From: Mucilaginibacter boryungensis
Lineage (GTDB): Bacteria; Bacteroidota; Bacteroidia; Sphingobacteriales; Sphingobacteriaceae
Assembly (NCBI RefSeq): GCF_015221995.1
Contig: NZ_JADFFM010000002.1
Location: forward strand, 434,001 to 498,000
Length of the DNA: 64,000 bases
Direction: 5' to 3'
The notes beneath the pieces were generated by a model. That model saw nothing but the letters and a program-made list of their open reading frames with translations, was not told the origin of the DNA and ran no database searches. Each line of letters starts with the position of its first letter. Position 1 is the stretch's first letter. Positions 1 to 64,000 of this stretch are shown one piece after another. Both the position numbers and the translations under genes were made by a program.

Positions 1-164
1 AATATGATACATCGATTTATAAGAACCTGACTAAACCGTTCCGAAATTTGTTACCAGGCGGCCCATGGGTGCAACGTGGAAATTATTCAAACAGTGAATT
101 TGGTGTTAATCCAAACGTTCCGAAGAACTTAGATCAGACAACAAAACTTTGGTTATTTCAATAA
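1..164 (+). CDS. 3' end of an unidentified CDS (5' part outside window)
   Basis: The frame starting at base 3 is open to a TAA at 162-164 and encodes about 53 residues ending in TTKLWLFQ. The tail contains GGPWVQRGNYS and reads like a real, aromatic-rich C-terminus. The next gene is a small lipoprotein whose start at 170 or 179 follows within a few bases, so the two are probably cotranscribed. A SusD-like or other surface protein would fit such a neighbour, but the fragment is too short to identify. Confidence 0.6.
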   Translation, partial: YDTSIYKNLTKPFRNLLPGGPWVQRGNYSNSEFGVNPNVPKNLDQTTKLWLFQ

Positions 165-169
165 TTAAA

Positions 170-628
170 ATGAATGTCATGAAATTTAAAATATATCAAC
201 TGCTATTTATACCAGTTATAGTAGCAGTAATTGCAACGGGCTGTAAAAAAGTTGCCCCAAATCAATTTTTAAAGGATAATGTGACCATTGTAGGCTATAA
301 TCCTGTTATTGCCAGCTTTACCACTACCCCAGCCGGAACCACCACTGCGGTAGCCGGCAGCACTGTTAAGCTGGATCTGCGTTACTGGTCGGATGACCCT
401 ATTGATAAGATCAACCTGAATGCGACAGTAGGTAGTGGCGGTAAAGCAAATATCTCAAGTACAGCATATCAAAAAGCGTATTCAACTGTTTCCCGCACCG
501 ATTCGTTAAACCTGCAATACCAGGTTCCTGCGGGGACTGCTGTAGGAACAATTATTACTGTAGAGGCGCAAGTTGTCAATAAAAATTCGTTAACAGCCAC
601 TTCTACCATTAGCTTAAAAGTGCAGTAA
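170..628 (+). CDS. Small secreted lipoprotein, beta-rich, function unknown
   Basis: The N-terminus is a lipoprotein signal: a basic start, a hydrophobic stretch (LLFIPVIVAVIATG) and then Cys, followed by KK. The mature part of about 125 residues is rich in Thr, Ser and Val and alternates polar and hydrophobic residues, as in an immunoglobulin-like fold. ATG at 170 or 179 are both possible; 179 gives the more typical signal peptide. An upstream TTG at 149 would overlap the preceding gene. It closes the operon before a strong terminator. Its small size and position resemble accessory lipoproteins at the end of SusC/SusD-type loci, but the rest of that locus lies outside the window. Confidence 0.75.
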   Translation: MNVMKFKIYQLLFIPVIVAVIATGCKKVAPNQFLKDNVTIVGYNPVIASFTTTPAGTTTAVAGSTVKLDLRYWSDDPIDKINLNATVGSGGKANISSTAYQKAYSTVSRTDSLNLQYQVPAGTAVGTIITVEAQVVNKNSLTATSTISLKVQ

Positions 629-644
629 CAGCACTTCATAATAA

Positions 645-676
645 TAAGCCCTTGCCTAAAAGCAAGGGCTTATTTA
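645..676 (+). terminator. Intrinsic terminator after the small lipoprotein
   Basis: An 11-bp perfect stem TAAGCCCTTGC / GCAAGGGCTTA encloses a six-base loop (CTAAAA) and is followed by a T-rich stretch. It lies 17 bases after the stop codon at 628. Confidence 0.85.
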
Positions 677-856
677 TTAACTTATCCCAATACAGCAAGA
701 CAGAGCAATACCACCTACCGTTTCACAACAACGTGTGCGCAAGCAATATTTATCAATTTTCATTTGATCCGGTGCTTGTTCATTATTAAGGTCCCGATAG
801 CCAAGGACTCTTCGCACATTGGTTGGTTTCACTTATTAAGTTGTAATTTTGGTATA

Positions 857-1429
857 GTGATACCACAACTGCTAAGTCATATCAGGAAATGTTGCTCGAT
901 CCAGGTGGAGAGTGCTTCAATTGAACCATTTTTTGAGCAGAAGCACTATAAGAGAAAAGCCCTTCTGTTAACCGAAGGACAGCACTGCTTTGAAAAGTTC
1001 TTTTTAATTAAAGGTTGTGTCCAGTTGTGTTACCTGAAAGAAAACGGAGCGGAGCAAACGATTGATTTTGCCATAGAAAACTGGTGGATTTCTGATTTTA
1101 CGGCATTTCCTAAAGGCGGTATCGCGCAATTTTCCATTCGGGCCACCGAGGATACTGACGTGTTAAGCATCAGTGCAGACCGGCAATGCCAACTACTTAA
1201 ACAATTGCCAGAAATAGAGGCCTATTTTCATCTGGTTTTCCAGCGGGCTTATGCCGCGTCTCAAATGCGGTTAAGGTATCTATATGAATTTTCCAAAGAG
1301 GAATTATATTTGAATTTCCTTCAGCAATTCCCCGATTTTACCCAACGGGTTCCCCAATACCTGCTGGCTTCTTTCCTGGGTTTCACACCGGAATACCTGA
1401 GTGAATTGCGGAAGAAGTTTATTTCTTAA
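857..1429 (+). CDS. Crp/Fnr family transcriptional regulator
   Basis: The GTG at 857 gives a 190-residue protein, the usual length of Bacteroidota Crp/Fnr proteins and starting like them with a short helix (MIPQLLSHIRK). A TTG at 764 would add an atypical extension. A cyclic-nucleotide-binding beta-roll covers roughly residues 25-115, with FLIKGCVQLCYLKENGAEQ as the core strands. The C-terminal HTH (YLLASFLGFTPEYLSELRKK) has the usual form for the group. The canonical cAMP-binding Arg-Ser pair is absent, so the ligand is unknown. The downstream AhpD-like and HD-domain genes on the same strand may be its targets. Confidence 0.85.
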   Translation: MIPQLLSHIRKCCSIQVESASIEPFFEQKHYKRKALLLTEGQHCFEKFFLIKGCVQLCYLKENGAEQTIDFAIENWWISDFTAFPKGGIAQFSIRATEDTDVLSISADRQCQLLKQLPEIEAYFHLVFQRAYAASQMRLRYLYEFSKEELYLNFLQQFPDFTQRVPQYLLASFLGFTPEYLSELRKKFIS

Positions 1430-1490
1430 ACCAGTTTAAGAACTTCAGGGTTTATGTTTCTCACCTTTGTGTAACATAAATTAATTCGTG

Positions 1491-1940
1491 ATGAAAAAAG
1501 TAATTAAACACCGGTTGGATGTATGGGCGGAAGAGCCCCGCTATTGGGAGTTCATGTCGGGAATGGACAAGCGCCTTCAGGAGTCTACCCTAGCAAAAAA
1601 TCTGATCGATCTGATCAAGATCAGGGTTTCACAGATCAACAAATGTGCCTATTGTATCGATTACCACACCGAGGAAGCATTACAGCATGGCGAGACCGTC
1701 CGCCGCATATTTGCTTTGCCTGCCTGGCAGGAAAGCCCGCTGTTCACTGATACCGAACGAGCGGTGCTCGAAGTGGCCGAGGAAATGACGCTGATTTTCC
1801 AGCATGGTCTTTCCGATCAGGCGTATGAAAAACTACAGGCATTTTTTACAAAAAAGGAAATTGCCGATATAATGATAGCGATCAGCCATATGAACTTTTT
1901 AAACCGCATTGGGGTATCTACTAAAACACAAGCATTATGA
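1491..1940 (+). CDS. Carboxymuconolactone decarboxylase / AhpD-like family protein
   Basis: The 149-residue all-alpha protein carries the AhpD-type redox motif KCAYCIDYH, with Cys52, Cys55 and His59 in its first half. Family members reduce peroxides or oxidised thiols, or are uncharacterised YciW/CMD-like enzymes. I chose ATG at 1491 over the adjacent GTG at 1488. The stop overlaps the start of the next gene (ATGA at 1937-1940), so the two are translationally coupled. The Crp/Fnr regulator just upstream suggests a role in a stress response, which is inference. Confidence 0.88.
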   Translation: MKKVIKHRLDVWAEEPRYWEFMSGMDKRLQESTLAKNLIDLIKIRVSQINKCAYCIDYHTEEALQHGETVRRIFALPAWQESPLFTDTERAVLEVAEEMTLIFQHGLSDQAYEKLQAFFTKKEIADIMIAISHMNFLNRIGVSTKTQAL

Positions 1941-2572
1941 AAACAATAGCCGGTATCCAAATACCCGACAGTGCCATGGCCAGCCAGGCCACGGAATTAT
2001 TGCGCGAACATGGGAGTGAACTGTTATACAACCATAGCTTGCGGGTATTTTTGTTCGCTGCCCACAATGGCCAGCAAAACAAGCTTCAGTACGACGCGGA
2101 ATTGTTGTATGTGAGCACCATGTTTCATGACCTGGGCCTTACTCCGCATTACCGCAGCGAGGACAAACGTTTCGAAGTGGATGGGGCAAACGCTGCCCGC
2201 GATTTTCTGCGTGGCTATGGCGTTTCGCCACAAGCACTTCAATTGGTCTGGGATACTATCGCGCTGCATACCTCGCCGGGTATCGCGGAATATAAAGAAC
2301 CAGAGGTTGCCTTACTCAATTATGGCGCGGCGCTGGATGTTATCGGCAAGGGCTATGATCAGTTGCCAGACAGCATCCGTGAAGAAATTGTCCGCCAATT
2401 CCCGCGCAATGACTTAAAGAAAAAGATGATCGCCACTTTTTTTGACGGGTTTAAACATAAACCCCATACCACCTACGGCAGCATCAACGCCGATATTTGT
2501 GCCTGTATGATGCCGGACTACCAGCCAAAAGACTATTGTGAGCTGATCTTGCATTCGCCCTGGGCGGAGTAA
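1937..2572 (+). CDS. HD domain-containing protein
   Basis: A 211-residue cytosolic protein with an HD-type metal phosphohydrolase signature: His33 in LYNHSLRVF and His64-Asp65 in MFHDLG, with a further metal-ligand candidate in ALHTSPG. Homologues of this length are often annotated as phosphohydrolases or cyanamide hydratase-like proteins; the substrate cannot be read from the sequence. It overlaps the preceding AhpD-like gene by four bases. The downstream gene converges on it from the other strand. Confidence 0.85.
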   Translation: MKTIAGIQIPDSAMASQATELLREHGSELLYNHSLRVFLFAAHNGQQNKLQYDAELLYVSTMFHDLGLTPHYRSEDKRFEVDGANAARDFLRGYGVSPQALQLVWDTIALHTSPGIAEYKEPEVALLNYGAALDVIGKGYDQLPDSIREEIVRQFPRNDLKKKMIATFFDGFKHKPHTTYGSINADICACMMPDYQPKDYCELILHSPWAE

Positions 2573-2637
2573 CGGCGCAGCTTAATTAGTTTTTCGTTAA
2601 TATCAGATAAACCAACAGCGCAAGAATGGAGGTTTGC

Positions 2638-3498
2638 TTAATCTAAGTATCCTTTTAATACCCAGGTACGGGAATTAGCCCGCAGCCTGGCCAGTGCTTT
2701 GTCTTTTATCTGCCTGACCCGTTCACGCGTAAGCTCGTATTTATCCCCGATCTCTTCCAGGCTGTGGGCCTGACCATCGCCCAGACCGAAAAATAGGGTT
2801 AAAACATCTCTTTCTTTTTCGCCCAGTACCCGTAAGCTTTCCGCAACCTCGGTAGATAAAGATTCGGTCATCAGTGCTTTGTCCGTTCCAGGTTCGGGGC
2901 TTTGCAGCACATCCAGTAAAGTGTTATCTTCTTCACTCGAAAAGGGCGAATCATAGGAAATATGCCGGCCGGAATGGCCCAACACATCGCTTACCTTTTC
3001 CACGGTGATCTCCAGGCTTTCAGCCAACTCTTCCGGTGTTGGCTGCCGTTCATACTGCTGTTCTAAAGCTGATGCGGCTTTGGCAATTTTGGAGAGGTCC
3101 CCAACTTTGTTTAAAGGTAGCCGGATCATACGTGATTGCTCATTAATGGCCGACAGGATGGATTGCCGGATCCACCATACAGCGTAGGATATAAACTTGA
3201 AACCTTTGGTTTCGTCAAAGCGCTTGGCGGCTTTAACAAGTCCCACATTGCCTTCATTGATCAGATCGCCCAGGGTCAGCCCCGAGCTTTGGTATTGTTT
3301 CGCTACCGATACTACGAATCTTAGGTTCGCAGTTGTTAGCCGCTCTAAAGCGGCCTGGTCGCCTTCACGGATTTTTTGCGTTAAGATCACCTCTTCCTGC
3401 GGAGTAATCATCGGGATCTTTGCGATATCTGACAAATATTGATTCAACGACGCGGTTTCCCGATTGGTGATCGACTCACTTATTTTAAGTTGCCTCAT
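2638..3498 (-). CDS. RpoD/SigA-family RNA polymerase sigma factor (paralog)
   Basis: The protein has 286 residues, the short form of primary-type sigma factor found in Bacteroidota. It starts MRQLKISESITNRE, the group hallmark. Region 2 (about 63-118) contains the near-invariant GFKFISYAVWWIRQSI for -10 recognition and melting; region 3 covers about 120-190. Region 4 ends with the HTH LTRERVRQIKDKALARLR for the -33/-35 element. Relative to the housekeeping sigma I know from the phylum, region 3 and the linker are divergent (SALEQQYERQPTPEEL, then GRHISYDSPF). I therefore read it as a group 2 paralog rather than the main sigma factor. It has a leader of more than 100 bases. Confidence 0.9.
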   Translation of the reverse strand: MRQLKISESITNRETASLNQYLSDIAKIPMITPQEEVILTQKIREGDQAALERLTTANLRFVVSVAKQYQSSGLTLGDLINEGNVGLVKAAKRFDETKGFKFISYAVWWIRQSILSAINEQSRMIRLPLNKVGDLSKIAKAASALEQQYERQPTPEELAESLEITVEKVSDVLGHSGRHISYDSPFSSEEDNTLLDVLQSPEPGTDKALMTESLSTEVAESLRVLGEKERDVLTLFFGLGDGQAHSLEEIGDKYELTRERVRQIKDKALARLRANSRTWVLKGYLD

Positions 3499-3627
3499 GT
3501 ATGTAAATGTTAAATGTGAATGCTAAAGATCTGGTGCCTTAGTATACGCGATGAGCAAAATAGTTCTCAGAGAGATTACAGTGAATACTGGTGCTTGCGG
3601 GAGAAGGTGCTGTAAATCTTTAACATA

Positions 3628-3635
3628 CAAAGATA
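3628..3635 (-). promoter_or_regulatory. Bacteroidota -7 box upstream of the sigma factor gene
   Basis: Read on the minus strand this is TATCTTTG, a match to the Bacteroidota -7 consensus TAnnTTTG. It lies about 130 bases before the sigma gene start. No good TTTG -33 element sits at the expected distance, so the call is tentative. Confidence 0.4.
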
Positions 3636-3668
3636 AGCACAAGAGCAAAAAATAATGTTATTTGGATG

Positions 3669-4043
3669 TCAGGAAGTGAGCTGCACAGCTTTCGCGGTAG
3701 CCTTGCCGATCCTTTTATCCCGGCGGCCAATCAATTCGCAAAGGTTAATAGCGGCTTCTTCAAAATCTTCGTGGCCGTCTTTAAGCAAAAGCCAGTTGGG
3801 TTCGGTAACGTGATCCTCAAATTCAAAATCGGTAAGCGCAGGGATTGCTGCTTTCAGGCTGGTGTGGTCTTCGCGCTGGGTGGCGATCCAGATGCCATTG
3901 TGTTGCGGGTTTTTATTGACCTTGCGGAAAATAAGGACGATCTTGCCCTCAAAATAAATATAATACATGCCGATAGCGGGTTTAATGACCACTTTAGCGG
4001 GCAGGTAATCCAGCAGAAAATCAAAAGGCATGGGTTTTTTCAT
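3669..4043 (-). CDS. Conserved hypothetical protein, about 124 aa
   Basis: I do not recognise a named domain. The protein is soluble and mixed alpha/beta, with the strands MYYIYFEGKIVLIFRK and NGIWIATQRED and a C-terminal helix containing FEEAAINLCELIGRRDKRIG. The layout loosely recalls small TfoX/YjbR-like proteins, but the similarity is too weak for a call. ATG at 4043 is preferred over GTG at 4046. It is divergent from the SDR gene across a 36-base gap that holds a perfect inverted repeat and opposed -7 boxes. Confidence 0.7.
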   Translation of the reverse strand: MKKPMPFDFLLDYLPAKVVIKPAIGMYYIYFEGKIVLIFRKVNKNPQHNGIWIATQREDHTSLKAAIPALTDFEFEDHVTEPNWLLLKDGHEDFEEAAINLCELIGRRDKRIGKATAKAVQLTS

Positions 4044-4044
4044 C

Positions 4045-4071
4045 ACAACAAAGATAATTTAGCTTTGTTGT
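4045..4071. promoter_or_regulatory. Divergent promoter/operator with perfect inverted repeat
   Basis: ACAACAAAG (4045-4053) is repeated as CTTTGTTGT (4063-4071) around a 9-base AT-rich spacer. Each arm contains a -7 box: TAGCTTTG on plus (4060-4067) and TATCTTTG on minus (4056-4049). The two divergent genes start at 4080 and 4043, so leaders would be very short or absent. Confidence 0.5.
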
Positions 4072-4079
4072 AAAATACA

Positions 4080-4784
4080 ATGGCAAAGATATTTATCACT
4101 GGTTCCGCAGATGGTTTGGGCCAGCTGGCGGCTAAGGAATTAATAAAACAGGGACACGACGTAGTGCTGCATGCCCGAAATGAAAAACGTGGAGAGGAAG
4201 CGTTGCAACAAGTGCCAGGCGCAAAGGATGTGCTTATAGCAGACTTAGCTGATATGGGCGCGGTTAAAGAGTTGGCAGCAAAGGCCAACGCACTGGCAAC
4301 TTTTGATGCGGTAATCCATAATGCCGGCGTTTACCAGGTGCCTTCCTCGCAATTATTGGCGGTGAATACATTGGCGCCATATGTGCTGACAGGGTTGATG
4401 CATCATCCTAAACGACTGATCTATCTGAGTTCGGGAATGCATACAGGCGGGCATTTTAAACCGGATTTTAAAACGGTTAATTATTCTGATACCAAGCTGC
4501 ACATAGTATTATTAGCTAAAGCGGTAGCACGGCTATGGCCGGATGTGCAATCAAATGCAGTTGATCCGGGATGGGTGCCGACCAAAATGGGCGGCGCAGG
4601 TGCGCCGGATGATTTGCGCCAGGGCTACGAAACTCAGGTTTGGCTGGCTACACATGATGGGCCAAGTGGCAAATATTTTTTTCACAGACAAGAAAAAAGA
4701 AACAATCCCGAAGCCGACGATACGAATTTACAGGACCGTTTTTTAGCGACTTGTGCAGAACTGACGGGAATCAAATTCAACTAA
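4080..4784 (+). CDS. Short-chain dehydrogenase/reductase (SDR) family oxidoreductase
   Basis: A 234-residue Rossmann-fold enzyme. The dinucleotide-binding TGSADGLG lies at residues 7-14, a basic residue pattern after beta-2 (HARNEKR) favours NADP(H), NAG is at 81-83 and the catalytic pair Tyr135-Lys139 is in YSDTK after YLSSGM. The substrate is unknown. The C-terminal region ([14 protein letters not shown]) follows the usual PG cofactor motif. The cupin gene starts one base after its stop, suggesting one transcript. Confidence 0.9.
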
Positions 4785-4785
4785 C

Positions 4786-5181
4786 ATGGAAATTACAAGA
4801 ATAGCAAGCAAACCTTCAATGAAAGGCCCAGCCGAATGGTTTACCGGTGCCGTCAGGATCGATCCTTTATTCGATGCGAATGGAAGCAGGCGCGGCGCAT
4901 CTGCAACTGTGACCTTTGAACCGGGCGCGAGAACCGCCTGGCATACACACCCGCTTGGACAAACACTTATCATTATAAGCGGGCTGGGCTGGGTACAGCG
5001 CGAGGGCGGGTCGGTGGAAGAAGTGCGCCCTGGCGATGTAGTGTGGTTCGAACCAAATGAAAGGCATTGGCATGGCGCTTCGGCAACCAACGCGATGAGC
5101 CATATTGCCATTCAGGAAAACCTGAATGGCAAGGTCGTGGACTGGATGGAGCAGGTTACCGAGGAGCAGTACCAGCATTAA
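4786..5181 (+). CDS. Cupin domain protein
   Basis: The 131-residue protein is a single small cupin barrel. Metal ligands His53 and His55 are in [10 protein letters not shown], and His94 is in ERHWHGA; PGD before the second motif is typical. It resembles the cupins of the manganese-dependent hydroxynitrile-lyase-like group that are often found with AhpD/CMD proteins. Such a gene lies at 1491 but not adjacent. It directly follows the SDR gene, so a shared small-molecule pathway is likely but unidentified. Confidence 0.88.
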
Positions 5182-5191
5182 CAAGACATTC

Positions 5192-5440
5192 TTACGGCCG
5201 CCTTTTCGGTTGATCTTCAAATAAATTCGTTTGGTTTAAACCCGGCGTTGCTTCCTCAAACGGATATTTGCCTTTGATGTGCCGGTTGAACCAAATGCCC
5301 TTGACCATGGTGGAGCGCATTTCCCTAAAGACCTTTTCGGGCACATTAAGGTAATGATAGACCTTGCCGGAATGATAGATAATCTCCAGGGTTTCACTGG
5401 CGGCATCGTAACTATATTTTTTGATAACGGCCGAGGGCAT
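5192..5440 (-). CDS. KTSC domain-containing protein
   Basis: A protein of about 82 residues with the full KTSC-domain pattern: MPSAVIKKYSYD, then TLEIIYHSGKVYHYLNVP, then KGIWFNRHIKGKYPFE. The domain is named after its occurrence at the C-terminus of some lysyl-tRNA synthetases; here it stands alone, which is common, and its function is unknown. ATG at 5440 is chosen. GTG at 5446 would overlap the upstream stop by four bases and is also plausible. It is the last of four tiny genes on this strand. Confidence 0.85.
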   Translation of the reverse strand: MPSAVIKKYSYDAASETLEIIYHSGKVYHYLNVPEKVFREMRSTMVKGIWFNRHIKGKYPFEEATPGLNQTNLFEDQPKRRP

Positions 5441-5442
5441 GG

Positions 5443-5637
5443 TCACTTTTCATTTTCCGGTATTTCGTCCGGATGTTCTTCAAAATACTGCCGTGCACGC
5501 TTTAATCCCGTGGCAATAGCAATGCCTTCATCGCCGCTTTCTTTGATAATCTCATTGGCGATCTCTACCGCCTTTTCACGCAGATAGACCGGCTGGTTCT
5601 TATAAGATGGCGGGTAATCGCCGTTGTACCAGGGCAT
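5443..5637 (-). CDS. Small conserved protein, 64 aa
   Basis: A short hydrophilic protein with a start seen in a widespread uncharacterised family (MPWYNGDYPPSYKNQP), followed by a helical segment KAVEIANEIIKES. A glycine turn follows and then AIATGLKRARQYFEE. It overlaps the start region of the KTSC gene and so is probably cotranscribed with it. Small proteins of this kind often appear with stress-related genes in soil Bacteroidota; no specific role can be given. Confidence 0.75.
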   Translation of the reverse strand: MPWYNGDYPPSYKNQPVYLREKAVEIANEIIKESGDEGIAIATGLKRARQYFEEHPDEIPENEK

Positions 5638-5654
5638 AAATCCTCCTTTTTTAT

Positions 5655-5843
5655 TTATGGCGCACCTTGCAATTCACGGTTGCTGTCGGCTGGCTTGTCA
5701 TGTTTAGCCGCATCGGTATCACGCGGAATTCCAGCAGTAGCGTCATCACCTTGTTGTTCGATCGCTTGGTTTACTTCATTGCCGCTTTCTAAGTCATCAC
5801 CGATCTCATCGGTTTGTTCTTTATTTTTTTCTGGTATGTTCAT
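5655..5843 (-). CDS. Small acidic hydrophilic protein, 62 aa
   Basis: The product is almost entirely charged and polar (rich in Asp, Glu, Asn, Gln and Lys) with no hydrophobic core, so it is probably intrinsically disordered. It lies between two other tiny genes on the same strand, 17 bases before the 64-residue gene. Coding status rests on context and an intact start and stop. The composition recalls stress-induced hydrophilic proteins, but no family is recognised. Confidence 0.55.
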   Translation of the reverse strand: MNIPEKNKEQTDEIGDDLESGNEVNQAIEQQGDDATAGIPRDTDAAKHDKPADSNRELQGAP

Positions 5844-5996
5844 TAGCTATATGATTTGCCACTGGTTTTTCTTACTGTACGGCGTGTACTGTTCATATAC
5901 CTGCGGCCATTTTCCCGTTTAAAAGAAGCGCAGCTAAGCCAGGTTCGCTGCCACATCTTTACGCTGATCGGCATCGCCCTCTTTACAAATGACCGG

Positions 5997-6158
5997 CTAT
6001 TTCACTTTCTTTTCAATGGCGGCGCGCTGGTTGCCTACCGATTTCTTGGCTTCTTTGATGGCTTTAGCACTGGTGCCTTCTTTATGCGCTTCGTATTTGA
6101 TCTCGTGGGGCTGATCCGAAACGGAATTCCTTTCCACTTTACTTCCTCTTGTACTCAT
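5997..6158 (-). CDS. Tiny DUF3606-like protein, 53 aa
   Basis: An ATG at 6158 opens a 53-codon frame to TAG at 5997. The sequence contains SDQPHEIKYEAHKEGTSAKA and then IKEAKKSVGNQRAAIEKK. This follows the DUF3606 layout: a DxxHE motif, a short helix, then a K-x-V-GN helix. That would be a compact helical DNA- or stress-associated small protein; the family link is my reading from the motif only. It heads the set of four tiny minus-strand genes. Confidence 0.55.
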   Translation of the reverse strand: MSTRGSKVERNSVSDQPHEIKYEAHKEGTSAKAIKEAKKSVGNQRAAIEKKVK

Positions 6159-6220
6159 AGGTCAATATATTTGTTATTAATAATTAGTTAATAGTTAACA
6201 AATTTTATTCCAACTAGTTT

Positions 6221-6664
6221 ATGGCATCAAGCGAATTATTAAGAATGGACAATATGGGGATTGTAGTGGAATCCCTGGATAAAGCGATTGCTTTTTTTAC
6301 CGAGATCGGCCTGAAGCTGGAGGGACGGATGGTCGTCGAAGGTAAATGGGCCGGCCGGATCACAGGCCTCCCTGACCAGCGGGTAGAAATTGCGATGATG
6401 GTGACGCCGGACGGAAATAGCCGTTTAGAGTTATCGCGTTTTCTCGATCCCGGGGTCATTGAGGATCACCGCAATGCACCAGTCAATGCGTTTGGTTATT
6501 TGCGGGCTATGTTTGCAGTGACGAATATTGATGAACTGGTGAAGCGGTTACAAAAACAGGGCGCAACGCTGGTTGGCGAGATTGTACAATATGAAAATGC
6601 CTATCGGCTTTGTTATATCAGAGGTGCCGAAGGACTGTTGGTGGGTTTAGCCCAATCGCTTTAA
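6221..6664 (+). CDS. VOC family (glyoxalase/bleomycin-resistance fold) protein
   Basis: The 147-residue protein has two beta-alpha-beta-beta-beta modules. The first begins MDNMGIVVESLDKAIAFFTEIGL and the second ends GAEGLLVGLAQSL. VOC proteins are metal-dependent glyoxalases, dioxygenases or resistance-conferring binding proteins; the specific reaction is not evident. A second, unrelated-looking VOC gene follows 53 bases downstream on the same strand. Confidence 0.85.
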   Translation: MASSELLRMDNMGIVVESLDKAIAFFTEIGLKLEGRMVVEGKWAGRITGLPDQRVEIAMMVTPDGNSRLELSRFLDPGVIEDHRNAPVNAFGYLRAMFAVTNIDELVKRLQKQGATLVGEIVQYENAYRLCYIRGAEGLLVGLAQSL

Positions 6665-6717
6665 CGCAGGCACCCTTTGGGGTAATTATTGCTTACATTT
6701 ATGAAAAGGCTAAATTG

Positions 6718-7104
6718 ATGAATGTAAATTATTGTATGCCGGTGATCCCGAGCGCAGACCTTGAGAAAAGCCTAAGGTTCTGGACGGAAGGTTTGGGCCT
6801 GGCCGCAGACCGGGAAATGCGCGAAGACGGTCGCCTGGTTGGTTGTATGGTGCACAGAGAAGCTATGTTCTTTTGGTTGAACCAACGGGCGGGGGAGCCT
6901 GTTCCGGAGCACTGCGAGGGTGTGCGATTTTACTGGACGCCAGATGATCTGTTGGGCATACACCGGCATTTGAAAAATTTGGGTTATGGGGTGTCTGAAA
7001 TTGTAGCGCAGGATTATGGTCAATCCGAATTCTTTTTGGTTGATGATGATGGCTACAGCCATTGTTTTGGTATGGCGACCAATGAATTACCAAAAAATGA
7101 ATGA
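6718..7104 (+). CDS. VOC family protein, bleomycin-resistance-like
   Basis: From ATG 6718 the protein has 128 residues: MNVNYCMPVIPSADLEKSLR, then FWTEGLGL, and near the end EFFLVDDDGYSHCFG. The pattern PSADLEKSLRFW followed by F-V-DDDG is typical of the bleomycin/fosfomycin-resistance branch of the VOC superfamily. An in-frame opening from 6610 overlaps the previous gene and is not needed. Function beyond the fold is not determinable. Confidence 0.83.
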   Translation: MNVNYCMPVIPSADLEKSLRFWTEGLGLAADREMREDGRLVGCMVHREAMFFWLNQRAGEPVPEHCEGVRFYWTPDDLLGIHRHLKNLGYGVSEIVAQDYGQSEFFLVDDDGYSHCFGMATNELPKNE

Positions 7105-7171
7105 TAATTAAAAAGACGGCGATCAGGTCATTCTCTGATGCAAGCGGTCATATAATGATATCGCGGGGCGA

Positions 7172-7701
7172 TCATGCTAAATTTGGGTTTATCAAATTTA
7201 ATTGTTCCAATACTTCGCCCTCATAGCCCTGAGCGGTGACGAGGCTGATGACCGCGTCTGTACAGATCAACAGGCCTTTGCCGAAGCACCTTTTCTGATC
7301 CTCCAGGTCAAAGTTGATCTCCACTAAAGGAAATTGTACGGCGAGGACTTTGAGCAGGGTTTTAGCCTTTTTGTTGCCGGACATGGCCAGGAAGATATCG
7401 GCTGGTAAGCTGGAAAAAATAAAGTATCGGTGTTTTGTTGGTCAGGCCATTGCTGCTGTAATTCCTTTTGCCAGTAAAGGCATGTTTCATTAATGGCTTT
7501 ACTCTCAAAAGGCAGCTGCCGGAATTGGGGTGCTGGTAAGCCAGCTAACTTCTTTAAATTGTCTTGCTGCTGGCAGAGCCAGTTCTGGAGATGCGTTGGT
7601 AGGCTTGCATAATTTCGGTCTGTTATTCTTCGAAGGTCAACGATAAAATAAAAAATATCATTTTTTGTACATCGTATATTATTATTACTTATTTTTATCA
7701 T
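7172..7701 (-). pseudogene. Hypothetical gene apparently split by a -1 frameshift
   Basis: Two overlapping minus-strand frames look like one protein. The upstream frame (ATG 7701) carries NYASLPTHLQNWLCQQQ and reads on to NTDTLFF. The downstream frame (stop at 7172) reads SSLPADIFLAMSGNKKAKT before continuing into LLKVLAVQFP. The switch falls at a run of six A on the plus strand (7414-7419), so one lost base would explain it. Alone, the second part could start at ATG 7384 and give 70 residues. No family is recognised. The first 20 or so codons after 7701 are AT-rich and may not be coding. Confidence 0.45.
7664..7697 (+). promoter_or_regulatory. Possible Bacteroidota-type promoter for the 7.7-18.4 kb cluster
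   Basis: TTTG at 7664-7667 is followed after 22 bases by TATTTTTA at 7690-7697, approximating the -33 TTTG and -7 TAnnTTTG elements. It lies about 50 bases before the first cluster gene in a markedly AT-rich stretch. The -7 match is imperfect. Confidence 0.3.
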
Positions 7702-7746
7702 AACAAGTTGTAACAACCTTATTAACACATACCTAAACCTGATATC

Positions 7747-8832
7747 ATGGCAAATGACACGGGGCAACCCGATGTTCCACAACTGAGCTCCACGGAGCAG
7801 ACAGGCGCGGTCGCGATCGTGCTGGGGACTTTTATTTTTTTATTGTTCATCATATTTGCCTGGTGGCCCGCCGATCCCGGGTTAGACCGGAACGCCTCCT
7901 TTGTCAATCGTCCGTTCCACGTACGGCCGGTCAGCGCTCCTGCAACGACTGCGGGCACTGCAGAGGCCGATGCGGCCCAGAAAAAACTTGCGGTACTGAC
8001 AGTTGAGATCACCAAACTGGGTAAACCCACCGATACGGTCGCTAAGAAAACGTTGGAAGCAGACCTTAAGCTACAGAAAGAATTACAGGATAATTTGACC
8101 AAACTAAAAGAAAAAGCGGCTGCTATGAAATTGGTGGGCGTCAAACCGCATTGCACCATACAGTTGGGTAATTTGCTGTTGATCCTGGTGGCAGCCTTTG
8201 GTTTTTTGGGTAATATGATCCATGTCAGTCGTTCACTGACCTATTATATCGGAATGAAGCTGTTCCAGCGGAGCTGGATCGCCTGGTATTTTATCAAGCC
8301 CTTCATGGCTGCCGGGTTGGCGCTCATCGTTTATTTAGCGACCAATAGTTCGGTACCGGCTGCCGGTACCCCGGTCAATCTGTTTACCATCATGCTGACC
8401 GCAGGGTTGACCGGGCTGTTCACCGATGTCGCACTGCAAAAGTTAAAGATCGTTTTCGACGCTCTTGTTTTCGGCGGTCCGAATCCGACCGGGACCCCGC
8501 CGGGCGACGGCAAAGGAGGCGGTGCTGGCGGCAATGGCGGCCCTAACCCCAATGGTGATCCTGCGGCCAAGAAAGTTTCGGTCGACATGAGTAAGGTCGT
8601 TCCGGTCAAGATTGATCCGAAAGCGGTTAACCATGTCAAGATACCAGGCGCGAACCTGGATCCGAAAACGATCGTGGTGACCATCAATGACGAGGTGGTC
8701 GCCAAGCCCAGGGTGACCGCTGCGGACATCAGTTTTGATTACCAGCCAACTGATGCGGCGCTGACGAAGTTCGTTTTGAAAGTGACGGACGGTACCCCCA
8801 ATTTAAAGGAGGAAAAAACATGGGGAGTTTAA
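7747..8832 (+). CDS. Four-helix membrane protein with coiled coil and C-terminal beta domain
   Basis: Not assigned to a known family. The 361-residue protein has membrane segments at about 20-39, 141-160, 181-199 and 210-228. A charged, probably coiled-coil stretch (about 72-128) lies between the first two. A Gly/Pro/Asn-rich linker (about 244-271) leads to a beta-rich C-terminal domain (about 276-361). It opens the cluster and overlaps the patatin-like gene by 13 bases, so the two are translationally coupled and may form a membrane complex. Codon use is GC-rich compared with genes on either side of the cluster. Confidence 0.8.
   Translation: MANDTGQPDVPQLSSTEQTGAVAIVLGTFIFLLFIIFAWWPADPGLDRNASFVNRPFHVRPVSAPATTAGTAEADAAQKKLAVLTVEITKLGKPTDTVAKKTLEADLKLQKELQDNLTKLKEKAAAMKLVGVKPHCTIQLGNLLLILVAAFGFLGNMIHVSRSLTYYIGMKLFQRSWIAWYFIKPFMAAGLALIVYLATNSSVPAAGTPVNLFTIMLTAGLTGLFTDVALQKLKIVFDALVFGGPNPTGTPPGDGKGGGAGGNGGPNPNGDPAAKKVSVDMSKVVPVKIDPKAVNHVKIPGANLDPKTIVVTINDEVVAKPRVTAADISFDYQPTDAALTKFVLKVTDGTPNLKEEKTWGV
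8806..8812 (+). promoter_or_regulatory. Strong Shine-Dalgarno for the patatin-like gene
   Basis: AAGGAGG lies 7 bases before ATG 8820, inside the end of the upstream gene. Strong Shine-Dalgarno sequences are rare in Bacteroidota, so it fixes this start and marks the gene as unusual. Confidence 0.7.
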
Positions 8833-10103
8833 GGTTCGGTATCGCGCTTTCGGGCGGGGGGTATAGAGCGGCGGGGTTTCATCTCGGGACGCTTCGCAAA
8901 GTGAACGAGCTGGGTTTATTGTCAAAAGTTGATGTCTTGTCGACGATCTCAGGTGGTTCGATCACCGGGGCCGTATTTTGTATGACTGACCAGCCTTATG
9001 CCGAATTCGAGGCGGAGATGATCGAAGCGCTTTCCACGAAAAGCGTGATAGGTTATGCCTTGCGTTCCTGGGAATTTGTCCGGACGGTACTGCTGGCCTT
9101 GCTGTTCATTGTTGCCTCGGTCGCTTTGAGTTTTACACATTGGGCACCTTTGGCGGCCGTTCCGATCTTTCTGCTGATTTATATTTTGGTGCGTTTCCAG
9201 TTCCGTTTATTCCCGGCAGGGAAAGTAATAGAACGTGCTTACGACGCGTATTTCTATCATGGTGCCAAATTGCCTGCGCTGAGCTTCGGGCCGAAGATCG
9301 CCATCGGTTCGACCAACTTACAGAGCGCCCGGCCATTTACGTTCTCCAATGATTATATGGGCGATTCCTTTTATACCAAAGCAGAACCGCCGGTTCTTTT
9401 TGTGAACAATGGTTTCCCGGTCGCCCGAGCGGTCATGGCCTCCTCCTGCGTGCCTTTCGCTTTTACGCCGGTGTCTATCGCCCCGGAATTTTTTGCGGAT
9501 CAGGAACAGACAAAAAGGATCGATCCCAAGCTGGTCGATGGCGGGGTGTTCGATAACCAGGGGGTGCATAAACTGACCCAGGAAAAATCCCGTTTCAATT
9601 GTGATATCGTACTGGTGAGCGATGCAGGGAACAAATTGCCTTTCGAACGTGCCTATAACAATACCTTTACCCTGCTACTGCGTACAGTGGATGTCTTTAT
9701 GGCACGGATCAAGAACGTGCAGATAACACAGAACATTTATCAGAATGCCAGCGGGAAAGACATCGCTTATGTTTCTTTGGGGTGGGGCTTGGATAAGCTG
9801 GTCAGCGGCTTTGTAGACAATATGATCGGCGGCAAGATCACAGACGCCTTGACGACGGCACATCGTTTGCCTGCTGCCTGGGTCGCCGATCCAAAAATCT
9901 TTCGGCCAGAGATTACGGCACAGCTGGAGGCTAATTGCCGTTTTGCCGATGCTATCCCTTTGGGTGCAGATCGGCTGGAAGCGATCCGGCAAATCGGCAC
10001 GAACCTCACCTGTTTGAATAAAACCTTGATCGAGGATATGATCAGCCATTCGGCGGCGATGACCGAAATCCAGTTACGATTGTACTGCCCCTCTCTATTT
10101 TAA
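8820..10103 (+). CDS. Patatin-like phospholipase with inserted membrane hairpin
   Basis: A 427-residue lipid acyl hydrolase of the patatin family. The oxyanion motif GGGYRAAGFHLG is at about 12-23. The nucleophile elbow ISGGSITGA places Ser47 as catalytic serine, and the partner aspartate is Asp240 in DGGVFDNQG. Two hydrophobic segments (about 88-104 and 109-125) are inserted after the nucleophile, which would tether the enzyme to the inner membrane. Its substrate is presumably phospholipid. It overlaps the membrane protein upstream and is followed 12 bases later by the metallopeptidase. Patatin enzymes act as toxins or membrane-degrading effectors in several bacterial defence systems; no matching sensor gene is seen here. 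Confidence 0.88.
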   Translation: MGSLRFGIALSGGGYRAAGFHLGTLRKVNELGLLSKVDVLSTISGGSITGAVFCMTDQPYAEFEAEMIEALSTKSVIGYALRSWEFVRTVLLALLFIVASVALSFTHWAPLAAVPIFLLIYILVRFQFRLFPAGKVIERAYDAYFYHGAKLPALSFGPKIAIGSTNLQSARPFTFSNDYMGDSFYTKAEPPVLFVNNGFPVARAVMASSCVPFAFTPVSIAPEFFADQEQTKRIDPKLVDGGVFDNQGVHKLTQEKSRFNCDIVLVSDAGNKLPFERAYNNTFTLLLRTVDVFMARIKNVQITQNIYQNASGKDIAYVSLGWGLDKLVSGFVDNMIGGKITDALTTAHRLPAAWVADPKIFRPEITAQLEANCRFADAIPLGADRLEAIRQIGTNLTCLNKTLIEDMISHSAAMTEIQLRLYCPSLF

Positions 10104-10115
10104 TAGTTGAAGCCC

Positions 10116-12146
10116 ATGAGCAATAGCGCACCTTACCTGATCCGCAAACCTGACCACCGCAAACTGCGGGGTTATGCCTTCGACCCTTCCCTATCTTTAA
10201 AGATGGACACGGTCGTGATCAACGAGATCGTTTACAAAGTTTACTGGGAAGAAGGGCTGGAAACAGGGCCTTCAGGCGAATATTTGGAGGTCGTGGATTA
10301 TGACCCTTCAACCGGGAAATTTTATACGGGAGTCGATCTCAACCATCCGCATATCCTGGCGTCCGATGGTTTGGATACGAGTGAAAGCAACCCGATGTTC
10401 CACCAGCAAATGGTGTATGCCGTTGCGATGACAACCATACAGAATTTTGAAAAAGCTTTAGGCAGGCGGGCGATGTGGAGCAATCGTAAAATCGATAATG
10501 AAAAAGGGGCCTATTATAATCAATTCGTCGAAAAACTGCGGATCTACCCGCATGCTTTGCGGGAGGCGAACGCTTATTACAGTCCGCAGAAAAAGGCTTT
10601 GTTGTTCGGTTATTTTTCAGCGAGTCCGGACGATGTAACCCTGCAGATGCCGGGATCGCTGGTCTTTACCTGCCTGAGCCATGATATCGTCGCGCACGAG
10701 ACCAGTCATGCTTTGCTGGATGGGATGCACAGCAGTTATACAACACCGGCCAACCCGGATATGCTGGCCTTTCATGAAGCATTCGCGGATATTGTCGCCC
10801 TTTTCCAGCATTTTACTTTTCCCGACGTGCTCAAGCACCAGATCCGCAAAACCCGAGGTGACCTGGAAAGTCAGAATTTACTGGGCGAACTGGCGCAGGA
10901 ATTTGGCAAGGCGATCGGCCATTATGGCGCGCTGCGGGATGCGATCGGCGGTATCGACCCGGTGACCCGACAGTGGAAGCCGCAGGTACCTGACCCGACG
11001 GCTTATACCAGTACGTTCGAACCGCATGACCGGGGCAGCATTTTGGTGGCGGCCATCTTCGAAGCGTTCTTATCCATCTATAAAAACCGCATCGCTGACC
11101 TGCTGCGGATCTACACCGGCGGAACGGGTATTTTACCGGAGGGGCAGATCCATCCGGATCTGGTGGACCGTTTGGCGGACGAAGCGGCCAAGACCTCCGG
11201 GCATGTCCTGCGGATGTGTATCCGGGCGCTGGATTACTGCCCGCCAACCGATCTGAACTTCGGTGATTATCTGCGCGCACTGATCACAGCGGATGTGGAC
11301 AGTATCCGGGAAGATACACGGGGCTACAGGCTGGCCTTTATCGATGCTTTCCGCAAACGGGGCATCTACCCTACCGGAATCAAGACCCTTTCAGTCGAAA
11401 GCTTGTTGTACAAAGCAGAGAATATACCCACACTCAATTCCTCATTTGATATTCTGGGTGTCTTTTTACGGGAATTTCGGGAAGCAGTTTACTATACGGA
11501 TAACCGTTCTAAGATATTCGAGATCACCAATGCTTTTATCGCTGGCGGCGACACGGGTAATGGCAGGATCATGGGTTTACATCAAAGGATTACGACTAAA
11601 TTCGACGGTTCCGCGGAGTTCGAAAAGCTTACTGGCCTGGTTTTTACCGATGGCTGGCAAGCTTTGGGCATCAAAACATCGAAGGCGCACGGGTTTGAAG
11701 CGCCTTCGTTCAGTATTGATAGCCTTAAACTGGCGAACCGGGTCGGCCCCGATGGCAAGATTATTAACCAGATCGTCCTTACCATGATCCAGCGCAGCGT
11801 CGTGCGTTTTAGCTTCAAAAATCCGGATGACTGGGATTCGGTAACCTTCGCGGGTGTCGATCCGCAGCCTGCGGCCCCCTTTCCGGAGCATTGTTTCGAG
11901 TTCCGGGGGTCCTGCACACTGATCTTTGACCTGGATACCTTGAAGTTAAAGTATGTGATCAGTAAACCGCTGATCGACCTGTCGCAAATGGCGCACGGGG
12001 TCAAGGCGCTGAACGAGGACCGATTAAAAAAGCAGTTCCGATTCATGTGCAACGAAGATAATTTCAATGCTTTCAGTTTATACTTCGGCGATGCTTTCCA
12101 AAGCTCGCCGGCCGAGCCATTCGCCCTTATCCACCAAAGCTGCTAA
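10116..12146 (+). CDS. Gluzincin-type zinc metallopeptidase (M4-like)
   Basis: From ATG 10116 the protein has 676 residues. The zinc site is AHETSHALLDG with HETSH at 194-198. The third ligand is probably Glu221 in FHEAFADIVAL, the thermolysin-like HExxH...E arrangement. No signal peptide is visible, so it appears cytoplasmic or exported by another route. The C-terminal 250 residues are beta-rich and of unknown function. The TTG at 10107 is three codons upstream and less likely. It sits between the patatin-like and MBL-fold genes with almost no spacing, so all three enzymes are probably made together. Confidence 0.85.
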   Translation: MSNSAPYLIRKPDHRKLRGYAFDPSLSLKMDTVVINEIVYKVYWEEGLETGPSGEYLEVVDYDPSTGKFYTGVDLNHPHILASDGLDTSESNPMFHQQMVYAVAMTTIQNFEKALGRRAMWSNRKIDNEKGAYYNQFVEKLRIYPHALREANAYYSPQKKALLFGYFSASPDDVTLQMPGSLVFTCLSHDIVAHETSHALLDGMHSSYTTPANPDMLAFHEAFADIVALFQHFTFPDVLKHQIRKTRGDLESQNLLGELAQEFGKAIGHYGALRDAIGGIDPVTRQWKPQVPDPTAYTSTFEPHDRGSILVAAIFEAFLSIYKNRIADLLRIYTGGTGILPEGQIHPDLVDRLADEAAKTSGHVLRMCIRALDYCPPTDLNFGDYLRALITADVDSIREDTRGYRLAFIDAFRKRGIYPTGIKTLSVESLLYKAENIPTLNSSFDILGVFLREFREAVYYTDNRSKIFEITNAFIAGGDTGNGRIMGLHQRITTKFDGSAEFEKLTGLVFTDGWQALGIKTSKAHGFEAPSFSIDSLKLANRVGPDGKIINQIVLTMIQRSVVRFSFKNPDDWDSVTFAGVDPQPAAPFPEHCFEFRGSCTLIFDLDTLKLKYVISKPLIDLSQMAHGVKALNEDRLKKQFRFMCNEDNFNAFSLYFGDAFQSSPAEPFALIHQSC

Positions 12147-12148
12147 TT

Positions 12149-13615
12149 ATGGAAAAACAAGTCGACCAGATCATACTGCGCACCTACCGGATCGGTACCG
12201 GTGATTGTTTTACTCTGAAATTCCTGAAAAAAGGAACGGTTTCTTTTACCATGATGATCGATTGCGGTTCCTGTAAAGGCGATGGCGATTATTTTAAAAA
12301 ATTCGTCGCGCTCATCAATGACGATCTGAAAAGCAATATCGACCTGCTGGTCATTACCCACGAGCACCTGGACCATATCATTGGTTTTTCCCGCGCCCGT
12401 TCCGAATTCGATAAGATCGCGATTGGGCAGGTCTGGGTTGGCTGGACCGAGGACCCGACCAATGAGCTGGCCGCCACACTCAAAAAGAAATACGGGAAGA
12501 ATGTCGAGTCCCTGAAATCTGCCATCAGCAAGATGAACGGATTTTTAGCGGACCCGGATTATAAAGCGAAGTTCGGCGGGGAGTTCGGTATGGCGCAAAC
12601 TTTAGATGCCAAGCAAAGGTTCGCTGACAGCTTGCAGGAATCACTAGAACTTTATCAGGAACCCTTAGCGGCAGCGGATGGTAGCGGCGCGACAGAAATG
12701 TCGCGTGCGATGGATTTTGTGATGAATGTTCTTCGGGCTAAAAGTGGCCAAGCGCCGTTCTATTGTAAGCCGGGTATACCGGTGCCGGAATTGCCTGGTA
12801 CCGAAGGTATCCGTTTTTATGTACTGGGGCCACCGGAGAGTGAGCTCTCCCTCAAAACGGAAGAGGTCAAGGATGATGTTTACGACAGGAAAACCTCGGT
12901 TGGTGATAACCCCGGTTTCGACATGGCGCTGGCTGGTGTAATGAACGAGGACAGTCTTCCCTTTCTTGATTGTTTCGCCATGGGCGAAACTGAAAATAAA
13001 GCGGCAAAAGAAAAGTTTTTCGGGCAGAAAGAAAACAGCTATCGCAATATCGATTGCGACTGGCTGAACTATGCCGGGAGTTTGGCCATCCGGCTGGAAA
13101 AATACATCAATAATACCAGTTTGGTACTGGCGATCGAATTTACGAGCAGCGGTAAGGTATTGCTTTTCCCGGGCGATGCGCAATCGGGCAATTGGGAGAG
13201 TTGGCATAATCCGGCGTTGAAATGGACTGTGCAAAAGAACGGGCAGGAGATCACCGTGACGGCGAAAGACCTGCTCAAACGCACGGTGTTTTATAAGGTC
13301 GGTCATCATTTGAGCCATAACGGTACGGCTTCGCGGAGCGGGCTTGACCTGATGGAAAGCCCCGAGCTAATGTCCGTCGCCACTTTGGATTACGGGCATA
13401 TCAATACGATCTGGAAAAACACCATGCCTTCGCCGGGGGTGCTCGGTACGCTAATCAGCAAGACCAAAGGCCGGGTGTTCCGAATTGATGAAGCCTTGAT
13501 CCAAACGACCGAAGCGGTCGCGGAAAGAGCCAAATTCACCAATGCCGAAAATGAAGCGTTCGAAAGCTGTTACAAAGTTACCCCTGAGTATATTGAAATG
13601 ACTTTTAACGGCTAA
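12149..13615 (+). CDS. MBL-fold metallo-hydrolase, ComEC-like
   Basis: A 488-residue soluble protein with the metallo-beta-lactamase-fold signature ITHEHLDHIIGF (His71, His73, Asp75, His76). Later ligand-bearing strands are VLLFPGDAQSG and YKVGHHLSHNG. The combination GDCFTLKF...DCGS near the start and the late HH..SHNG motif resembles the ComEC/Rec2-type nuclease branch. A nuclease or phosphodiesterase role is therefore possible but unproven. It begins two bases after the metallopeptidase stop. Confidence 0.87.
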   Translation: MEKQVDQIILRTYRIGTGDCFTLKFLKKGTVSFTMMIDCGSCKGDGDYFKKFVALINDDLKSNIDLLVITHEHLDHIIGFSRARSEFDKIAIGQVWVGWTEDPTNELAATLKKKYGKNVESLKSAISKMNGFLADPDYKAKFGGEFGMAQTLDAKQRFADSLQESLELYQEPLAAADGSGATEMSRAMDFVMNVLRAKSGQAPFYCKPGIPVPELPGTEGIRFYVLGPPESELSLKTEEVKDDVYDRKTSVGDNPGFDMALAGVMNEDSLPFLDCFAMGETENKAAKEKFFGQKENSYRNIDCDWLNYAGSLAIRLEKYINNTSLVLAIEFTSSGKVLLFPGDAQSGNWESWHNPALKWTVQKNGQEITVTAKDLLKRTVFYKVGHHLSHNGTASRSGLDLMESPELMSVATLDYGHINTIWKNTMPSPGVLGTLISKTKGRVFRIDEALIQTTEAVAERAKFTNAENEAFESCYKVTPEYIEMTFNG

Positions 13616-13618
13616 ACT

Positions 13619-14086
13619 ATGAGTAGCTATTACGCTTACGTAGATAAAGTAGATTCGGACGTGCAAGATATTTTCTTGGAGTTCCATTGTCTGCTTATGA
13701 ATACCGCAGGCGGATGGGTCCATCTGCGAAGCCAGCAATTTCGTAATGCCTTAGCGGAAAGCCGGGTACCTGCGATTTCTTTGAAGAGTTCGCTTAAGCG
13801 TTTTCGCGAGCAATTACCGGGCATTGGAGAAGGCCGGGAATCGAACTGGTATGAACTGCATACGAATAAGGAACAGCGTGGTCTGCCCGCTGATCTTTAC
13901 GCGGACGAAAACGCCGCCGGTGACGCGATTTTTGTCGAACGCATTGAACCACTCAGCCCCTTGATCGCTGACTCATTAAAAAACACTAACCAGTTTCGAT
14001 ATTCGAGGTGTTCCTTGTGGCGGGAGCGGCTGCAGCCTGTCGATTGCACAAAGTTACTGATCCTTAACCTATTATGTTTTTTTTAA
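13619..14086 (+). CDS. Unknown protein of the accessory cluster, 155 aa
   Basis: No family is recognised. It starts three bases after the MBL-fold gene stop. The first 120 residues look like a soluble folded protein with an N-terminal helix (VDSDVQDIFLEFHCLLMN) and a segment RFREQLPGIGEGRESNWYEL. The last 20 residues are hydrophobic (CTKLLILNLLCFF) and may be read-through after a local frameshift or a genuine membrane-binding tail. The next gene most likely starts after its stop, at 14116. Confidence 0.65.
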   Translation: MSSYYAYVDKVDSDVQDIFLEFHCLLMNTAGGWVHLRSQQFRNALAESRVPAISLKSSLKRFREQLPGIGEGRESNWYELHTNKEQRGLPADLYADENAAGDAIFVERIEPLSPLIADSLKNTNQFRYSRCSLWRERLQPVDCTKLLILNLLCFF

Positions 14087-14115
14087 AATTTAAAGCACCA
14101 AAGATTTTATCAACT

Positions 14116-16551
14116 ATGAAACGCCTTATACCTGTCTTTGCGCTCTTTTTTTGCCTGGGTTCATGGAATGCTTCCGGGCAGCTCCGCAAACCGGTGATCG
14201 TTTCCGTCAATATCAGCGGTACTGTGCTAGCAGCAGATGCTTCAAGTTCCGGGATACCGTTCGACGAAGCGTTTGTCATGGCCGGTTCGGCGACAGGTAT
14301 TGAAAAGATAGAGTTGACCTACCGGATCGATCCCCGAAACGCAAATTACAGCCGGTGGTACGCCATTGGACTTAAAGTGAAAGGGAAACGATATAAGATC
14401 ACTGGAGACAAGGACGGTATCGATTGGGCGACCAAAAATGACTCCTTATACATTACCGTCAATGAAAGCGACTTTGGCTATACCGGAAAACACAACGTCA
14501 AGTTTACCATCAAAGAGAAAGGAAGCGCTGGTACGGGGGATGAATATACTTATCAAAATTATACCTTGGTTAAAACCGCGGTAACGCCTCCGATAAGCTG
14601 CAGTTTTATCGAATCTCCCCATTATTATCCAAACGTAAATACCATCGGAGCCGATGGTTTTACAAGGGTTCCCGAGGTGTGGAACCGTCCTGACGATGCA
14701 ACGGCCACTTTCTCGTTAAATGCCGGGCCATTACACGATAACTTGAAATACAATTTCCGTTTCCGGGTCTACCTGGCCAATAACATCGGGGCCAAGCAAG
14801 GAGAACTGGCCGCAAAGATCGTGGCCTTACTGAAGACACAGATTACCTTTGAGACGATCAACAAACGCCAGGGGATCGATAATGCAGCTCTTGGTCAGGC
14901 CGCAACGGCTGTCATACGTACTTATACCGATAAACGTGGTGATCTGGTCATGGGTGATCAAAAGCCACTGCTGATCGATCTTACTCAAACCCCTTTCAAG
15001 GAATTGAAAACGCAGCTCGCTTTATCATCTGATCGGGTGGCGCGGCTTAAAGCTGCTAAACAGGAAAGTATCGACCGTTTACTCAAGAAAATCGATGCCT
15101 TTTTGCCGGGTGCAGCTTTGTCGGCTTACCAAGGCTTATCCGACGACATTACGGATATCAGCAAGGGTACCGCGGTGTTAACGCCTGATGCCAAAAAAAT
15201 ATGGAATGCGGCGGTACCTGGTTTCACCTGCAAATTAAGTGATATCGCCACAACAGTCGCTGATGGCACTAAGGTCCTCGATGTGATCAAAGGCGATAAA
15301 AAGATCAACCCTGACGGTACGCTTGCAAACACCGGGCCCGGTGCGGTCGATCCGGCATCCATTTCCGCCTTATGGTTTTTTTGTCAGACGATCTCTGCCA
15401 ACGAAATGCTGGCAACCTATGGTAGAGGCTCCCCTAAACCGCTTTTCCTGACCACTGGATTCCATCGGTTCAAGGGCTATATGGAAGTCCTGTCCGCTGC
15501 GGCATCGACTGGCGATACGGAATCGCTCAAACAGATCGCCAAAGAAATGTCCACCGCGTCGCCTGGCTTACTGAATGACCCGGGATCCCCTATCACGGTC
15601 AAATTGGATCAGGCCATTGCCAAAACAAATTTATCGGACGCTACCAAAAATTTACTGGACCAGCCACTCAACGCATCGATCCCAGACTATAAGGCGATGA
15701 CGGTACTGGATGCCCTTACGCTACTGGATAATGGTTTTGCGAACCCAAATATCTTTGCCGCATTGATCAATGGCAGCGGCAAGATCAGCGGAACGTTTAA
15801 ATCCATTGAGCCCACGGTGGACGGGCAAGTCAGCATTCCGTCGCTACAAGTACTGAACAGCATTTTTAGTTTACTGGACACCAAAGCTTTTTTTGGGGAT
15901 GCTGCACATCCGGGTCAACTTTTTAGTCCGGTTATGCATACTGACCTGATCGCCAACCGCTTGTTTTACTATTTAGCGAAATTGAACGCTATCGCACCGG
16001 AGTTGCAGGACTACACGACATTCAATGATCAGTTCGCCCGCCTGATGGCCGATACTTATATTAAAAAAACTTATCTGCTAAGCGGCGCGTCGATCGCCGA
16101 CCAAAACGTTGATGCGAATAAAAATCTGTATGTTGGTGTCGATATCGGGATGGGTAATGCTTTTGGCATTAATACTTTTTTCGTACATGAAGGGCTTAAT
16201 ATTTACCTCAGTCCGATCAACAGGAATGCGTCCATTTCTTCACTCCATGGCTGGGACCGGATCCGAAAAACCTTTAGTCTTTTCGTGGGACTTACACAAA
16301 CTATCTCTGCCAGCAATGTCAACGATCGCTACTCGAATCTTTTTAATGACGGCGGATTTAAGACCAGCGCTTTGTTTGGCATCGGTTGGCGCTTTAGTAC
16401 CCTGGCGCGGTTGAATTTCGCTGGCCTGGTTTACCGGGAAAAGAGTCTGAACCCGTTGGTCACCTCGACACAGGTCAAGGTCGCACCTGCGGTAACTTTA
16501 GCGATCGATATCGCGCTTGGGAAATTGATCAAATCTTTATCTACATTATAA
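14116..16551 (+). CDS. Large exported protein with barrel-like C-terminus
   Basis: ATG 14116 gives 811 residues starting with a Sec signal peptide (MKRLIPVFALFFCLGSWNAS, then GQ). A start at 14074 would place a spurious 14-residue leader before it. Residues about 25-150 are beta-rich, the middle (about 240-600) is mostly helical, and the last 170 or so residues form repeated amphipathic strands (NLYVGVDIGMGNAFG, then ALFGIGWRFSTLARLNFAGL). That pattern is compatible with an outer-membrane beta-barrel. No known family is recognised. It is the likely envelope component of the cluster. Confidence 0.75.
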   Translation: MKRLIPVFALFFCLGSWNASGQLRKPVIVSVNISGTVLAADASSSGIPFDEAFVMAGSATGIEKIELTYRIDPRNANYSRWYAIGLKVKGKRYKITGDKDGIDWATKNDSLYITVNESDFGYTGKHNVKFTIKEKGSAGTGDEYTYQNYTLVKTAVTPPISCSFIESPHYYPNVNTIGADGFTRVPEVWNRPDDATATFSLNAGPLHDNLKYNFRFRVYLANNIGAKQGELAAKIVALLKTQITFETINKRQGIDNAALGQAATAVIRTYTDKRGDLVMGDQKPLLIDLTQTPFKELKTQLALSSDRVARLKAAKQESIDRLLKKIDAFLPGAALSAYQGLSDDITDISKGTAVLTPDAKKIWNAAVPGFTCKLSDIATTVADGTKVLDVIKGDKKINPDGTLANTGPGAVDPASISALWFFCQTISANEMLATYGRGSPKPLFLTTGFHRFKGYMEVLSAAASTGDTESLKQIAKEMSTASPGLLNDPGSPITVKLDQAIAKTNLSDATKNLLDQPLNASIPDYKAMTVLDALTLLDNGFANPNIFAALINGSGKISGTFKSIEPTVDGQVSIPSLQVLNSIFSLLDTKAFFGDAAHPGQLFSPVMHTDLIANRLFYYLAKLNAIAPELQDYTTFNDQFARLMADTYIKKTYLLSGASIADQNVDANKNLYVGVDIGMGNAFGINTFFVHEGLNIYLSPINRNASISSLHGWDRIRKTFSLFVGLTQTISASNVNDRYSNLFNDGGFKTSALFGIGWRFSTLARLNFAGLVYREKSLNPLVTSTQVKVAPAVTLAIDIALGKLIKSLSTL

Positions 16552-16558
16552 TAAAATC

Positions 16559-16933
16559 ATGTCAGCAGTCAACATCACGATCGTATCCCAGGGCGGACCT
16601 GTTCAGTTAGCTTATCCCGCCGGTTCAAAGAAAGGCTCCAGCACCAATATCGATCTACAGGTAAAAGTAGCCGTAGACCCTTCCGACGAGGTGCCCAAGG
16701 TGCTCGCCACGCTAAATTTACCTCCAGGCCATTTTACTTTCAGTAATGGCAGGCGTAAAATAACTTCGCTTTTGGGTAAATTGGCGGATGGTGATGAAGC
16801 GACCATTTCCTTTTCGGTCAATTGTGATACAGATGACCCAAGTGACCAAATGGCGATGCAGGCAGCTGTGCAGGATAAGTTCGACCAGCCAACCACACCG
16901 GCAGACTTGGTCTACAATGTCGTAAAAATATAA
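16559..16933 (+). CDS. Small beta-rich protein of the accessory cluster, 124 aa
   Basis: No signal peptide or named domain. The sequence alternates hydrophobic and polar residues (NITIVSQGGPVQLAYPAG, then IDLQVKVAV and ATISFSVNCD) as in an immunoglobulin-like sandwich. It ends in VYNVVKI. It lies seven bases after the large exported protein and eight before the Ig-repeat lipoprotein, so it belongs to the same transcript. A structural or adaptor role is conceivable. Confidence 0.7.
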   Translation: MSAVNITIVSQGGPVQLAYPAGSKKGSSTNIDLQVKVAVDPSDEVPKVLATLNLPPGHFTFSNGRRKITSLLGKLADGDEATISFSVNCDTDDPSDQMAMQAAVQDKFDQPTTPADLVYNVVKI

Positions 16934-16941
16934 CAGAAACT

Positions 16942-18378
16942 ATGGAAGCAATCAAACGGGTCTTTTATTTGGCTATAGTGATACTGGCCGTACTGTCAGG
17001 TTGTAAAACAGAGGTGCCAGAGGTAACGCCAATCGATAATATAATTAAACTCACTTTGCCGGACTACAAAACACTTTCGGATGCCAAAAAGGTGCACGCC
17101 GATGGCGCGACGAAGCTGCAGTTGGTGGCGACTTTGCCTGGTGATGCCGATGCGGCCAATCGTACGGTGACGTTCAAGTGTTCGCAGGGGACTTTCAATA
17201 CAACGGGAGCTTCCGCAACGCAGGTGGACATCCTGGCGATACCAGCGAGTGACGGCAAGCATTTTGAAGCGAAGACGGTACTGACCCTGGGCACGGTATC
17301 GGGCCCTTACACGATTAGCGCCCTGATCAAAAACCAAACGCAGTATGAGCGCGATACAACGATCAATGTTCCTGCGATGAATGTCAGCGACCTGCTTTCC
17401 TTTAGCATTGATAATTATGCGGCGCTGGTGGCCGGGAACTTGCTGAAAGCGGATGGCGTCACCCGCATCAAACTCATCGCTTCCCTCCCGTTGAGCACCT
17501 TGAATAATGACTTGCAAGTGGTTTTCATCAGTTCTGCCGGGTCCTTTGATGTGAGCGATGCCAATAAATCGACCAAGACCGTTACCGCGGTCTTGCAAAA
17601 TCCGATGGATAACCATTACGAAGCCTGGGCCTATTTGACACTCGGAACAACTGCGGCTAATTATACGGTAAATGCGCAATTGAAAACGAAGCCGCTCTAT
17701 ACCTCTGACCTGATCTTTGCCGTACAAGCTTTGAAACCCACCGATGTGCTGAAATTTACTTTCAGTCCAACGACAGGCTTGCGGGCCGATGGCGTGTCTT
17801 TACTGAAGATCAGTACGGCGGTCACCGGGATACCGCTGACACATCCCGTTACACTCACGGTCAGTGACGGGGTATTCCAAGGTTCGCAGACCCCAAAAAG
17901 TGTCACCCCGAGCTTAAGTCAGGCTGGTACCGCTGATCAGTTCCTGATGGTTGGCAACGATCCGAAAACTTATGTGCTGACTGCGAACATCGCTGACCTG
18001 TCGTTGAGCCTGAGCCAAACTTATACGGTACTTCGTGCGAACCCGGATGATATGACACTGGAACCTAGTTCGCTCAGCGTAGACCAGACTGGATCGGGAA
18101 TCTCTTTCAATATTTTCTTGAAACGAACTACGGGTACCGTTAGCCCGGGCACGGCAGTAAGCGTCAGGGCCTATCAGACAAACTCCAGCGGCGGGCAAAT
18201 CGCTGTCGGCCGTTTCACCGGCACGACCAATGTTTCGGATATTTCCGGTAAGATCACGATGGTCTATGTCGCCGACACGGGCACGTTCGACCTGACCAAA
18301 CCAGTGGTCATCGAAGTAACCGGTACAAATGATGCGGGCAGCAGTGTGGTCAAAACTTTCTCACTGGCCGTTAAATAA
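16942..18378 (+). CDS. Lipoprotein with three tandem Ig-like repeats
   Basis: A lipoprotein signal (FYLAIVILAVLSGC, with lipobox LSGC) is followed by three repeats of about 110 residues. Each has a start like ADGxTxLxL (KVHADGATKLQL, LKADGVTRIKL, LRADGVSLLKI) and a xxYTVxAxL ending, characteristic of bacterial invasin-type Ig-like domains. A fourth divergent module ends the protein at residue 478. It is probably surface-exposed or periplasmic and closes the cluster. Such proteins usually bind partners or form fibres. Confidence 0.82.
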   Translation: MEAIKRVFYLAIVILAVLSGCKTEVPEVTPIDNIIKLTLPDYKTLSDAKKVHADGATKLQLVATLPGDADAANRTVTFKCSQGTFNTTGASATQVDILAIPASDGKHFEAKTVLTLGTVSGPYTISALIKNQTQYERDTTINVPAMNVSDLLSFSIDNYAALVAGNLLKADGVTRIKLIASLPLSTLNNDLQVVFISSAGSFDVSDANKSTKTVTAVLQNPMDNHYEAWAYLTLGTTAANYTVNAQLKTKPLYTSDLIFAVQALKPTDVLKFTFSPTTGLRADGVSLLKISTAVTGIPLTHPVTLTVSDGVFQGSQTPKSVTPSLSQAGTADQFLMVGNDPKTYVLTANIADLSLSLSQTYTVLRANPDDMTLEPSSLSVDQTGSGISFNIFLKRTTGTVSPGTAVSVRAYQTNSSGGQIAVGRFTGTTNVSDISGKITMVYVADTGTFDLTKPVVIEVTGTNDAGSSVVKTFSLAVK

Positions 18379-18785
18379 CCGAAGACCTTTATGCAGGCAT
18401 TCGTCGAGGATGGCTTTTGCCTGCATAAATCCTTTCCTTGCGGTATTTAAGTGGTGATGATGTCTGGGTAGCCAATTGATCGGGGTGATTGCGTCAACAC
18501 CTGAAAATTCTGCAACAGCTTTTCCGGCATTTCCTGACATCGGCAATATCTGTGCTTTTGCTGCCCCTATCGGCCAGGCGGAGTCAAACAGCCGGTAATC
18601 ATTAAGGCTAACCGGGGAGGTTGCCCCTAATTGCTCAAGGGGTGATTCACCGGAAATTATCCGCGCGCTTGCCAGGATCGAACGGCCATAAAATGTTACA
18701 TTTAAGCTGAAGATAGTGCAAAAAATGAGAACAAATGAGAGAAAATCTACTTTTATGAAAAATAATGTAAACAATTAAAAATCAA
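18379..18785. other. Intergenic stretch after the accessory cluster
   Basis: About 400 bases without a convincing gene. A 137-codon minus-strand frame (18361-18774) overlaps the end of the lipoprotein gene. It has a strongly hydrophobic start but otherwise no recognisable domain, so I leave it out. No terminator or repeat is clear. Confidence 0.5.
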
Positions 18786-20165
18786 TTATTTGCCGATACA
18801 GAACTTACTAAATATATTATCCAACAAATCATCTGTAGTAACGGTGCCGGTTATTTCACCAAGGTAATGAAGGCCTTGTTTAATGTCCATAGCCAGAAAG
18901 TCTGAGGTGGTTTGGGTTTGGATGCCCTCAAGGACGTGCATAAGCGCCTGCTCTGTTTTTTGCAGGGCTTCCAGGTGGCGGATATTGGTGATCAGCGTTT
19001 CATCGGCGCTTAGCTGACCTTTTACGGTACGCTGATAGATCAGTTGTTTCAGCTCATCAATATGCTGCTTTTCTTTAGCAGATACCTGCACAAGATCAGT
19101 GCCATCAGGAAGTTGCACCTGAATAGTGGCAGCAGTAGGCGCAAGTAAATCTGTTTTATTAGCAACGATGATAGCTGGAATACTAGGTTTCACCAGTTCA
19201 GCAATGTCCGCGGTAAGGTCGGTTGCCGATAACGCATTTACATCATACACATATAAAAGCACAGCGGTCTGACTGATCTTTTCCATCGTCTTCTGTACTC
19301 CTATTTGTTCAATCGTATCGGTTGCTTCGCGGATACCGGCAGTATCTATCAGGCGGAAGTTGATGCCATTAATATTCAGCACCTCTTCAATAGTATCGCG
19401 TGTGGTGCCGGGGATATGGCTCACAATAGCGCGGTCTTCGTTCAGGAGAGCATTCAGCAGTGTCGACTTCCCCGCATTTGGCCGACCGGCAATTACGGTG
19501 TTTACCCCTTGTTTAATAGCATTGCCTAACTCAAATGATTGGATCAGTTTGCCTATGATAAGCACTATCTCGTGCACCAGCTTGCGCAGTTGTTCGCGGT
19601 TGGCAAACTCTACATCTTCTTCACTAAAATCAAGTTCCAGTTCTATTAACGAGGCGAAGGTGACCAACTGTTCGCGTAGGGCCTGTAATTGGTTACTAAA
19701 CCCGCCACGCAGTTGCTGCATAGCGGCTTGCTGGGCGGCTTTAGAATTGGCCGCTATCAAATCGGCTACGGCTTCGGCTTGGGATAGATCGAGCTGACCG
19801 TTCAGGAAGGCGCGCATGGTAAACTCACCTGCCCTGGCGGCGCGGGCCCCGTGTTTGATCAGCAGCTTGATGATGGATTCAATAATATAGTTAGACCCAT
19901 GGCAGGATATCTCCACCACGTTCTCGCGGGTGTATGATTTGGGCGCTACGAACAGCGACATCAGCACTTCATCCAGTATCACGTCACCGTCCATGATGTG
20001 TCCAAAATGGATGGTATGCGATGCCTGCTTTCTCAGGTCTTTACCCTTAAAAACGCTGTTGGCAATAGTAATAGCCTGCGGGCCGGACAGGCGGATAACG
20101 CCAATGGCGCCAACTCCGTTAGCGGTGGCAAGGGCTACTATGGTATCTTCCTGGTGTTGGGTCAT
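18786..20165 (-). CDS. mnmE: tRNA modification GTPase MnmE
   Basis: A 459-residue homologue of MnmE (TrmE), which with MnmG adds the carboxymethylaminomethyl group to U34 of certain tRNAs. The tetrahydrofolate-binding N-terminal domain begins DTIVALATANGVGAIGVIRL. The G domain has GRPNAGKST, the effector-type IPGTTRDT, LIDTAG and NKTD. The C-terminus is the invariant FCIGK with the catalytic Cys. Length and all motifs are intact. It stands alone on the minus strand next to the accessory cluster. Confidence 0.97.
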   Translation of the reverse strand: MTQHQEDTIVALATANGVGAIGVIRLSGPQAITIANSVFKGKDLRKQASHTIHFGHIMDGDVILDEVLMSLFVAPKSYTRENVVEISCHGSNYIIESIIKLLIKHGARAARAGEFTMRAFLNGQLDLSQAEAVADLIAANSKAAQQAAMQQLRGGFSNQLQALREQLVTFASLIELELDFSEEDVEFANREQLRKLVHEIVLIIGKLIQSFELGNAIKQGVNTVIAGRPNAGKSTLLNALLNEDRAIVSHIPGTTRDTIEEVLNINGINFRLIDTAGIREATDTIEQIGVQKTMEKISQTAVLLYVYDVNALSATDLTADIAELVKPSIPAIIVANKTDLLAPTAATIQVQLPDGTDLVQVSAKEKQHIDELKQLIYQRTVKGQLSADETLITNIRHLEALQKTEQALMHVLEGIQTQTTSDFLAMDIKQGLHYLGEITGTVTTDDLLDNIFSKFCIGK

Positions 20166-20238
20166 TGAGACAAAAGTCGGTATAAATGGGCAATCTTCCT
20201 ATATGGCAAGGTGTCGGGGCGGGGTAAGCCCTCCAAAT

Positions 20239-20337
20239 CATGGTTTACATGGTTTACAAAATTCGGGTGTAATTCTACTACAAGTATTTAATAATCAATA
20301 TTTTATGATTTTTTTGGGCTAAAAAGTGTAAACCATG
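20239..20337. repeat. Inverted repeat element upstream of mnmE
   Basis: CATGGTTTACA occurs twice, overlapping by two bases (20239-20249 and 20248-20258). Its exact reverse complement TGTAAACCATG lies at 20327-20337 after an AT-rich stretch. No gene lies between. The arrangement could be a recombination or protein-binding site. Confidence 0.6.
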
Positions 20338-20422
20338 ATTTTCGGCGTTCCATGAGGTTCGATAACTAAAAAATGACTTAATGACGAAACGGCTTCACGA
20401 CAATTAGTAACTTCGCCGGTAT

Positions 20423-21478
20423 ATGGTAACTTTTTTCGACGCTTCACTGGAGAGTATCTCTGTGCACCACGTAGGCAATCAATCTTTAAACGAGTTATAT
20501 GCGCTATCCAAACAACCGCTAGCGCTGAAGGATGAACTGCTAAGCAAGTTACTGATGCAATACTTTTTGACCCCATTCGAAAAATCGACCGAGGTTTACC
20601 ATTTGATGCACCCCAGCGATCTGGAATTGAACACCATCTATCATTTTGCTACGCAGATATTTGAAGAACCGGATAAGTTTCACGATGCCAGCGAACAGAT
20701 CGCCAAGTTCCTGTATAATGTCACCAATCACCCTAATATTAAGCCCGGCGAATTGTATGTGGGGTTATTTAAAGACGTACAGATTGAGGGTAACCAATTG
20801 GATGTGGTGGGCATTTTTAAATCGGAAAACAAGGAAACCTATTTAAAAGTATATCCCGATACCGGCGGCTTTACGGTTGATTACGAAGAGAACGCAATTA
20901 ACATTAATAAGCTGGACAAAGGCGTGCTGATCTTCAGCATAGAAAAAGAGAACGGTTATAAAGTGGTGGTTATCGACAAAAATAACAGCGGACAAGACGC
21001 GGCGGTTTACTGGAAAGACCAGTTCCTACAGCTGAAGATCCGTAACGATAGCTTTAACCAAACCAACAATACGCTCAGCATCTACAAAAACTTCGTCACC
21101 CAGAAGCTGGACGATGAGTTTGAAATGAGTAAGGCCGATAAGATTGACCTGCTGAACCGCAGCATGAAGTATTTTAAAGAAAAGGAGACATTTGACCTTG
21201 ATGAATTTACCGGCGAAGTTATTGGCAACCCCGAAGCCATACAATCGTTCAAAAGCTTTAAAAGCAATTACGAGCAGGAGTTTGACAGCCCGATAAACGA
21301 CAATTTTGAGATATCCGGCAACGCAGTAAAAAAGCAGCAGCGGGTTTATAAAAGCGTATTAAAGCTGGACAAAAACTTCCACATTTACATACACGGCGAT
21401 AACAAGCTGATTGAAAAGGGCTTTGATGACGATAGAGCTATGAATTATTATAAGGTGTATTTTAAGGAAGAGCAATAA
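20423..21478 (+). CDS. Nucleoid-associated protein, NdpA/YejK family
   Basis: A 351-residue cytosolic protein matching the NA37/NdpA family of nucleoid-associated proteins. It starts with a strand followed by VHHVGNQSLNE and contains the conserved central GELYVGLFKDVQIEG and later KGVLIFSIEKENGYKVVVID. In E. coli YejK binds the nucleoid; the precise role here is unknown. It is alone on the plus strand, about 250 bases from the divergent mnmE gene. Confidence 0.85.
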   Translation: MVTFFDASLESISVHHVGNQSLNELYALSKQPLALKDELLSKLLMQYFLTPFEKSTEVYHLMHPSDLELNTIYHFATQIFEEPDKFHDASEQIAKFLYNVTNHPNIKPGELYVGLFKDVQIEGNQLDVVGIFKSENKETYLKVYPDTGGFTVDYEENAININKLDKGVLIFSIEKENGYKVVVIDKNNSGQDAAVYWKDQFLQLKIRNDSFNQTNNTLSIYKNFVTQKLDDEFEMSKADKIDLLNRSMKYFKEKETFDLDEFTGEVIGNPEAIQSFKSFKSNYEQEFDSPINDNFEISGNAVKKQQRVYKSVLKLDKNFHIYIHGDNKLIEKGFDDDRAMNYYKVYFKEEQ

Positions 21479-21483
21479 AAGCT

Positions 21484-21590
21484 TGTTATTGCGGGGAGCC
21501 TGCCTCGGAAACGTGCGTTGGGGCGACGTAGCAATCTCCTAACTTGATATACCAACTATGAGATTGCCACGCTATCGCTCGCAATGACAA
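21484..21590. repeat. Dispersed palindromic repeat, copy 1 (degenerate left arm)
   Basis: The right half GAGATTGCCACGCTATCGCT (21560-21579) and CGCTCGCAATGACAA match the arms of the element at 41561-41644. The left half (21484-21538) is a decayed inverse of it (TATTGCGGGG, later GTAGCAATCTC). It sits between converging gene ends. Confidence 0.75.
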
Positions 21591-21608
21591 TATTATCATA
21601 ACAACATA

Positions 21609-22130
21609 TTAAACTTCTACGATCGCTCTTTTTTTACCTCTCCCCTGCCAATAATAATACCCCAGGAAGACAATTACCCCAACACTAACAGAAACATCGG
21701 CCATATTGAAGATGCCGGTTTGGAAGATGCCTAAGCCAATGTGCATAAAATCGGTAACGGAATGGTACAGCAGCCTGTCGTACACATTACCTATACCCCC
21801 ACCTATAATAAAACAAGCGGCTATCAGTGGTATAGTGGCAATCTTTTTTTGATAGATCAGGTAACCGAGCCCGCCCAATAATACGACAATGGGTAGCAAG
21901 GTCAGCAGCACAAATTTTATGGGTGCGGGGATGCCATCGCCCAGGCTCAAAAACGCGCCGGTGTTTTCCACTTTCATCAGGTGAAAATGATTATAGGCCA
22001 GACTTATGTAATCAGCGCTGCTGATGCGCTCGCGCACAATATGTTTGGATACCTGGTCGCAGCCAATATTGGCCATTACTACAGTTAGTATTAGTGCTAT
22101 CTTTAGTAATCTAATTGCTTTGCTATTCAT
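21609..22130 (-). CDS. lspA: Lipoprotein signal peptidase (signal peptidase II)
   Basis: A 173-residue inner-membrane aspartyl protease with four transmembrane helices. The conserved motifs are VENTGAFLSLGD, GGGIGNVYDRL (first catalytic Asp) and FNMADVSV (second catalytic Asp). It removes the signal peptide of diacylated prolipoproteins, of which this window encodes several. It stands alone on the minus strand. Confidence 0.95.
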   Translation of the reverse strand: MNSKAIRLLKIALILTVVMANIGCDQVSKHIVRERISSADYISLAYNHFHLMKVENTGAFLSLGDGIPAPIKFVLLTLLPIVVLLGGLGYLIYQKKIATIPLIAACFIIGGGIGNVYDRLLYHSVTDFMHIGLGIFQTGIFNMADVSVSVGVIVFLGYYYWQGRGKKRAIVEV

Positions 22131-22277
22131 TCGCTTGTTATTGATGCATAAATGTAGCGGTAATGCTTAATCAAAGCAAATACGATTACTATTACTAGCG
22201 ATGCAAGCCGGAGATGTTTCGCTGTGGCTAAACATGACGCGTTTGTAATCAATGAAATCCAGGTTTCCTTCAGGATG

Positions 22278-22317
22278 ATAAAAGAAAAAGCCGCCCTGGT
22301 ATCCAGAACGGCTTCCT
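22278..22317 (-). terminator. Intrinsic terminator after the YXWGXW lipoprotein gene
   Basis: Read on the minus strand, GAAGCCG and CGGCTTT form a stem around about 15 bases and are followed by TTCTTTT. It is placed 45 bases after the stop of the lipoprotein gene. Confidence 0.6.
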
Positions 22318-22318
22318 A

Positions 22319-22354
22319 AATCGGTGTAATCAACCCACCAATCGGTGTAATCAA
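22319..22354. repeat. Short tandem repeat AATCGGTGTAATCAA x2
   Basis: The 15-mer AATCGGTGTAATCAA occurs at 22319-22333 and again at 22340-22354, a period of 21 bases. It lies between the stop of the lipoprotein gene and its terminator. Confidence 0.75.
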
Positions 22355-22361
22355 ATTAATA

Positions 22362-22652
22362 TTATCTCCAATGCCCACGGCGCCAGTAGTAGCCACGCGA
22401 ACCGGTTTCCCAGGTTCCCGATATCCAAACCCGGTTACTACGCGGGCGTGTCCAATACCCGTTAGTATATACATAATGGCCATTACGCCATGTCCATTCG
22501 CCTGATACCCAAACTGCACCCGGATAAGGCGCTGCAGGGCGGTAATAAACCGGTTCAGCAGGCCGTTCGGCTACATAATAACTGCCCGCGCACGATGCTA
22601 GCAAACTACCGGCAAGGGCAATTCCTATTAATATTCTGCTTGTCGTTTTCAT
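22362..22652 (-). CDS. YXWGXW repeat-containing lipoprotein
   Basis: ATG 22652 gives 96 residues with a lipobox (GSLLASC). The mature part is rich in Tyr, Trp and Arg, with the repeating pattern W(V/I)SGxW...GHYVYTNGYW...GYYWRRGHWR typical of YXWGXW-repeat proteins. The first ten codons of the longer frame starting at 22682 are dispensable. The function of this envelope family is not known. Confidence 0.85.
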   Translation of the reverse strand: MKTTSRILIGIALAGSLLASCAGSYYVAERPAEPVYYRPAAPYPGAVWVSGEWTWRNGHYVYTNGYWTRPRSNRVWISGTWETGSRGYYWRRGHWR

Positions 22653-22706
22653 AGTTAAGTAGTTTAATGAAATATAAGACAAGCGATCTTCCGGATAGTT
22701 TAAAAC

Positions 22707-23603
22707 TTATCCCTTGCTAAACTTATCAGCCACTACCAGCTCTTTACTGCCGGCAGTATATTTATAAAACCCACTGCCCGATTTGGCCCCCAAATGCCCT
22801 GCCATTACCATATTAACCAGCAACGGGCAAGGCGCATATTTTTGATTGCCTAAACCATCGTACAATACATTCAATATAGCCAGGCAAACATCAAGGCCAA
22901 TAAAATCGGCCAGTTGCAGCGGGCCCATGGGGTGCGCCATACCCAGTTTCATCACGGTATCAATTCCGTGCACGCCGGCTACACCTTCAAACAGCGTATA
23001 AATAGCCTCGTTTATCATAGGCATTAAAATGCGATTAGCTACAAAGCCAGGGTAATCATTCACTTCTACCGGTACTTTATTCAACTGTTTGCTCAATTCC
23101 ATCACAGCGTTGGTTACCGTATCGGTTGTGGCGTAACCACGTATCACCTCAACCAGTTGCATTACGGGTACGGGGTTCATAAAGTGCATCCCTATTACAT
23201 TACCCGGTGTTTTAGTAACAGCGGCAATGCGGGTTATACTAATAGATGATGTATTGGTAGCTAAAATAGTATCGGGCCCGCACAGGTCGCTTAGTTGTTT
23301 AAATATCCCCAGTTTAATTTCGGGGTTTTCGGTGGCGGCTTCAATTACTAATTGGGCATTGGCTACAGCATTAGCAAGGTCGGTTCCCGTTTTGATATTT
23401 TTAAGCGTAGCTTGTTTTATTTCATCGGTGATGGCGCCTTTGTTTAATTGTCTGTCTAAATTTCGGGTAATAGTATCTATTGCCTTTTCAAGCGCCTCAA
23501 CTTTCATATCCACCAGTTGCACAGCAAACCCATGCTGGGCAAACACGTGGGCTATACCGTTTCCCATTGTGCCTGAACCAATTACTGTAATATTTTTTAT
23601 CAT
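22707..23603 (-). CDS. 3-hydroxyacyl-CoA (3-hydroxybutyryl-CoA) dehydrogenase
   Basis: A 298-residue NAD-dependent enzyme converting 3-hydroxyacyl-CoA to 3-ketoacyl-CoA in fatty-acid or butyrate metabolism. The Rossmann motif is VIGSGTMGNGIAHVF, the acidic NAD discriminator follows in VDMK, and the active-site region contains GMHFMNPVPVMQLVEV with the catalytic His. NDYPGFVANRILMP begins the dimerisation domain. The length fits the single-domain HBD/PaaH form. It is isolated from other beta-oxidation genes. Confidence 0.93.
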   Translation of the reverse strand: MIKNITVIGSGTMGNGIAHVFAQHGFAVQLVDMKVEALEKAIDTITRNLDRQLNKGAITDEIKQATLKNIKTGTDLANAVANAQLVIEAATENPEIKLGIFKQLSDLCGPDTILATNTSSISITRIAAVTKTPGNVIGMHFMNPVPVMQLVEVIRGYATTDTVTNAVMELSKQLNKVPVEVNDYPGFVANRILMPMINEAIYTLFEGVAGVHGIDTVMKLGMAHPMGPLQLADFIGLDVCLAILNVLYDGLGNQKYAPCPLLVNMVMAGHLGAKSGSGFYKYTAGSKELVVADKFSKG

Positions 23604-23753
23604 AAATTGCTATAATTATAACTTATAACCTATAAAGCGTTAGGTCATAAAATTGCCATTGTTTTAATTTTTACCTATTTTTTTTGCTACAAACATAAAT
23701 AAAACATAATTTACGCCCTTTTAGAAATTATTATTAATTCAATCTTAACAAAA

Positions 23754-26700
23754 ATGAAGAAAAATTTACTTTTATTTTTCATGCTGTTTTCCTTGGCACT
23801 GGGAAGTGCCTGGGCACAAAACAGGACAATTACTGGTACGGTTACCAGTGCTTCCGATGGGTTGCCTCTTCCAGGCGTTGTTGTACGTGTAAAAGGCACT
23901 AGTACCGCTGTATCAACTAATAGCAACGGTAAATTTTCTGTAAATGCCTCAAGCAATTCTACATTAGTATTTTCATTTATAGGTTTTACTACGCTTGAAT
24001 TACCTGCTGCATCAGATCTGTCAAACGTAAAATTGACTGAAAATAACAGGCAATTAAATGAAGTTGTGGTTATTGGTTACGGACAAAAACCAATACGTGA
24101 ACAAAATGGGGCAATTGGCCATGTAAATGGCTCAAGTGTTGCTGCACAGCCTGTTGAAAGCTTTGAAAAAGCACTGAGTGGTAAAACCGCCGGTGTGCAA
24201 ATTTCAAGTGCAGGAGGTACATTAGCCGATGGAGTTAGTGTACGTATACGTGGTGTTAATTCGATATCATCCAGTTCGTTGCCATTATTTGTAATTGATG
24301 GTGTCCCTGCCAATTCTGTAGAAAACTTAAGTTTGTTTAATGGGGGAAACGGCACACGTTTTGATCCGTTAGCTTTAATTAACCCTGACGATATTGAATC
24401 TATCGATGTATTGAAGGATGCTGGCGCAAGTGCTATCTATGGTTCGCGTGCAGCTAATGGTGTAGTTGTTGTTACTACCAAAAAGGGTAAAAAAGGAACT
24501 TCAAAAATCAGTATCGACTCGAAACAAAGCTGGGCTAATCCGGCAAAAGTTCAAAACCTTTTGAGCGCTGATGATTTTATGACCATCAATAACGAAAAAG
24601 TTAAAAATCGTTTCGGTAGTACAGCCCCAACAGTTGCAGTGAACAGTGATATTGATGGTGATGGTAACCCAGATAGAACCGATTGGATGAAAAAGGTTTT
24701 TAATCAAGGATTTACTACTGATAATACGCTTGCATTATCAGGAGGGTCTGATAAATCGGCTTATTACGGTTCGGTGCGTTATGCAGATCAAAAGGGTATC
24801 GTATTTAACAACCGTTTGCAAACTGCACAAACAAGGGTAAATCTTGATCTGACACCTAATAAGTATGTTCATGGTGGTATTCAGTTATCATATACACATT
24901 CTTTCAACAAAGGGGTTTTAACAGACAATTACCTGGCGGGTGCAACCATTTCCGGTTATAATGCATTCCCAACCATTTCTCCATATAACCCCGCAGGCAC
25001 AACTTTGCAGGGTGGCTATAACTTAACCAATACAGGCGCAAAAGAAGGTGGTGTTGGGTATTTAGGTTTAGGAAACAATATTTTAGCAATTAACGGTACA
25101 AGCTTAATTGGTAACCGTATTTATAATCCATTAGCGTCTGCAGCATTACAACGTAATAATATTACGCCTGAAAACATAGTTGCCAATGGCTTTATTGAAA
25201 TACAGCCTATCACTGGTTTAAAGTTCACTACTAAATATGGCGTTGATCTTTTAAAATCATTTGAAGACCAATATAGTAACCCTGTAATAGCAGGTTTAGG
25301 TGCATCATACTTAGGTTTAGTGCAAGATTATTACACTACCCGTAACCAGGCTGTATGGCAAAACTATATTAACTATGATCATACCTTTGCACAAAAGCAC
25401 CGAGTTTCTGCAACTGTAGGTAGTGAGTATCAATTTACCAAACAGCAGCTTACTTATGCATCAGCAAATAACTTTGCCGATCCTTTTTTTACAAGTATAA
25501 TTGATGGAGCGTATAGCGGTGCTGATCCAAGCTCTGCATCGGGCGCATTATTATTAGCATCAGGCGGTTCATTATTTACCAGCGGCTTAGAATCATATTT
25601 TGGCCGTTTAGGTTATAGCTTTGATGAAAAATATTCCCTTGAAGGTTCTATTCGTAGGGATGCTTTCTCTGGTTTTGGCGCTAACTTCAGATGGGGCACG
25701 TTCCCAAGCGTCTCTGCAGGTTGGATTGTTTCAAAAGAAGACTTTTTGAAAGACAATAAATACATTAGTTATTTAAAAATTAAAGGCAGCTATGGTAAAG
25801 TGGGTAACTCCAGAGGTGTAGGTGCATATGCTGCAAGGACACTATATAGTGGTGGTTTATATGCCGCACTTAATGGTTTCTCCAGCAGTCAATTAGGCAA
25901 TGCCGATTTACATTGGGAAACTCAGTTACAAACAGATATCGGTTTTAGCATATCAGGCTTTGATAACCGCATCACTTTAGATGCCGATTATTTTAACAAT
26001 AATATCAACGGTTTAATTTTAGCTGCCCCTGTATTGTATACGGTTGGTGTGCCAGGATCGTCGATTACAACTAACATTGGTTCAATGAGAAACCGTGGTG
26101 TCGAGTTTACCTTAAACACCAAAAATGTTACTTTGAAGGATTTTAGCTGGACTACTTCGTTTAATTATACACATGTTGCTAATAAAGTATTAAGCTTAGT
26201 TACATCAAATAACAATGCTGATATTACTTCAGGTAATACTGTAGCAAGCGTAGGTCGCCCGTTGGGTACATATAAAGTTTACCGTTCAGCAGGTGTTGAC
26301 CCGGCTACAGGTTATGCCATGTGGTATGGTGCTGATGGTGTTAAAAGAATGTGGAATCAGGTATTGCAAAAATACACTGCACAAGATGGTAGTGCTATCG
26401 CTGCTTTAACAGCAACCGATCAATCATATCTGGAAGGCAAAACCGGTACACCAACTTGGTATGGTGGTTTCGATAATACCCTGGTTTACAAAAATTTCGA
26501 TTTTAATTTCTCTTTTGTATACTCTGGTGGTAACTACCTTTATAACGTTACTTACTCCGGTTTGTTAACAAACAATTTCCAAAATAACGATGCCAGGATT
26601 TTGCAACGTTGGACTACTCCCGGACAAATCACTTCTGTGCCACGTGTTTATAGCTTGGATGTAAATAGCAACCAAGGGTCTGATCGTTTCATTGAAAAAG

Positions 26701-26948
26701 GTGATTTTGCTCGGTTAAGAGTTGTTTCTTTAGGATATCGTGTTCCTAAAACAGCACTAAACCGCTTGGGTTTATCAGATCTTCGGATATCAGCTCAGTT
26801 ATATAACGCATTTGTTATTACAAAATATAGCGGAATAGATCCTGAAGTAAATAGTAACCGAAATAACACCAATCTTCAAACTGGCCTGGATAACCGTGCA
26901 GTTCCTCAACCAAGGACTTTCACTTTGGGCGTAAATGCTTCATTTTAA
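23754..26948 (+). CDS. SusC/RagA family TonB-linked outer membrane protein
   Basis: A 1064-residue outer-membrane transporter. A signal peptide ends at SAWA; a carboxypeptidase-D regulatory-like domain (about 24-100) starts RTITGTVTSASDGLPLPGV. The plug domain follows VVVIGYGQKP, with the family's DVLKDAGASAIYGSRAANG at about 220-238. The 22-strand barrel ends in an aromatic residue (LGVNASF). It imports oligomers such as glycans or peptides with its SusD partner, using TonB energy. Substrate is unknown, because no degradative enzyme lies next to the pair. Confidence 0.97.
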   Translation: MKKNLLLFFMLFSLALGSAWAQNRTITGTVTSASDGLPLPGVVVRVKGTSTAVSTNSNGKFSVNASSNSTLVFSFIGFTTLELPAASDLSNVKLTENNRQLNEVVVIGYGQKPIREQNGAIGHVNGSSVAAQPVESFEKALSGKTAGVQISSAGGTLADGVSVRIRGVNSISSSSLPLFVIDGVPANSVENLSLFNGGNGTRFDPLALINPDDIESIDVLKDAGASAIYGSRAANGVVVVTTKKGKKGTSKISIDSKQSWANPAKVQNLLSADDFMTINNEKVKNRFGSTAPTVAVNSDIDGDGNPDRTDWMKKVFNQGFTTDNTLALSGGSDKSAYYGSVRYADQKGIVFNNRLQTAQTRVNLDLTPNKYVHGGIQLSYTHSFNKGVLTDNYLAGATISGYNAFPTISPYNPAGTTLQGGYNLTNTGAKEGGVGYLGLGNNILAINGTSLIGNRIYNPLASAALQRNNITPENIVANGFIEIQPITGLKFTTKYGVDLLKSFEDQYSNPVIAGLGASYLGLVQDYYTTRNQAVWQNYINYDHTFAQKHRVSATVGSEYQFTKQQLTYASANNFADPFFTSIIDGAYSGADPSSASGALLLASGGSLFTSGLESYFGRLGYSFDEKYSLEGSIRRDAFSGFGANFRWGTFPSVSAGWIVSKEDFLKDNKYISYLKIKGSYGKVGNSRGVGAYAARTLYSGGLYAALNGFSSSQLGNADLHWETQLQTDIGFSISGFDNRITLDADYFNNNINGLILAAPVLYTVGVPGSSITTNIGSMRNRGVEFTLNTKNVTLKDFSWTTSFNYTHVANKVLSLVTSNNNADITSGNTVASVGRPLGTYKVYRSAGVDPATGYAMWYGADGVKRMWNQVLQKYTAQDGSAIAALTATDQSYLEGKTGTPTWYGGFDNTLVYKNFDFNFSFVYSGGNYLYNVTYSGLLTNNFQNNDARILQRWTTPGQITSVPRVYSLDVNSNQGSDRFIEKGDFARLRVVSLGYRVPKTALNRLGLSDLRISAQLYNAFVITKYSGIDPEVNSNRNNTNLQTGLDNRAVPQPRTFTLGVNASF

Positions 26949-26959
26949 AAAGTAAAGAC

Positions 26960-28363
26960 ATGAAAAATATAATTAAATATAAATCAGCCATACTTATCTC
27001 ATCGATTATTATTGCTGTAGCTGGGACATCTTGCCGCAAGCAACTGTTCCAGGAACCATATACCAGTTTATCACCTTCTTCTGCTTTTTCAAGCCCTGAT
27101 CGTGTAGAGAAAGCCGCTGTGGGTATGTATGATCAGCTACAAAACGCAAACTGGTTTGGCGGGCGCGCACTCATATATGTAGATGTAAGAGGTACAGACG
27201 TTAACCCTCCAAGCTATTTTAGTCCGCTGCCATTATTTAATTCTGTAACAGCAAGTGAAGGTTTTACTGCCGGAGCGTGGGCAGGAGCTTACCGGACAAT
27301 TGGTGAAGCAAATCTTTTCTTGAAAAACTTAGCGGGTGCCGCCGGTGTTGATGCTGCTAAAATAAACCAATATACCGGCGAAGCTGAATTTATACGTGCT
27401 TTGAATTACTTTTATTTGGTAAACCTATTTGCACAACCTTATAGCTTTAGCGCAGGCGCAACACACGCAGGTGTCCCACTTGTGTTAACAAGTTCCGACT
27501 CTCCTTTTGATGCAACAAACCAACTTCCCCGGGCAACTGTTGCCGCTGTATATGCACAGATAGAAAAAGATTTGTTAGATGCTGAAGCAAAATTACCAGT
27601 AACGTATAACGATCCTAATTTCTCAAATGTGGCAAGGGCAACCAAAGGGGCTGCACAGGCGCTGTTGGCCCGTACTTATTTATATGAAAATAAGTACTCA
27701 AATGCGAATTCTTACGCTGATAAGGTAATAGCAGGCGGATATACTTTAAATCCAGATCCGTTGACCCCATTCCGTACATATACTACTAAAGAAAGTATCT
27801 TTTCTGTGGCAATGAATGGTGCTGATAACCCTAATACCAACAATGCTTTAGGTCAACATTATAACCCTGCTAAGCGTGGAGATATACAGGTTAGCAATGA
27901 ATATGTTGCCTTAATGGACCAAACTAAAGATCTCCGTTTTAAAAATATGATATTTTTACAAGGTGGTTCATATTGGACCGGTAAATACGTCGGAACAGCC
28001 GATTGGGTACCTGTGTTAAGATATTCGGAGGTTTTATTGATCAAAGCAGAAGCTTTGGCTAACCTTTCTGCAACCGTTGATATTACCGCTCTTAGCCTGT
28101 TAAACCAAGTTAGGACAAGATCTCAGGCTACACCTGTTGTTGCTGTTACTAAAACGGATTTGATCAACGCTATTTTAACAGAAAGGCGTATTGAGCTAGC
28201 ATTTGAAGGCCAAGGTGAATTTGATTACTTACGAACAGGTCGTGGCATTCCAGCACATGGAGTTGTGCTTGCGCAACCTTATGGTTCTAACTATGTTATA
28301 TTACCAATACCAAAGTACGATACAGACAAAAATCCTAATCTGGTGCAAAATCCTGGTTATTAA
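26960..28363 (+). CDS. SusD/RagB family nutrient-binding lipoprotein
   Basis: A 467-residue surface lipoprotein (signal ending AGTSC, then RKQ) that caps its SusC barrel and captures the substrate. The N-terminal part has the usual TPR-like helices (VEKAAVGMYDQL, YTGEAEFIRALNYFYLVNLF). The C-terminal SusD signature is at LRYSEVLLIKAEALAN and LTERRIELAFEGQGEFDYLR. The end NPNLVQNPGY is typical. It is somewhat shorter than most SusD proteins. It starts 11 bases after susC. Confidence 0.96.
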   Translation: MKNIIKYKSAILISSIIIAVAGTSCRKQLFQEPYTSLSPSSAFSSPDRVEKAAVGMYDQLQNANWFGGRALIYVDVRGTDVNPPSYFSPLPLFNSVTASEGFTAGAWAGAYRTIGEANLFLKNLAGAAGVDAAKINQYTGEAEFIRALNYFYLVNLFAQPYSFSAGATHAGVPLVLTSSDSPFDATNQLPRATVAAVYAQIEKDLLDAEAKLPVTYNDPNFSNVARATKGAAQALLARTYLYENKYSNANSYADKVIAGGYTLNPDPLTPFRTYTTKESIFSVAMNGADNPNTNNALGQHYNPAKRGDIQVSNEYVALMDQTKDLRFKNMIFLQGGSYWTGKYVGTADWVPVLRYSEVLLIKAEALANLSATVDITALSLLNQVRTRSQATPVVAVTKTDLINAILTERRIELAFEGQGEFDYLRTGRGIPAHGVVLAQPYGSNYVILPIPKYDTDKNPNLVQNPGY

Positions 28364-28384
28364 TTTTTGATCAGATACAAAAAG

Positions 28385-28414
28385 AAAAGCGCCTCATTAC
28401 GGGGCGCTTTTTTT
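28385..28414. terminator. Terminator between susD and bioD
   Basis: AAAAGCGCC (28385-28393) and GGCGCTTTT flank a short loop and are followed by a run of T. It lies 21 bases after the susD stop. The A-rich left side could also serve the converging bioD gene. Confidence 0.85.
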
Positions 28415-28475
28415 GTAGTAAAGGTTCGATTAATTCAAATCTTTCTCTTGATTTAATCGATAATATTACAATGCT

Positions 28476-29084
28476 TTATAAATTACCTGCTACTTTAAGT
28501 ATACTTCCCTTATTAATTTCAAGTATGCTGGGCACATGATAAATGGGCACAACATTTTTTGTATATGTACGGATAGCCTGCTCTGAATATTCATCGGTAT
28601 TCCCGTTTACTACTATGGCCTTTACCGGTATACCCCGGCCATTTAATGCATCAATCGATAACAGCGTATGATTAATACTACCCAGGTAATGGCGGGATAC
28701 TAATATAACCTCGGCATTCAGGTGTTTGATCAGGTCTATAATATAGTGTGTACTGTTTAACGGCACCATTAACCCGCCTGCGCCTTCTATAATTAGCTGA
28801 TTATTGGTTTCAGGCAGGGTAATTTTATCAATATCTATCTCAATACCATCCAGCGCGGCCGACTTATGTGGTGAATATGGTTCTGTTAAACGGTACGCCT
28901 CGGGGTGAAAAACCGATTTGGGGTTGGATACTAATCGTTTAACTTTAATGGTATCACTGTTCTCCAAATCGCCCGACTGAACAGGTTTCCAATAGTCGGC
29001 CTGTAGTTTTTCTACCATAATGGCCGATACGATAGTTTTACCAATATCAGTACCTATGCCTGTTATAAATATAGGTTGGTTCAT
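28476..29084 (-). CDS. bioD: ATP-dependent dethiobiotin synthetase BioD
   Basis: A 202-residue enzyme of biotin synthesis that closes the ureido ring of diaminopelargonic acid using CO2 and ATP. The P-loop is FITGIGTDIGKTIVSA (residues 6-21), the catalytic Lys is in YWKPVQSGD, and the second nucleotide motif is IIEGAGGLMVPL. The gene overlaps the end of bioF by four bases (ATGA), so the two biotin genes form an operon. bioA and bioB are not in the window. Confidence 0.94.
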   Translation of the reverse strand: MNQPIFITGIGTDIGKTIVSAIMVEKLQADYWKPVQSGDLENSDTIKVKRLVSNPKSVFHPEAYRLTEPYSPHKSAALDGIEIDIDKITLPETNNQLIIEGAGGLMVPLNSTHYIIDLIKHLNAEVILVSRHYLGSINHTLLSIDALNGRGIPVKAIVVNGNTDEYSEQAIRTYTKNVVPIYHVPSILEINKGSILKVAGNL

Positions 29085-30217
29085 GTGGTGAAATTATTGA
29101 TCAAATTCAGCATTCCTGCAATCTCTTGTCCGGTATTATAGCTGTGGATGCATATGCGTAACCGCTCGCTGCCCGCGGCCACTGTGGGACTTAAAATAGG
29201 CCTCACGTCATACCCATTAGTTTGCAATAAACCCGCTAAGGCTTTGGCCTTAGCATTACTTTTTAAAAGGATACATTGTATGGCACTATCGCTGGCTATC
29301 AATTCAAAACTGGGGTTTTGAAAGATGTCTTTAAAATACCGGATGTTTTGTTGCAGTAATAACTGTTCGGCACCCGACCGCTCCTGCAGTTGATAAGCCA
29401 TTTTAATAGCCGCCAAATTATGCATTGGCGCGGCCGTGGTATAAATAAACGAACGGCTAAAATTAATGAGGTAATTGCGCAGCAGGCCGTTGCCCAAAAT
29501 CGCGGCGCCATGGCAGCCTAAAGCCTTGCCAAATGTTACTACCTGGGCAAAAACCTGCTTTTGTAAATTAAGCTGATGCACCAGCCCCAAGCCAAATACG
29601 CCGGTGGCGTGTGCCTCATCGACAATTAAGTTGGCGTTATATTTTTGTACGATAGCGCAAATCTCTGCCAGGGGCGCAGCATCACCATCCATCGAATAAA
29701 TGCTTTCTATAGCTACATAAACTGTCCCTTTAGCTAATTTTAGTAATTCGGTAAGGCTATTAAGATCGTTATGTTTAAACTTATAGCGGTTGGCGTAACT
29801 TAACCGTGCACCATCAATAATTGAAGCGTGCGCTAATTCGTCGGTAATAATAGTATCGCCCCGTTGCGGTAATGCTGATAACAGGCCCAGGTTGGCATCG
29901 TATCCCGAGTTGTAGATCAGTCCGGCAGGATAACCGTGAATGCTTGCAACTTCTGCCTCCAATGCTTCAGCATAATAAGTATTGCCAGCCAGTAACCGCG
30001 AACCGGCAGCCCCATTCAAAACGTGTGCTTGCGCCCCTATTTCGGCGTTAATGTTAGCTTTTAATATTGCTGAGTGCGCAAAGCCAAGATAATCGTTACT
30101 GCAAAAATCAATTAAGCCAGCTTCAGGGCGCAGCTGACGATAGTTGCCTGCTGCCTGCCTCTCCTGTAGTTTGTTTTGTATGAACTGATCCGCGCTGCTC
30201 AAAGTAGAATAATTTAT
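29081..30217 (-). CDS. bioF: 8-amino-7-oxononanoate synthase BioF
   Basis: A PLP-dependent enzyme that condenses pimeloyl thioester with alanine in the biotin pathway. Motifs: DFCSNDYLGFA, HVLNGAAGSRLLAGN, VDEAHATGVFG, and the PLP lysine in VTFGKALGCHGAA. The start is unclear. Alignment with the family favours NYSTLSSADQFI, beginning at an ATA codon (30217); TTG at 30202 is also possible. The only farther start, TTG 30241, lies inside a terminator hairpin of the neighbouring gene and is unlikely. It is followed directly by bioD. Confidence 0.93.
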   Translation of the reverse strand: MNYSTLSSADQFIQNKLQERQAAGNYRQLRPEAGLIDFCSNDYLGFAHSAILKANINAEIGAQAHVLNGAAGSRLLAGNTYYAEALEAEVASIHGYPAGLIYNSGYDANLGLLSALPQRGDTIITDELAHASIIDGARLSYANRYKFKHNDLNSLTELLKLAKGTVYVAIESIYSMDGDAAPLAEICAIVQKYNANLIVDEAHATGVFGLGLVHQLNLQKQVFAQVVTFGKALGCHGAAILGNGLLRNYLINFSRSFIYTTAAPMHNLAAIKMAYQLQERSGAEQLLLQQNIRYFKDIFQNPSFELIASDSAIQCILLKSNAKAKALAGLLQTNGYDVRPILSPTVAAGSERLRICIHSYNTGQEIAGMLNLINNFTT

Positions 30218-30225
30218 GCTAAAAT

Positions 30226-30255
30226 AAAGAAAGCGGCCCAAAAGCCGCTTTCTTT
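30226..30255 (-). terminator. Terminator after the Spy-like gene
   Basis: A perfect 12-bp stem AAAGAAAGCGGC / GCCGCTTTCTTT encloses a six-base loop. It lies 22 bases downstream of the stop of the minus-strand gene at 30278 and ahead of bioF. Confidence 0.85.
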
Positions 30256-30277
30256 AAAATCCTTTATCTCAAAAAAT

Positions 30278-30652
30278 TTATTTTGATGGTGGAGGAGGAG
30301 GTGTGCCACCGCCGCCGCCCTGGCCGCCCATACGGCTCATTCTTTCAGCCATCATTTTTTTGTAAGCATCTTTTTGCTCGTCTGTAAGTATTGCCTGAAT
30401 TTTTTCATTTGAAGCTTGCATTAAGGGACGCATTGCCGACCTGTCTGCGCCAGCTTTCATCATGCTGTCTCTTTTAGCTGCTTGCGTTGCATAAATTGCA
30501 GTAATTTTAGCTGTTTGATCGTCAGTTAACTTTAACTGAGTTTGTAAAGCTTTTGCCTGCTCTTCAGGGCTTCTGCGCATACCACCGCCTTGGGCGAAGG
30601 TTGCTACTGTTGCGCCGATAACGAAGCAACATACTAACATTAATTTTTTCAT
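30278..30652 (-). CDS. Secreted Spy/CpxP-like small protein
   Basis: A 124-residue exported protein (signal ending VATFA, then QGGG). The central part has the LTxxQ-type helices LQTQLKLTDDQTAKITAIY and ILTDEQKDAYKKMM found in Spy/CpxP periplasmic chaperones and related DUF4890-like proteins. The C-terminus is Gly-rich and then Pro-rich (GGQGGGGGTPPPPP). The family senses or buffers envelope stress; a role here is inferred. It has its own terminator. Confidence 0.75.
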   Translation of the reverse strand: MKKLMLVCCFVIGATVATFAQGGGMRRSPEEQAKALQTQLKLTDDQTAKITAIYATQAAKRDSMMKAGADRSAMRPLMQASNEKIQAILTDEQKDAYKKMMAERMSRMGGQGGGGGTPPPPPSK

Positions 30653-30715
30653 TATTTTCCAGTTTTTAAGTTTAGATAAAGATATATGGTAATAGTTTAA
30701 TATCAGCCATGTAAC

Positions 30716-31495
30716 TTAATTGTTGCTGTTTTTTTGAAGGTCGGCAATTGACCGTTGCATTTGCGCCATCATGCCTGTCAGGCTTTCCATGGTGGGCTCG
30801 GGGGCAGGTTCGGGCAGGTGGGTACTAAAGTATCCTTTGGCCTTCCATATCTCCAGAACGTCTTCGCCGCTAACTTCATACGGATCGTACACCGGGTTAT
30901 CCGATACCAGCTTTAGTTTCTTACTATCCTTAAATTTATTTCCGATGCGTTTATATACTACCCCTTCGCTTTTTGATACTACAACATAGGTGTCACCCGG
31001 TTTAATATCACTCCAGCGCTCCAGATACTCGCCTATAATAATACTACCCGATTGTAATGGCAGCATGGAGTCGCCGCTTATCTCGAACGCGCGGTAGGTA
31101 CCCTGCTTAAACATGGGCAAATAAAATTTGGGTAATTGCGCCACATATTGCGGGTCGGCATAGCCATTTAAATAACCCGCACTGGCTTTTACCGGTACCA
31201 TTTCAATATTCTCGTTATCCTCTTTATCTACAGTAATACTAAGGATGCGAAGATTGTTAGGATCGCCTTTAGGTTTTGGTGCCCAATTAGCATCAATGGT
31301 TTCATTAATAAAGTCGTCTAAACTTACATCAAAATATAAAGCTAATTTTTTTAGTAGGCCATATTTAGGATCGGCACGATCTTCTTCGTAAGCACCTACT
31401 AACGAACGTTTTATACCAACCTCATCGGCGAAAGCCTGCTGGGTTAAACCTTTTTTCTTGCGTAGGAACTTAATATTTTGTGAAATAATTGACAT
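30716..31495 (-). CDS. XRE-type repressor with LexA-like S24 domain
   Basis: From ATG 31495 the protein has 259 residues. The N-terminal Cro/CI-type HTH is IKFLRKKKGLTQQAFADEVG. The C-terminal S24 peptidase-like domain has the catalytic Ser in EISGDSMLP and Lys in VVYKRIGNK. A possible cleavage site is KASAGYL, so RecA-triggered self-cleavage is plausible. A longer frame from 31537 has an uncharacteristic extension. It is divergent from a GIY-YIG-like gene. Its target promoters are unknown. Confidence 0.88.
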   Translation of the reverse strand: MSIISQNIKFLRKKKGLTQQAFADEVGIKRSLVGAYEEDRADPKYGLLKKLALYFDVSLDDFINETIDANWAPKPKGDPNNLRILSITVDKEDNENIEMVPVKASAGYLNGYADPQYVAQLPKFYLPMFKQGTYRAFEISGDSMLPLQSGSIIIGEYLERWSDIKPGDTYVVVSKSEGVVYKRIGNKFKDSKKLKLVSDNPVYDPYEVSGEDVLEIWKAKGYFSTHLPEPAPEPTMESLTGMMAQMQRSIADLQKNSNN

Positions 31496-31578
31496 AAAAT
31501 TTGGATTTACTAAATTTATTAGTATTTTTATGCTCATAAAATTAGTAATAAATTCCGAACCAGCAAAATTTTTTTAAA

Positions 31579-31935
31579 ATGAAGAGCTTTATTTATATCA
31601 TCACAGACAGAAACCGTAATAATTTACATGTTGGCCTATGTACCGATCTGCTAAAAACCTTAGAGTTTTACAGCGAAATGCCTACCCTGTTTTTTGATAG
31701 TTCGAAACATTTAACCCGGCTGGTTTATTTTGAAGAGATAAACAGCGAGGAACAGGCAATGGACCGTTTTAAATATGTAAGTACCTTTACCCGCGCGCAA
31801 AAAGAGAAGATGATCCGTTCTGCCAATTCTGACTGGATGGACCTGACCAAAGGTTTAAAAATAGAACAGGAGATGTACAGCAGAGCGGCTATGCGCCCCG
31901 CCGTAACATCAGCCCGTAAAAGCCTTACTTTTTAA
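31579..31935 (+). CDS. GIY-YIG-like protein, probably degenerate
   Basis: A 118-residue protein in the small stand-alone GIY-YIG fold: FIYIITDRN for the GIY strand, LHVGLCTDL for the YIG strand and LTRLVYFEEI for the third. The usual Tyr of YIG is His, and the catalytic Arg that normally follows the second strand is missing (LLKTLEFY), so nuclease activity is doubtful. It converges on msrB with an 11-base overlap of gene ends and is divergent from the S24 repressor. Confidence 0.75.
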   Translation: MKSFIYIITDRNRNNLHVGLCTDLLKTLEFYSEMPTLFFDSSKHLTRLVYFEEINSEEQAMDRFKYVSTFTRAQKEKMIRSANSDWMDLTKGLKIEQEMYSRAAMRPAVTSARKSLTF

Positions 31936-32404
31936 TAAATTTCAGTGCGCCGCTATTCATGCAATAGCGCTTGCCACCCCTATTGGCCGGGCCATCGTCA
32001 AACACATGACCAAGGTGCAAGCCGGTGCTTTTTTCGATTACCTCGCTACGCGAGCCATCGGGGTCGGTGCGTATTTCTACCATATTAGGGGCAGCGGGCT
32101 TTACAAAGCTTGGCCAACCGGTGCCACTATCATACTTATCTTCCGATTTAAATAGCACGTCGCCAGTAGCCGCGCTTACATACACCCCTTTTTGATGATT
32201 ATCATAATAAGCGTTTTTAAACGGATATTCCGTATCGCTGTTCACCATAATCTCGTAAGTGTTCGGGCTTAATATTTTTTTCCATTCGGCCGCAGGTTTC
32301 GATTTTGGCCTTTTAGGATCAGGTTTAACCTGGCCGATTGTATTTTGGCAGCTGATGATTGCGATAGCGCAAAAAACTGTAAACGATAGCATTAACTTTT
32401 TCAT
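31925..32404 (-). CDS. msrB: Exported methionine (R)-sulfoxide reductase MsrB, zinc-less
   Basis: A 159-residue enzyme that repairs methionine-R-sulfoxide in proteins. Its signal (IAIISC, then QNT) marks it as a lipoprotein or exported form. Catalytic-domain motifs are SGTGWPSF, HLGHVFDDGP and RYCMNSGAL with the redox Cys. The two CxxC pairs that bind zinc in many MsrB proteins are absent (GVYVSAATG and EKSTGLHLG in their places), as in the zinc-free class. It would protect envelope proteins from oxidation. Confidence 0.94.
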   Translation of the reverse strand: MKKLMLSFTVFCAIAIISCQNTIGQVKPDPKRPKSKPAAEWKKILSPNTYEIMVNSDTEYPFKNAYYDNHQKGVYVSAATGDVLFKSEDKYDSGTGWPSFVKPAAPNMVEIRTDPDGSRSEVIEKSTGLHLGHVFDDGPANRGGKRYCMNSGALKFIKK

Positions 32405-32781
32405 ATCTATAAATACGTTTAATTAAACACAATAGTTTCCTGTTCGGACACCCATTGTTATTAATAAGTCGCAATAAAGATCAATGCCTTACAACTATTT
32501 ATTAATAAGCTGTACCTACTACTGTTTAACGGATTTATTGGAATTATAATATAAAGAAAGCTGATAGCAGGAAATCGTTTTTAAAGCAGCATCGTATAAA
32601 TTTGAGGCTAAAGCCATCTTATTATCCGAGCGTATCCCGTTGGCTGAAGCCAACGGCAATAAAAAATAAGGTAAGCATTTCATTGCCGTCCCATTTATGG
32701 GACGGTTTAGACAAAGTAAAAAGGCTGTAGCGTCAAAAACGGAGGAGAGTTTAAAAGCGATCCCTGAAGCTGACAGCTATT
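32405..32781. other. Intergenic region with two perfect hairpins
   Basis: About 375 bases with no gene. It holds CCGTTGGCT-GA-AGCCAACGG (32637-32656) and CCGTCCCAT-TT-ATGGGACGG (32686-32705), both perfect palindromes of nine-base arms. They look like a dispersed repeat rather than a terminator, because no T run follows. Confidence 0.7.
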
Positions 32782-33384
32782 TTATATCACCTTTATTTTA
32801 GGAACAATTACACTATCAACCACATGCAGCATACCATTACTTTGTTCCACATCAAACTGACTGATCACGCACCTTCCGCCGGTTTCATCAGTTAATATAA
32901 TATTGCCATATGCATCAAAAGTAGCTGTTAATTTGCTGCCGGCCAACGTAATATAGGTAGCCGCACCTTTATGCTCCTTTATGTTGCGCGATATATCTTT
33001 TGCACTTACTTTACCTGCAATGGCATGGTAAGTAACCAGGCTGCTCAAATCGTATTTATGGGCTGGCAGCAATAAGGTATCCAGCGCGCCTGCGGGCATT
33101 TTGGAAAATGCTGAATTAGTTGGGGCAAAAATAGTAATAGGGCCTTTGCTTTCAAATGTCTCGGTTAGTCCCGCTGCCTTTATCGCGTTAAGCAAAACGC
33201 TGTAATTTTTAGCATTGGTAAAGTTTTGAATAATATTTTGGCTGGATAGCATGATATAACCATTCACAGTCGCGCTCTTAACGCCTTTATTCTTCTGCAA
33301 TTTCAGTGCAACGCTATCGGGTTTTTGTGCCATGGCTATGGCTACTACTAAATTCAACATCACAATTAACCAGGTCCTTTTCAT
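32782..33384 (-). CDS. Secreted fasciclin-domain protein
   Basis: A 200-residue protein with a signal peptide (VVAIAMA, then QKPD) and a single fasciclin (FAS1) domain: FAPTNSAFSKMP is the H1-type motif. GMLHVVDSVIVPK is the conserved C-terminal strand. FAS1 domains mediate cell adhesion or matrix interactions. It is followed on the plus side by the terminator of the next gene. Confidence 0.9.
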   Translation of the reverse strand: MKRTWLIVMLNLVVAIAMAQKPDSVALKLQKNKGVKSATVNGYIMLSSQNIIQNFTNAKNYSVLLNAIKAAGLTETFESKGPITIFAPTNSAFSKMPAGALDTLLLPAHKYDLSSLVTYHAIAGKVSAKDISRNIKEHKGAATYITLAGSKLTATFDAYGNIILTDETGGRCVISQFDVEQSNGMLHVVDSVIVPKIKVI

Positions 33385-33446
33385 TTATATACGATTAGAA
33401 AAAACAGTTATCAATTTGCCTGCCAAAACAAACAGGGTGCAAAACT

Positions 33447-33482
33447 AAAAAAAGGAAGCAGTATAAATTGCTTCCTTTTTTT
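33447..33482 (-). terminator. Terminator after the peptidase/propeller/barrel gene
   Basis: AAAAAAAGGAAGCA and TGCTTCCTTTTTTT form a perfect stem around an eight-base loop, with A and T runs on either side. It is placed 23 bases after the stop at 33505 on the minus strand. Confidence 0.85.
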
Positions 33483-33504
33483 ATGTTGTTTAAAATATTG
33501 CTGC

Positions 33505-36500
33505 TTACCAGCCCGGTGTAAAGCCCAAGCCAAATACCGGCTTGCTCACATCAGTACGGTTAATTGGCCAGGCCAGGTAAGGTTCTAATATAAAGTAGCC
33601 AAATACATTTACCCTTAAGGATACACCAGCGCTTAAGGCCGGTACACGTTGGTTAGGATTGTAAACCGGGTCTTTAATTGGTTGGTTGGTTACCGGATCG
33701 GTAACTACGTTATTGCTGGCATCTAACCGGGTTTGATACCCGATCAGATCGGGACTAGTTTGAAATTTTATCTGGTTACCGGCATTCCAGGCTAAACCTG
33801 CATCAAAAAACAGGTTCAGATCTGAAAACAGGAATTTTGACTTAATAGCCGCCAGTTTCTCCGGGCCGGTAAACGGCAGCCTAACCTCAAAACTGCTTAC
33901 TGCTATACGGCTGCCCGATAGCTGATCGATAGTGAAGCCGTTAGTTGGGGTTTTGTTATTATTACTATAAAACGTTTGCGATTCGTAACCACGGATAAGG
34001 AAAGGGTAACCCAGGTATAACGGGTACAAGTTATTTGCCGACCCAAAACGGCCATAGCCATATAGCCTGGCTGCAAATGTTACCGGCTTAACGCGCCAGT
34101 ATTTATTCAGATCTATAGTTGGGGCAAAATAAGTATAAGTACCAAAGTTGTATTCGCCGCCTATACGGTACCTGAAACCATTTAATGGTGCTGCGATACC
34201 GAAATACGAGTTATCGCCTACAAAAGCGGTATTAAAGTTAAACACGGTGAAGGGTTGCAGGCTAACGCCTCCATTGGCAGGGTCGGATTCGTAATCGGCA
34301 CGGGAAATGTGGTGTTTTTGAAAATCGATGGTATAGCCGTTAGCATCATAATAGGTGCTGTATCGATCTACGCGGTATGAATAATAAGCCGCGCCGGCAC
34401 CAAATTCAATACGGTTAACTTTAGAAAAAGGATAGGCTATAAACGCCCCTACCTGGTCCTGGAATATCCTTATAATATCGTACCTTTCCTCGTAGGCGGG
34501 GATACTTTGATTATTATAGGTATAAGTAGTAGGCACTATATTATAAGTAGCGTATTGATACGGAATATGCGATATGCTGGTACCAAAATTCCAGCGGCTT
34601 TGCTGGTTAATGTAAGTAAGCTGACCGCCAAAATCATAAACCTCGCCATTTACAGCGGCGCCGGCATAAATTTGGTTACGCCCCAAAATATCGCTGAACA
34701 CACCCTGGATACCGCTGGCCAAACCTGTACCATAGTTACTTACGCCTACACCAACACCGCTGCTGGCCAAGTAATCCAGCTTAAATTGCGGACGGTATTT
34801 TATCTGGCGGATAGAATCGGCAGGGATACGCGGATAGGATAAATAATTGTTCAGGTTAGCGTTCAGCAAATCTACACCCACTGCTTTAAATGGCGGCAGC
34901 ATAGCAGCATCATAATTGGTTTCCTGCGGTTGCACAACTACCGGTTTAAAATCACTCTCCTTAGCATTGTAGAAGGTATATTTCTGTGCTTTATAATAAG
35001 AGTACAATACATCGTTATTGGCAGAAATGCTCAGCGCGGGCGAGAACTCGGTGATACCGCTGATACCCGTAAACAGGTTAGTCATTTGCTCAACCTTACC
35101 ATCGGCCAGGGTATAACGGTACAGGTTGCGGAAACCATCGCGGTTACTCAGGAAATAAACCTGCTTGCCATCCGACGAATAGACCGGGTTAAGGTTATTG
35201 GCACCGTTAAATACATTGATATCAGTTACTTTACCGGTAGCTATATCCAGTTCGGCCAGGTTAAAGGATATGGCCTGCGAGGTGGTGTTCTGATCGTAAG
35301 TTTTGCGGTCGCTGCTAAAGATGATCTTTTTACCATCCCTTGAAAAACTTGGCTGGTAATCTGAGTATTTATCGTTGGTTAGCTGGGTAACCTTTTTATC
35401 TTTAAAGCTGTACATATATAAGTCGCCCTGGCCTTCAGATAAACCCTGAAATACGATATGGTCGCCATCAGGGCTCCACGACAGGTTACTGAACTGCTCG
35501 GCTTTACCCATAGAAATTTCATCGATCACCTTGCCGCTCGGTATCTCTACCACCAGCATTTTGTTACGGCCCTTGCTAAAAATACTGAAGGCAAACTTCT
35601 TACCATCGGGCGACCATGTACCTGCCGATTCTATAAAGTTAAACTCATCAATATGCGTATTGCTAACCTTGCTGGTGAGTTTCGTTATTATCCGCCCTGT
35701 ATGCGCATCGGCCAGGAAGAGGTCTATCGTAAACAATTCCTTACTGGAAAGGAACGTGACGTAATTACCATCAGGACTAACCGATGGGGCCACTGTATAA
35801 TCGCCGCCGGTTTTATAATCTATCAGTTTCTTACCCACCGGGGTATTCACGGTATCTTTTACATAAGGCTTATAAGCACTTACTATCGCATTTTTCCATA
35901 AGGCCGACAGCGTTTTCTCATCATATCCAAATGTCCTGCGGATACCGTATTCCAGGCCAAAACGGGCTGTATTTTTAAAGAACGGCACTATAATAGTATC
36001 ACCGTAAGTAGACCCCAGGAACGACCAGAACGCCTCGCCATAACGATATGGAAAGTATTTATTTGTCTCTGTTAAATCCTTTACCGATGGGATATCTTTG
36101 GTTTGATAAGCATCGCGCATCCACATAGCTGTATAAGCATCCTTTTTACCAATGGACAGGTATTCGGCCATACCCTCAATCATCCACAGCGGGATATTGT
36201 TGATGTTATCCGTATTGGTGGTATCGTTACCCAATAGCAAATGGTATTGGAAAGCGTGCACCAATTCGTGCCCTATTACGTGGCGGGTAGTTTGGTTGGT
36301 TTCCATTATCGGCATCACCACACGGTTTTTCAGGCCTTCGGTTATACCGCCGGTACCTACATCAATTTCGCCATCAATAGCGGTAGTTTGTTGAAAATCG
36401 GGATGGTTAGCGTAAAGGATAATTGGGTTAGCCTTCCGGAAGGTATCCCGGAATATTTGCTGGTGCAGTGTATACCATAGCTCGCTTTCCTGCGCAAAAC

Positions 36501-36708
36501 GCTTTAGCAGGCTATCGTTCTTCATGTAGTAATAGATCTCGAAGTGCGGGGTTTTGTACACTTTAAAATCCAGTTTTTTATAGCGCACCTTGTTTTGTCC
36601 GAAATATTGCGCGCTGGCCGACTGGCTAACAAACAAACCCGCCAATAAACAAATGCTTATCGCGATATATTTTTTTGCCTTTCTCAATAGGTAGTAATTA
36701 TTATCCAT
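33505..36708 (-). CDS. Gluzincin peptidase - TolB propeller - outer-membrane barrel fusion
   Basis: A 1067-residue exported protein (signal cleaved near SASAQ). Residues about 45-270 form a peptidase-MA-like domain with IGHELVHAFQYH (His147, Glu148, His151) and EGMAEY (Glu178 or Glu182). Residues about 295-600 are TolB/WD40-like blades with repeating PDGxxxxF motifs (WSPDGKKFAF, WSPDGDHIVF). The remainder to the C-terminal FTPGW is a beta-barrel resembling the surface-antigen (Omp85/BamA) type. Such fusions are known in Bacteroidota; the function is not settled, and surface or periplasmic proteolysis is inferred. Confidence 0.9.
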   Translation of the reverse strand: MDNNYYLLRKAKKYIAISICLLAGLFVSQSASAQYFGQNKVRYKKLDFKVYKTPHFEIYYYMKNDSLLKRFAQESELWYTLHQQIFRDTFRKANPIILYANHPDFQQTTAIDGEIDVGTGGITEGLKNRVVMPIMETNQTTRHVIGHELVHAFQYHLLLGNDTTNTDNINNIPLWMIEGMAEYLSIGKKDAYTAMWMRDAYQTKDIPSVKDLTETNKYFPYRYGEAFWSFLGSTYGDTIIVPFFKNTARFGLEYGIRRTFGYDEKTLSALWKNAIVSAYKPYVKDTVNTPVGKKLIDYKTGGDYTVAPSVSPDGNYVTFLSSKELFTIDLFLADAHTGRIITKLTSKVSNTHIDEFNFIESAGTWSPDGKKFAFSIFSKGRNKMLVVEIPSGKVIDEISMGKAEQFSNLSWSPDGDHIVFQGLSEGQGDLYMYSFKDKKVTQLTNDKYSDYQPSFSRDGKKIIFSSDRKTYDQNTTSQAISFNLAELDIATGKVTDINVFNGANNLNPVYSSDGKQVYFLSNRDGFRNLYRYTLADGKVEQMTNLFTGISGITEFSPALSISANNDVLYSYYKAQKYTFYNAKESDFKPVVVQPQETNYDAAMLPPFKAVGVDLLNANLNNYLSYPRIPADSIRQIKYRPQFKLDYLASSGVGVGVSNYGTGLASGIQGVFSDILGRNQIYAGAAVNGEVYDFGGQLTYINQQSRWNFGTSISHIPYQYATYNIVPTTYTYNNQSIPAYEERYDIIRIFQDQVGAFIAYPFSKVNRIEFGAGAAYYSYRVDRYSTYYDANGYTIDFQKHHISRADYESDPANGGVSLQPFTVFNFNTAFVGDNSYFGIAAPLNGFRYRIGGEYNFGTYTYFAPTIDLNKYWRVKPVTFAARLYGYGRFGSANNLYPLYLGYPFLIRGYESQTFYSNNNKTPTNGFTIDQLSGSRIAVSSFEVRLPFTGPEKLAAIKSKFLFSDLNLFFDAGLAWNAGNQIKFQTSPDLIGYQTRLDASNNVVTDPVTNQPIKDPVYNPNQRVPALSAGVSLRVNVFGYFILEPYLAWPINRTDVSKPVFGLGFTPGW

Positions 36709-36872
36709 ATAAAGGGTATTGAGCTATTTTAACGTATAAATTTAAACTTATTGCGCCACTTAAAAAAGAGGCTCGTATTTATATATGCCATCTATAACGT
36801 CACGTAAACTATCCCGGTACTATCGGTTATTACGCTAACAGCCAGCAAAATGCTACGCCTGCCTGGTATTGC

Positions 36873-39200
36873 TTACCGCGGTGGTTTTTGTTCCGTCTTT
36901 TCCGGTTCAATTGGCTGTGGTTGTTGCGTAGGTACAGCCGATGTATCTACCGGCGCCCAACTGCTGTCTACCTCACCACTGTCCCTGGCCATACGCGGCG
37001 ATGGGCAATTATACTCTTTAGTGATCTTAACAAAGGGTTTAGGGAACGGCCCATAGGTATAACCCGATTTTGGATCGGCATAAACCTTTTCCATAAAGGC
37101 GCCGAATATTGGCAATGCCGTGTGCGAACCTTCCCCACTTTCGCTGGAATTAAAGTGCACGCTCCTGTCATCTGCCCCCACCCATATGCCTGTCACCAGG
37201 TCCTTAGTAATGCCCATATACCAACCATCTACGTAATCGCTTGATGTACCGGTTTTGCCGCCTATCTGGTTATCTTTTTTCCAAAGCCCATTATATTCCC
37301 ACAGGGCTTGCGATGTACCACCTGGTTCCTCCATCCCGCCGCGGAACATGTACAGCATCAACCATGCTACTTCCGGGCTGATCACCTGCTCTTGTTTTAA
37401 TGTCCACTCGCCTACCACATTGCCCTGCTGGTCGGTAATTTTCGTTACCAGCAGCGGGTCTACCTTTTGGCCCTTGTTCAGGAAGGTGCTATAGGCCCGT
37501 ACCATTTCGTAAACTGAAACATCATTTGATCCCAGTGAAACCGACGGTATAGCTTTCAGCGGGCTTTCGATACCTACTTTATGCGCATAATCCACAATTT
37601 TATCCCAGCCAACTTTTTCTGTTACCTGTGCAGTAATACTGTTTACCGATTTACCCATAGCCCAGCGCAGCGACATATCCATATAACTGAACTTAAAATC
37701 GGCATTGTTGGGCGACCAGGTTTCTTGTTTACCATCATAGGTATAACTGATCGATACGGGCTTATCGGTAAACTTATCGCAGGGGGTGTAACCGTTATCC
37801 AGCGCGGTGAGATAAGCAAACGGCTTGAATGTACTACCAGCCTGGCGTTTAGCCTGATTGACGTGATCGTACTTAAAATATTTATAGTCTATCCCCCCTA
37901 TCCAAACTTTTATTTTTCCGGTTGATGGTTCCATGGTCATCATACCCGTGTTCAGCAATTTGGTATAATATTTTATAGAATCTACACTGCTTAGCACGGT
38001 ATCGCGCTCGCCGTGCCAGGTAAAAACCCGCATCTTCTTTTTAGCTTCGAAGTATTTATTTATCTGCACCGTATCGCCGTTGTACTTTTTATTAAGTACG
38101 GCATAAACCGGTAAACGTTGCTCAGCTTTCAGCAGAAAGTCTTTAATCTCCACACCCTTACTATCCCTCCATGGGTTTTTGTTACCCCAGATGCCATAAA
38201 AACGCCTTTGCAGCATTTTCATTTTCTCGGCTACGGCTTCCTCGGCATATTTTTGCAGGCGGCTATCTATGGTAGTATATATCTTCAGGCCATCCTCGTA
38301 CAGGTCGTAATCATTATCCTTGCACCATTTTTTCAGCCATTTCTCTACTGCCTGGCGCAGGTAACTATCGCCGGTCGATTCATTATCTACAAAACTCAGG
38401 TCGAGGCCCAGCGGTTTAGCCACATTGGCATCATATTCCTGTTTTTTCAGGTAACCATATTTCTCCATTTGTCCCAGCACGATGTTACGGCGCTGCAACG
38501 ACTTATCGGGATTATTAATAGGGTTATAGGTTGATGTTGCCTTCAGCATGCCTATTAGTGTTGCTGCTTCAGCGGGGTTCAGCACATCGGGGGTTTTATT
38601 GAAATATTTTAGCGATGCTGTTTTGATACCGAACGAATTATTGCCAAACGGTACCGTATTAAAATACATGGTCAGTATTTGCTGCTTATTATAAACGTGT
38701 TCAATTTTGTACGCCGTCAGCCATTCCTTTATCTTATACACTACGGTACGCAGTACCGGGATATGCCTGATGAGCCCCTGCGATTTCCTTTTACGGGTGC
38801 TGAACAGGTTTTTGCCCAATTGCTGTGTAATGGTACTGCCGCCACGCTTATCGCCTTTAGCGGTAGAAACCATACTGGTAAAAAAGCCATAGAAATCGAC
38901 CCCGCCATGTTTGTAAAAACGCACATCCTCTGTAGCGACTAATGCGTGTACCAGGTTGGGCGATATTTTATTGTATTCAACCGGCGAACGGTTCTCGTGA
39001 TAATACTTACCTATCAGGGTGCCATCTGAATAATAAACCTCACTGGCAACGGAGATAACGGGGTTTCTAATATCCTGCATATCAGGAGTATAACCAAACA
39101 GCCAAAGGAAATTAAGTTCGATGGCACAGAAAAACAGGATAACAAAATATATGAATATGGTGAAATACCGCAGGTATTTATTACTGATGCTTTTGAACAT
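36873..39200 (-). CDS. Penicillin-binding protein, class A (1A-type)
   Basis: A bifunctional peptidoglycan synthase of 775 residues from ATG 39200. One N-terminal transmembrane helix is followed by a GT51 glycosyltransferase domain (catalytic Glu91 in ATEDVRFYKHGG, and KRGGSTITQQLGKNLF). The transpeptidase domain has STFK with Ser456, SVNS and GGKTGTSSDYVDGW. The C-terminus is Pro/Gln-rich. The in-frame start at 39257 adds 19 residues and is less likely. It is monocistronic. mrcA-like naming applies by domain architecture. Confidence 0.96.
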   Translation of the reverse strand: MFKSISNKYLRYFTIFIYFVILFFCAIELNFLWLFGYTPDMQDIRNPVISVASEVYYSDGTLIGKYYHENRSPVEYNKISPNLVHALVATEDVRFYKHGGVDFYGFFTSMVSTAKGDKRGGSTITQQLGKNLFSTRKRKSQGLIRHIPVLRTVVYKIKEWLTAYKIEHVYNKQQILTMYFNTVPFGNNSFGIKTASLKYFNKTPDVLNPAEAATLIGMLKATSTYNPINNPDKSLQRRNIVLGQMEKYGYLKKQEYDANVAKPLGLDLSFVDNESTGDSYLRQAVEKWLKKWCKDNDYDLYEDGLKIYTTIDSRLQKYAEEAVAEKMKMLQRRFYGIWGNKNPWRDSKGVEIKDFLLKAEQRLPVYAVLNKKYNGDTVQINKYFEAKKKMRVFTWHGERDTVLSSVDSIKYYTKLLNTGMMTMEPSTGKIKVWIGGIDYKYFKYDHVNQAKRQAGSTFKPFAYLTALDNGYTPCDKFTDKPVSISYTYDGKQETWSPNNADFKFSYMDMSLRWAMGKSVNSITAQVTEKVGWDKIVDYAHKVGIESPLKAIPSVSLGSNDVSVYEMVRAYSTFLNKGQKVDPLLVTKITDQQGNVVGEWTLKQEQVISPEVAWLMLYMFRGGMEEPGGTSQALWEYNGLWKKDNQIGGKTGTSSDYVDGWYMGITKDLVTGIWVGADDRSVHFNSSESGEGSHTALPIFGAFMEKVYADPKSGYTYGPFPKPFVKITKEYNCPSPRMARDSGEVDSSWAPVDTSAVPTQQPQPIEPEKTEQKPPR

Positions 39201-39580
39201 GTGGTAAATATGGAAAATTATGCCGCTATAACCTAACAGCAGACACAAATTTAACAACGTAATTTTGAAAGCGGAATTGTGTTAGTATAATTTCAACCGT
39301 TTTAATCAAATTATACCTATTGCTACTTAATCTCACCAATTTACTATCCTTAAAAAGCTGAATAAGATCAATAATTATTTAGTCTTGATTTTTAGCGTTG
39401 AATTAAATCAATCTCTGCCAACCTGTCACCGTTCCGTCACATCCTATGACGATTTAATACGTTTTTTGACTTTTACCTTTTGACTTTCGACTTGAAAAAC
39501 TGCCATAATCACATTGGCACAGCCATTGTTAATATAGCTGTGTTAAGTAATTTATAAGTAAAGGAAAAAATCAATCATAT
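39201..39580. other. Regulatory gap between the PBP gene and dnaK
   Basis: About 380 AT-rich bases with no gene. It separates the divergent PBP gene and dnaK. Besides the sigma-54-like site it holds GTCACATCCTATGAC, an imperfect inverted repeat at about 39435-39449, and the short direct repeats TTTTGACTTTTACC and TTTTGACTTTCGAC. Confidence 0.6.
39514..39530 (+). promoter_or_regulatory. Sigma-54-like promoter upstream of dnaK
   Basis: TTGGCACAGCCATTGTT fits the sigma-54 pattern TGGCAC-N5-TTGC with one mismatch (TTGT for TTGC at the -12 element). It lies about 50 bases before dnaK. TGCCA (39501-39505) just upstream also pairs with TGGCA. No transcription data are available here. Confidence 0.45.
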
Positions 39581-41491
39581 ATGTCTAAAATCATTGGAAT
39601 CGACTTAGGAACAACAAACTCCTGTGTGGCAGTAATGGAAGGTAACGAACCCGTAGTTATTGCTAACAGCGAGGGTAAACGTACTACACCATCTGTAGTG
39701 GCGTTTGTGGATAATGGCGAGCGTAAAGTAGGCGACCCTGCTAAACGCCAGGCCATCACTAATCCAACCAAAACCGTTTCATCAATTAAACGCTTTATGG
39801 GTAACCAGTTTAACGAGGTTACTAAAGAAGCTGATCGCGTACCTTACAAAGTGGTTAAAGGTGATAACAACACCCCACGTGTAGAGATAGGCGACCGTAA
39901 ATATACGCCACAGGAAATTTCGGCTATGATACTTCAGAAAATGAAGAAAACTGCCGAGGATTTCTTAGGTCAGGAAGTTACGGAGGCGGTTATTACCGTA
40001 CCCGCTTACTTTAACGACGCGCAACGCCAGGCTACCAAAGAAGCCGGTGAAATTGCTGGCTTAACCGTTAAACGTATTATTAACGAGCCTACCGCTGCTG
40101 CCCTTGCCTATGGCCTGGACAAAGCACACAAGGATATGAAAATTGTGGTGTTTGACTGCGGTGGTGGTACACATGACGTTTCTGTACTGGAACTGGGTGA
40201 TGGTATCTTCGAAGTAAAATCAACCGATGGTGATACCCACCTTGGCGGTGACGACTTTGACCAGGTAATTATTGACTGGCTGGCAGACGAATTTAAAAAC
40301 GAAGAAGGCATTGACTTGCGTAAAGACCCAATGGGCTTACAACGTTTAAAAGAAGCTGCTGAGAAAGCTAAAATAGAATTATCAAGCACTACCCAAAGCG
40401 AAATTAACCTGCCATATGTTACGGCTGTTGATGGTATGCCTAAGCACTTGGTTAAATCATTAACCCGTGCAAAATTTGAGCAACTGGCCGATAGCCTGAT
40501 CAAACGCACTATCGAGCCTTGTAAAACTGCTTTGAAAAATGCAGGTTACAGCGTATCTGATATCGACGAGATCATCCTGGTAGGTGGTTCAACCCGTATC
40601 CCTGCTATACAGGATGCTGTACAGAAATTCTTTGGTAAAGCCCCATCAAAAGGTGTTAACCCTGATGAGGTAGTTGCTATTGGTGCAGCTATACAAGGTG
40701 GTGTATTAACCGGCGAGGTTAAAGACGTATTATTGTTAGACGTTACCCCGCTTTCGTTAGGTATTGAAACCATGGGTGGTGTAATGACCAAACTGATTGA
40801 AGCTAACACTACTATCCCAACAAAAAAATCGGAAGTATTCTCTACCGCTTCAGACAGTCAGCCATCTGTAGAGATACACATTTTACAGGGCGAGCGCCCA
40901 ATGGCTTCGGCAAACCGTACCATAGGCCGTTTCCACCTGGATGGTATACCACCAGCACCGCGCGGTGTTCCTCAAATTGAAGTAACCTTCGATATTGACG
41001 CTAACGGTATATTGCATGTATCTGCTAAAGATAAAGCGACCGGTAAAGAGCAGAAGATCCGTATCGAAGCTTCTTCAGGTTTAACTGAGGCCGAGATCAA
41101 GAAGATGAAAGATGAAGCTGAAGCAAATGCCGAAGCCGACAGGATAGCTAAAGAGGAAGTTGAAAAACTGAACTCAGCCGATGCCCTGATCTTCAGCACT
41201 GAAAAACAGTTGAAAGAGTACGGCGATAAAATCCCTGCTGACAAAAAAGCACCTATTGAAGAGGGTTTGAAAAAACTGAAGGATGCTTATGCTGCCAAAA
41301 ACCTGGCTGATATTGATGCTGCACAAACAGAACTAAATGCTTCATGGCAGGCTGCTTCTGAAGATATGTACAAAGCATCGGCAGAAGCCGGTCAACCAGG
41401 CCCTGATGCAGGTGCCGGTCAGCAAGCAGGTGCCAAGCCAGAGGGCGGCGCCGACAGCGTAACTGATGTTGACTTCGAAGAAGTAAAATAA
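39581..41491 (+). CDS. dnaK: Chaperone protein DnaK (Hsp70)
   Basis: A 636-residue Hsp70. The nucleotide-binding domain starts [18 protein letters not shown] and contains the phosphate loop [15 protein letters not shown] and [12 protein letters not shown]. The EF..AGVLTGEV-like linker region is followed by [11 protein letters not shown] and the substrate-binding domain. The C-terminus ends DFEEVK, the usual co-chaperone tail. grpE and dnaJ are not adjacent. It is monocistronic, ending at a strong terminator. Confidence 0.98.
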
Positions 41492-41512
41492 TTTCATCAA
41501 GTATATAAATTG

Positions 41513-41546
41513 AAAGCCCCGCCGGATTTTTCCGGCGGGGCTTTTT
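41513..41546 (+). terminator. Intrinsic terminator of dnaK
   Basis: AAAGCCCCGCCGGA / TCCGGCGGGGCTTT is a perfect 14-bp stem with a four-T loop and T-rich tail, 21 bases after the dnaK stop. Confidence 0.95.
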
Positions 41547-41560
41547 GATTGTATATCTTT

Positions 41561-41644
41561 GTCATTGCGAGCGGCAGCGTGGCAATCTCGTAGTACGCAA
41601 ATCATACTACGAGATTGCCACGTCGCTACGCTCCTCGCAATGAC
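41561..41644. repeat. Dispersed palindromic repeat, copy 2 (complete)
   Basis: An 84-base element with outer arms GTCATTGCGAG / CTCGCAATGAC. Its inner arms are GTGGCAATCTCGTAGTA / TACTACGAGATTGCCAC around nine bases. The right part matches the copy at 21560-21590. It lies between dnaK and the GH31 gene. No coding potential is seen inside it. Confidence 0.85.
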
Positions 41645-41649
41645 AAAAA

Positions 41650-43908
41650 TTAAAAAGCAATAACCATCTCATCCCTTAATAACTCCACCACCTTATCCTT
41701 CATCTTCTCAAAGCCATGCCAAACAAAACGCACCTTACTAAATCTCGATTCAAATCTCCCTTCAACAACCGATAAAACCACCTGCTTCTTCCTTGGGTCG
41801 AAGCTAATCTCGCGCTTATAATAACTACCCTGCTCGTAATCATAACTAACACCGTCGTCCTCATAATAGGTGAATGATGTAGCTTGCTTGCCATTCCAAA
41901 TGTGAAGCTGCAAAACGCCGTCACCTGTCTCGTTTGTATTTTGCACTACGCTTTGCATAGGAATAATGGCGCCCGCTTTTACAAACACGGGAAGATCGGT
42001 CAACAGCGCCTCTGCTTTAACCTCTTTGCCACCATTAATTTTTTTATCAGTGCTCAAGCGGTACCATTCGCCGGGGGGCATGTAAACTTTAATGGCACGT
42101 TCGGTACTGGCTACCGGTGCCACCAAAATGTTATCGCCAAACATGAACTGGTTTTGATAGATATGTTCGTACACAATTTCGTCAAACGGATATTGAATAG
42201 CCAGCGTGCGGTTAATTGGTAACCCTGTTTGGTGCGATTGATAGAAGGACGAATAAATGTATGGTAGCAATTTATAGCGTTGCTCAATATCTTTTTTAAT
42301 GATCTTCTCGTTTTGTTTACCCCAGCGCCATGGCTCGCGCATAGCGGTATCTATCATGGCATGGTTACGGAACATGGGGGTGTAAACACCAAGCGAATTC
42401 CAGCGTACCATTAATTCGGGGGTGGGGTTGCCGCTAAAGCCCCCTATATCAACACCGGTGAATGCTACCCCGGTTATGCCCAAACTATTTACCAGACGGC
42501 AGCCCAGCAACATATGCGCATCGTTAGCCGTATTATCACCCGTCCACACCGCCGAATAACGCTGTATACCGGCATAAGCAGCCCGGGTGAGCACAAAGGG
42601 CCGTTGGCCTTGTAAAAGATGTTTAGTGCCCTTATAAGTACCCCGCGACATTTGCATACCATAAGCATTCCGTACCTCTGGCATATAATGCTCGCCAAAC
42701 TTCACCATATTGGGAATATTCTGTCCCCAGGCGGCAGGTTCATTCATATCGTTCCAAAAACCTGCCACGCCGGGTTCTGTCAGCGCACTGAACGATTTAC
42801 CCCACCAGTCGCGCACTTTAGCATCGTAAAAATTAGGGAAGTGGCAGCGTCCGGGCCATACCTCGCCAATATATTTTTCGCCATTGGGATAAGTAGCAAA
42901 GTAGTCGTTTGCTACTCCTTCATCATATTGTTTGTAGCCTTCCTCTATTTTAATGCCGGGGTCGACAATAGTTACTAACCTGAAGCCCATCGCTTTTAGT
43001 TCATCTATCAATCCTTTCGGATCGGGAAAAGTCTTCTTATCCCAGGTGAATATTTTATAGCCGTCCATATAATCGATATCGCAGTACAACACATCGGCCG
43101 GGATGTTGCATTTGCGGAAGTTGCGGGCTATGTCCAGCAGTTCACCGGCGCTCATATAGCTCCAGCGACATTGCTGGTAGCCCAGGCTCCAAAGGGGCGG
43201 CATTTCCATCCTGCCAGTCAGCCAGGTATAATCTTTTATAATTTCGGCCACACCCTGCGCACCAAAGAAGTAATAATTCATGTCGCCGCCATCGGCGCCA
43301 AGCCAATACATGCTATGGTCGGTACTGGCGCCAAAATCGAAATAGGAACGATGGGTATTATCCAGGAAAAAGCCGTAAGTAAGGCCGCTATGTAAGCCCA
43401 CAAAAAACGGGAAGGTTTTATACAAAGGGTCGGATTTGGCATGATAATCAACCGCGTCGGTATTCCAGTTTATATAACTGCTGCCACGCCGGTCAAGGTT
43501 CCCGGTTTTCTCGCCCAGACCAATAAAACGTTCGCCCTTAAACATACGGCGATAGTTGGTTACGCTTTCTCCCTGCCAAACAGTACCAAAGCGTTCATCA
43601 TCGCCACTTAACAAAATGCCATCGGGGGTGTAAAAGTTAAATCGTAGCGGTGCTTTGGTGATACGAAGTTCTAATTCGCCGGTATAAATGGATAGCTCAT
43701 CCGCCGATTCATCATATCTGAGATTGCCTTCAGGTGATTGTATGACCGCGAATGAATGATCGGTGGTGTTAAAATGCTTACTGATATTTACCCGGATAAT
43801 GGTTGGCGAGTAAACCCAAACCCTGGCTTCTGCCTGCGGGGTTTTTAGAATAATATGATTTTCTTTCTGACTGATATGCTGGGTGTTTCCTGATAGTTCG
43901 ACTTGCAT
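41650..43908 (-). CDS. Glycoside hydrolase family 31 alpha-glucosidase
   Basis: From ATG 43908 the protein has 752 residues, without a signal peptide. The GH31 (alpha/beta)8 barrel carries the nucleophile in GFWNDMNEP (Asp387) and the acid/base in WTGDNTANDAHM. A beta-sandwich N-terminal domain and the C-terminal beta domains complete the usual layout. It releases glucose from the ends of alpha-glucans or related oligosaccharides. The open frame back to 44025 adds 39 unlikely residues. It is not near the susCD pair. The dnaK terminator and repeat lie just beyond its stop. Confidence 0.94.
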   Translation of the reverse strand: MQVELSGNTQHISQKENHIILKTPQAEARVWVYSPTIIRVNISKHFNTTDHSFAVIQSPEGNLRYDESADELSIYTGELELRITKAPLRFNFYTPDGILLSGDDERFGTVWQGESVTNYRRMFKGERFIGLGEKTGNLDRRGSSYINWNTDAVDYHAKSDPLYKTFPFFVGLHSGLTYGFFLDNTHRSYFDFGASTDHSMYWLGADGGDMNYYFFGAQGVAEIIKDYTWLTGRMEMPPLWSLGYQQCRWSYMSAGELLDIARNFRKCNIPADVLYCDIDYMDGYKIFTWDKKTFPDPKGLIDELKAMGFRLVTIVDPGIKIEEGYKQYDEGVANDYFATYPNGEKYIGEVWPGRCHFPNFYDAKVRDWWGKSFSALTEPGVAGFWNDMNEPAAWGQNIPNMVKFGEHYMPEVRNAYGMQMSRGTYKGTKHLLQGQRPFVLTRAAYAGIQRYSAVWTGDNTANDAHMLLGCRLVNSLGITGVAFTGVDIGGFSGNPTPELMVRWNSLGVYTPMFRNHAMIDTAMREPWRWGKQNEKIIKKDIEQRYKLLPYIYSSFYQSHQTGLPINRTLAIQYPFDEIVYEHIYQNQFMFGDNILVAPVASTERAIKVYMPPGEWYRLSTDKKINGGKEVKAEALLTDLPVFVKAGAIIPMQSVVQNTNETGDGVLQLHIWNGKQATSFTYYEDDGVSYDYEQGSYYKREISFDPRKKQVVLSVVEGRFESRFSKVRFVWHGFEKMKDKVVELLRDEMVIAF

Positions 43909-44281
43909 AATAAAAGAACAGGCTTTTGAAGCATTGGTTTGTAAAAAACAACACATTGCAATAACAGGTAATGAAACAGGCTGATCTGCCTCCCGGTAGT
44001 TATCAGTGGACAATCGTTCAATCAAGAGCTATCACCAATTAAACTCTTCCATTCATCTACCAACCTTACAAACCAATAGATGAAGCCCCCTATTTTATCT
44101 ATCAACCGCCCAAAATGTACTATATCATACTGTTTTTGCTGTTATAGTGCGTTATCGGGTGTTTGTCGATTTATAACGCAAGATGGTCTATTACATATTT
44201 TTAACCGGGAAAGAAGTTGTTGTTTTGGTCATTGAAACAATCAAACAAAAAATATTTATCAAATAAAAAAACTCAATAATC
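43909..44281. other. AT-rich gap before the small secreted protein
   Basis: About 370 bases between divergent genes without a supportable gene, repeat or RNA. The last 60 bases before 44282 are strongly AT-rich and probably contain the promoter of that gene. Confidence 0.5.
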
Positions 44282-44674
44282 ATGAAAACTTTCATCAAAT
44301 CTTCAGCACTTTTAGTAGTATTAGCTTTATTAAGCACAGGTGTATTTGCAACCGATAAAACAACCGGCCCTGCCGCGGAAAAACAAGATGTAATTTCGTT
44401 CAATCCCCTTTTAACTGATTTTGGTATTTCTGTAATGGTGCGCAAAGCAAACGTAAACGACTCGTTTGTAACTATCAACGATGCTCAGGGTAATATTATT
44501 TTTAAGGATAAATTAGCTGGAAAAAATACCTTTTCAAAAAAAGGGTATGACCTGAGCGAATTAGCCGATGGCGATTACACCGTTAAGGTTACTTCTAACA
44601 ACACCGTGTCTGAAAGAATAGTACACATTTACCGTGATGACAACGATAAAAAATTATTCTTCTTCAAAATATAA
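44282..44674 (+). CDS. Small secreted beta-rich protein, DUF3244-like
   Basis: A 130-residue exported protein (signal ending STGVFA, then TDK). The mature part has strands typical of a single Ig-like or secretion-tail fold: GISVMVRKANVNDSFVTI, NIIFKDKL and DGDYTVKVTSNNTVSERIVHI. The pattern resembles DUF3244-like proteins of Bacteroidota. It has a terminator and is otherwise alone. Function is unknown. Confidence 0.7.
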   Translation: MKTFIKSSALLVVLALLSTGVFATDKTTGPAAEKQDVISFNPLLTDFGISVMVRKANVNDSFVTINDAQGNIIFKDKLAGKNTFSKKGYDLSELADGDYTVKVTSNNTVSERIVHIYRDDNDKKLFFFKI

Positions 44675-44705
44675 TAATAGGTTAAGTTAAAGTTTAGTTA
44701 AATGT

Positions 44706-44734
44706 AAAAATCCCGCTCAAAAGGCGGGATTTTT
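44706..44734 (+). terminator. Terminator after the small secreted protein
   Basis: AAAAATCCCGC and GCGGGATTTTT form a perfect stem around an eight-base loop, followed by GTTT. It lies about 30 bases after the stop. Confidence 0.9.
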
Positions 44735-44741
44735 GTTTGGA

Positions 44742-44835
44742 GCCTCACCCCAACCCTCTCCAAAGGAGAGGACACAGAAATAAGTACTCATGAATGCTTT
44801 AAAACCCTCTCCTTTGGAGAGGGCAGGTTGAGGCC
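44742..44835. repeat. Dispersed palindromic repeat with CTCTCC / GGAGAG core
   Basis: The left arm GCCTCACCCCAACCCTCTCC (44742-44761) is answered by GGAGAGGGCAGGTTGAGGCC (44816-44835). Each arm itself contains a small palindrome (CCTCTCCAAAGGAGAGG or CCCTCTCCTTTGGAGAGGG). It borders the stop codon of the nucleotidyltransferase gene. Confidence 0.8.
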
Positions 44836-45735
44836 TTACGCCCACAAATTACTTGGGTAGGTGCCATTGGCTACCAAATTTGAGATACTTTGCTGCACAA
44901 TAGGCTTATCTTCCTTATAAGTTACGCCAAACCACTTAGAAGCAGTTGGTATAACTTTAAAATCAGCAGTGCCGGTTTTTATCAGTTCATCGGCCACCAA
45001 CGGGATAAAGAATTCGGCTTTAGGGTTGTTTTCATTAGCCGCCACAAACCGCTTAAACATTTCTTCGCTCTGTTTAAACACGGCCGGGGTAAAGCCCCAG
45101 AAGTTCATAGATACACGGGTATCTTCGGGCAGCGGGCTTTCGCCGTTCGCATCTTTATAAACAATGCCGCCGTCCTTAAAATAAACTTCTGTGCGCTCGG
45201 TTACGCCAACCATGTTGCCCTTATCGTCGATATCGCAAACACCGCGCGATACTGAACCATATTCAGACAATGTATTGCCGATCTGATAACCCACCAGCGA
45301 GTAATGATCGTCGCGTACTTCGCTGGTCAGGAACTTGGCCATTTTTTCAAAAGCATCATAGCCATAATAATCATCAGCGTTTATCACACAAAAAGGCTCG
45401 TGTACCTGGTTGCGGGCCGCTAATACCGCATGGGCAGTTCCCCATGGTTTGGCGCGCTCAATAGTTTTATCAATACCAAAAGGTTTAAGGTCGTAGCTTT
45501 GAAAAACATAATCGGTCTCTACACGGCCTTTCAGCTTAGGTTCAAATATGGCTTTAAACGAATCCAGGAACTCTTCGCGGATGATAAAGCTTACCTTACC
45601 GAAGCCCGCTTTAATGGCATCGTAAATAGAATAGTCGATAATGGTTTCGCCATTAGGGCCAAAGCCGTCAACCTGTTTCATGCTGCCATAGCGGCTGGCC
45701 ATGCCTGCGGCCAATATTAAAAGTGTTGGTTTCAT
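44836..45735 (-). CDS. Nucleotidyltransferase (sugar-1-phosphate type)
   Basis: A 299-residue enzyme of the NTP_transferase family. It begins LLILAAGMASRYGSMKQVDG, the glycine-rich nucleotide-binding loop; NADDYYGYDAF is the metal-binding motif. Related enzymes attach a nucleotide to a sugar phosphate (glucose-1-phosphate or similar); the substrate is not specified by the sequence. It is followed on the same strand by the M42 aminopeptidase, 69 bases upstream in transcription, without an obvious operon link. Confidence 0.87.
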   Translation of the reverse strand: MKPTLLILAAGMASRYGSMKQVDGFGPNGETIIDYSIYDAIKAGFGKVSFIIREEFLDSFKAIFEPKLKGRVETDYVFQSYDLKPFGIDKTIERAKPWGTAHAVLAARNQVHEPFCVINADDYYGYDAFEKMAKFLTSEVRDDHYSLVGYQIGNTLSEYGSVSRGVCDIDDKGNMVGVTERTEVYFKDGGIVYKDANGESPLPEDTRVSMNFWGFTPAVFKQSEEMFKRFVAANENNPKAEFFIPLVADELIKTGTADFKVIPTASKWFGVTYKEDKPIVQQSISNLVANGTYPSNLWA

Positions 45736-45804
45736 TGTTTTAATTGGTGATGATATTTGCTATTGTAAAAGGTGATTTTTGTTAAATGGTTTTAAGATCG
45801 GCAA

Positions 45805-46932
45805 TTATTTTATATACCTGAAATCCTGCCCTGCTTCAATATTCAATAATGTTTCATAAATCAGGCTGATCACGTTATCTACGTCCTCTTTATGGATCAT
45901 CTCAACCGTGGTATGCATATAGCGCAGCGGTAGCGATATTAATGCCGATGGCACACCATCGTTTGAATAGGCAAACGCATCGGTATCGGTACCTGTAGAC
46001 CGTGAAGAAGCCTGGCGCTGGAAAGGGATATTTGCCTTTTCGGCAGTCGCTATCAGTAATTTGTTCAGGTTGTTTTGTACCGCCGGTGCATAAGATACCA
46101 CCGGTCCGCGGCCGCAAGCCAAATCGCCCTGGGTTATTTTATTGATCATCGGCGTACCGGTGTCATGTGTAACATCGGTCACAATGGCAACGTTAGGTTT
46201 TATGCGGTGGGCTATCATCTCTGCACCACGCAGGCCAATTTCTTCCTGTACGGCGTTTACGATATACAACCCGAACGGCAGCTTCTTTTTGTTTTCTTTC
46301 AGCAAGCGGGCAACCTCGGCAATCATAAAGCCGCCGGCACGGTTATCCAGCGCGCGGCCAACGTAGTAACGGTTGTTCAGCACCATAAACTCGTCTTCGT
46401 AGGTAATTACGCAACCTACATGGATGCCCAATGCTTCAACCTCGTCTTTAGTGGTGCAGCCGCAATCAAGAAAAATGTTTTTTAACGATGGGGCTTCTTC
46501 CTTTTCGCCACCTAAACGGGTGTGGATAGCAGGCCAGCCGAATACCGCTTTTACAATGCCCTTATCGGTATGGATATTCACCCGTTTTGATGGGGCGATC
46601 TGATGATCGGAACCACCATTACGAATAACGTAGATCAAACCATCGTTAGTAATGTAGTTTACAAACCACGATATCTCATCGGCGTGGGCTTCAATTACTA
46701 CCTTGTATTCGGCTGTTGGATTAATTACGCCTACGGCCGTACCGTAATTATCGGTGTAATATTCGTCGATATAGGGTTTAATATAATCCAGCCATAGTTG
46801 CTGCCCCATGTATTCAAAGCCGGTTGGCGATGGGTTATTGATATATTTTTCAAAGAAGGCTAAAGAGGCATCGGTGACAACCGGGACATGCTGTTTTTTA
46901 TCCTTATTATCCTCAGTGTTTTTTTTAGACAT
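45805..46932 (-). CDS. M42 family metallo-aminopeptidase
   Basis: A 375-residue cytosolic di-metal aminopeptidase of the M42 (FrvX/glutamyl aminopeptidase/endoglucanase-annotated) family. Metal ligands are in IEAHADEISW, GRALDNRAGG and NAVQEEIGLRG. A further ligand is in VTDVTHDTG, and the last is in LPLRYMHTTVEMIHKED. It degrades peptides from the N-terminus. The 20-residue Lys/Asp-rich start is unusual but intact. Confidence 0.93.
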   Translation of the reverse strand: MSKKNTEDNKDKKQHVPVVTDASLAFFEKYINNPSPTGFEYMGQQLWLDYIKPYIDEYYTDNYGTAVGVINPTAEYKVVIEAHADEISWFVNYITNDGLIYVIRNGGSDHQIAPSKRVNIHTDKGIVKAVFGWPAIHTRLGGEKEEAPSLKNIFLDCGCTTKDEVEALGIHVGCVITYEDEFMVLNNRYYVGRALDNRAGGFMIAEVARLLKENKKKLPFGLYIVNAVQEEIGLRGAEMIAHRIKPNVAIVTDVTHDTGTPMINKITQGDLACGRGPVVSYAPAVQNNLNKLLIATAEKANIPFQRQASSRSTGTDTDAFAYSNDGVPSALISLPLRYMHTTVEMIHKEDVDNVISLIYETLLNIEAGQDFRYIK

Positions 46933-47093
46933 AAGTGTTCTGCTTTAACTACCGCAGTGCGCAAATATAACAAAGCGGTTGATAATGCAATAATTAATAC
47001 GGTACAGTGTGTGCTTTTTACACAATGTCATGAAAAAAGATTTATCTCCCCGCTATTAAACCTATTAATTCTCTTTACCATCAAATTGGCAAA

Positions 47094-47522
47094 TCAAATG
47101 GCCTTTTCCATAATCACATAGTTTAATCCATTTTTGCTGAATGTTTCTCCGGTTTCTGCAAACCCGGCTTTAGTATAAAAATCGGTAGCAGTATCGCGGG
47201 CATTGCACCACAGGCGCTTGCCTCCGTTTTCAATAGCGTAATCAGTAATATATTGTAAAAGCATAGCCCCAACACCCTTGCCCTGCATGGGCGTATCTAT
47301 AGCAAACTTGCGGAACTGGAAATCGGCGCCTGTATTAAATAAAGAAACAACGCCTGTCAGTTTGCCCTCAACAAAAGCGCCGAAATGCGTGCCGTGGTCA
47401 TCTTCAGGCATGGCCATGTTATGTTTATACTCGCTGGGGTAAAGTATGTCGCGTCGCAGCTGCCAGGTAAGCTCCTGCGTAATTTGTTCTATGTCAACCT
47501 GGGGCATCGCTATGTAGGGCAA
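47094..47522 (-). CDS. GNAT family N-acetyltransferase
   Basis: A 142-residue GCN5-related acetyltransferase. The central strand and loop FRKFAIDTPMQGKGVGAMLL give the acetyl-CoA pyrophosphate site (QGKGVG), followed by a helix and LWCNARDTATDFYTKAGF. The substrate is unknown. ATG 47522 and ATG 47507 are both possible starts. Confidence 0.9.
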   Translation of the reverse strand: MPYIAMPQVDIEQITQELTWQLRRDILYPSEYKHNMAMPEDDHGTHFGAFVEGKLTGVVSLFNTGADFQFRKFAIDTPMQGKGVGAMLLQYITDYAIENGGKRLWCNARDTATDFYTKAGFAETGETFSKNGLNYVIMEKAI

Positions 47523-47599
47523 TTGTTAAATGTAGTGCAAATGTGTTAAATATAAAACCAATAGTCAATTAAGCAGGTTGTAGTATGTAACTTGCTGCC

Positions 47600-48277
47600 A
47601 TGAAAACGAAATACTTTGTGTTTATTATCCTATTTTTTGCCATCAGGCCCCTGCATGCACAGATATTAAAAGGCTCGGTTGTTGAATTGGGGAAGAACCA
47701 GCGGATATCAAATGTTTTTATACGCGATATGAATAGTAAGTCGGTTGCATTGAGCGATAAGAAAGGGAATTTTGACATTAGCACCGAACCCGGGCATACC
47801 TTGATATTTTCATCGCCGGGATATGTATCAGACACCTTATATGTAACTGATATGAAATATAAACGGGTTGAAATGGTTGTACAGGGAATAGCATTACGCG
47901 AAGTAAATATTTCGGCTACCCGTACTACATTTAACCCGCGGGTTGAGTATGCCGACGTTTACCGTAAAAGTAAGGTTTACCCCATGTCGCCAAGTACCTG
48001 GTTTAGTAGAGAAGGCCGGAACGCACGGCGGTTAAAACGCTACTTTGAACGCGAGGAACAAGAGCGGCATATCGATTCGGTATTTAACCGGGTTTATGTA
48101 AGCAGCATTGTGCCCCTGCGTGGCCAGGAGCTGGAAGATTTCATGACACTGTACCGCCCAACCTATGCTTATATAATGAATAACAATGGCCCTTCGCTGG
48201 CAGCCTACATTAACGACTCTTACAAAAAGTGGAAGGCACTGCCGCCCGGGAAAAGGAAGACGCAGCGGTTATATTAG
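47600..48277 (+). CDS. Exported CarboxypepD_reg-like domain protein
   Basis: A 225-residue protein with a signal peptide (FFAIRPLHA, then QIL). Its carboxypeptidase-regulatory-like domain runs from about 22 to 100 (ILKGSVVELGKNQRISNVFI, then GNFDISTEPGHTLIFSSPGY). The rest is basic and helical and ends in KRKTQRLY. Such proteins in Bacteroidota are envelope components of unknown role. A repeat-rich gap follows. Confidence 0.83.
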   Translation: MKTKYFVFIILFFAIRPLHAQILKGSVVELGKNQRISNVFIRDMNSKSVALSDKKGNFDISTEPGHTLIFSSPGYVSDTLYVTDMKYKRVEMVVQGIALREVNISATRTTFNPRVEYADVYRKSKVYPMSPSTWFSREGRNARRLKRYFEREEQERHIDSVFNRVYVSSIVPLRGQELEDFMTLYRPTYAYIMNNNGPSLAAYINDSYKKWKALPPGKRKTQRLY

Positions 48278-48299
48278 TAAGGGGGATAACCGTCAGTAA

Positions 48300-48540
48300 A
48301 TAATATCACCAAACGTTCCGATGGAACGTCGTAAATAATTTGCATAATACCCTACCTACCCATCGTTCCTACGGAACGGCATTTATTCATCCCATAGGAT
48401 CGTTTTGGTAGGTAGAATAAATATCTCTCCACCCATCGTTTCTGCGGAACGATATTTATTCATCCCATAGGGATGTTTGGTAGGTAGCGTAAATATCAAA
48501 AAGATAGCAACGTTCCATGGGAACGTTTGGTGTTATGGAA
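48300..48540. repeat. Repeat-rich intergenic element with palindromic ends
   Basis: Outer arms ACCAAACGTTCC (48308-48319) and GGAACGTTTGGT (48520-48531) are inverted. Inside, a 73-base unit repeats: ACCCATCGTT at 48358 and at 48431. Each is followed by CGGAACG, then ATTTATTCATCCCATAGG, then GGTAGGTAG. The gap holds no gene. It looks like a dispersed non-coding element (MITE- or REP-type). Confidence 0.8.
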
Positions 48541-48682
48541 TCACCTATCTAATCATAAACAATATTCTTTAAACGGGTAAACAATTAGTAACATTCCTGT
48601 GGAATAGCCAATCGGTAGCAACGGTATAAAGTGTTTTGTCGTTATATTTATGAAACCATTTCAAAACACTAAATCAACTAAC

Positions 48683-49576
48683 ATGCATCGCCGTCAATTC
48701 ATCAACACCAGTTTATTATCAGCCGGAGCGCTGGCATTGTTCAATAAAAGCAGTTTTGCAAACCTGTTGGCACAACAAACTTACCAGTTTAAACCCCTGC
48801 GCAGCAACATGGGCATCTTTACCGAGCGGGGCGGGACTATTGCCTGGCTATCAAACAAAGATGGTATTGTAGTAGTAGATGCCGAATTTCCCGATACATC
48901 GCCACATGTAATTGCCGAACTGCAAAAACAATCCGACAAACCTTTCCAATGGCTTATCAATACCCATCATCATGGCGACCATACATCTGGTAACATTGCT
49001 TTTAAAGGCCTGGTGAAAAATGTAGCTGCGCATGCCAATTCGCTGGCTAACCAAAAAGATGTAGCCATTAAAGGCAATTCTGAAGCGAAACAGTTATACC
49101 CTGATACCACCTTTACCGACCAATGGAAAATGAAAGTTGGCGACGAGCATATCCACGCTTATTATTGGGGCCCCGGCCATACCAATGGCGACGCGATGAT
49201 CCATTTTGAAAATGCTAATATTGTGCATACCGGCGATCTGGTGTTTAACCGCCGCTATCCGGTGGTTGATCCGGCGCATGGCGCTTCCATCAAAAATTGG
49301 TCGGTTACTTTACAGAAAGCGCAAAAGCAGTTTAATAAAGATACGCTGTTTGTCTTTGGCCATGCTTTCGATCCCGAAAAGGTGACGGGCAGCATGGATG
49401 ATATTAAAGCTATGCAAAACTATATGGACCGCCTGGTTGATTTTGTGAGTGCACAAATAAAAGCCGGCAAAACAAAAGATGAAGTATTAACAGCAACTGC
49501 TATACCGGGTGTAACCGATTGGCAGGGAAATGGCATTAAAGCCAGTTTAGGCGCAGCTTATGATGAGTTAAAATAA
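48683..49576 (+). CDS. Exported MBL-fold metallo-hydrolase
   Basis: From ATG 48683 the protein has 297 residues, beginning with a twin-arginine-type signal (MHRRQFINTSLLSAGALALF). The metallo-beta-lactamase motif THHHGDHTSGN, GPGHTNGD and HTGDLVF carry the metal ligands, and FVFGHAFDP the last His. The substrate could be a beta-lactam, a lactone or another ester; nothing more specific is visible. ATG 48650 is an alternative start that adds eleven residues before the signal. It ends at a terminator shared with the ribosomal operon. Confidence 0.88.
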   Translation: MHRRQFINTSLLSAGALALFNKSSFANLLAQQTYQFKPLRSNMGIFTERGGTIAWLSNKDGIVVVDAEFPDTSPHVIAELQKQSDKPFQWLINTHHHGDHTSGNIAFKGLVKNVAAHANSLANQKDVAIKGNSEAKQLYPDTTFTDQWKMKVGDEHIHAYYWGPGHTNGDAMIHFENANIVHTGDLVFNRRYPVVDPAHGASIKNWSVTLQKAQKQFNKDTLFVFGHAFDPEKVTGSMDDIKAMQNYMDRLVDFVSAQIKAGKTKDEVLTATAIPGVTDWQGNGIKASLGAAYDELK

Positions 49577-49592
49577 AACGATACTCCAAACA

Positions 49593-49629
49593 AAAAAACG
49601 CCCCACTCGAACCGAGCGGGGCGTTTTTT
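49593..49629. terminator. Bidirectional terminator between MBL gene and rplQ
   Basis: AAAAAACGCCCC (49593-49604) and GGGGCGTTTTTT (49618-49629) form a strong stem with an inner CTCG / CGAG extension. It is positioned for both converging transcripts and ends the S10-spc-alpha operon. Confidence 0.9.
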
Positions 49630-49650
49630 GTGCTTTAAAAGCGGAATAAA

Positions 49651-50271
49651 TTACTCGCCTTTTTCTGCGTTTTCTTCGTTGGCAGCTGGTGCTTCCGGAG
49701 CTTCTTCTGCAGCTGGTGCAGCTTCTTCAGCTACTACCGGTGCTGCTGCTTCAGCAACTGGTGCTGCTGCTTTAGGCTCTTCAACAACGGCTGCTACAGG
49801 TTCAGCTTTAACTTCGGCAGCCGGAGCAGCTTCAGTAGTTTTGCCTTTGCCTGAACCACCACGACGACGGGTTGATTTCTTAGCAACGGCAGCATCGCCT
49901 TTAGTGTAAACAGTATTGTAATCTACTAATTCAATCATTGCCATTTCAGCATTATCACCTAAACGGTTTTCCATTTTGATGATACGGGTGTAACCACCCG
50001 GACGGCTTGCAACTTTTTCAGCAACTTCGCGGAACAGGATGCTTACAGCATCTTTATCCTGCAGATAGCTAAATACAGTACGACGTGAGTGAGTAGTATC
50101 TGATTTTGATTTAGTGATTAGGGGCTCAACATAAACACGTAGTGCTTTTGCTTTTGCCAGTGTAGTGGTGATACGCTTGTGCAGTATCAGTGAAGTAGCC
50201 ATGTTGCTCATCATCGCTTTACGATGACTGTCGGTACGGCCTAAGTGGTTAACTTTTTTTCCGTGTCTCAT
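49651..50271 (-). CDS. rplQ: Ribosomal protein bL17 with Ala/Glu/Pro-rich tail
   Basis: The protein has 206 residues. The first 125 or so are the complete bL17 domain ([13 protein letters not shown], then [10 protein letters not shown] and [10 protein letters not shown]). From about residue 140 a low-complexity tail rich in Ala, Glu, Pro and Val extends the protein by about 65 residues. bL17 lies near the exit of the peptide tunnel. The tail is lineage-specific and probably disordered. It is the last gene of the operon, next to rpoA. Confidence 0.96.
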
Positions 50272-50461
50272 TGTTTTGTTGTTTGTGGCACGTGCATACC
50301 GTTGGGCGGCTTTTCAGTCAAGCCCGCGGAATTACGCGATGTTTAGTGACTTGTTAATTAGTGATCAGAGATTAGTCACTGTGTCCTCTCCAATCAATAC
50401 TTTATAAATAAAAAGAGGTTAGATATTAGCTAATCAACTAATGTCTAACCTCTAATCAGTA
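50272..50461. other. rplQ-rpoA spacer with inverted repeat
   Basis: AGAGGTTAGA (50414-50423) and TCTAACCTCT (50444-50453) are perfect inverted arms. Upstream lies a second partial palindrome, TTAGTGAC...GTCACT. The 190-base gap is long for this operon and holds no gene. Confidence 0.7.
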
Positions 50462-51454
50462 TTATTCTTCGTCTAACTTGAATTTAGATAGGTTCATACC
50501 AAAAGATAAGCCTTTTGATTTAACCAGGTCCTGAATTTCAGTCAATGATTTTTTACCAAAGTTCCTGAATTTCAGCATGTCGGCAACGTCGTATGATACC
50601 AGGTCAGCCAGGCTGCGGATATCAGCTGCTTTTAAGCAGTTCAGTGCACGTACAGAAAGGTCAAGGTCAACCAATTCAGTTTTCAGGATTTTGCGCATGT
50701 GCAGAATTTCCTCATCAACTTCTTTAGTTTCTTCCTTAGCCTGCGCTTCCAGCATCATATTCTCATCGCTAAACAGCATAAAGTGCTGGATAAGGATCTT
50801 AGCTGCTTCTTTCAGCGCATCTTCAGGGTGAATAGAACCATCGGTAGCAATATCCAGAACTAATTTCTCATAGTCGGTTTTTTGCTCCACACGATAGTTT
50901 TCGATGGTATATTTTACGTTTTTGATTGGGGTGTAGATAGAATCGATAGCGATAACGCCTACAGCCGCATCAGGGTTTTTATTTTCCTCGCTGGCAATGT
51001 AACCGCGGCCTTTATTAACCGTAAGTTCAATTTCCAGTGTAACCGATGTATCCATGTTGCAGATCACCAGGTCGGGATTTAAAACAGTAAAGTTGTTTGA
51101 GAATTTGGTGATGTCGCCAGCTTTAAAGGTATCCTGACCGTTGATGATCACAAATACTTTTTCGCTGTCGCCAGATTCGCCTGTTTTCTTCAAACGAACT
51201 TGTTTCAGGTTCAGGATGATCTCGGTAACGTCTTCAACAACACCTTTAATGGTTGAGAACTCATGCGTAACACCTGAAAAACGAACAGAAGTGATCGCAT
51301 AACCTTCAAGCGATGAAAGTAAGATACGACGTAAAGCATTACCAATAGTTACACCGAAGCCTGGTTCTAACGGACGAAATTCAAACGTACCCTCAAAGTC
51401 GGTCGACTTCTGCATGATAACCTTGTCTGGTTTTTGAAATGCTAATATTGCCAT
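50462..51454 (-). CDS. rpoA: DNA-directed RNA polymerase subunit alpha
   Basis: A 330-residue alpha subunit. The N-terminal dimerisation domain contains [17 protein letters not shown], and the C-terminal domain has [16 protein letters not shown] and [14 protein letters not shown], the helices that contact DNA and activators. It assembles the polymerase core and directs promoter contacts. It sits between rpsD and rplQ, the usual alpha-operon position. Confidence 0.98.
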
Positions 51455-51549
51455 TTATATCCTTGTTAATTGTTTGTTTATTGATTTGATTAAACTGGAA
51501 AATGATTGACAGAATTTTGCCAACCATTTTCCAGAAAAGTATCGTATTA

Positions 51550-52158
51550 TTATTTAGAGTATAACTCGACGATCAGGTTTTCCTTGATGTTTTCCGGTAT
51601 CTCATCACGGTTTGGATAGTTTAACAACTTACCGGTTAAGGCGTTGGCATCCCATTCAAGCCATGTATATTTACTAATCCTGCGGCCCGCTACTGATGCG
51701 GTAATTGCCTCTAACGTTTTTGATTTTTCGCGTACGGCAACCACATCGCCTGGTTTAACAGTGTACGAAGCAATATTCACAACTTCGCCGTTAACAGTAA
51801 TGTGTTTGTGGCCAACCAGCTGGCGTGCACCAGAACGGGTTGGGGCAATTCCTAAACGGTAAACCACGTTATCTAAACGGGCTTCCAGGAATTTTAACAG
51901 GTTCTCGCCGGTAATGCCTTCTTTAGCAGAAGCACGGTGAAACAGGTTTTCGAAATAACGTTCCAATACACCGTAAGTGTATTTAACTTTTTGTTTCTCT
52001 TTTAACTGTACAGAGTACTCTGACTCTTTACCACGCCTTTTTGAGGGGCCGTGCATACCCGGTGGGTAGTTTTTTCTTTCTAACGCCTTGTCCGGGCCGA
52101 AGATCGGCTCGCGAAACTTACGCGCAATTTTTGATTTTGGTCCTGTGTATCTTGCCAT
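51550..52158 (-). CDS. rpsD: Ribosomal protein uS4
   Basis: A 202-residue uS4, an early-assembly small-subunit protein. It begins [20 protein letters not shown]; the S4 RNA-binding domain is at about 93-155 ([20 protein letters not shown]). The N-terminal zinc cysteines are absent, as in the zinc-free form common in Bacteroidota. It follows rpsK in transcription and precedes rpoA. Confidence 0.98.
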
Positions 52159-52223
52159 TGTATGTTCTTTTAAAGTATCATACGGCCCGCAGCCGCTGAA
52201 TCTTAGCTTTAAAAATTAGTTAA

Positions 52224-52613
52224 TTAAACTCTTCTTCTTTTTGCAGGACGACAGCCGTTGTGCGGCAGTGGTGTAATGTCCTTAATTGTAGTAACCTCGA
52301 TACCGGTAGTCTGCAAAGTACGGATAGCTGACTCGCGACCTGAACCCGGGCCTTTTACAAATACTTCAACTTTACGTAACCCTAAATCGTATGCTGCTTT
52401 ACCGCAATCCGAAGCTGCCTGACCGGCTGCATAAGGGGTGTTCTTTTTAGAACCTTTGAAACCCATTTTACCAGCTGAAGACCATGATATAGCCTGGCCG
52501 CTGTTGTTGGTTAAGGTAATGATAATGTTGTTGAATGTAGCGTTAATGTGTGCCTGACCTACAGGTTCAACCACTACGATACGCTTTTTGGTTACTTTTT
52601 TAGCTTTAGCCAT
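52224..52613 (-). CDS. rpsK: Ribosomal protein uS11
   Basis: A 129-residue uS11 of the small-subunit platform. Signature segments are [18 protein letters not shown], then [12 protein letters not shown]. The C-terminus is [17 protein letters not shown]. It lies between rpsM and rpsD in the usual order. Confidence 0.98.
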
Positions 52614-52743
52614 TTTATGTTTTTACTTTTTGTTATGGATTATTAGGTTGTTAAAACCAAGACCCAAAACACATTTTAATTTGATATATATTCCTAATGA
52701 AAAATGAGTAAAGAACGAATCTCTACTCACAAATCACTAATCA
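52614..52743. other. rpsK-rpsM spacer
   Basis: A 130-base AT-rich gap inside the operon with no gene. It contains short repeats (AATCACTAATCAC at about 52731-52743, GAGTAAAG near TCTCTACTC) of the same style as the rplQ-rpoA spacer. Confidence 0.5.
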
Positions 52744-53121
52744 CTATTTAGTAGCTTTCTTTTTGTTGGCAACTGTCTTACGTTTACCTTTACGGGTACG
52801 TGAGTTGTTTTTGGTGCGCTGGCCACGTAATGGCAAGCCTTTACGATGACGGGTACCGCGGTAGCAACCAATATCCATTAAACGTTTAATGTTCAGTTGT
52901 ACTTCAGAACGCAGGGCGCCTTCAACCTTAATTTTATCGTTAATAATGGTACGGATGGCTGTTAACTGCTCGTCAGTCCAGTCCTGTACTTTAGTGTTGA
53001 AGTCAATACCAGCTTCAGTTAAAATATTCTGAGCTGTAGTGTGGCCTATACCGTAAATGTAGGTAAGCCCTATCTCGCCTCTTTTATTCTTTGGTAAATC
53101 AATACCTGCTATCCTTGCCAT
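52744..53121 (-). CDS. rpsM: Ribosomal protein uS13
   Basis: A 125-residue uS13 located in the small-subunit head, contacting the P-site tRNA and large subunit. It starts [20 protein letters not shown], then YIYGIG. The basic C-terminus is [20 protein letters not shown]. It follows rpmJ. Confidence 0.98.
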
Positions 53122-53196
53122 ATTTCTAATTTGTGTTGTTACGTAATAACCGAACGGCGGCTACCGTTGTACGAATTATTACAATATCTTTTTTAA

Positions 53197-53313
53197 TTAC
53201 CCTTGACGCTGTTTAAACTTTGGATTCTTTTTGTTTATCACGTAAAGTTTCCCGTTACGGCGAATGATCTTGCAATCAGCGCTGCGTTTTTTAATGGATG
53301 CTCTAACTTTCAT
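53197..53313 (-). CDS. rpmJ: Ribosomal protein bL36
   Basis: ATG at 53313 opens a 38-codon frame ending in TAA at 53197: [15 protein letters not shown] at the start, then [21 protein letters not shown]. bL36 usually holds zinc with three Cys and one His. Only one Cys remains here, so this is the zinc-free form. It sits between infA and rpsM, its standard place. Confidence 0.95.
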
Positions 53314-53327
53314 CTCTCTTTTATATA

Positions 53328-53546
53328 TTATTTATATCTGTAGGTTATCCTGCCTTTTGTTAAATCGTACGGGCTCATTTCCAGTTTCACCTTATCACCA
53401 GGTAAAATTTTGATGTAGTGCATCCGCATTTTGCCTGATATATGTGCTATAATTTCGTGCCCGTTCTCCAATTCAACTCTAAACATAGCATTTGATAATG
53501 CTTCTCTAATTGTTCCGTCTTGCTCAATTGAGGACTGTTTAGCCAT
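53328..53546 (-). CDS. infA: Translation initiation factor IF-1
   Basis: A 72-residue S1/OB-fold protein that occupies the ribosomal A site during initiation. It starts [20 protein letters not shown]. The strands [20 protein letters not shown] and [17 protein letters not shown] are typical. It lies between map and rpmJ. Confidence 0.98.
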
Positions 53547-53620
53547 ATATTATTGATTATTACTTTATTATCCGCCTCCCAAAGCGGGACGCAAAATTAA
53601 ATAAAATAATTTAATTTTTA

Positions 53621-54403
53621 TTATTTTTCTTTTAAAACTTCGTCTATATATGAAAATGTCGAAAGTATATCCACTTTCCCTTTTTTCACGGCCACCGTAT
53701 GCTCATAATGGGCCGATGGTTTTCCATCTACGGTTGATACTGTCCAGCCATCATCCCAAAACTTCACCCCTGCACGGCCTGCATTTATCATAGGCTCAAT
53801 GGCAATCACCATCCCCTCTTCCAGTTTAATGCCGCTGCCGCGTTTACCGTAGTTTGGCACTTCAGGCTTTTCGTGCAGGCGTAAACCCACACCATGGCCA
53901 ACCAATTCCTTCACTACACCAAACCCGTTGCTTTCAGCGTGTTCCTGCACTGCGTAGCCAATATCGCCAATGCGCTGGCCCACTATGGCTTTCTCTACAC
54001 CGCGTTCAAGGCATTCTTTGGTAACCTTCATCAGTTTCTGCGCCACCTCGCTTACCTCGCCAACGGCAAAGGTATAAGCTGAATCGCCGTAGTACTTATT
54101 CAGGATAACGCCGCAATCAACCGATAGCAAGTCGCCTTCTTTCAACGCGTAATTTCCCGGAAAGCCATGTACTACCTGGTCATTCAAAGAGATGCATAAA
54201 GAGTAAGGGAAACCGCTATAGTTTAAAAAGGCAGGCACCCCACCGTTATCACGGATATAGGTTTCTGCCAGCTTATTCAGTTCAATTGTTTTAACACCGG
54301 GCGCAACCACCTTAGCAATTTCGCCCAGTGTTTTTGAAACCAGCAAAGAACTTTCTCTTATCAGTTCTATCTCTTCGACAGACTTATAATGGATCTTTGG
54401 CAT
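53621..54403 (-). CDS. map: Methionine aminopeptidase, type I
   Basis: A 260-residue di-metal enzyme that removes the initiator methionine. Metal ligands occur in LSVDCGVILNKYYGDSAY (two Asp), VGHGVGLRLHEKP (His), IAIEPMI (Glu) and YEHTVAV (Glu). It lies between secY and infA, a normal Bacteroidota arrangement without adk. Confidence 0.97.
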   Translation of the reverse strand: MPKIHYKSVEEIELIRESSLLVSKTLGEIAKVVAPGVKTIELNKLAETYIRDNGGVPAFLNYSGFPYSLCISLNDQVVHGFPGNYALKEGDLLSVDCGVILNKYYGDSAYTFAVGEVSEVAQKLMKVTKECLERGVEKAIVGQRIGDIGYAVQEHAESNGFGVVKELVGHGVGLRLHEKPEVPNYGKRGSGIKLEEGMVIAIEPMINAGRAGVKFWDDGWTVSTVDGKPSAHYEHTVAVKKGKVDILSTFSYIDEVLKEK

Positions 54404-54419
54404 AGTTATTTTTATTTTT

Positions 54420-55766
54420 TTAGATAACCGGTGGGGTTGTGCCTGCTGCAGTTGGTACTGCGCTGCGGCCTTTAATCCTTCCGGTTTTCATTAACCCATC
54501 ATAATGACGCATTAATAAATGACTTTCTATTTGCTGCAGGGTATCTAAAACAACGCCCACCAATATAATCAGTGATGTACCACCAAAAAAGCGTGCAAAC
54601 TGACTGTTAATATGCGCCATATTTGCAAATGCCGGGATGATAGCCACAATAGCCAGGAAAATAGAGCCCGGCAAAGTGATCTTAGAAATTACACCATCCA
54701 GGAAGCTTGATGTAGCCTGGCCAGGTTTAACACCCGGGATAAAGCCATTGTTTTTCTTCATATCATCAGCCATTTGGGTTGGGTTAACCGTAATAGCTGT
54801 ATAAAAGAAAGTGAACAGGATGATCAATATCGCAAACACCAGGTTATGTTGCCATGTAGTATAGTTTGATAAAGCTATAACAATACTGCTTGATGCTATC
54901 TTAGGGAAAAACGACCCGATAGTTGCCGGGATAAACATTAACGCTTGCGCGAAAATGATAGGCATTACACCAGCCGCAGTAACTTTTAACGGGATGTACT
55001 GACGTACACCACCATATTGCTTGTTACCTACTATGCGTTTAGCATATTGCACAGCAACCTTGCGGGTACCCTGTACAATAAGGATAGTGAACATTACTAC
55101 CGCCATCAGCGCAACCAACTCAACAATAAAGAAGATCGGGCCGCCGCCGGTACCAATAACTTTATCATTAAACTCGCTGCCAATAGCACCGGGTAACGAT
55201 GCGATGATACCCACCATAATAATTAATGAGATACCGTTGCCAATACCTTTATCGGTAATTTTCTCGCCCAGCCACATTACAAATAAAGTACCTGCGGTTA
55301 AGGTTAAAGTAGTTAACACGGTAAAGTATGGATCTGTCATCAGGTGCCCGTTAGCCGGTATTTGCGAGCGCACATAACCAACAGCCTGCGCCGCGGTAAT
55401 AAAAATGGTCATGTAGCGTGTCCACTGGTTAATTTTATTCCTGCCGCTTTCACCCTCTTTTTGCATTTTAGTAAAATAAGGAACAGCAATACCCAATAAC
55501 TGCATCACAATGGATGCAGAAATGTATGGCATTACCCCTAATGCAAAAATAGATGCCCGCGAGAATGACCCACCGGCAAACATATTTAATAAACCAAGCA
55601 GGCCTTCTTTACCTTGCTGAGCATTTAGCACATTCGCGTCTACACCAGGTAAAACAACGTATGAACCTACACGGTATATTAAAAGAAATAAGAGTGTGTT
55701 AATAATACGCACTCTTAAATCCTCAATTTTCCAGATATTGGATAATGTTGTGAAAAATTTCTTCAT
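54420..55766 (-). CDS. secY: Preprotein translocase subunit SecY
   Basis: A 448-residue inner-membrane protein with ten transmembrane helices forming the protein-conducting channel. The plug/first loop begins VVLPGVDANVL; GIGNGISLIIMVGIIASLPG is the conserved cytoplasmic loop and GGTSLIILVGVVLDT a late helix. It exports the many signal-peptide proteins of the window. It follows rplO. Confidence 0.98.
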   Translation of the reverse strand: MKKFFTTLSNIWKIEDLRVRIINTLLFLLIYRVGSYVVLPGVDANVLNAQQGKEGLLGLLNMFAGGSFSRASIFALGVMPYISASIVMQLLGIAVPYFTKMQKEGESGRNKINQWTRYMTIFITAAQAVGYVRSQIPANGHLMTDPYFTVLTTLTLTAGTLFVMWLGEKITDKGIGNGISLIIMVGIIASLPGAIGSEFNDKVIGTGGGPIFFIVELVALMAVVMFTILIVQGTRKVAVQYAKRIVGNKQYGGVRQYIPLKVTAAGVMPIIFAQALMFIPATIGSFFPKIASSSIVIALSNYTTWQHNLVFAILIILFTFFYTAITVNPTQMADDMKKNNGFIPGVKPGQATSSFLDGVISKITLPGSIFLAIVAIIPAFANMAHINSQFARFFGGTSLIILVGVVLDTLQQIESHLLMRHYDGLMKTGRIKGRSAVPTAAGTTPPVI

Positions 55767-55772
55767 CGAAAT

Positions 55773-56219
55773 TTACATTTTAACGATTGAACCGCCGGCT
55801 GCTTCAATAGCTTTTTGTGCAGTAGCAGAAAACGCATGTGCTTTAACTTCTAATTTAGCTTTTAGTTCGCCACGGCCTAATACTTTTACCAGGTCGTTTT
55901 TAGATGCTAAACCATGTTCTTTCATTACATCAAAATCAATTGCAGTAAGCTTATAGGTGTCTGCCAAAATTTGCAGTGCATCCAGGTTTAAGCTTACATA
56001 CTCAACGCGGTTAGGATTTTTGAAACCAACCTTAGGCACACGGCGTTGTAATGGCATTTGGCCACCTTCAAAACCTACCTTGGTGCTGGTACCAGAGCGC
56101 GACCCTGCGCCTTTGTGGCCACGGGTTGATGTACCGCCACGGCCAGAACCTGTACCACGGCCAATTCTTTTTCTATTTTTAGTAGAACCTTCTGCAGGTT
56201 TTAAATTACTTAAGTTCAT
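55773..56219 (-). CDS. rplO: Ribosomal protein uL15
   Basis: A 148-residue large-subunit protein. The glycine-rich N-terminus RKRIGRGTGSGRGGTSTRGH, then KGAGSRSGT, is the family hallmark. PLQRRVPKVGFKN follows. The C-terminal domain ends in KAIEAAGGSIVKM. It sits between rpmD and secY. Confidence 0.98.
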   Translation of the reverse strand: MNLSNLKPAEGSTKNRKRIGRGTGSGRGGTSTRGHKGAGSRSGTSTKVGFEGGQMPLQRRVPKVGFKNPNRVEYVSLNLDALQILADTYKLTAIDFDVMKEHGLASKNDLVKVLGRGELKAKLEVKAHAFSATAQKAIEAAGGSIVKM

Positions 56220-56223
56220 AATA

Positions 56224-56403
56224 TTAAATATTTTCTACTGCTACCAAATGATTTACTTTACGCACCATACCAATAATAGCAGGTGTAGCTTCAACCTCAA
56301 CACTTTGGTTAATTTTCTTTAAACCTAAAGCTTCGATGGTTTTTTTCTGGCGCTCACTTCTATCGATCACGCTTTTAATCTGAGTTATTTTGATTTTTGC
56401 CAT
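56224..56403 (-). CDS. rpmD: Ribosomal protein uL30
   Basis: ATG at 56403 opens a 59-codon frame ending in TAA at 56224: [20 protein letters not shown], then [12 protein letters not shown] and [13 protein letters not shown]. This is the short bacterial uL30 with its QR-x-T-x-x-x-LGL motif. It lies between rpsE and rplO. Confidence 0.96.
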
Positions 56404-56409
56404 GACTGA

Positions 56410-56928
56410 TTATCCGTTAAATACTTTACCTAAATTAATACCGCGTTGCTGTGCTACAGTATAAGCATCGCGCATTTGCGATAACGCCGATACAGTTGCT
56501 TTAACCACGTTGTGCGGGTTTGATGATCCTTTTGATTTAGCTAATACGTTGTGTACGCCGGCCGATTCTAACACGGCACGCATTGCACCACCGGCAATTA
56601 CACCAGTACCGTTTGCAGCCGGTTTAATAAATACAAAACCACCTGAAAACTTGCCATATTGCTCGTGCGGTACAGTACCATTAATAATTGGCACTTTTAC
56701 CAGGTTCTTTTTAGCATCATCAACACCTTTGGCAATAGCCTCGGTTACTTCTTTTGCTTTACCTAAACCGTAACCAACAACACCATTCTCATCGCCCACT
56801 ACCACAATGGCACTGAAGCTGAAAGTACGGCCGCCTTTGGTTACTTTGGCAACACGTTGTATGCTTACCAAGCGGTCTTTTAATTCGATCTCGCTTGTTT
56901 TTACTCTTTTTACGTTAATTGTTGACAT
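56410..56928 (-). CDS. rpsE: Ribosomal protein uS5
   Basis: A 172-residue uS5 with the dsRNA-binding domain ([20 protein letters not shown], then [19 protein letters not shown]). The C-terminal part [20 protein letters not shown] is typical. uS5 contributes to mRNA entry and decoding accuracy. It follows rplR. Confidence 0.98.
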
Positions 56929-56940
56929 CTTCTGTTCCGT

Positions 56941-57291
56941 TTAAAAAATTAAACCACCTTCACGTGCACCTTCAGCCAATGATTTAACACGGCCATGATA
57001 TAAGTAACCATTACGGTCAAACACTACAGAGGTGATACCTGCTGCAATAGCTTTTTGAGCAACCATTTTGCCAACGGCAACTGATTGATCTGACTTGTTG
57101 CCTTTTTCAGCAAAATCTTTTGATAAAGATGATGTTGAAACTAACGTTTTACCGGTTACATCGTCAATGATCTGGGCATAAATACCTTTATTGCTCCTGT
57201 ACACTGATAAGCGCGGGCGCTCGGCCGAACCAGAAACACGTTTCCGGATGCCTTTTTTTATTCTGTCTCTTCTTGATAGTTTAGCTGCCAT
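56941..57291 (-). CDS. rplR: Ribosomal protein uL18
   Basis: A 116-residue protein that binds 5S rRNA. It begins [20 protein letters not shown] and contains [19 protein letters not shown]; the C-terminus is [17 protein letters not shown]. Positioned between rplF and rpsE. Confidence 0.98.
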
Positions 57292-57296
57292 GACGA

Positions 57297-57854
57297 TTAT
57301 TTTTTAGATGCTGATTTACCTGCTTTTCTTCTTAACACCTCGCCAACAAACTTGATACCTTTACCTTTGTAAGGCTCTGGTTTACGTAACGAGCGTATTT
57401 TTGCCGCTACCTGACCGATCAGTTGTTTGTCGATTGATTCCAGGATGATGGTTGGGTTTTTACCCTTCTCAGCAGTTGTTGAAACTTTAATTTCTTTTGG
57501 CAATTCGAATACATAATGGTGAGAATAACCCAACACTAAATCTAATGTATTGCCGGTATTGGTGGCACGGTAACCTACACCCACTAATTCCTGCTCCACT
57601 TTGTAACCTGTGGTTACACCAATTACCATGTTATTTAATAACGCGCGGTATAAACCATGCAGCGCTTTATGACGTTTTTGTTCAGACGGGCGTTGTACTA
57701 ACAATTGGCCATCTTCCTGTGCAATAGTGATATCACTATCCACAGCCTGCTGCAATTCACCTTTAGGGCCTTTAACGGTTACCAGGTTATCACCTGATAC
57801 GGTTACAGTAACGCCTGCCGGTAATGCTATAGGTGCTTTTCCTACTCTTGACAT
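57297..57854 (-). CDS. rplF: Ribosomal protein uL6
   Basis: A 185-residue uL6 made of two related domains. It starts [17 protein letters not shown]. The second domain carries [20 protein letters not shown], the conserved C-terminal signature near the peptidyl-transferase-associated stalk base. Confidence 0.98.
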
Positions 57855-57876
57855 TGATTAATTCCTCCTTAAACTA

Positions 57877-58275
57877 TTAATAAACATAGCACAAAACTTC
57901 GCCACCTACGTTTTGCTGACGTGCTTCTTTGTCAGACATTACGCCTTTTGATGTAGAGACGATAGCGATACCTAAACCATTTAATACACGTGGCATAGTT
58001 GCGGTGCCTGCGTATTTCCTCAAACCTGGTTTACTGATACGCGATATGTTGCGAATAGCCGGGATTTTAGTTATCGGGTGGTATTTCAAAGCAACTTTGA
58101 TGATGCCCTGAGGACCATTATCCTCAAATTTAAAATTGGCAATGTAACCTTTGTCGAAAAGCACTTTCGTGATTTCCTTCTTCAGATTTGATGCAGGAAT
58201 TTCAACAACCCTATGGTTGGCCTTAATAGCATTCCTTACTCGTGTAAGATAATCTGCGATTGGATCTGTATTCAT
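57877..58275 (-). CDS. rpsH: Ribosomal protein uS8
   Basis: A 132-residue small-subunit protein: MNTDPIADYLTRVRNAIKAN at the start, then VEIPASNL. The C-terminal signature is GIAIVSTSKGVMSDKEARQQ. In E. coli uS8 represses its own operon; that regulation is not visible here. Confidence 0.97.
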   Translation of the reverse strand: MNTDPIADYLTRVRNAIKANHRVVEIPASNLKKEITKVLFDKGYIANFKFEDNGPQGIIKVALKYHPITKIPAIRNISRISKPGLRKYAGTATMPRVLNGLGIAIVSTSKGVMSDKEARQQNVGGEVLCYVY

Positions 58276-58495
58276 TTTTATTGTTTATGATAGTGGTTTC
58301 CTTCCCGTAACATCCGGGGCGACCTTCTATCGGTTTGTATTCTTTTTTAAAATCGAGCCGCAAAGGTAGAAAAAAAAGCTAAAAGCAGAAAGCTAAAAGC
58401 ATAATGCTTTCTCTTTCCTGCTTTTCGCTTTTTCCTATAAGCTTGCGCTCTATCTCTTTCAGGCTTAAAGCTTTTGGCTTTTAGCCTTCAGCTTA
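58276..58495. other. rpsN-rpsH spacer with hairpin repeats
   Basis: A 220-base gap, unusually long inside this operon. AAGCTAAAAGC occurs at 58376-58386 and 58390-58400, and the complementary GCTTTTAGCC at 58477-58486. Folding would give a long hairpin in the transcript. No gene is present. Confidence 0.7.
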
Positions 58496-58765
58496 TTACC
58501 AGCTTGCTTTTTTAACTCCCGGTATTTTACCAGCCAGCGCCATCTCGCGGAAAGTTACCCTCGAGATACCGAACTGGCGCATGTAACCACGCGGGCGGCC
58601 AGTAAGCTTGCAACGGTTGTGTAATTTTACTGGTGATGCTGCTTTAGGCAATTTGTCTAAACCTTCATAATCACCGGCTGCTTTAAGTGCTGCTCTTTTT
58701 TCAGCATACTTAGCAACTAATTTAGCGCGTTTAACTTCACGTGCTTTTACGCCTTCTTTAGCCAT
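58496..58765 (-). CDS. rpsN: Ribosomal protein uS14 (zinc-free long form)
   Basis: ATG 58765 gives 89 residues: [20 protein letters not shown] at the start, [20 protein letters not shown] in the C-terminal half. The zinc-binding Cys set is absent, so this is the long C-minus type. The open frame back to 58795 would overlap rplE. It lies between rplE and rpsH. Confidence 0.97.
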
Positions 58766-59321
58766 TGTTATTTTGATTTTTAAATGGTAAACCAAATTGT
58801 TTCAGCAACTCTAATGCTTCAACATCATTTTTTGCCGAGGTTACAAAGGTAATATCCATACCCATAATTTTATTGATCTTGTCAATGTTAATTTCCGGGA
58901 AGATAATTTGCTCGGTAACACCTAATGTATAGTTACCGCGGCCGTCGAAACCTTTATCGTTGATGCCTTTAAAGTCACGGATACGTGGCAGGGCAACAGA
59001 GATCAGACGATCTAAGAATTCATACATTGTATTATCACGTAAAGTAACGCGTACACCAACCGGCATATTTTTACGTAACTTAAAGTTCGAGATATCTTTT
59101 TTAGATTTTGAAGCAACAGCTTGCTGACCGGTAATGGTACTTAACTCGCTAATAGCTACGTCAATCAGTTTTTTATCAGTAGTAGCAGCACCAACACCCT
59201 GGTTGATGGCAATTTTCTCCAGTTTCGGAACCTGCATTACACTTTTGTACTGAAATTTATCTTTCAGCGCGGTGCGGATCTCGTCCGAATACTTAGTTTT
59301 TAATCTTGGTACGTAAGTCAT
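58758..59321 (-). CDS. rplE: Ribosomal protein uL5
   Basis: A 187-residue protein that binds 5S rRNA and the P-site t[23 protein letters not shown] starts it; [30 protein letters not shown] and [20 protein letters not shown] are hallmarks. Its end overlaps the rpsN start by a few bases. Confidence 0.98.
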
Positions 59322-59662
59322 TACTTAATTTCCTCCCCTGATTTTTTTGCTACCCTTACTAATTTACCTGCATCGTTCTTTTTACGGCCAACGCGGGTTG
59401 TTGCACCTGTTTTTGGATCAACCAAAGCCAGGTTTGAGATATGAATAGCGGCTTCCTGCTTAACAATGCCACCGTTAGGGTTGGCAGCGTTAGGTTTGGT
59501 ATGTTTTGATACCATGTTGGCACCTTCAACAATAGCCCTGTTTTTAGCAATAATAATTTCAACTATTTTGCCTTGTGTACCTTTAGAGTCGCCGGCAATT
59601 ACCTTAACCAGATCACCTTTTTTGATCTTTAATTTGGCAGGTTTGTTTATTTTCTTTTCCAT
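59321..59662 (-). CDS. rplX: Ribosomal protein uL24
   Basis: A 113-residue KOW-domain protein ([20 protein letters not shown], then GKIVEII), an assembly initiator of the large subunit. The last base of its stop is shared with the rplE start region. It follows rplN. Confidence 0.98.
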
Positions 59663-59663
59663 A

Positions 59664-60032
59664 TTATAATACCTCCGGTGCTAATGATACAATTTTCATG
59701 AACTGTTTTTCACGCAATTCCCTTGCTACCGGGCCAAAAATACGGGTACCTCTTGGCTCGTCCTGGTTGTTCAACAAAACGGCTGCGTTATCGTCAAAAC
59801 GAATATAAGAACCATCTTTACGACGGATTTCTTTTTTAGTCCTAACTACTACTGCTTTAGATACTGTACCTTTTTTAACGTTGCCTGATGGCAATGCGCT
59901 TTTTACGGTAACTACAATTTTATCGCCTATTGATGCATACCTTTTACCGGTACCACCCAACACACGGATCACCAGCACTTCTTTAGCGCCACTGTTATCG
60001 GCTACATTCAGCCTTGATTCCTGTTGTACCAT
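59664..60032 (-). CDS. rplN: Ribosomal protein uL14
   Basis: A 122-residue protein, among the most conserved ribosomal proteins: [20 protein letters not shown], then [27 protein letters not shown] ends the core. It lies one base from rplX. Confidence 0.98.
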
Positions 60033-60033
60033 C

Positions 60034-60288
60034 TTATTTAGCCCTCTCTAAAATTTGAACCAATCTCCAATTTTTGCTTTTGCTCAATGGGCGGGTTTCC
60101 ATAATTAATACGGTATCGCCAATACCACAGGTATTGTCTTCATCATGAGCCATAAATTTGGTAGTTTTTTTCACAAACTTACCGTAGATCGGGTGTTTTA
60201 CTTTACGTTCAACCGCTACAACGATAGATTTTTCCATCTTGTTGCTAACTACCAGGCCGGTACGTGTTTTTCTTAAATTTCTTTCCAT
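60034..60288 (-). CDS. rpsQ: Ribosomal protein uS17
   Basis: An 84-residue OB-fold primary rRNA-binding protein. [20 protein letters not shown], then [15 protein letters not shown], and the C-terminal [20 protein letters not shown] are diagnostic. Confidence 0.98.
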
Positions 60289-60299
60289 TTCCTGATAAA

Positions 60300-60509
60300 T
60301 TATTTCGCCTCGGGCGCTGGTGCGGCTTTGCGTTTGGTTAATTCTGTGTTTAAACGGGCGATGTCCTTGCGTACTTTAGTGATACGGGTAGGGTTCTCAA
60401 TAGCCGAAACCGCGTGCGCGAATTTCAGTTTATTCAGATTTTTCGTTTCCTCGCCAATTCTTGCTGCCAACTCTTCAGTTGATAGCTCTGCAATTTCTGA
60501 GTTCTTCAT
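60300..60509 (-). CDS. rpmC: Ribosomal protein uL29
   Basis: A 69-residue two-helix protein at the tunnel exit. It starts [20 protein letters not shown], with [20 protein letters not shown] and a short Lys/Ala/Pro tail. A spacer of 138 bases separates it from rplP. Confidence 0.96.
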
Positions 60510-60647
60510 TTGTTAACTTGTTGTATGCCGCAAGTTGTGGGTTGTTGGTTTTGTAAACAGTAAACCCACAACTCATCAACTTACAATTGTTTATATTACA
60601 CTACAGGTATTCATTAAACTGTTTACCACCTGTAGCTACCACGTTTT
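60510..60647. other. rplP-rpmC spacer with two inverted repeats
   Basis: AGTTGTGGGTT (about 60533-60543) pairs with AACCCACAACT further on, and CTACAGGT (60601-60608) with ACCTGTAG (60628-60635). The gap is much longer than other gaps in this part of the operon and contains no gene. Confidence 0.65.
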
Positions 60648-61070
60648 TTATGCTTCGGCGTAATCCTTACGAACTACGAACCTTGTTTGTACCGGCAATT
60701 TTTGCGCGGCCAGGCGAAGTGCTTCTTTGGCAATATCCAATGGCACACCTTCTGCCTCAAAAATGATCCTTCCGGGGCGTACTACCGCTACCCAATATTC
60801 CGGAGCACCTTTACCTTTACCCATACGTACCTCGGCTGGTTTTTTAGTTACCGGTTTGTCAGGGAATATCCTGATCCAAACTTGTCCCTCACGTTTCATG
60901 AAACGTGTTACAGCGATACGCGCAGCCTCGATCTGACGGCTGGTGATCCAGGCCGGCTCGAGTGATTTTATACCGAAAGAACCGAAAGATAGTTCAGCAC
61001 CACGACTGGCGTTGCCCTTCATCTTGCCTTTTTGCATCTTTCTGAACTTCGTTCTTTTTGGCTGTAGCAT
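60648..61070 (-). CDS. rplP: Ribosomal protein uL16
   Basis: A 140-residue protein near the peptidyl-transferase centre. It begins [40 protein letters not shown] and the C-terminal [20 protein letters not shown] are diagnostic. Confidence 0.98.
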
Positions 61071-61124
61071 TTTTTTAAGCTTTTATATTCTAAACGATGT
61101 CTATCTCGACTTTGATTCTGTTAA

Positions 61125-61988
61125 TTATCTTCTGCCACCCTGGCCACCACGGTTACCACCGCCTTGTCCGCCACGGTTACCACCCTGGCCTGGGCCACGG
61201 TTGCCACCTGGGCCGCCTCTGCGGTCGCCACCCTGGCGACGATCGCCACCACGGTCATTACCGCCACGGCCACCACGGTCGCCAAATGCTGCTGCACCTT
61301 CAGGGCGTCCGCCTTTGCCGCTTGCGCTGCTGGTTTGGCCAATGTTAGGCGACAAGTCGCGTTTACCGTAAACCTCGCCTTTGCAAATCCACACTTTAAC
61401 ACCTATTTTACCATAAGTAGTTAAGGCTTCACCTAAAGCGTAGTCGATATCGGCACGGAACGTGTGCAATGGGATACGTCCCTCTTTGTACTGCTCGGTA
61501 CGGGCCATTTCGGCACCACCTAAGCGGCCTGAAGTCATTACCTTGATACCTTCGGCGCCCATTCTCATGGTTGATGCGATGGTAGTTTTCATGGCACGAC
61601 GGAAAGAGATACGTGCTTCCAGTTGTTTCGCTATGCTTTCAGCAACTAATTGTGCATCAAGCTCGGGGCGTTTAATCTCGAAGATGTTAATTTGAACGTC
61701 CTTTTTAGTCAGTTTCTTTAATTCTTCTTTGATCTTATCAACTTCCTGGCCGCCTTTACCGATAACGATACCCGGACGGGCAGTATGTATTGTAATTGTA
61801 ATGCGTTTTAAAGTACGTTCGATAACCACTTTAGATACACCGCCTTTTGAAATACGGGCCGAGATGTACTTGCGGATCTTTTCGTCTTCAACTAATTTGT
61901 CGGAGTAGTTGTTGCCACCGAACCAGTTAGAATCCCATCCTCTGATGATGCCTAACCTATTACCTATTGGATGTGCTTTTTGTCCCAT
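61125..61988 (-). CDS. rpsC: Ribosomal protein uS3 with Gly/Arg-rich tail
   Basis: The protein has 287 residues. About 1-212 is the complete uS3: [20 protein letters not shown], then the KH domain [18 protein letters not shown] and [20 protein letters not shown]. From about residue 235 there is a long tail of GGxRGG-type repeats ([20 protein letters not shown], then GGNRGGQGG), encoded by imperfect DNA repeats. Such RGG-like tails bind RNA. It is a lineage extension not present in most uS3 proteins. Confidence 0.96.
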
Positions 61989-61994
61989 TTCAAA

Positions 61995-62423
61995 TTAATT
62001 GTTAACGTTTTTACTATCCACAATAAGGGTTACGTGGTTTGAGCGCTTGCGGATACGGTATCCCCTTCCTTGCGGTGCAGGGCGTAACCTTTTCAGCTGA
62101 CGGCCACCGCCTACTGATACTTCGCTTACATATAAAGCGCTGTCCTCAACACGTTTGCCTTCGTTTTTTGCTTCCCAGTTTTTAATTGCCGATAACAACA
62201 ATTTTTCTACACGGATAGCGGCTTCTTTATTAGTGAACTTTAAAATGTATAAAGCTTTCTCTACGTTTTCGCCACGGATAAGATCCACAACCAAACGCAT
62301 TTTGCGCGGAGAGGTTGGGCAGTTCTGTAACTTAGCAACAGAAGCGCCGCCTTCCTGGGCTTTCGCCGCTTCTTTGCGTTGTCTGATAGCTACAGACTTT
62401 TTAATTTTTGTATTTGCTTCCAT
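61995..62423 (-). CDS. rplV: Ribosomal protein uL22 with N-terminal extension
   Basis: A 142-residue uL22 lining the exit tunnel. The core (from about residue 30) has [20 protein letters not shown] and the tunnel hairpin with [20 protein letters not shown]. The first 28 or so residues are a basic, Ala/Lys-rich extension not in the short form of the family. It lies between rpsS and rpsC. Confidence 0.96.
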
Positions 62424-62429
62424 TGCCTG

Positions 62430-62696
62430 TTATTTTTTCTTTTCTGCGTGACCACGGAAGGTACGGGTTGGTGCAAATTCACCTAACTTGTGTCCTACCA
62501 TGTTTTCTGTTACGTACACAGGGATAAACTTGTTGCCGTTGTGCACTGCAAATGTATGACCCACGAAATCAGGAGAGATCATGGAACGGCGTGACCATGT
62601 TTTTACAACCGATTTTTTATTTGATTCATTCAGGGTAAGTACTTTCTTATCCAGGTTATGATCAATATAAGGTCCTTTTTTAATTGAACGAGCCAT
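62430..62696 (-). CDS. rpsS: Ribosomal protein uS19
   Basis: An 88-residue small-subunit head protein: [20 protein letters not shown], then [20 protein letters not shown], and [20 protein letters not shown]. Its start shares a base with the rplB stop, so the two are coupled. Confidence 0.98.
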
Positions 62697-63520
62697 TATT
62701 TCTTCCTTCTTTCAATGATGTAACGATCAGATGATTTCTTTTTATCGCGGGTTTTGAAGCCTTTAGCTAATAAACCTTTGCGTGAACGTGGGTGACCACC
62801 TGAAGCACGGCCCTCGCCACCACCCATAGGGTGATCTACCGGGTTCATTGCTACACCACGTACACGTGGGCGGCGGCCCAACCAGCGCTTGCGGCCGGCT
62901 TTACCTAACACTTCGTTCGCTTTCTCGGCGTTTGAAACGGTACCAATAGTTGCTAAACAAGTAGCCAGTATCATACGGGTTTCGCCTGAAGGCAATTTGA
63001 TAACTGCATATTTACCATCGCGGGCAGCAAGCTGCGCGTAAGTACCTGCCGAGCGGGCAATAACCGCGCCCTGGCCAGGGTTCAATTCAATTGCATGAAT
63101 TAATGAACCCAGTGGTATGCTTTTTAATGGTAAAGTGTTACCAACCTCTGGTGCAACGTTCTCGCCCGACACTACGGTTTGGCCAACTGTTAAACCTGTA
63201 GGAGCGATCATGTATCTTTTCTCGCCGTCAGCAAATACTAATAAAGCAATACGTGCCGAGCGGTTTGGATCATACTCAATTGTAGCAACCTTTGCAGGGA
63301 TGTCAAATTTGTTACGTTTAAAATCGATCAAACGATACGATTTTTTATGGCCACCGCCCAAATAGCGCATGGTCATTTTACCGGAGTTGTTACGTCCGCC
63401 TGATTTCTTGATAGCTACTACTAACGTTTTTTCAGGAACGTTGGTGGTAACGTCAGAGTAATCGGCACCTACCCTGAAGCGGGTACCCGGGGTAACCGGT
63501 TTAAATCTTTTAACTGCCAT
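62696..63520 (-). CDS. rplB: Ribosomal protein uL2
   Basis: A 274-residue core large-subunit protein. [20 protein letters not shown] starts it. The C-terminal region [20 protein letters not shown] has the essential histidine near the peptidyl-transferase centre. Confidence 0.98.
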
Positions 63521-63528
63521 CTCCCTTT

Positions 63529-63819
63529 TTATAAATTGTTATAAAAATCAATTGTCTCACCGTCTTTCAATGTAATAACTGCTTTTTTGTAAGTAGCTAT
63601 ACGGCCGGTTACTACACCAGCTTTAGTTGAACGGCTTTTTAATTTGCCTGCGTATTTCATTGTATTTACGGCAACTACTGTTACACCATACATTTCCTCT
63701 ACCGCGGCTTTAATTTGTATTTTGTTAGCTCTGTGATCAACCTTGAAAACAAAGCGATTAAGTTTCTCAGTTAACTGAGCTACTTTTTCGGTAAGTAAGG
63801 GTTTTGTTAATACTTGCAT
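63529..63819 (-). CDS. rplW: Ribosomal protein uL23
   Basis: A 96-residue protein at the tunnel exit that docks targeting factors. It carries [20 protein letters not shown], then [20 protein letters not shown]. It lies eight bases upstream of rplB in transcription order. Confidence 0.97.
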
Positions 63820-63821
63820 AA

Positions 63822-64000
63822 TTACTTAGCGAATGCTTCCTCCAAAGTTTTAACAGCACCTGTGGTTAACAGTAATTTGCCGGCGTTCAACACATCATAA
63901 GTGTTTAACTGCTCAACCGAAATTACTTTCGTTTTTTTCAGGTTCCTGCTTGATAAATACACATTGTTATTTTCGGCACCGGCTATTACTAATAATGTTT
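63822..64000 (-). CDS. rplD: Ribosomal protein uL4, C-terminal part (cut by window edge)
   Basis: The frame from the window end to TAA at 63822 encodes the last 58 or so residues of uL4: LVIAGAENNNVYLSSRNLKK, then VISVEQLNTYDVLNAGKLLL and ALEE-type end TLEEAFAK. The start is outside the window. It precedes rplW, the standard order of the S10 operon. Confidence 0.92.
   Translation of the reverse strand, partial: TLLVIAGAENNNVYLSSRNLKKTKVISVEQLNTYDVLNAGKLLLTTGAVKTLEEAFAK

Follow-up and report, generated by a model that had tools for sequence, protein, structure and literature searches.

The dnaK gene of Mucilaginibacter boryungensis is preceded by a conserved box with the -24/-12 spacing of sigma-54 promoters, and sigma-54 control through this box is strongly supported by comparison of upstream regions. 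Similar boxes before other chaperone genes, phased upstream elements and a widespread candidate activator extend the finding from one promoter to what appears to be enhancer-like, sigma-54-type chaperone control across the class, a view that the sequence comparisons support. The whole explanation, a sigma-54-dependent dnaK promoter with an upstream enhancer, a receiver-less activator and a leaky -12 element, is in our judgement probably correct.

The -24/-12 box before dnaK and other chaperone genes

The window, meaning the whole stretch of 64,000 nucleotides that was analysed (G000:C2:434001-498000), belongs to an assembly of 4.88 Mb. The gene was identified as dnaK by a profile search, in which NF001413 and TIGR02350 scored above their cut-offs. 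The features of the region are as follows.

36873..39257, minus strand: divergent gene whose product is a penicillin-binding protein carrying both a transglycosylase and a transpeptidase domain; its start codon is uncertain
39416..39428, plus strand: paired upstream element TGCCA-ACC-TGTCA (TGHCA-N3-TGHCA), enhancer-like, 99 nt ahead of TGG in the -24 box
39500..39505, plus strand: proximal box CTGCCA, upstream arm of an inverted repeat, 14 nt before TGG
39514..39530, plus strand: sigma-54-type promoter TTGGCACAGCCATTGTT; GG at 39516-39517 is the -24 element, G at 39528 and T at 39529 the -12 element (T replaces C)
39541, plus strand: expected transcript start, approximate, predicted from sigma-54 geometry by counting from -12 at 39529
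39581..41491, plus strand: dnaK, 636 aa
41513..41547, plus strand: hairpin (inverted repeat) followed by a T run, likely the dnaK terminator, as read from the sequence

The initial annotation had described a sigma-54-like site with T at the last -12 position, overlapped by TGCCA-N9-TGGCA, and the letters agree with both statements. TGCCA occupies 39501-39505 and TGGCA 39515-39519, and TTGGCACAGCCATTGTT, which ends 50 nt ahead of dnaK, differs from TGGCACRNNNNTTGCW by a single mismatch, T for C at 39529. GG-N10-G is the signature of sigma-54 promoters, and the window displays it with GG at -24, G at -12 and exactly ten bases between them. Near-matches to TGGCACRNNNNTTGCW with at most two mismatches number 19 in the window, no excess over the 20.4 expected. 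The refined pattern TTGGCAYANNNNTTGWT has one match in 64 kb against 0.03 expected, a rarity that depends on the relatives from which the pattern was derived. In the genome itself the promoter pattern was found eight times, compared with nine in a reversed control (16 versus 15 in a second count), and in the genus 68 times versus 45, a modest excess (41 genomes, summed by hand). The signal is carried by position before genes, not by the number of matches, and the dnaK box counts as more than chance because it is conserved in relatives, not because a near-match is rare.

Conservation was assessed in 80 upstream regions, made up of the window and the fetched loci, of which 79 of 80 could be used (L079 has only 25 nt upstream). 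The loci are mostly labelled Mucilaginibacter, and the remainder Daejeonella, Desertivirga, Sphingobacterium, Sphingobacteriaceae or Bacteroidetes bacterium. Absence of the motif from relatives would count against such a promoter and was looked for; TGGCA-N6-TTG is present within 130 nt of the dnaK start codon in all 80 regions, at 53-83 nt ahead of it. Counted from the T of TGG, positions 0-4, 6, 11-13 and 15 are invariant in 80/80, and between one base before TGG and position 17 there are 12 columns with an identical base in at least 79 of the sequences. A second conserved block, CTGCCAAA, lies 15 to 8 nt ahead of TGG, and the columns farther upstream drift (profile covering 45 nt ahead of the T of TGG and 34 nt past it). 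The upstream half of the inverted repeat is found at the identical place in 68 regions, as TGCCA in 65 and TGACA in three. Another inverted repeat, CACAGCCAT/ATAGCTGTG, overlaps the promoter with arms at 39518-39526 and 39534-39542 and seemed to show compensation in a few relatives. It was rejected, because swapped pairs do as well as a sequence's own pairs (449 of 2000 permutations reach the mean).

Since dnaK is presumably required at all times, it could be argued that a housekeeping promoter supplies most of its expression, or that HrcA controls it, and that the box adds little. The Bacteroidetes -7 box, TAnnTTTG, argues otherwise; it occurs within the final 300 nt of the upstream region in 5 of the 80 sequences versus 10.2 expected from shuffles. 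The CIRCE inverted repeat, in its commonly quoted form, is matched with at least 5 mismatches in 18 in every one of the 80, and no other block is as conserved within the profiled columns, which run to 34 nt past the T of TGG. We regard this alternative as very unlikely. A sigma-54 route to dnaK, as put forward in the initial annotation, is favoured by the GG-N10-G spacing, the presence of rpoN and the motif in relatives. It would act on the same kind of target genes as sigma-32 and HrcA/CIRCE heat-shock control, with a different type of promoter and no CIRCE-like site before dnaK in the 80 sequences.

The class-wide comparison drew on 138 genomes, in which dnaK had 133 matches, 30 of them with a locus; 60 of the other 103 were fetched, picked by family and genus before reading. 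Of the 90 dnaK loci read, 30 are in the class, including one (G139) in the same genus. In a spacing scan, every GG[CT][AG] located 115 to 40 nt before the gene served as anchor, chosen blind to the -12 position. A G is found exactly at GG-N10 before dnaK in 30/30 class genomes, representing nine families, with the next best spacing found in 13; before groES in 26/30 (next best 11); and before clpB in 14/28 (next best 7), the other half lacking it. The groES and clpB sets are the class dnaK genomes with G000 in place of G135; two of these 30 have no clpB match and G077 has two, giving 29 loci in 28 genomes. The same signature precedes groES, clpB, hsp20 and lon in the genome of the window; a look at other heat-shock genes had been proposed as a check in the initial annotation. 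The scan was run after a matrix built from the 80 dnaK sites had been applied, which at p≤0.05 detects dnaK of families f2-f9 in 21/26 cases and only 11/30 groES and 3/29 clpB sites; it is weak on the latter two because the mid-box sequence differs by gene. In other classes only 9/60 genomes have the dnaK motif at p≤0.05, perhaps partly since dnaK closely follows another gene there, as judged by eye. Several outgroup families (L202-L209; f15 and f19) have dnaK directly preceded by what appears by eye to be the tail end of a gene for a small heat-shock protein, with which it may be co-transcribed from a promoter further upstream.

The pattern TTGGCAYNNNNNTTGNW has 16 matches in the genome of the window, six of which are outside the open frames considered and at most 300 nt before one. 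Three of the six belong to heat-shock or protease genes, namely dnaK, hsp20 and lon; the others precede pckA, a response-regulator gene and a gene whose product gives a weak carboxypeptidase-regulatory-like match. The pckA site, TTGGCATTTGTATTGCT (L090 1501-1517), has the canonical C at -12, lies about 30 nt before the phosphoenolpyruvate carboxykinase gene and has no paired element; sigma-54 control of gluconeogenesis is a possible reading of it. The response-regulator site, TTGGCATGCCTATTGCA (L092 1501-1517), also has C at -12 and lies about 15 nt before a gene for a 123-aa receiver-domain protein.

The C of the -12 element is absent from dnaK throughout the 80 sequences, where A occurs in 39, T in 41 (including the window) and C in none. 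The dnaK sites of the 30 class genomes have A in 26, T in four and no C, a second, chance anchor with GC in G112 being left out of the count. By contrast, groES retains the canonical GC in 9/26 sites (a chance anchor in G139 left out; Fisher p 0.0004 against dnaK in nearly the same genomes), and the loss is thus dnaK's more than the lineage's. The missing C is what would be expected if the box were a look-alike site of another sigma factor or regulator. We consider this the least likely of the readings, given the exact GG-N10-G spacing, the full GC at those groES sites and at dnaK of a few genomes of other classes (G054, G133), and the RpoN box of the encoded sigma-54, ARRTVAKYR, which equals that of the solved RpoN chains aligned with it.

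In the sections of PMC4551910 that bear on the -12 C, this base is 96% conserved among sigma-54 promoters, though not obligatory, and keeps basal transcription in check, bypass of the activator is tied to a less conserved -12 C, and a sigma-54 variant without region I gives four times higher output from one promoter at 42 °C. The missing -12 C may thus give leaky basal expression of an indispensable chaperone.

The paired upstream element and its helical phase

A pair of boxes, TGHCA-N3-TGHCA, is found upstream of the dnaK box in 80/80 sequences (0.34 expected from first-order Markov resampling, the null used for all pair counts; other spacings at most 3). The pattern was spotted by eye in these sequences, and the class and groES sets provide an independent test. 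In these, the strict pair precedes dnaK in 20/30 genomes (null 0.14) and groES in 8/30 (null 0.09); it is absent before dnaK in the other 10, including all six of family f2, and before groES in the other 22. At clpB the strict form is seen at 1 of 29 loci and a relaxed form at 13 of 29 (null 0.55), and hsp20 and lon of the genome of the window have no strict pair. The pair at 39416-39428 is the sole match in the window on both strands. Its weight comes from place and conservation, since 64 kb yields one match by chance (1.0 expected). Across 602 kb of the 79 loci, 79 matches fall within 250 nt upstream of the promoter. Another 17 lie outside that interval (both strands counted), and 13 of them arise when the same sites, or the promoter-proximal repeat, are read in reverse.

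The distance between pair and promoter varies in steps of about 10.5 bp. In the 80 sequences it is 76-80, 87-90, 98-101 or 121 nt, with nothing between, and a quickly built dnaK tree, which leaves 19 of its 77 inner branches open, calls for no fewer than 12 changes between these distance classes. The class dnaK distances are 25, 35, 36, 56, 67, 78, 79, 89 and 100 nt (for G162, whose two pairs overlap, the value is that of the nearer one), and those of groES 56, 66, 67, 77, 87, 88 and 110 nt. The 18 distinct family/gene/distance values are in phase to a degree that 0/20000 random sets equal, in tests that take the distances as independent though families share ancestry. Single boxes between pair and promoter, 231 in all, have a vector strength of 0.75 at 10.5 bp, or 0.70 without the proximal box (values given with no null). 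The TGCCA arm at 14 nt, present in 68/80, is the nearest single box of this series. The nested inverted repeat of the initial annotation is present, as stated, but not isolated; it is the promoter-proximal member of a series of helically phased boxes. The simplest reading of the phasing is that a protein binds on the face of the helix occupied by the polymerase. Spread in helical steps over 25 to 121 nt, these distances would also, if the pair is an enhancer, form a natural collection for studying how a sigma-54 activator reaches the polymerase.

The promoter could be of the sigma-54 type and the pair nonetheless bind another protein, such as a repressor or nucleoid protein, with the activator acting elsewhere. 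Of the 20 class genomes in which dnaK has a pair, eight have it just 25 nt before TGG, a position unusually close for a remote, looping activator and one at which a bound protein could hinder the polymerase. All six genomes of family f2 possess rpoN, the activator and GG-N10-G before dnaK, yet lack both the strict pair and linkage of the activator to groES. Movement of the pair over this range in whole helical turns fits contact with the polymerase better than blocking, and enhancer-binding activators are the known partners of sigma-54. We consider binding by another protein unlikely, although it deserves attention, and favour an enhancer function of the pair.

RpoN and a candidate activator

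The initial annotation had named rpoN and its activators as genes to be sought, and the genome holds both. The encoded RpoN has all three domains, for activator interaction, core binding and DNA binding, and PF00158, the activator domain, has five strong matches. A match to rpoN was found in 80/80 genomes tested from the 138 phylum genomes and in 230/237 class genomes, one of them of only 0.49 Mb. The seven class genomes without a match are all assemblies of at least 170 contigs; four of them have a same-genus genome with rpoN, and six retain the activator described below. The 237 genomes thus offer no group free of rpoN that could serve as a negative control.

One of the five proteins is a candidate for the activator of the chaperone promoters. 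Encoded at G000:C1:60187-61425, it has no receiver domain; PF00158 begins at residue 12 (228.9 bits) and is followed by a lid, a linker and HTH_8 (44.9 bits), with about 110 residues separating the AAA+ lid from the helix-turn-helix. The loop at the GAFTGA position reads GAYTGA, and among 41 orthologues it is GSFTGA in 22, GAFTGA in 15, GAYTGA in two and an FTSA form in two. The helix-turn-helix LGIS[EQ]RTLYRK is found in 41/41 and is of the Fis type. The protein scores under the cut-off of all 25 NCBIfam families listed.

An orthologue is present in 30/30 class genomes with at least 57% identity, measured in G077 over just 310 residues, against at most 49% for the next paralogue, and in 68/69 genomes of sixty families with at least 50%. 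G155 belongs to both sets, so that the combined count is 97/98; the sole miss, G327, is a fragmented assembly that is 80% complete. In a first look at G155, this orthologue was the one candidate activator in all. Coordinates compared by eye place the gene within 4 kb upstream of groES, in the same orientation, in 22/30 genomes and away from groES in eight, namely the six of family f2, G052 and G077. What ties the activator to the pair, to which it may bind, is limited to linkage, ubiquity and the helical phase.

The 0.49-Mb genome (G199; 22% G+C in the stretch read) retains both rpoN and the activator. There (L324 8555-11093) a gene that we take to be miaB-like is followed by the activator gene, the order seen in the genome of the window. 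The gene after the activator in L004 (254-2034) presumably resembles lptE. An operon of miaB, activator and lptE may lead towards groES, and co-control of chaperones with the outer membrane is possible.

Proposed mechanism, known systems and the surroundings of dnaK

The order of events would be as follows. RNA polymerase with RpoN binds the -24/-12 box at 39514-39530, a step strongly supported by the sequence. A regulator would bind TGHCA-N3-TGHCA about 100 nt upstream, with single boxes between, on the polymerase's face of the helix, which the sequence likewise supports. This regulator is probably the receiver-less enhancer-binding protein encoded upstream of groES (G000:C1:60187-61425), whose AAA+ ring would open the complex. 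Because it has no receiver domain, it may be controlled as PspF is, through a partner, or by chaperone supply, and misfolding or heat would then raise dnaK, groESL, clpB, hsp20 and lon. Loss of the -12 C would leave dnaK with a basal, partly activator-independent output. A more far-reaching version is that Bacteroidia conduct heat shock through sigma-54 and one nearly universal receiver-less activator on phased TGHCA pairs, while the -12 loss lets heat raise dnaK directly by activator-independent opening, the promoter being part of the thermosensor. We put this forward as a tentative possibility.

The arrangement resembles the canonical sigma-54/enhancer systems of the NtrC, PspF and NifA type in its GG-N10-G box, in rpoN and an AAA+ activator with a Fis-type helix-turn-helix, in helical phasing, and in a pair of boxes that in the window lies about 100 nt ahead of the promoter. 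It differs from them in the replacement of the dnaK -12 C by A or T, in its core chaperone targets, and in a candidate activator without a receiver domain that falls below the NCBIfam cut-offs. PspF of the E. coli phage-shock system is also a receiver-less activator, and the candidate scores 260.5 bits to TIGR02974; this is below the cut-off of 443.55 bits, as is a second score of 217.4 against 529, and the segment of about 110 residues ahead of the helix-turn-helix sets the candidate apart from PspF. The neighbourhood of pspF includes pspA, whereas the neighbours of the candidate are miaB and groES.

A link between sigma-54 and the chaperones of Bacteroidota has already been published as a prediction by Carrera-Reyna et al. 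(2025, PMC12316311), in a computational survey. In the parts of that paper compared here, predicted sigma-54 targets enriched in Bacteroidota and Planctomycetota include GroEL, GroES, IbpA, GrpE, DnaJ, DnaK and proteases, the same kind of chaperone and protease targets as found here, and grpE and groES of named Bacteroidota are called sigma-54-dependent with citation of a Blattabacterium paper. Those parts assign no activator and describe no enhancer site, phasing or change at the dnaK -12 position. Sigma-54 activators in general are treated in PMC7175178, in the portion consulted. The main text of a network paper on Bacteroides thetaiotaomicron (PMC12596196) returned neither dnaK nor groE as search terms. 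A literature search that covered few subscription journals found no publication naming the activator, the paired element, the phasing or the -12 change, and little on control of core chaperones in Bacteroidota was found in searchable publications. No counterpart was thus found in print for the enhancer-like element and its phasing, for the candidate activator or for the loss of the -12 C.

If the proposal is true, a large bacterial class runs its basic stress response on an ATP-driven, enhancer-dependent sigma-54 machine, which would help to explain the survival of rpoN and the activator in a 0.49-Mb genome. Both the candidate activator gene and the candidate site on the DNA are open to direct testing.

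The surroundings of dnaK display further features. DnaK of the window has a variant phosphate loop; the same string occurs in 32 of the 80 sequences, and the other 48 are outside the search pattern. Between dnaK and the next gene, a perfect 18-bp inverted repeat with a 9-nt loop (41578-41622) is flanked by longer imperfect arms at 41542-41571 and 41634-41663, and looks like a dispersed palindromic element.
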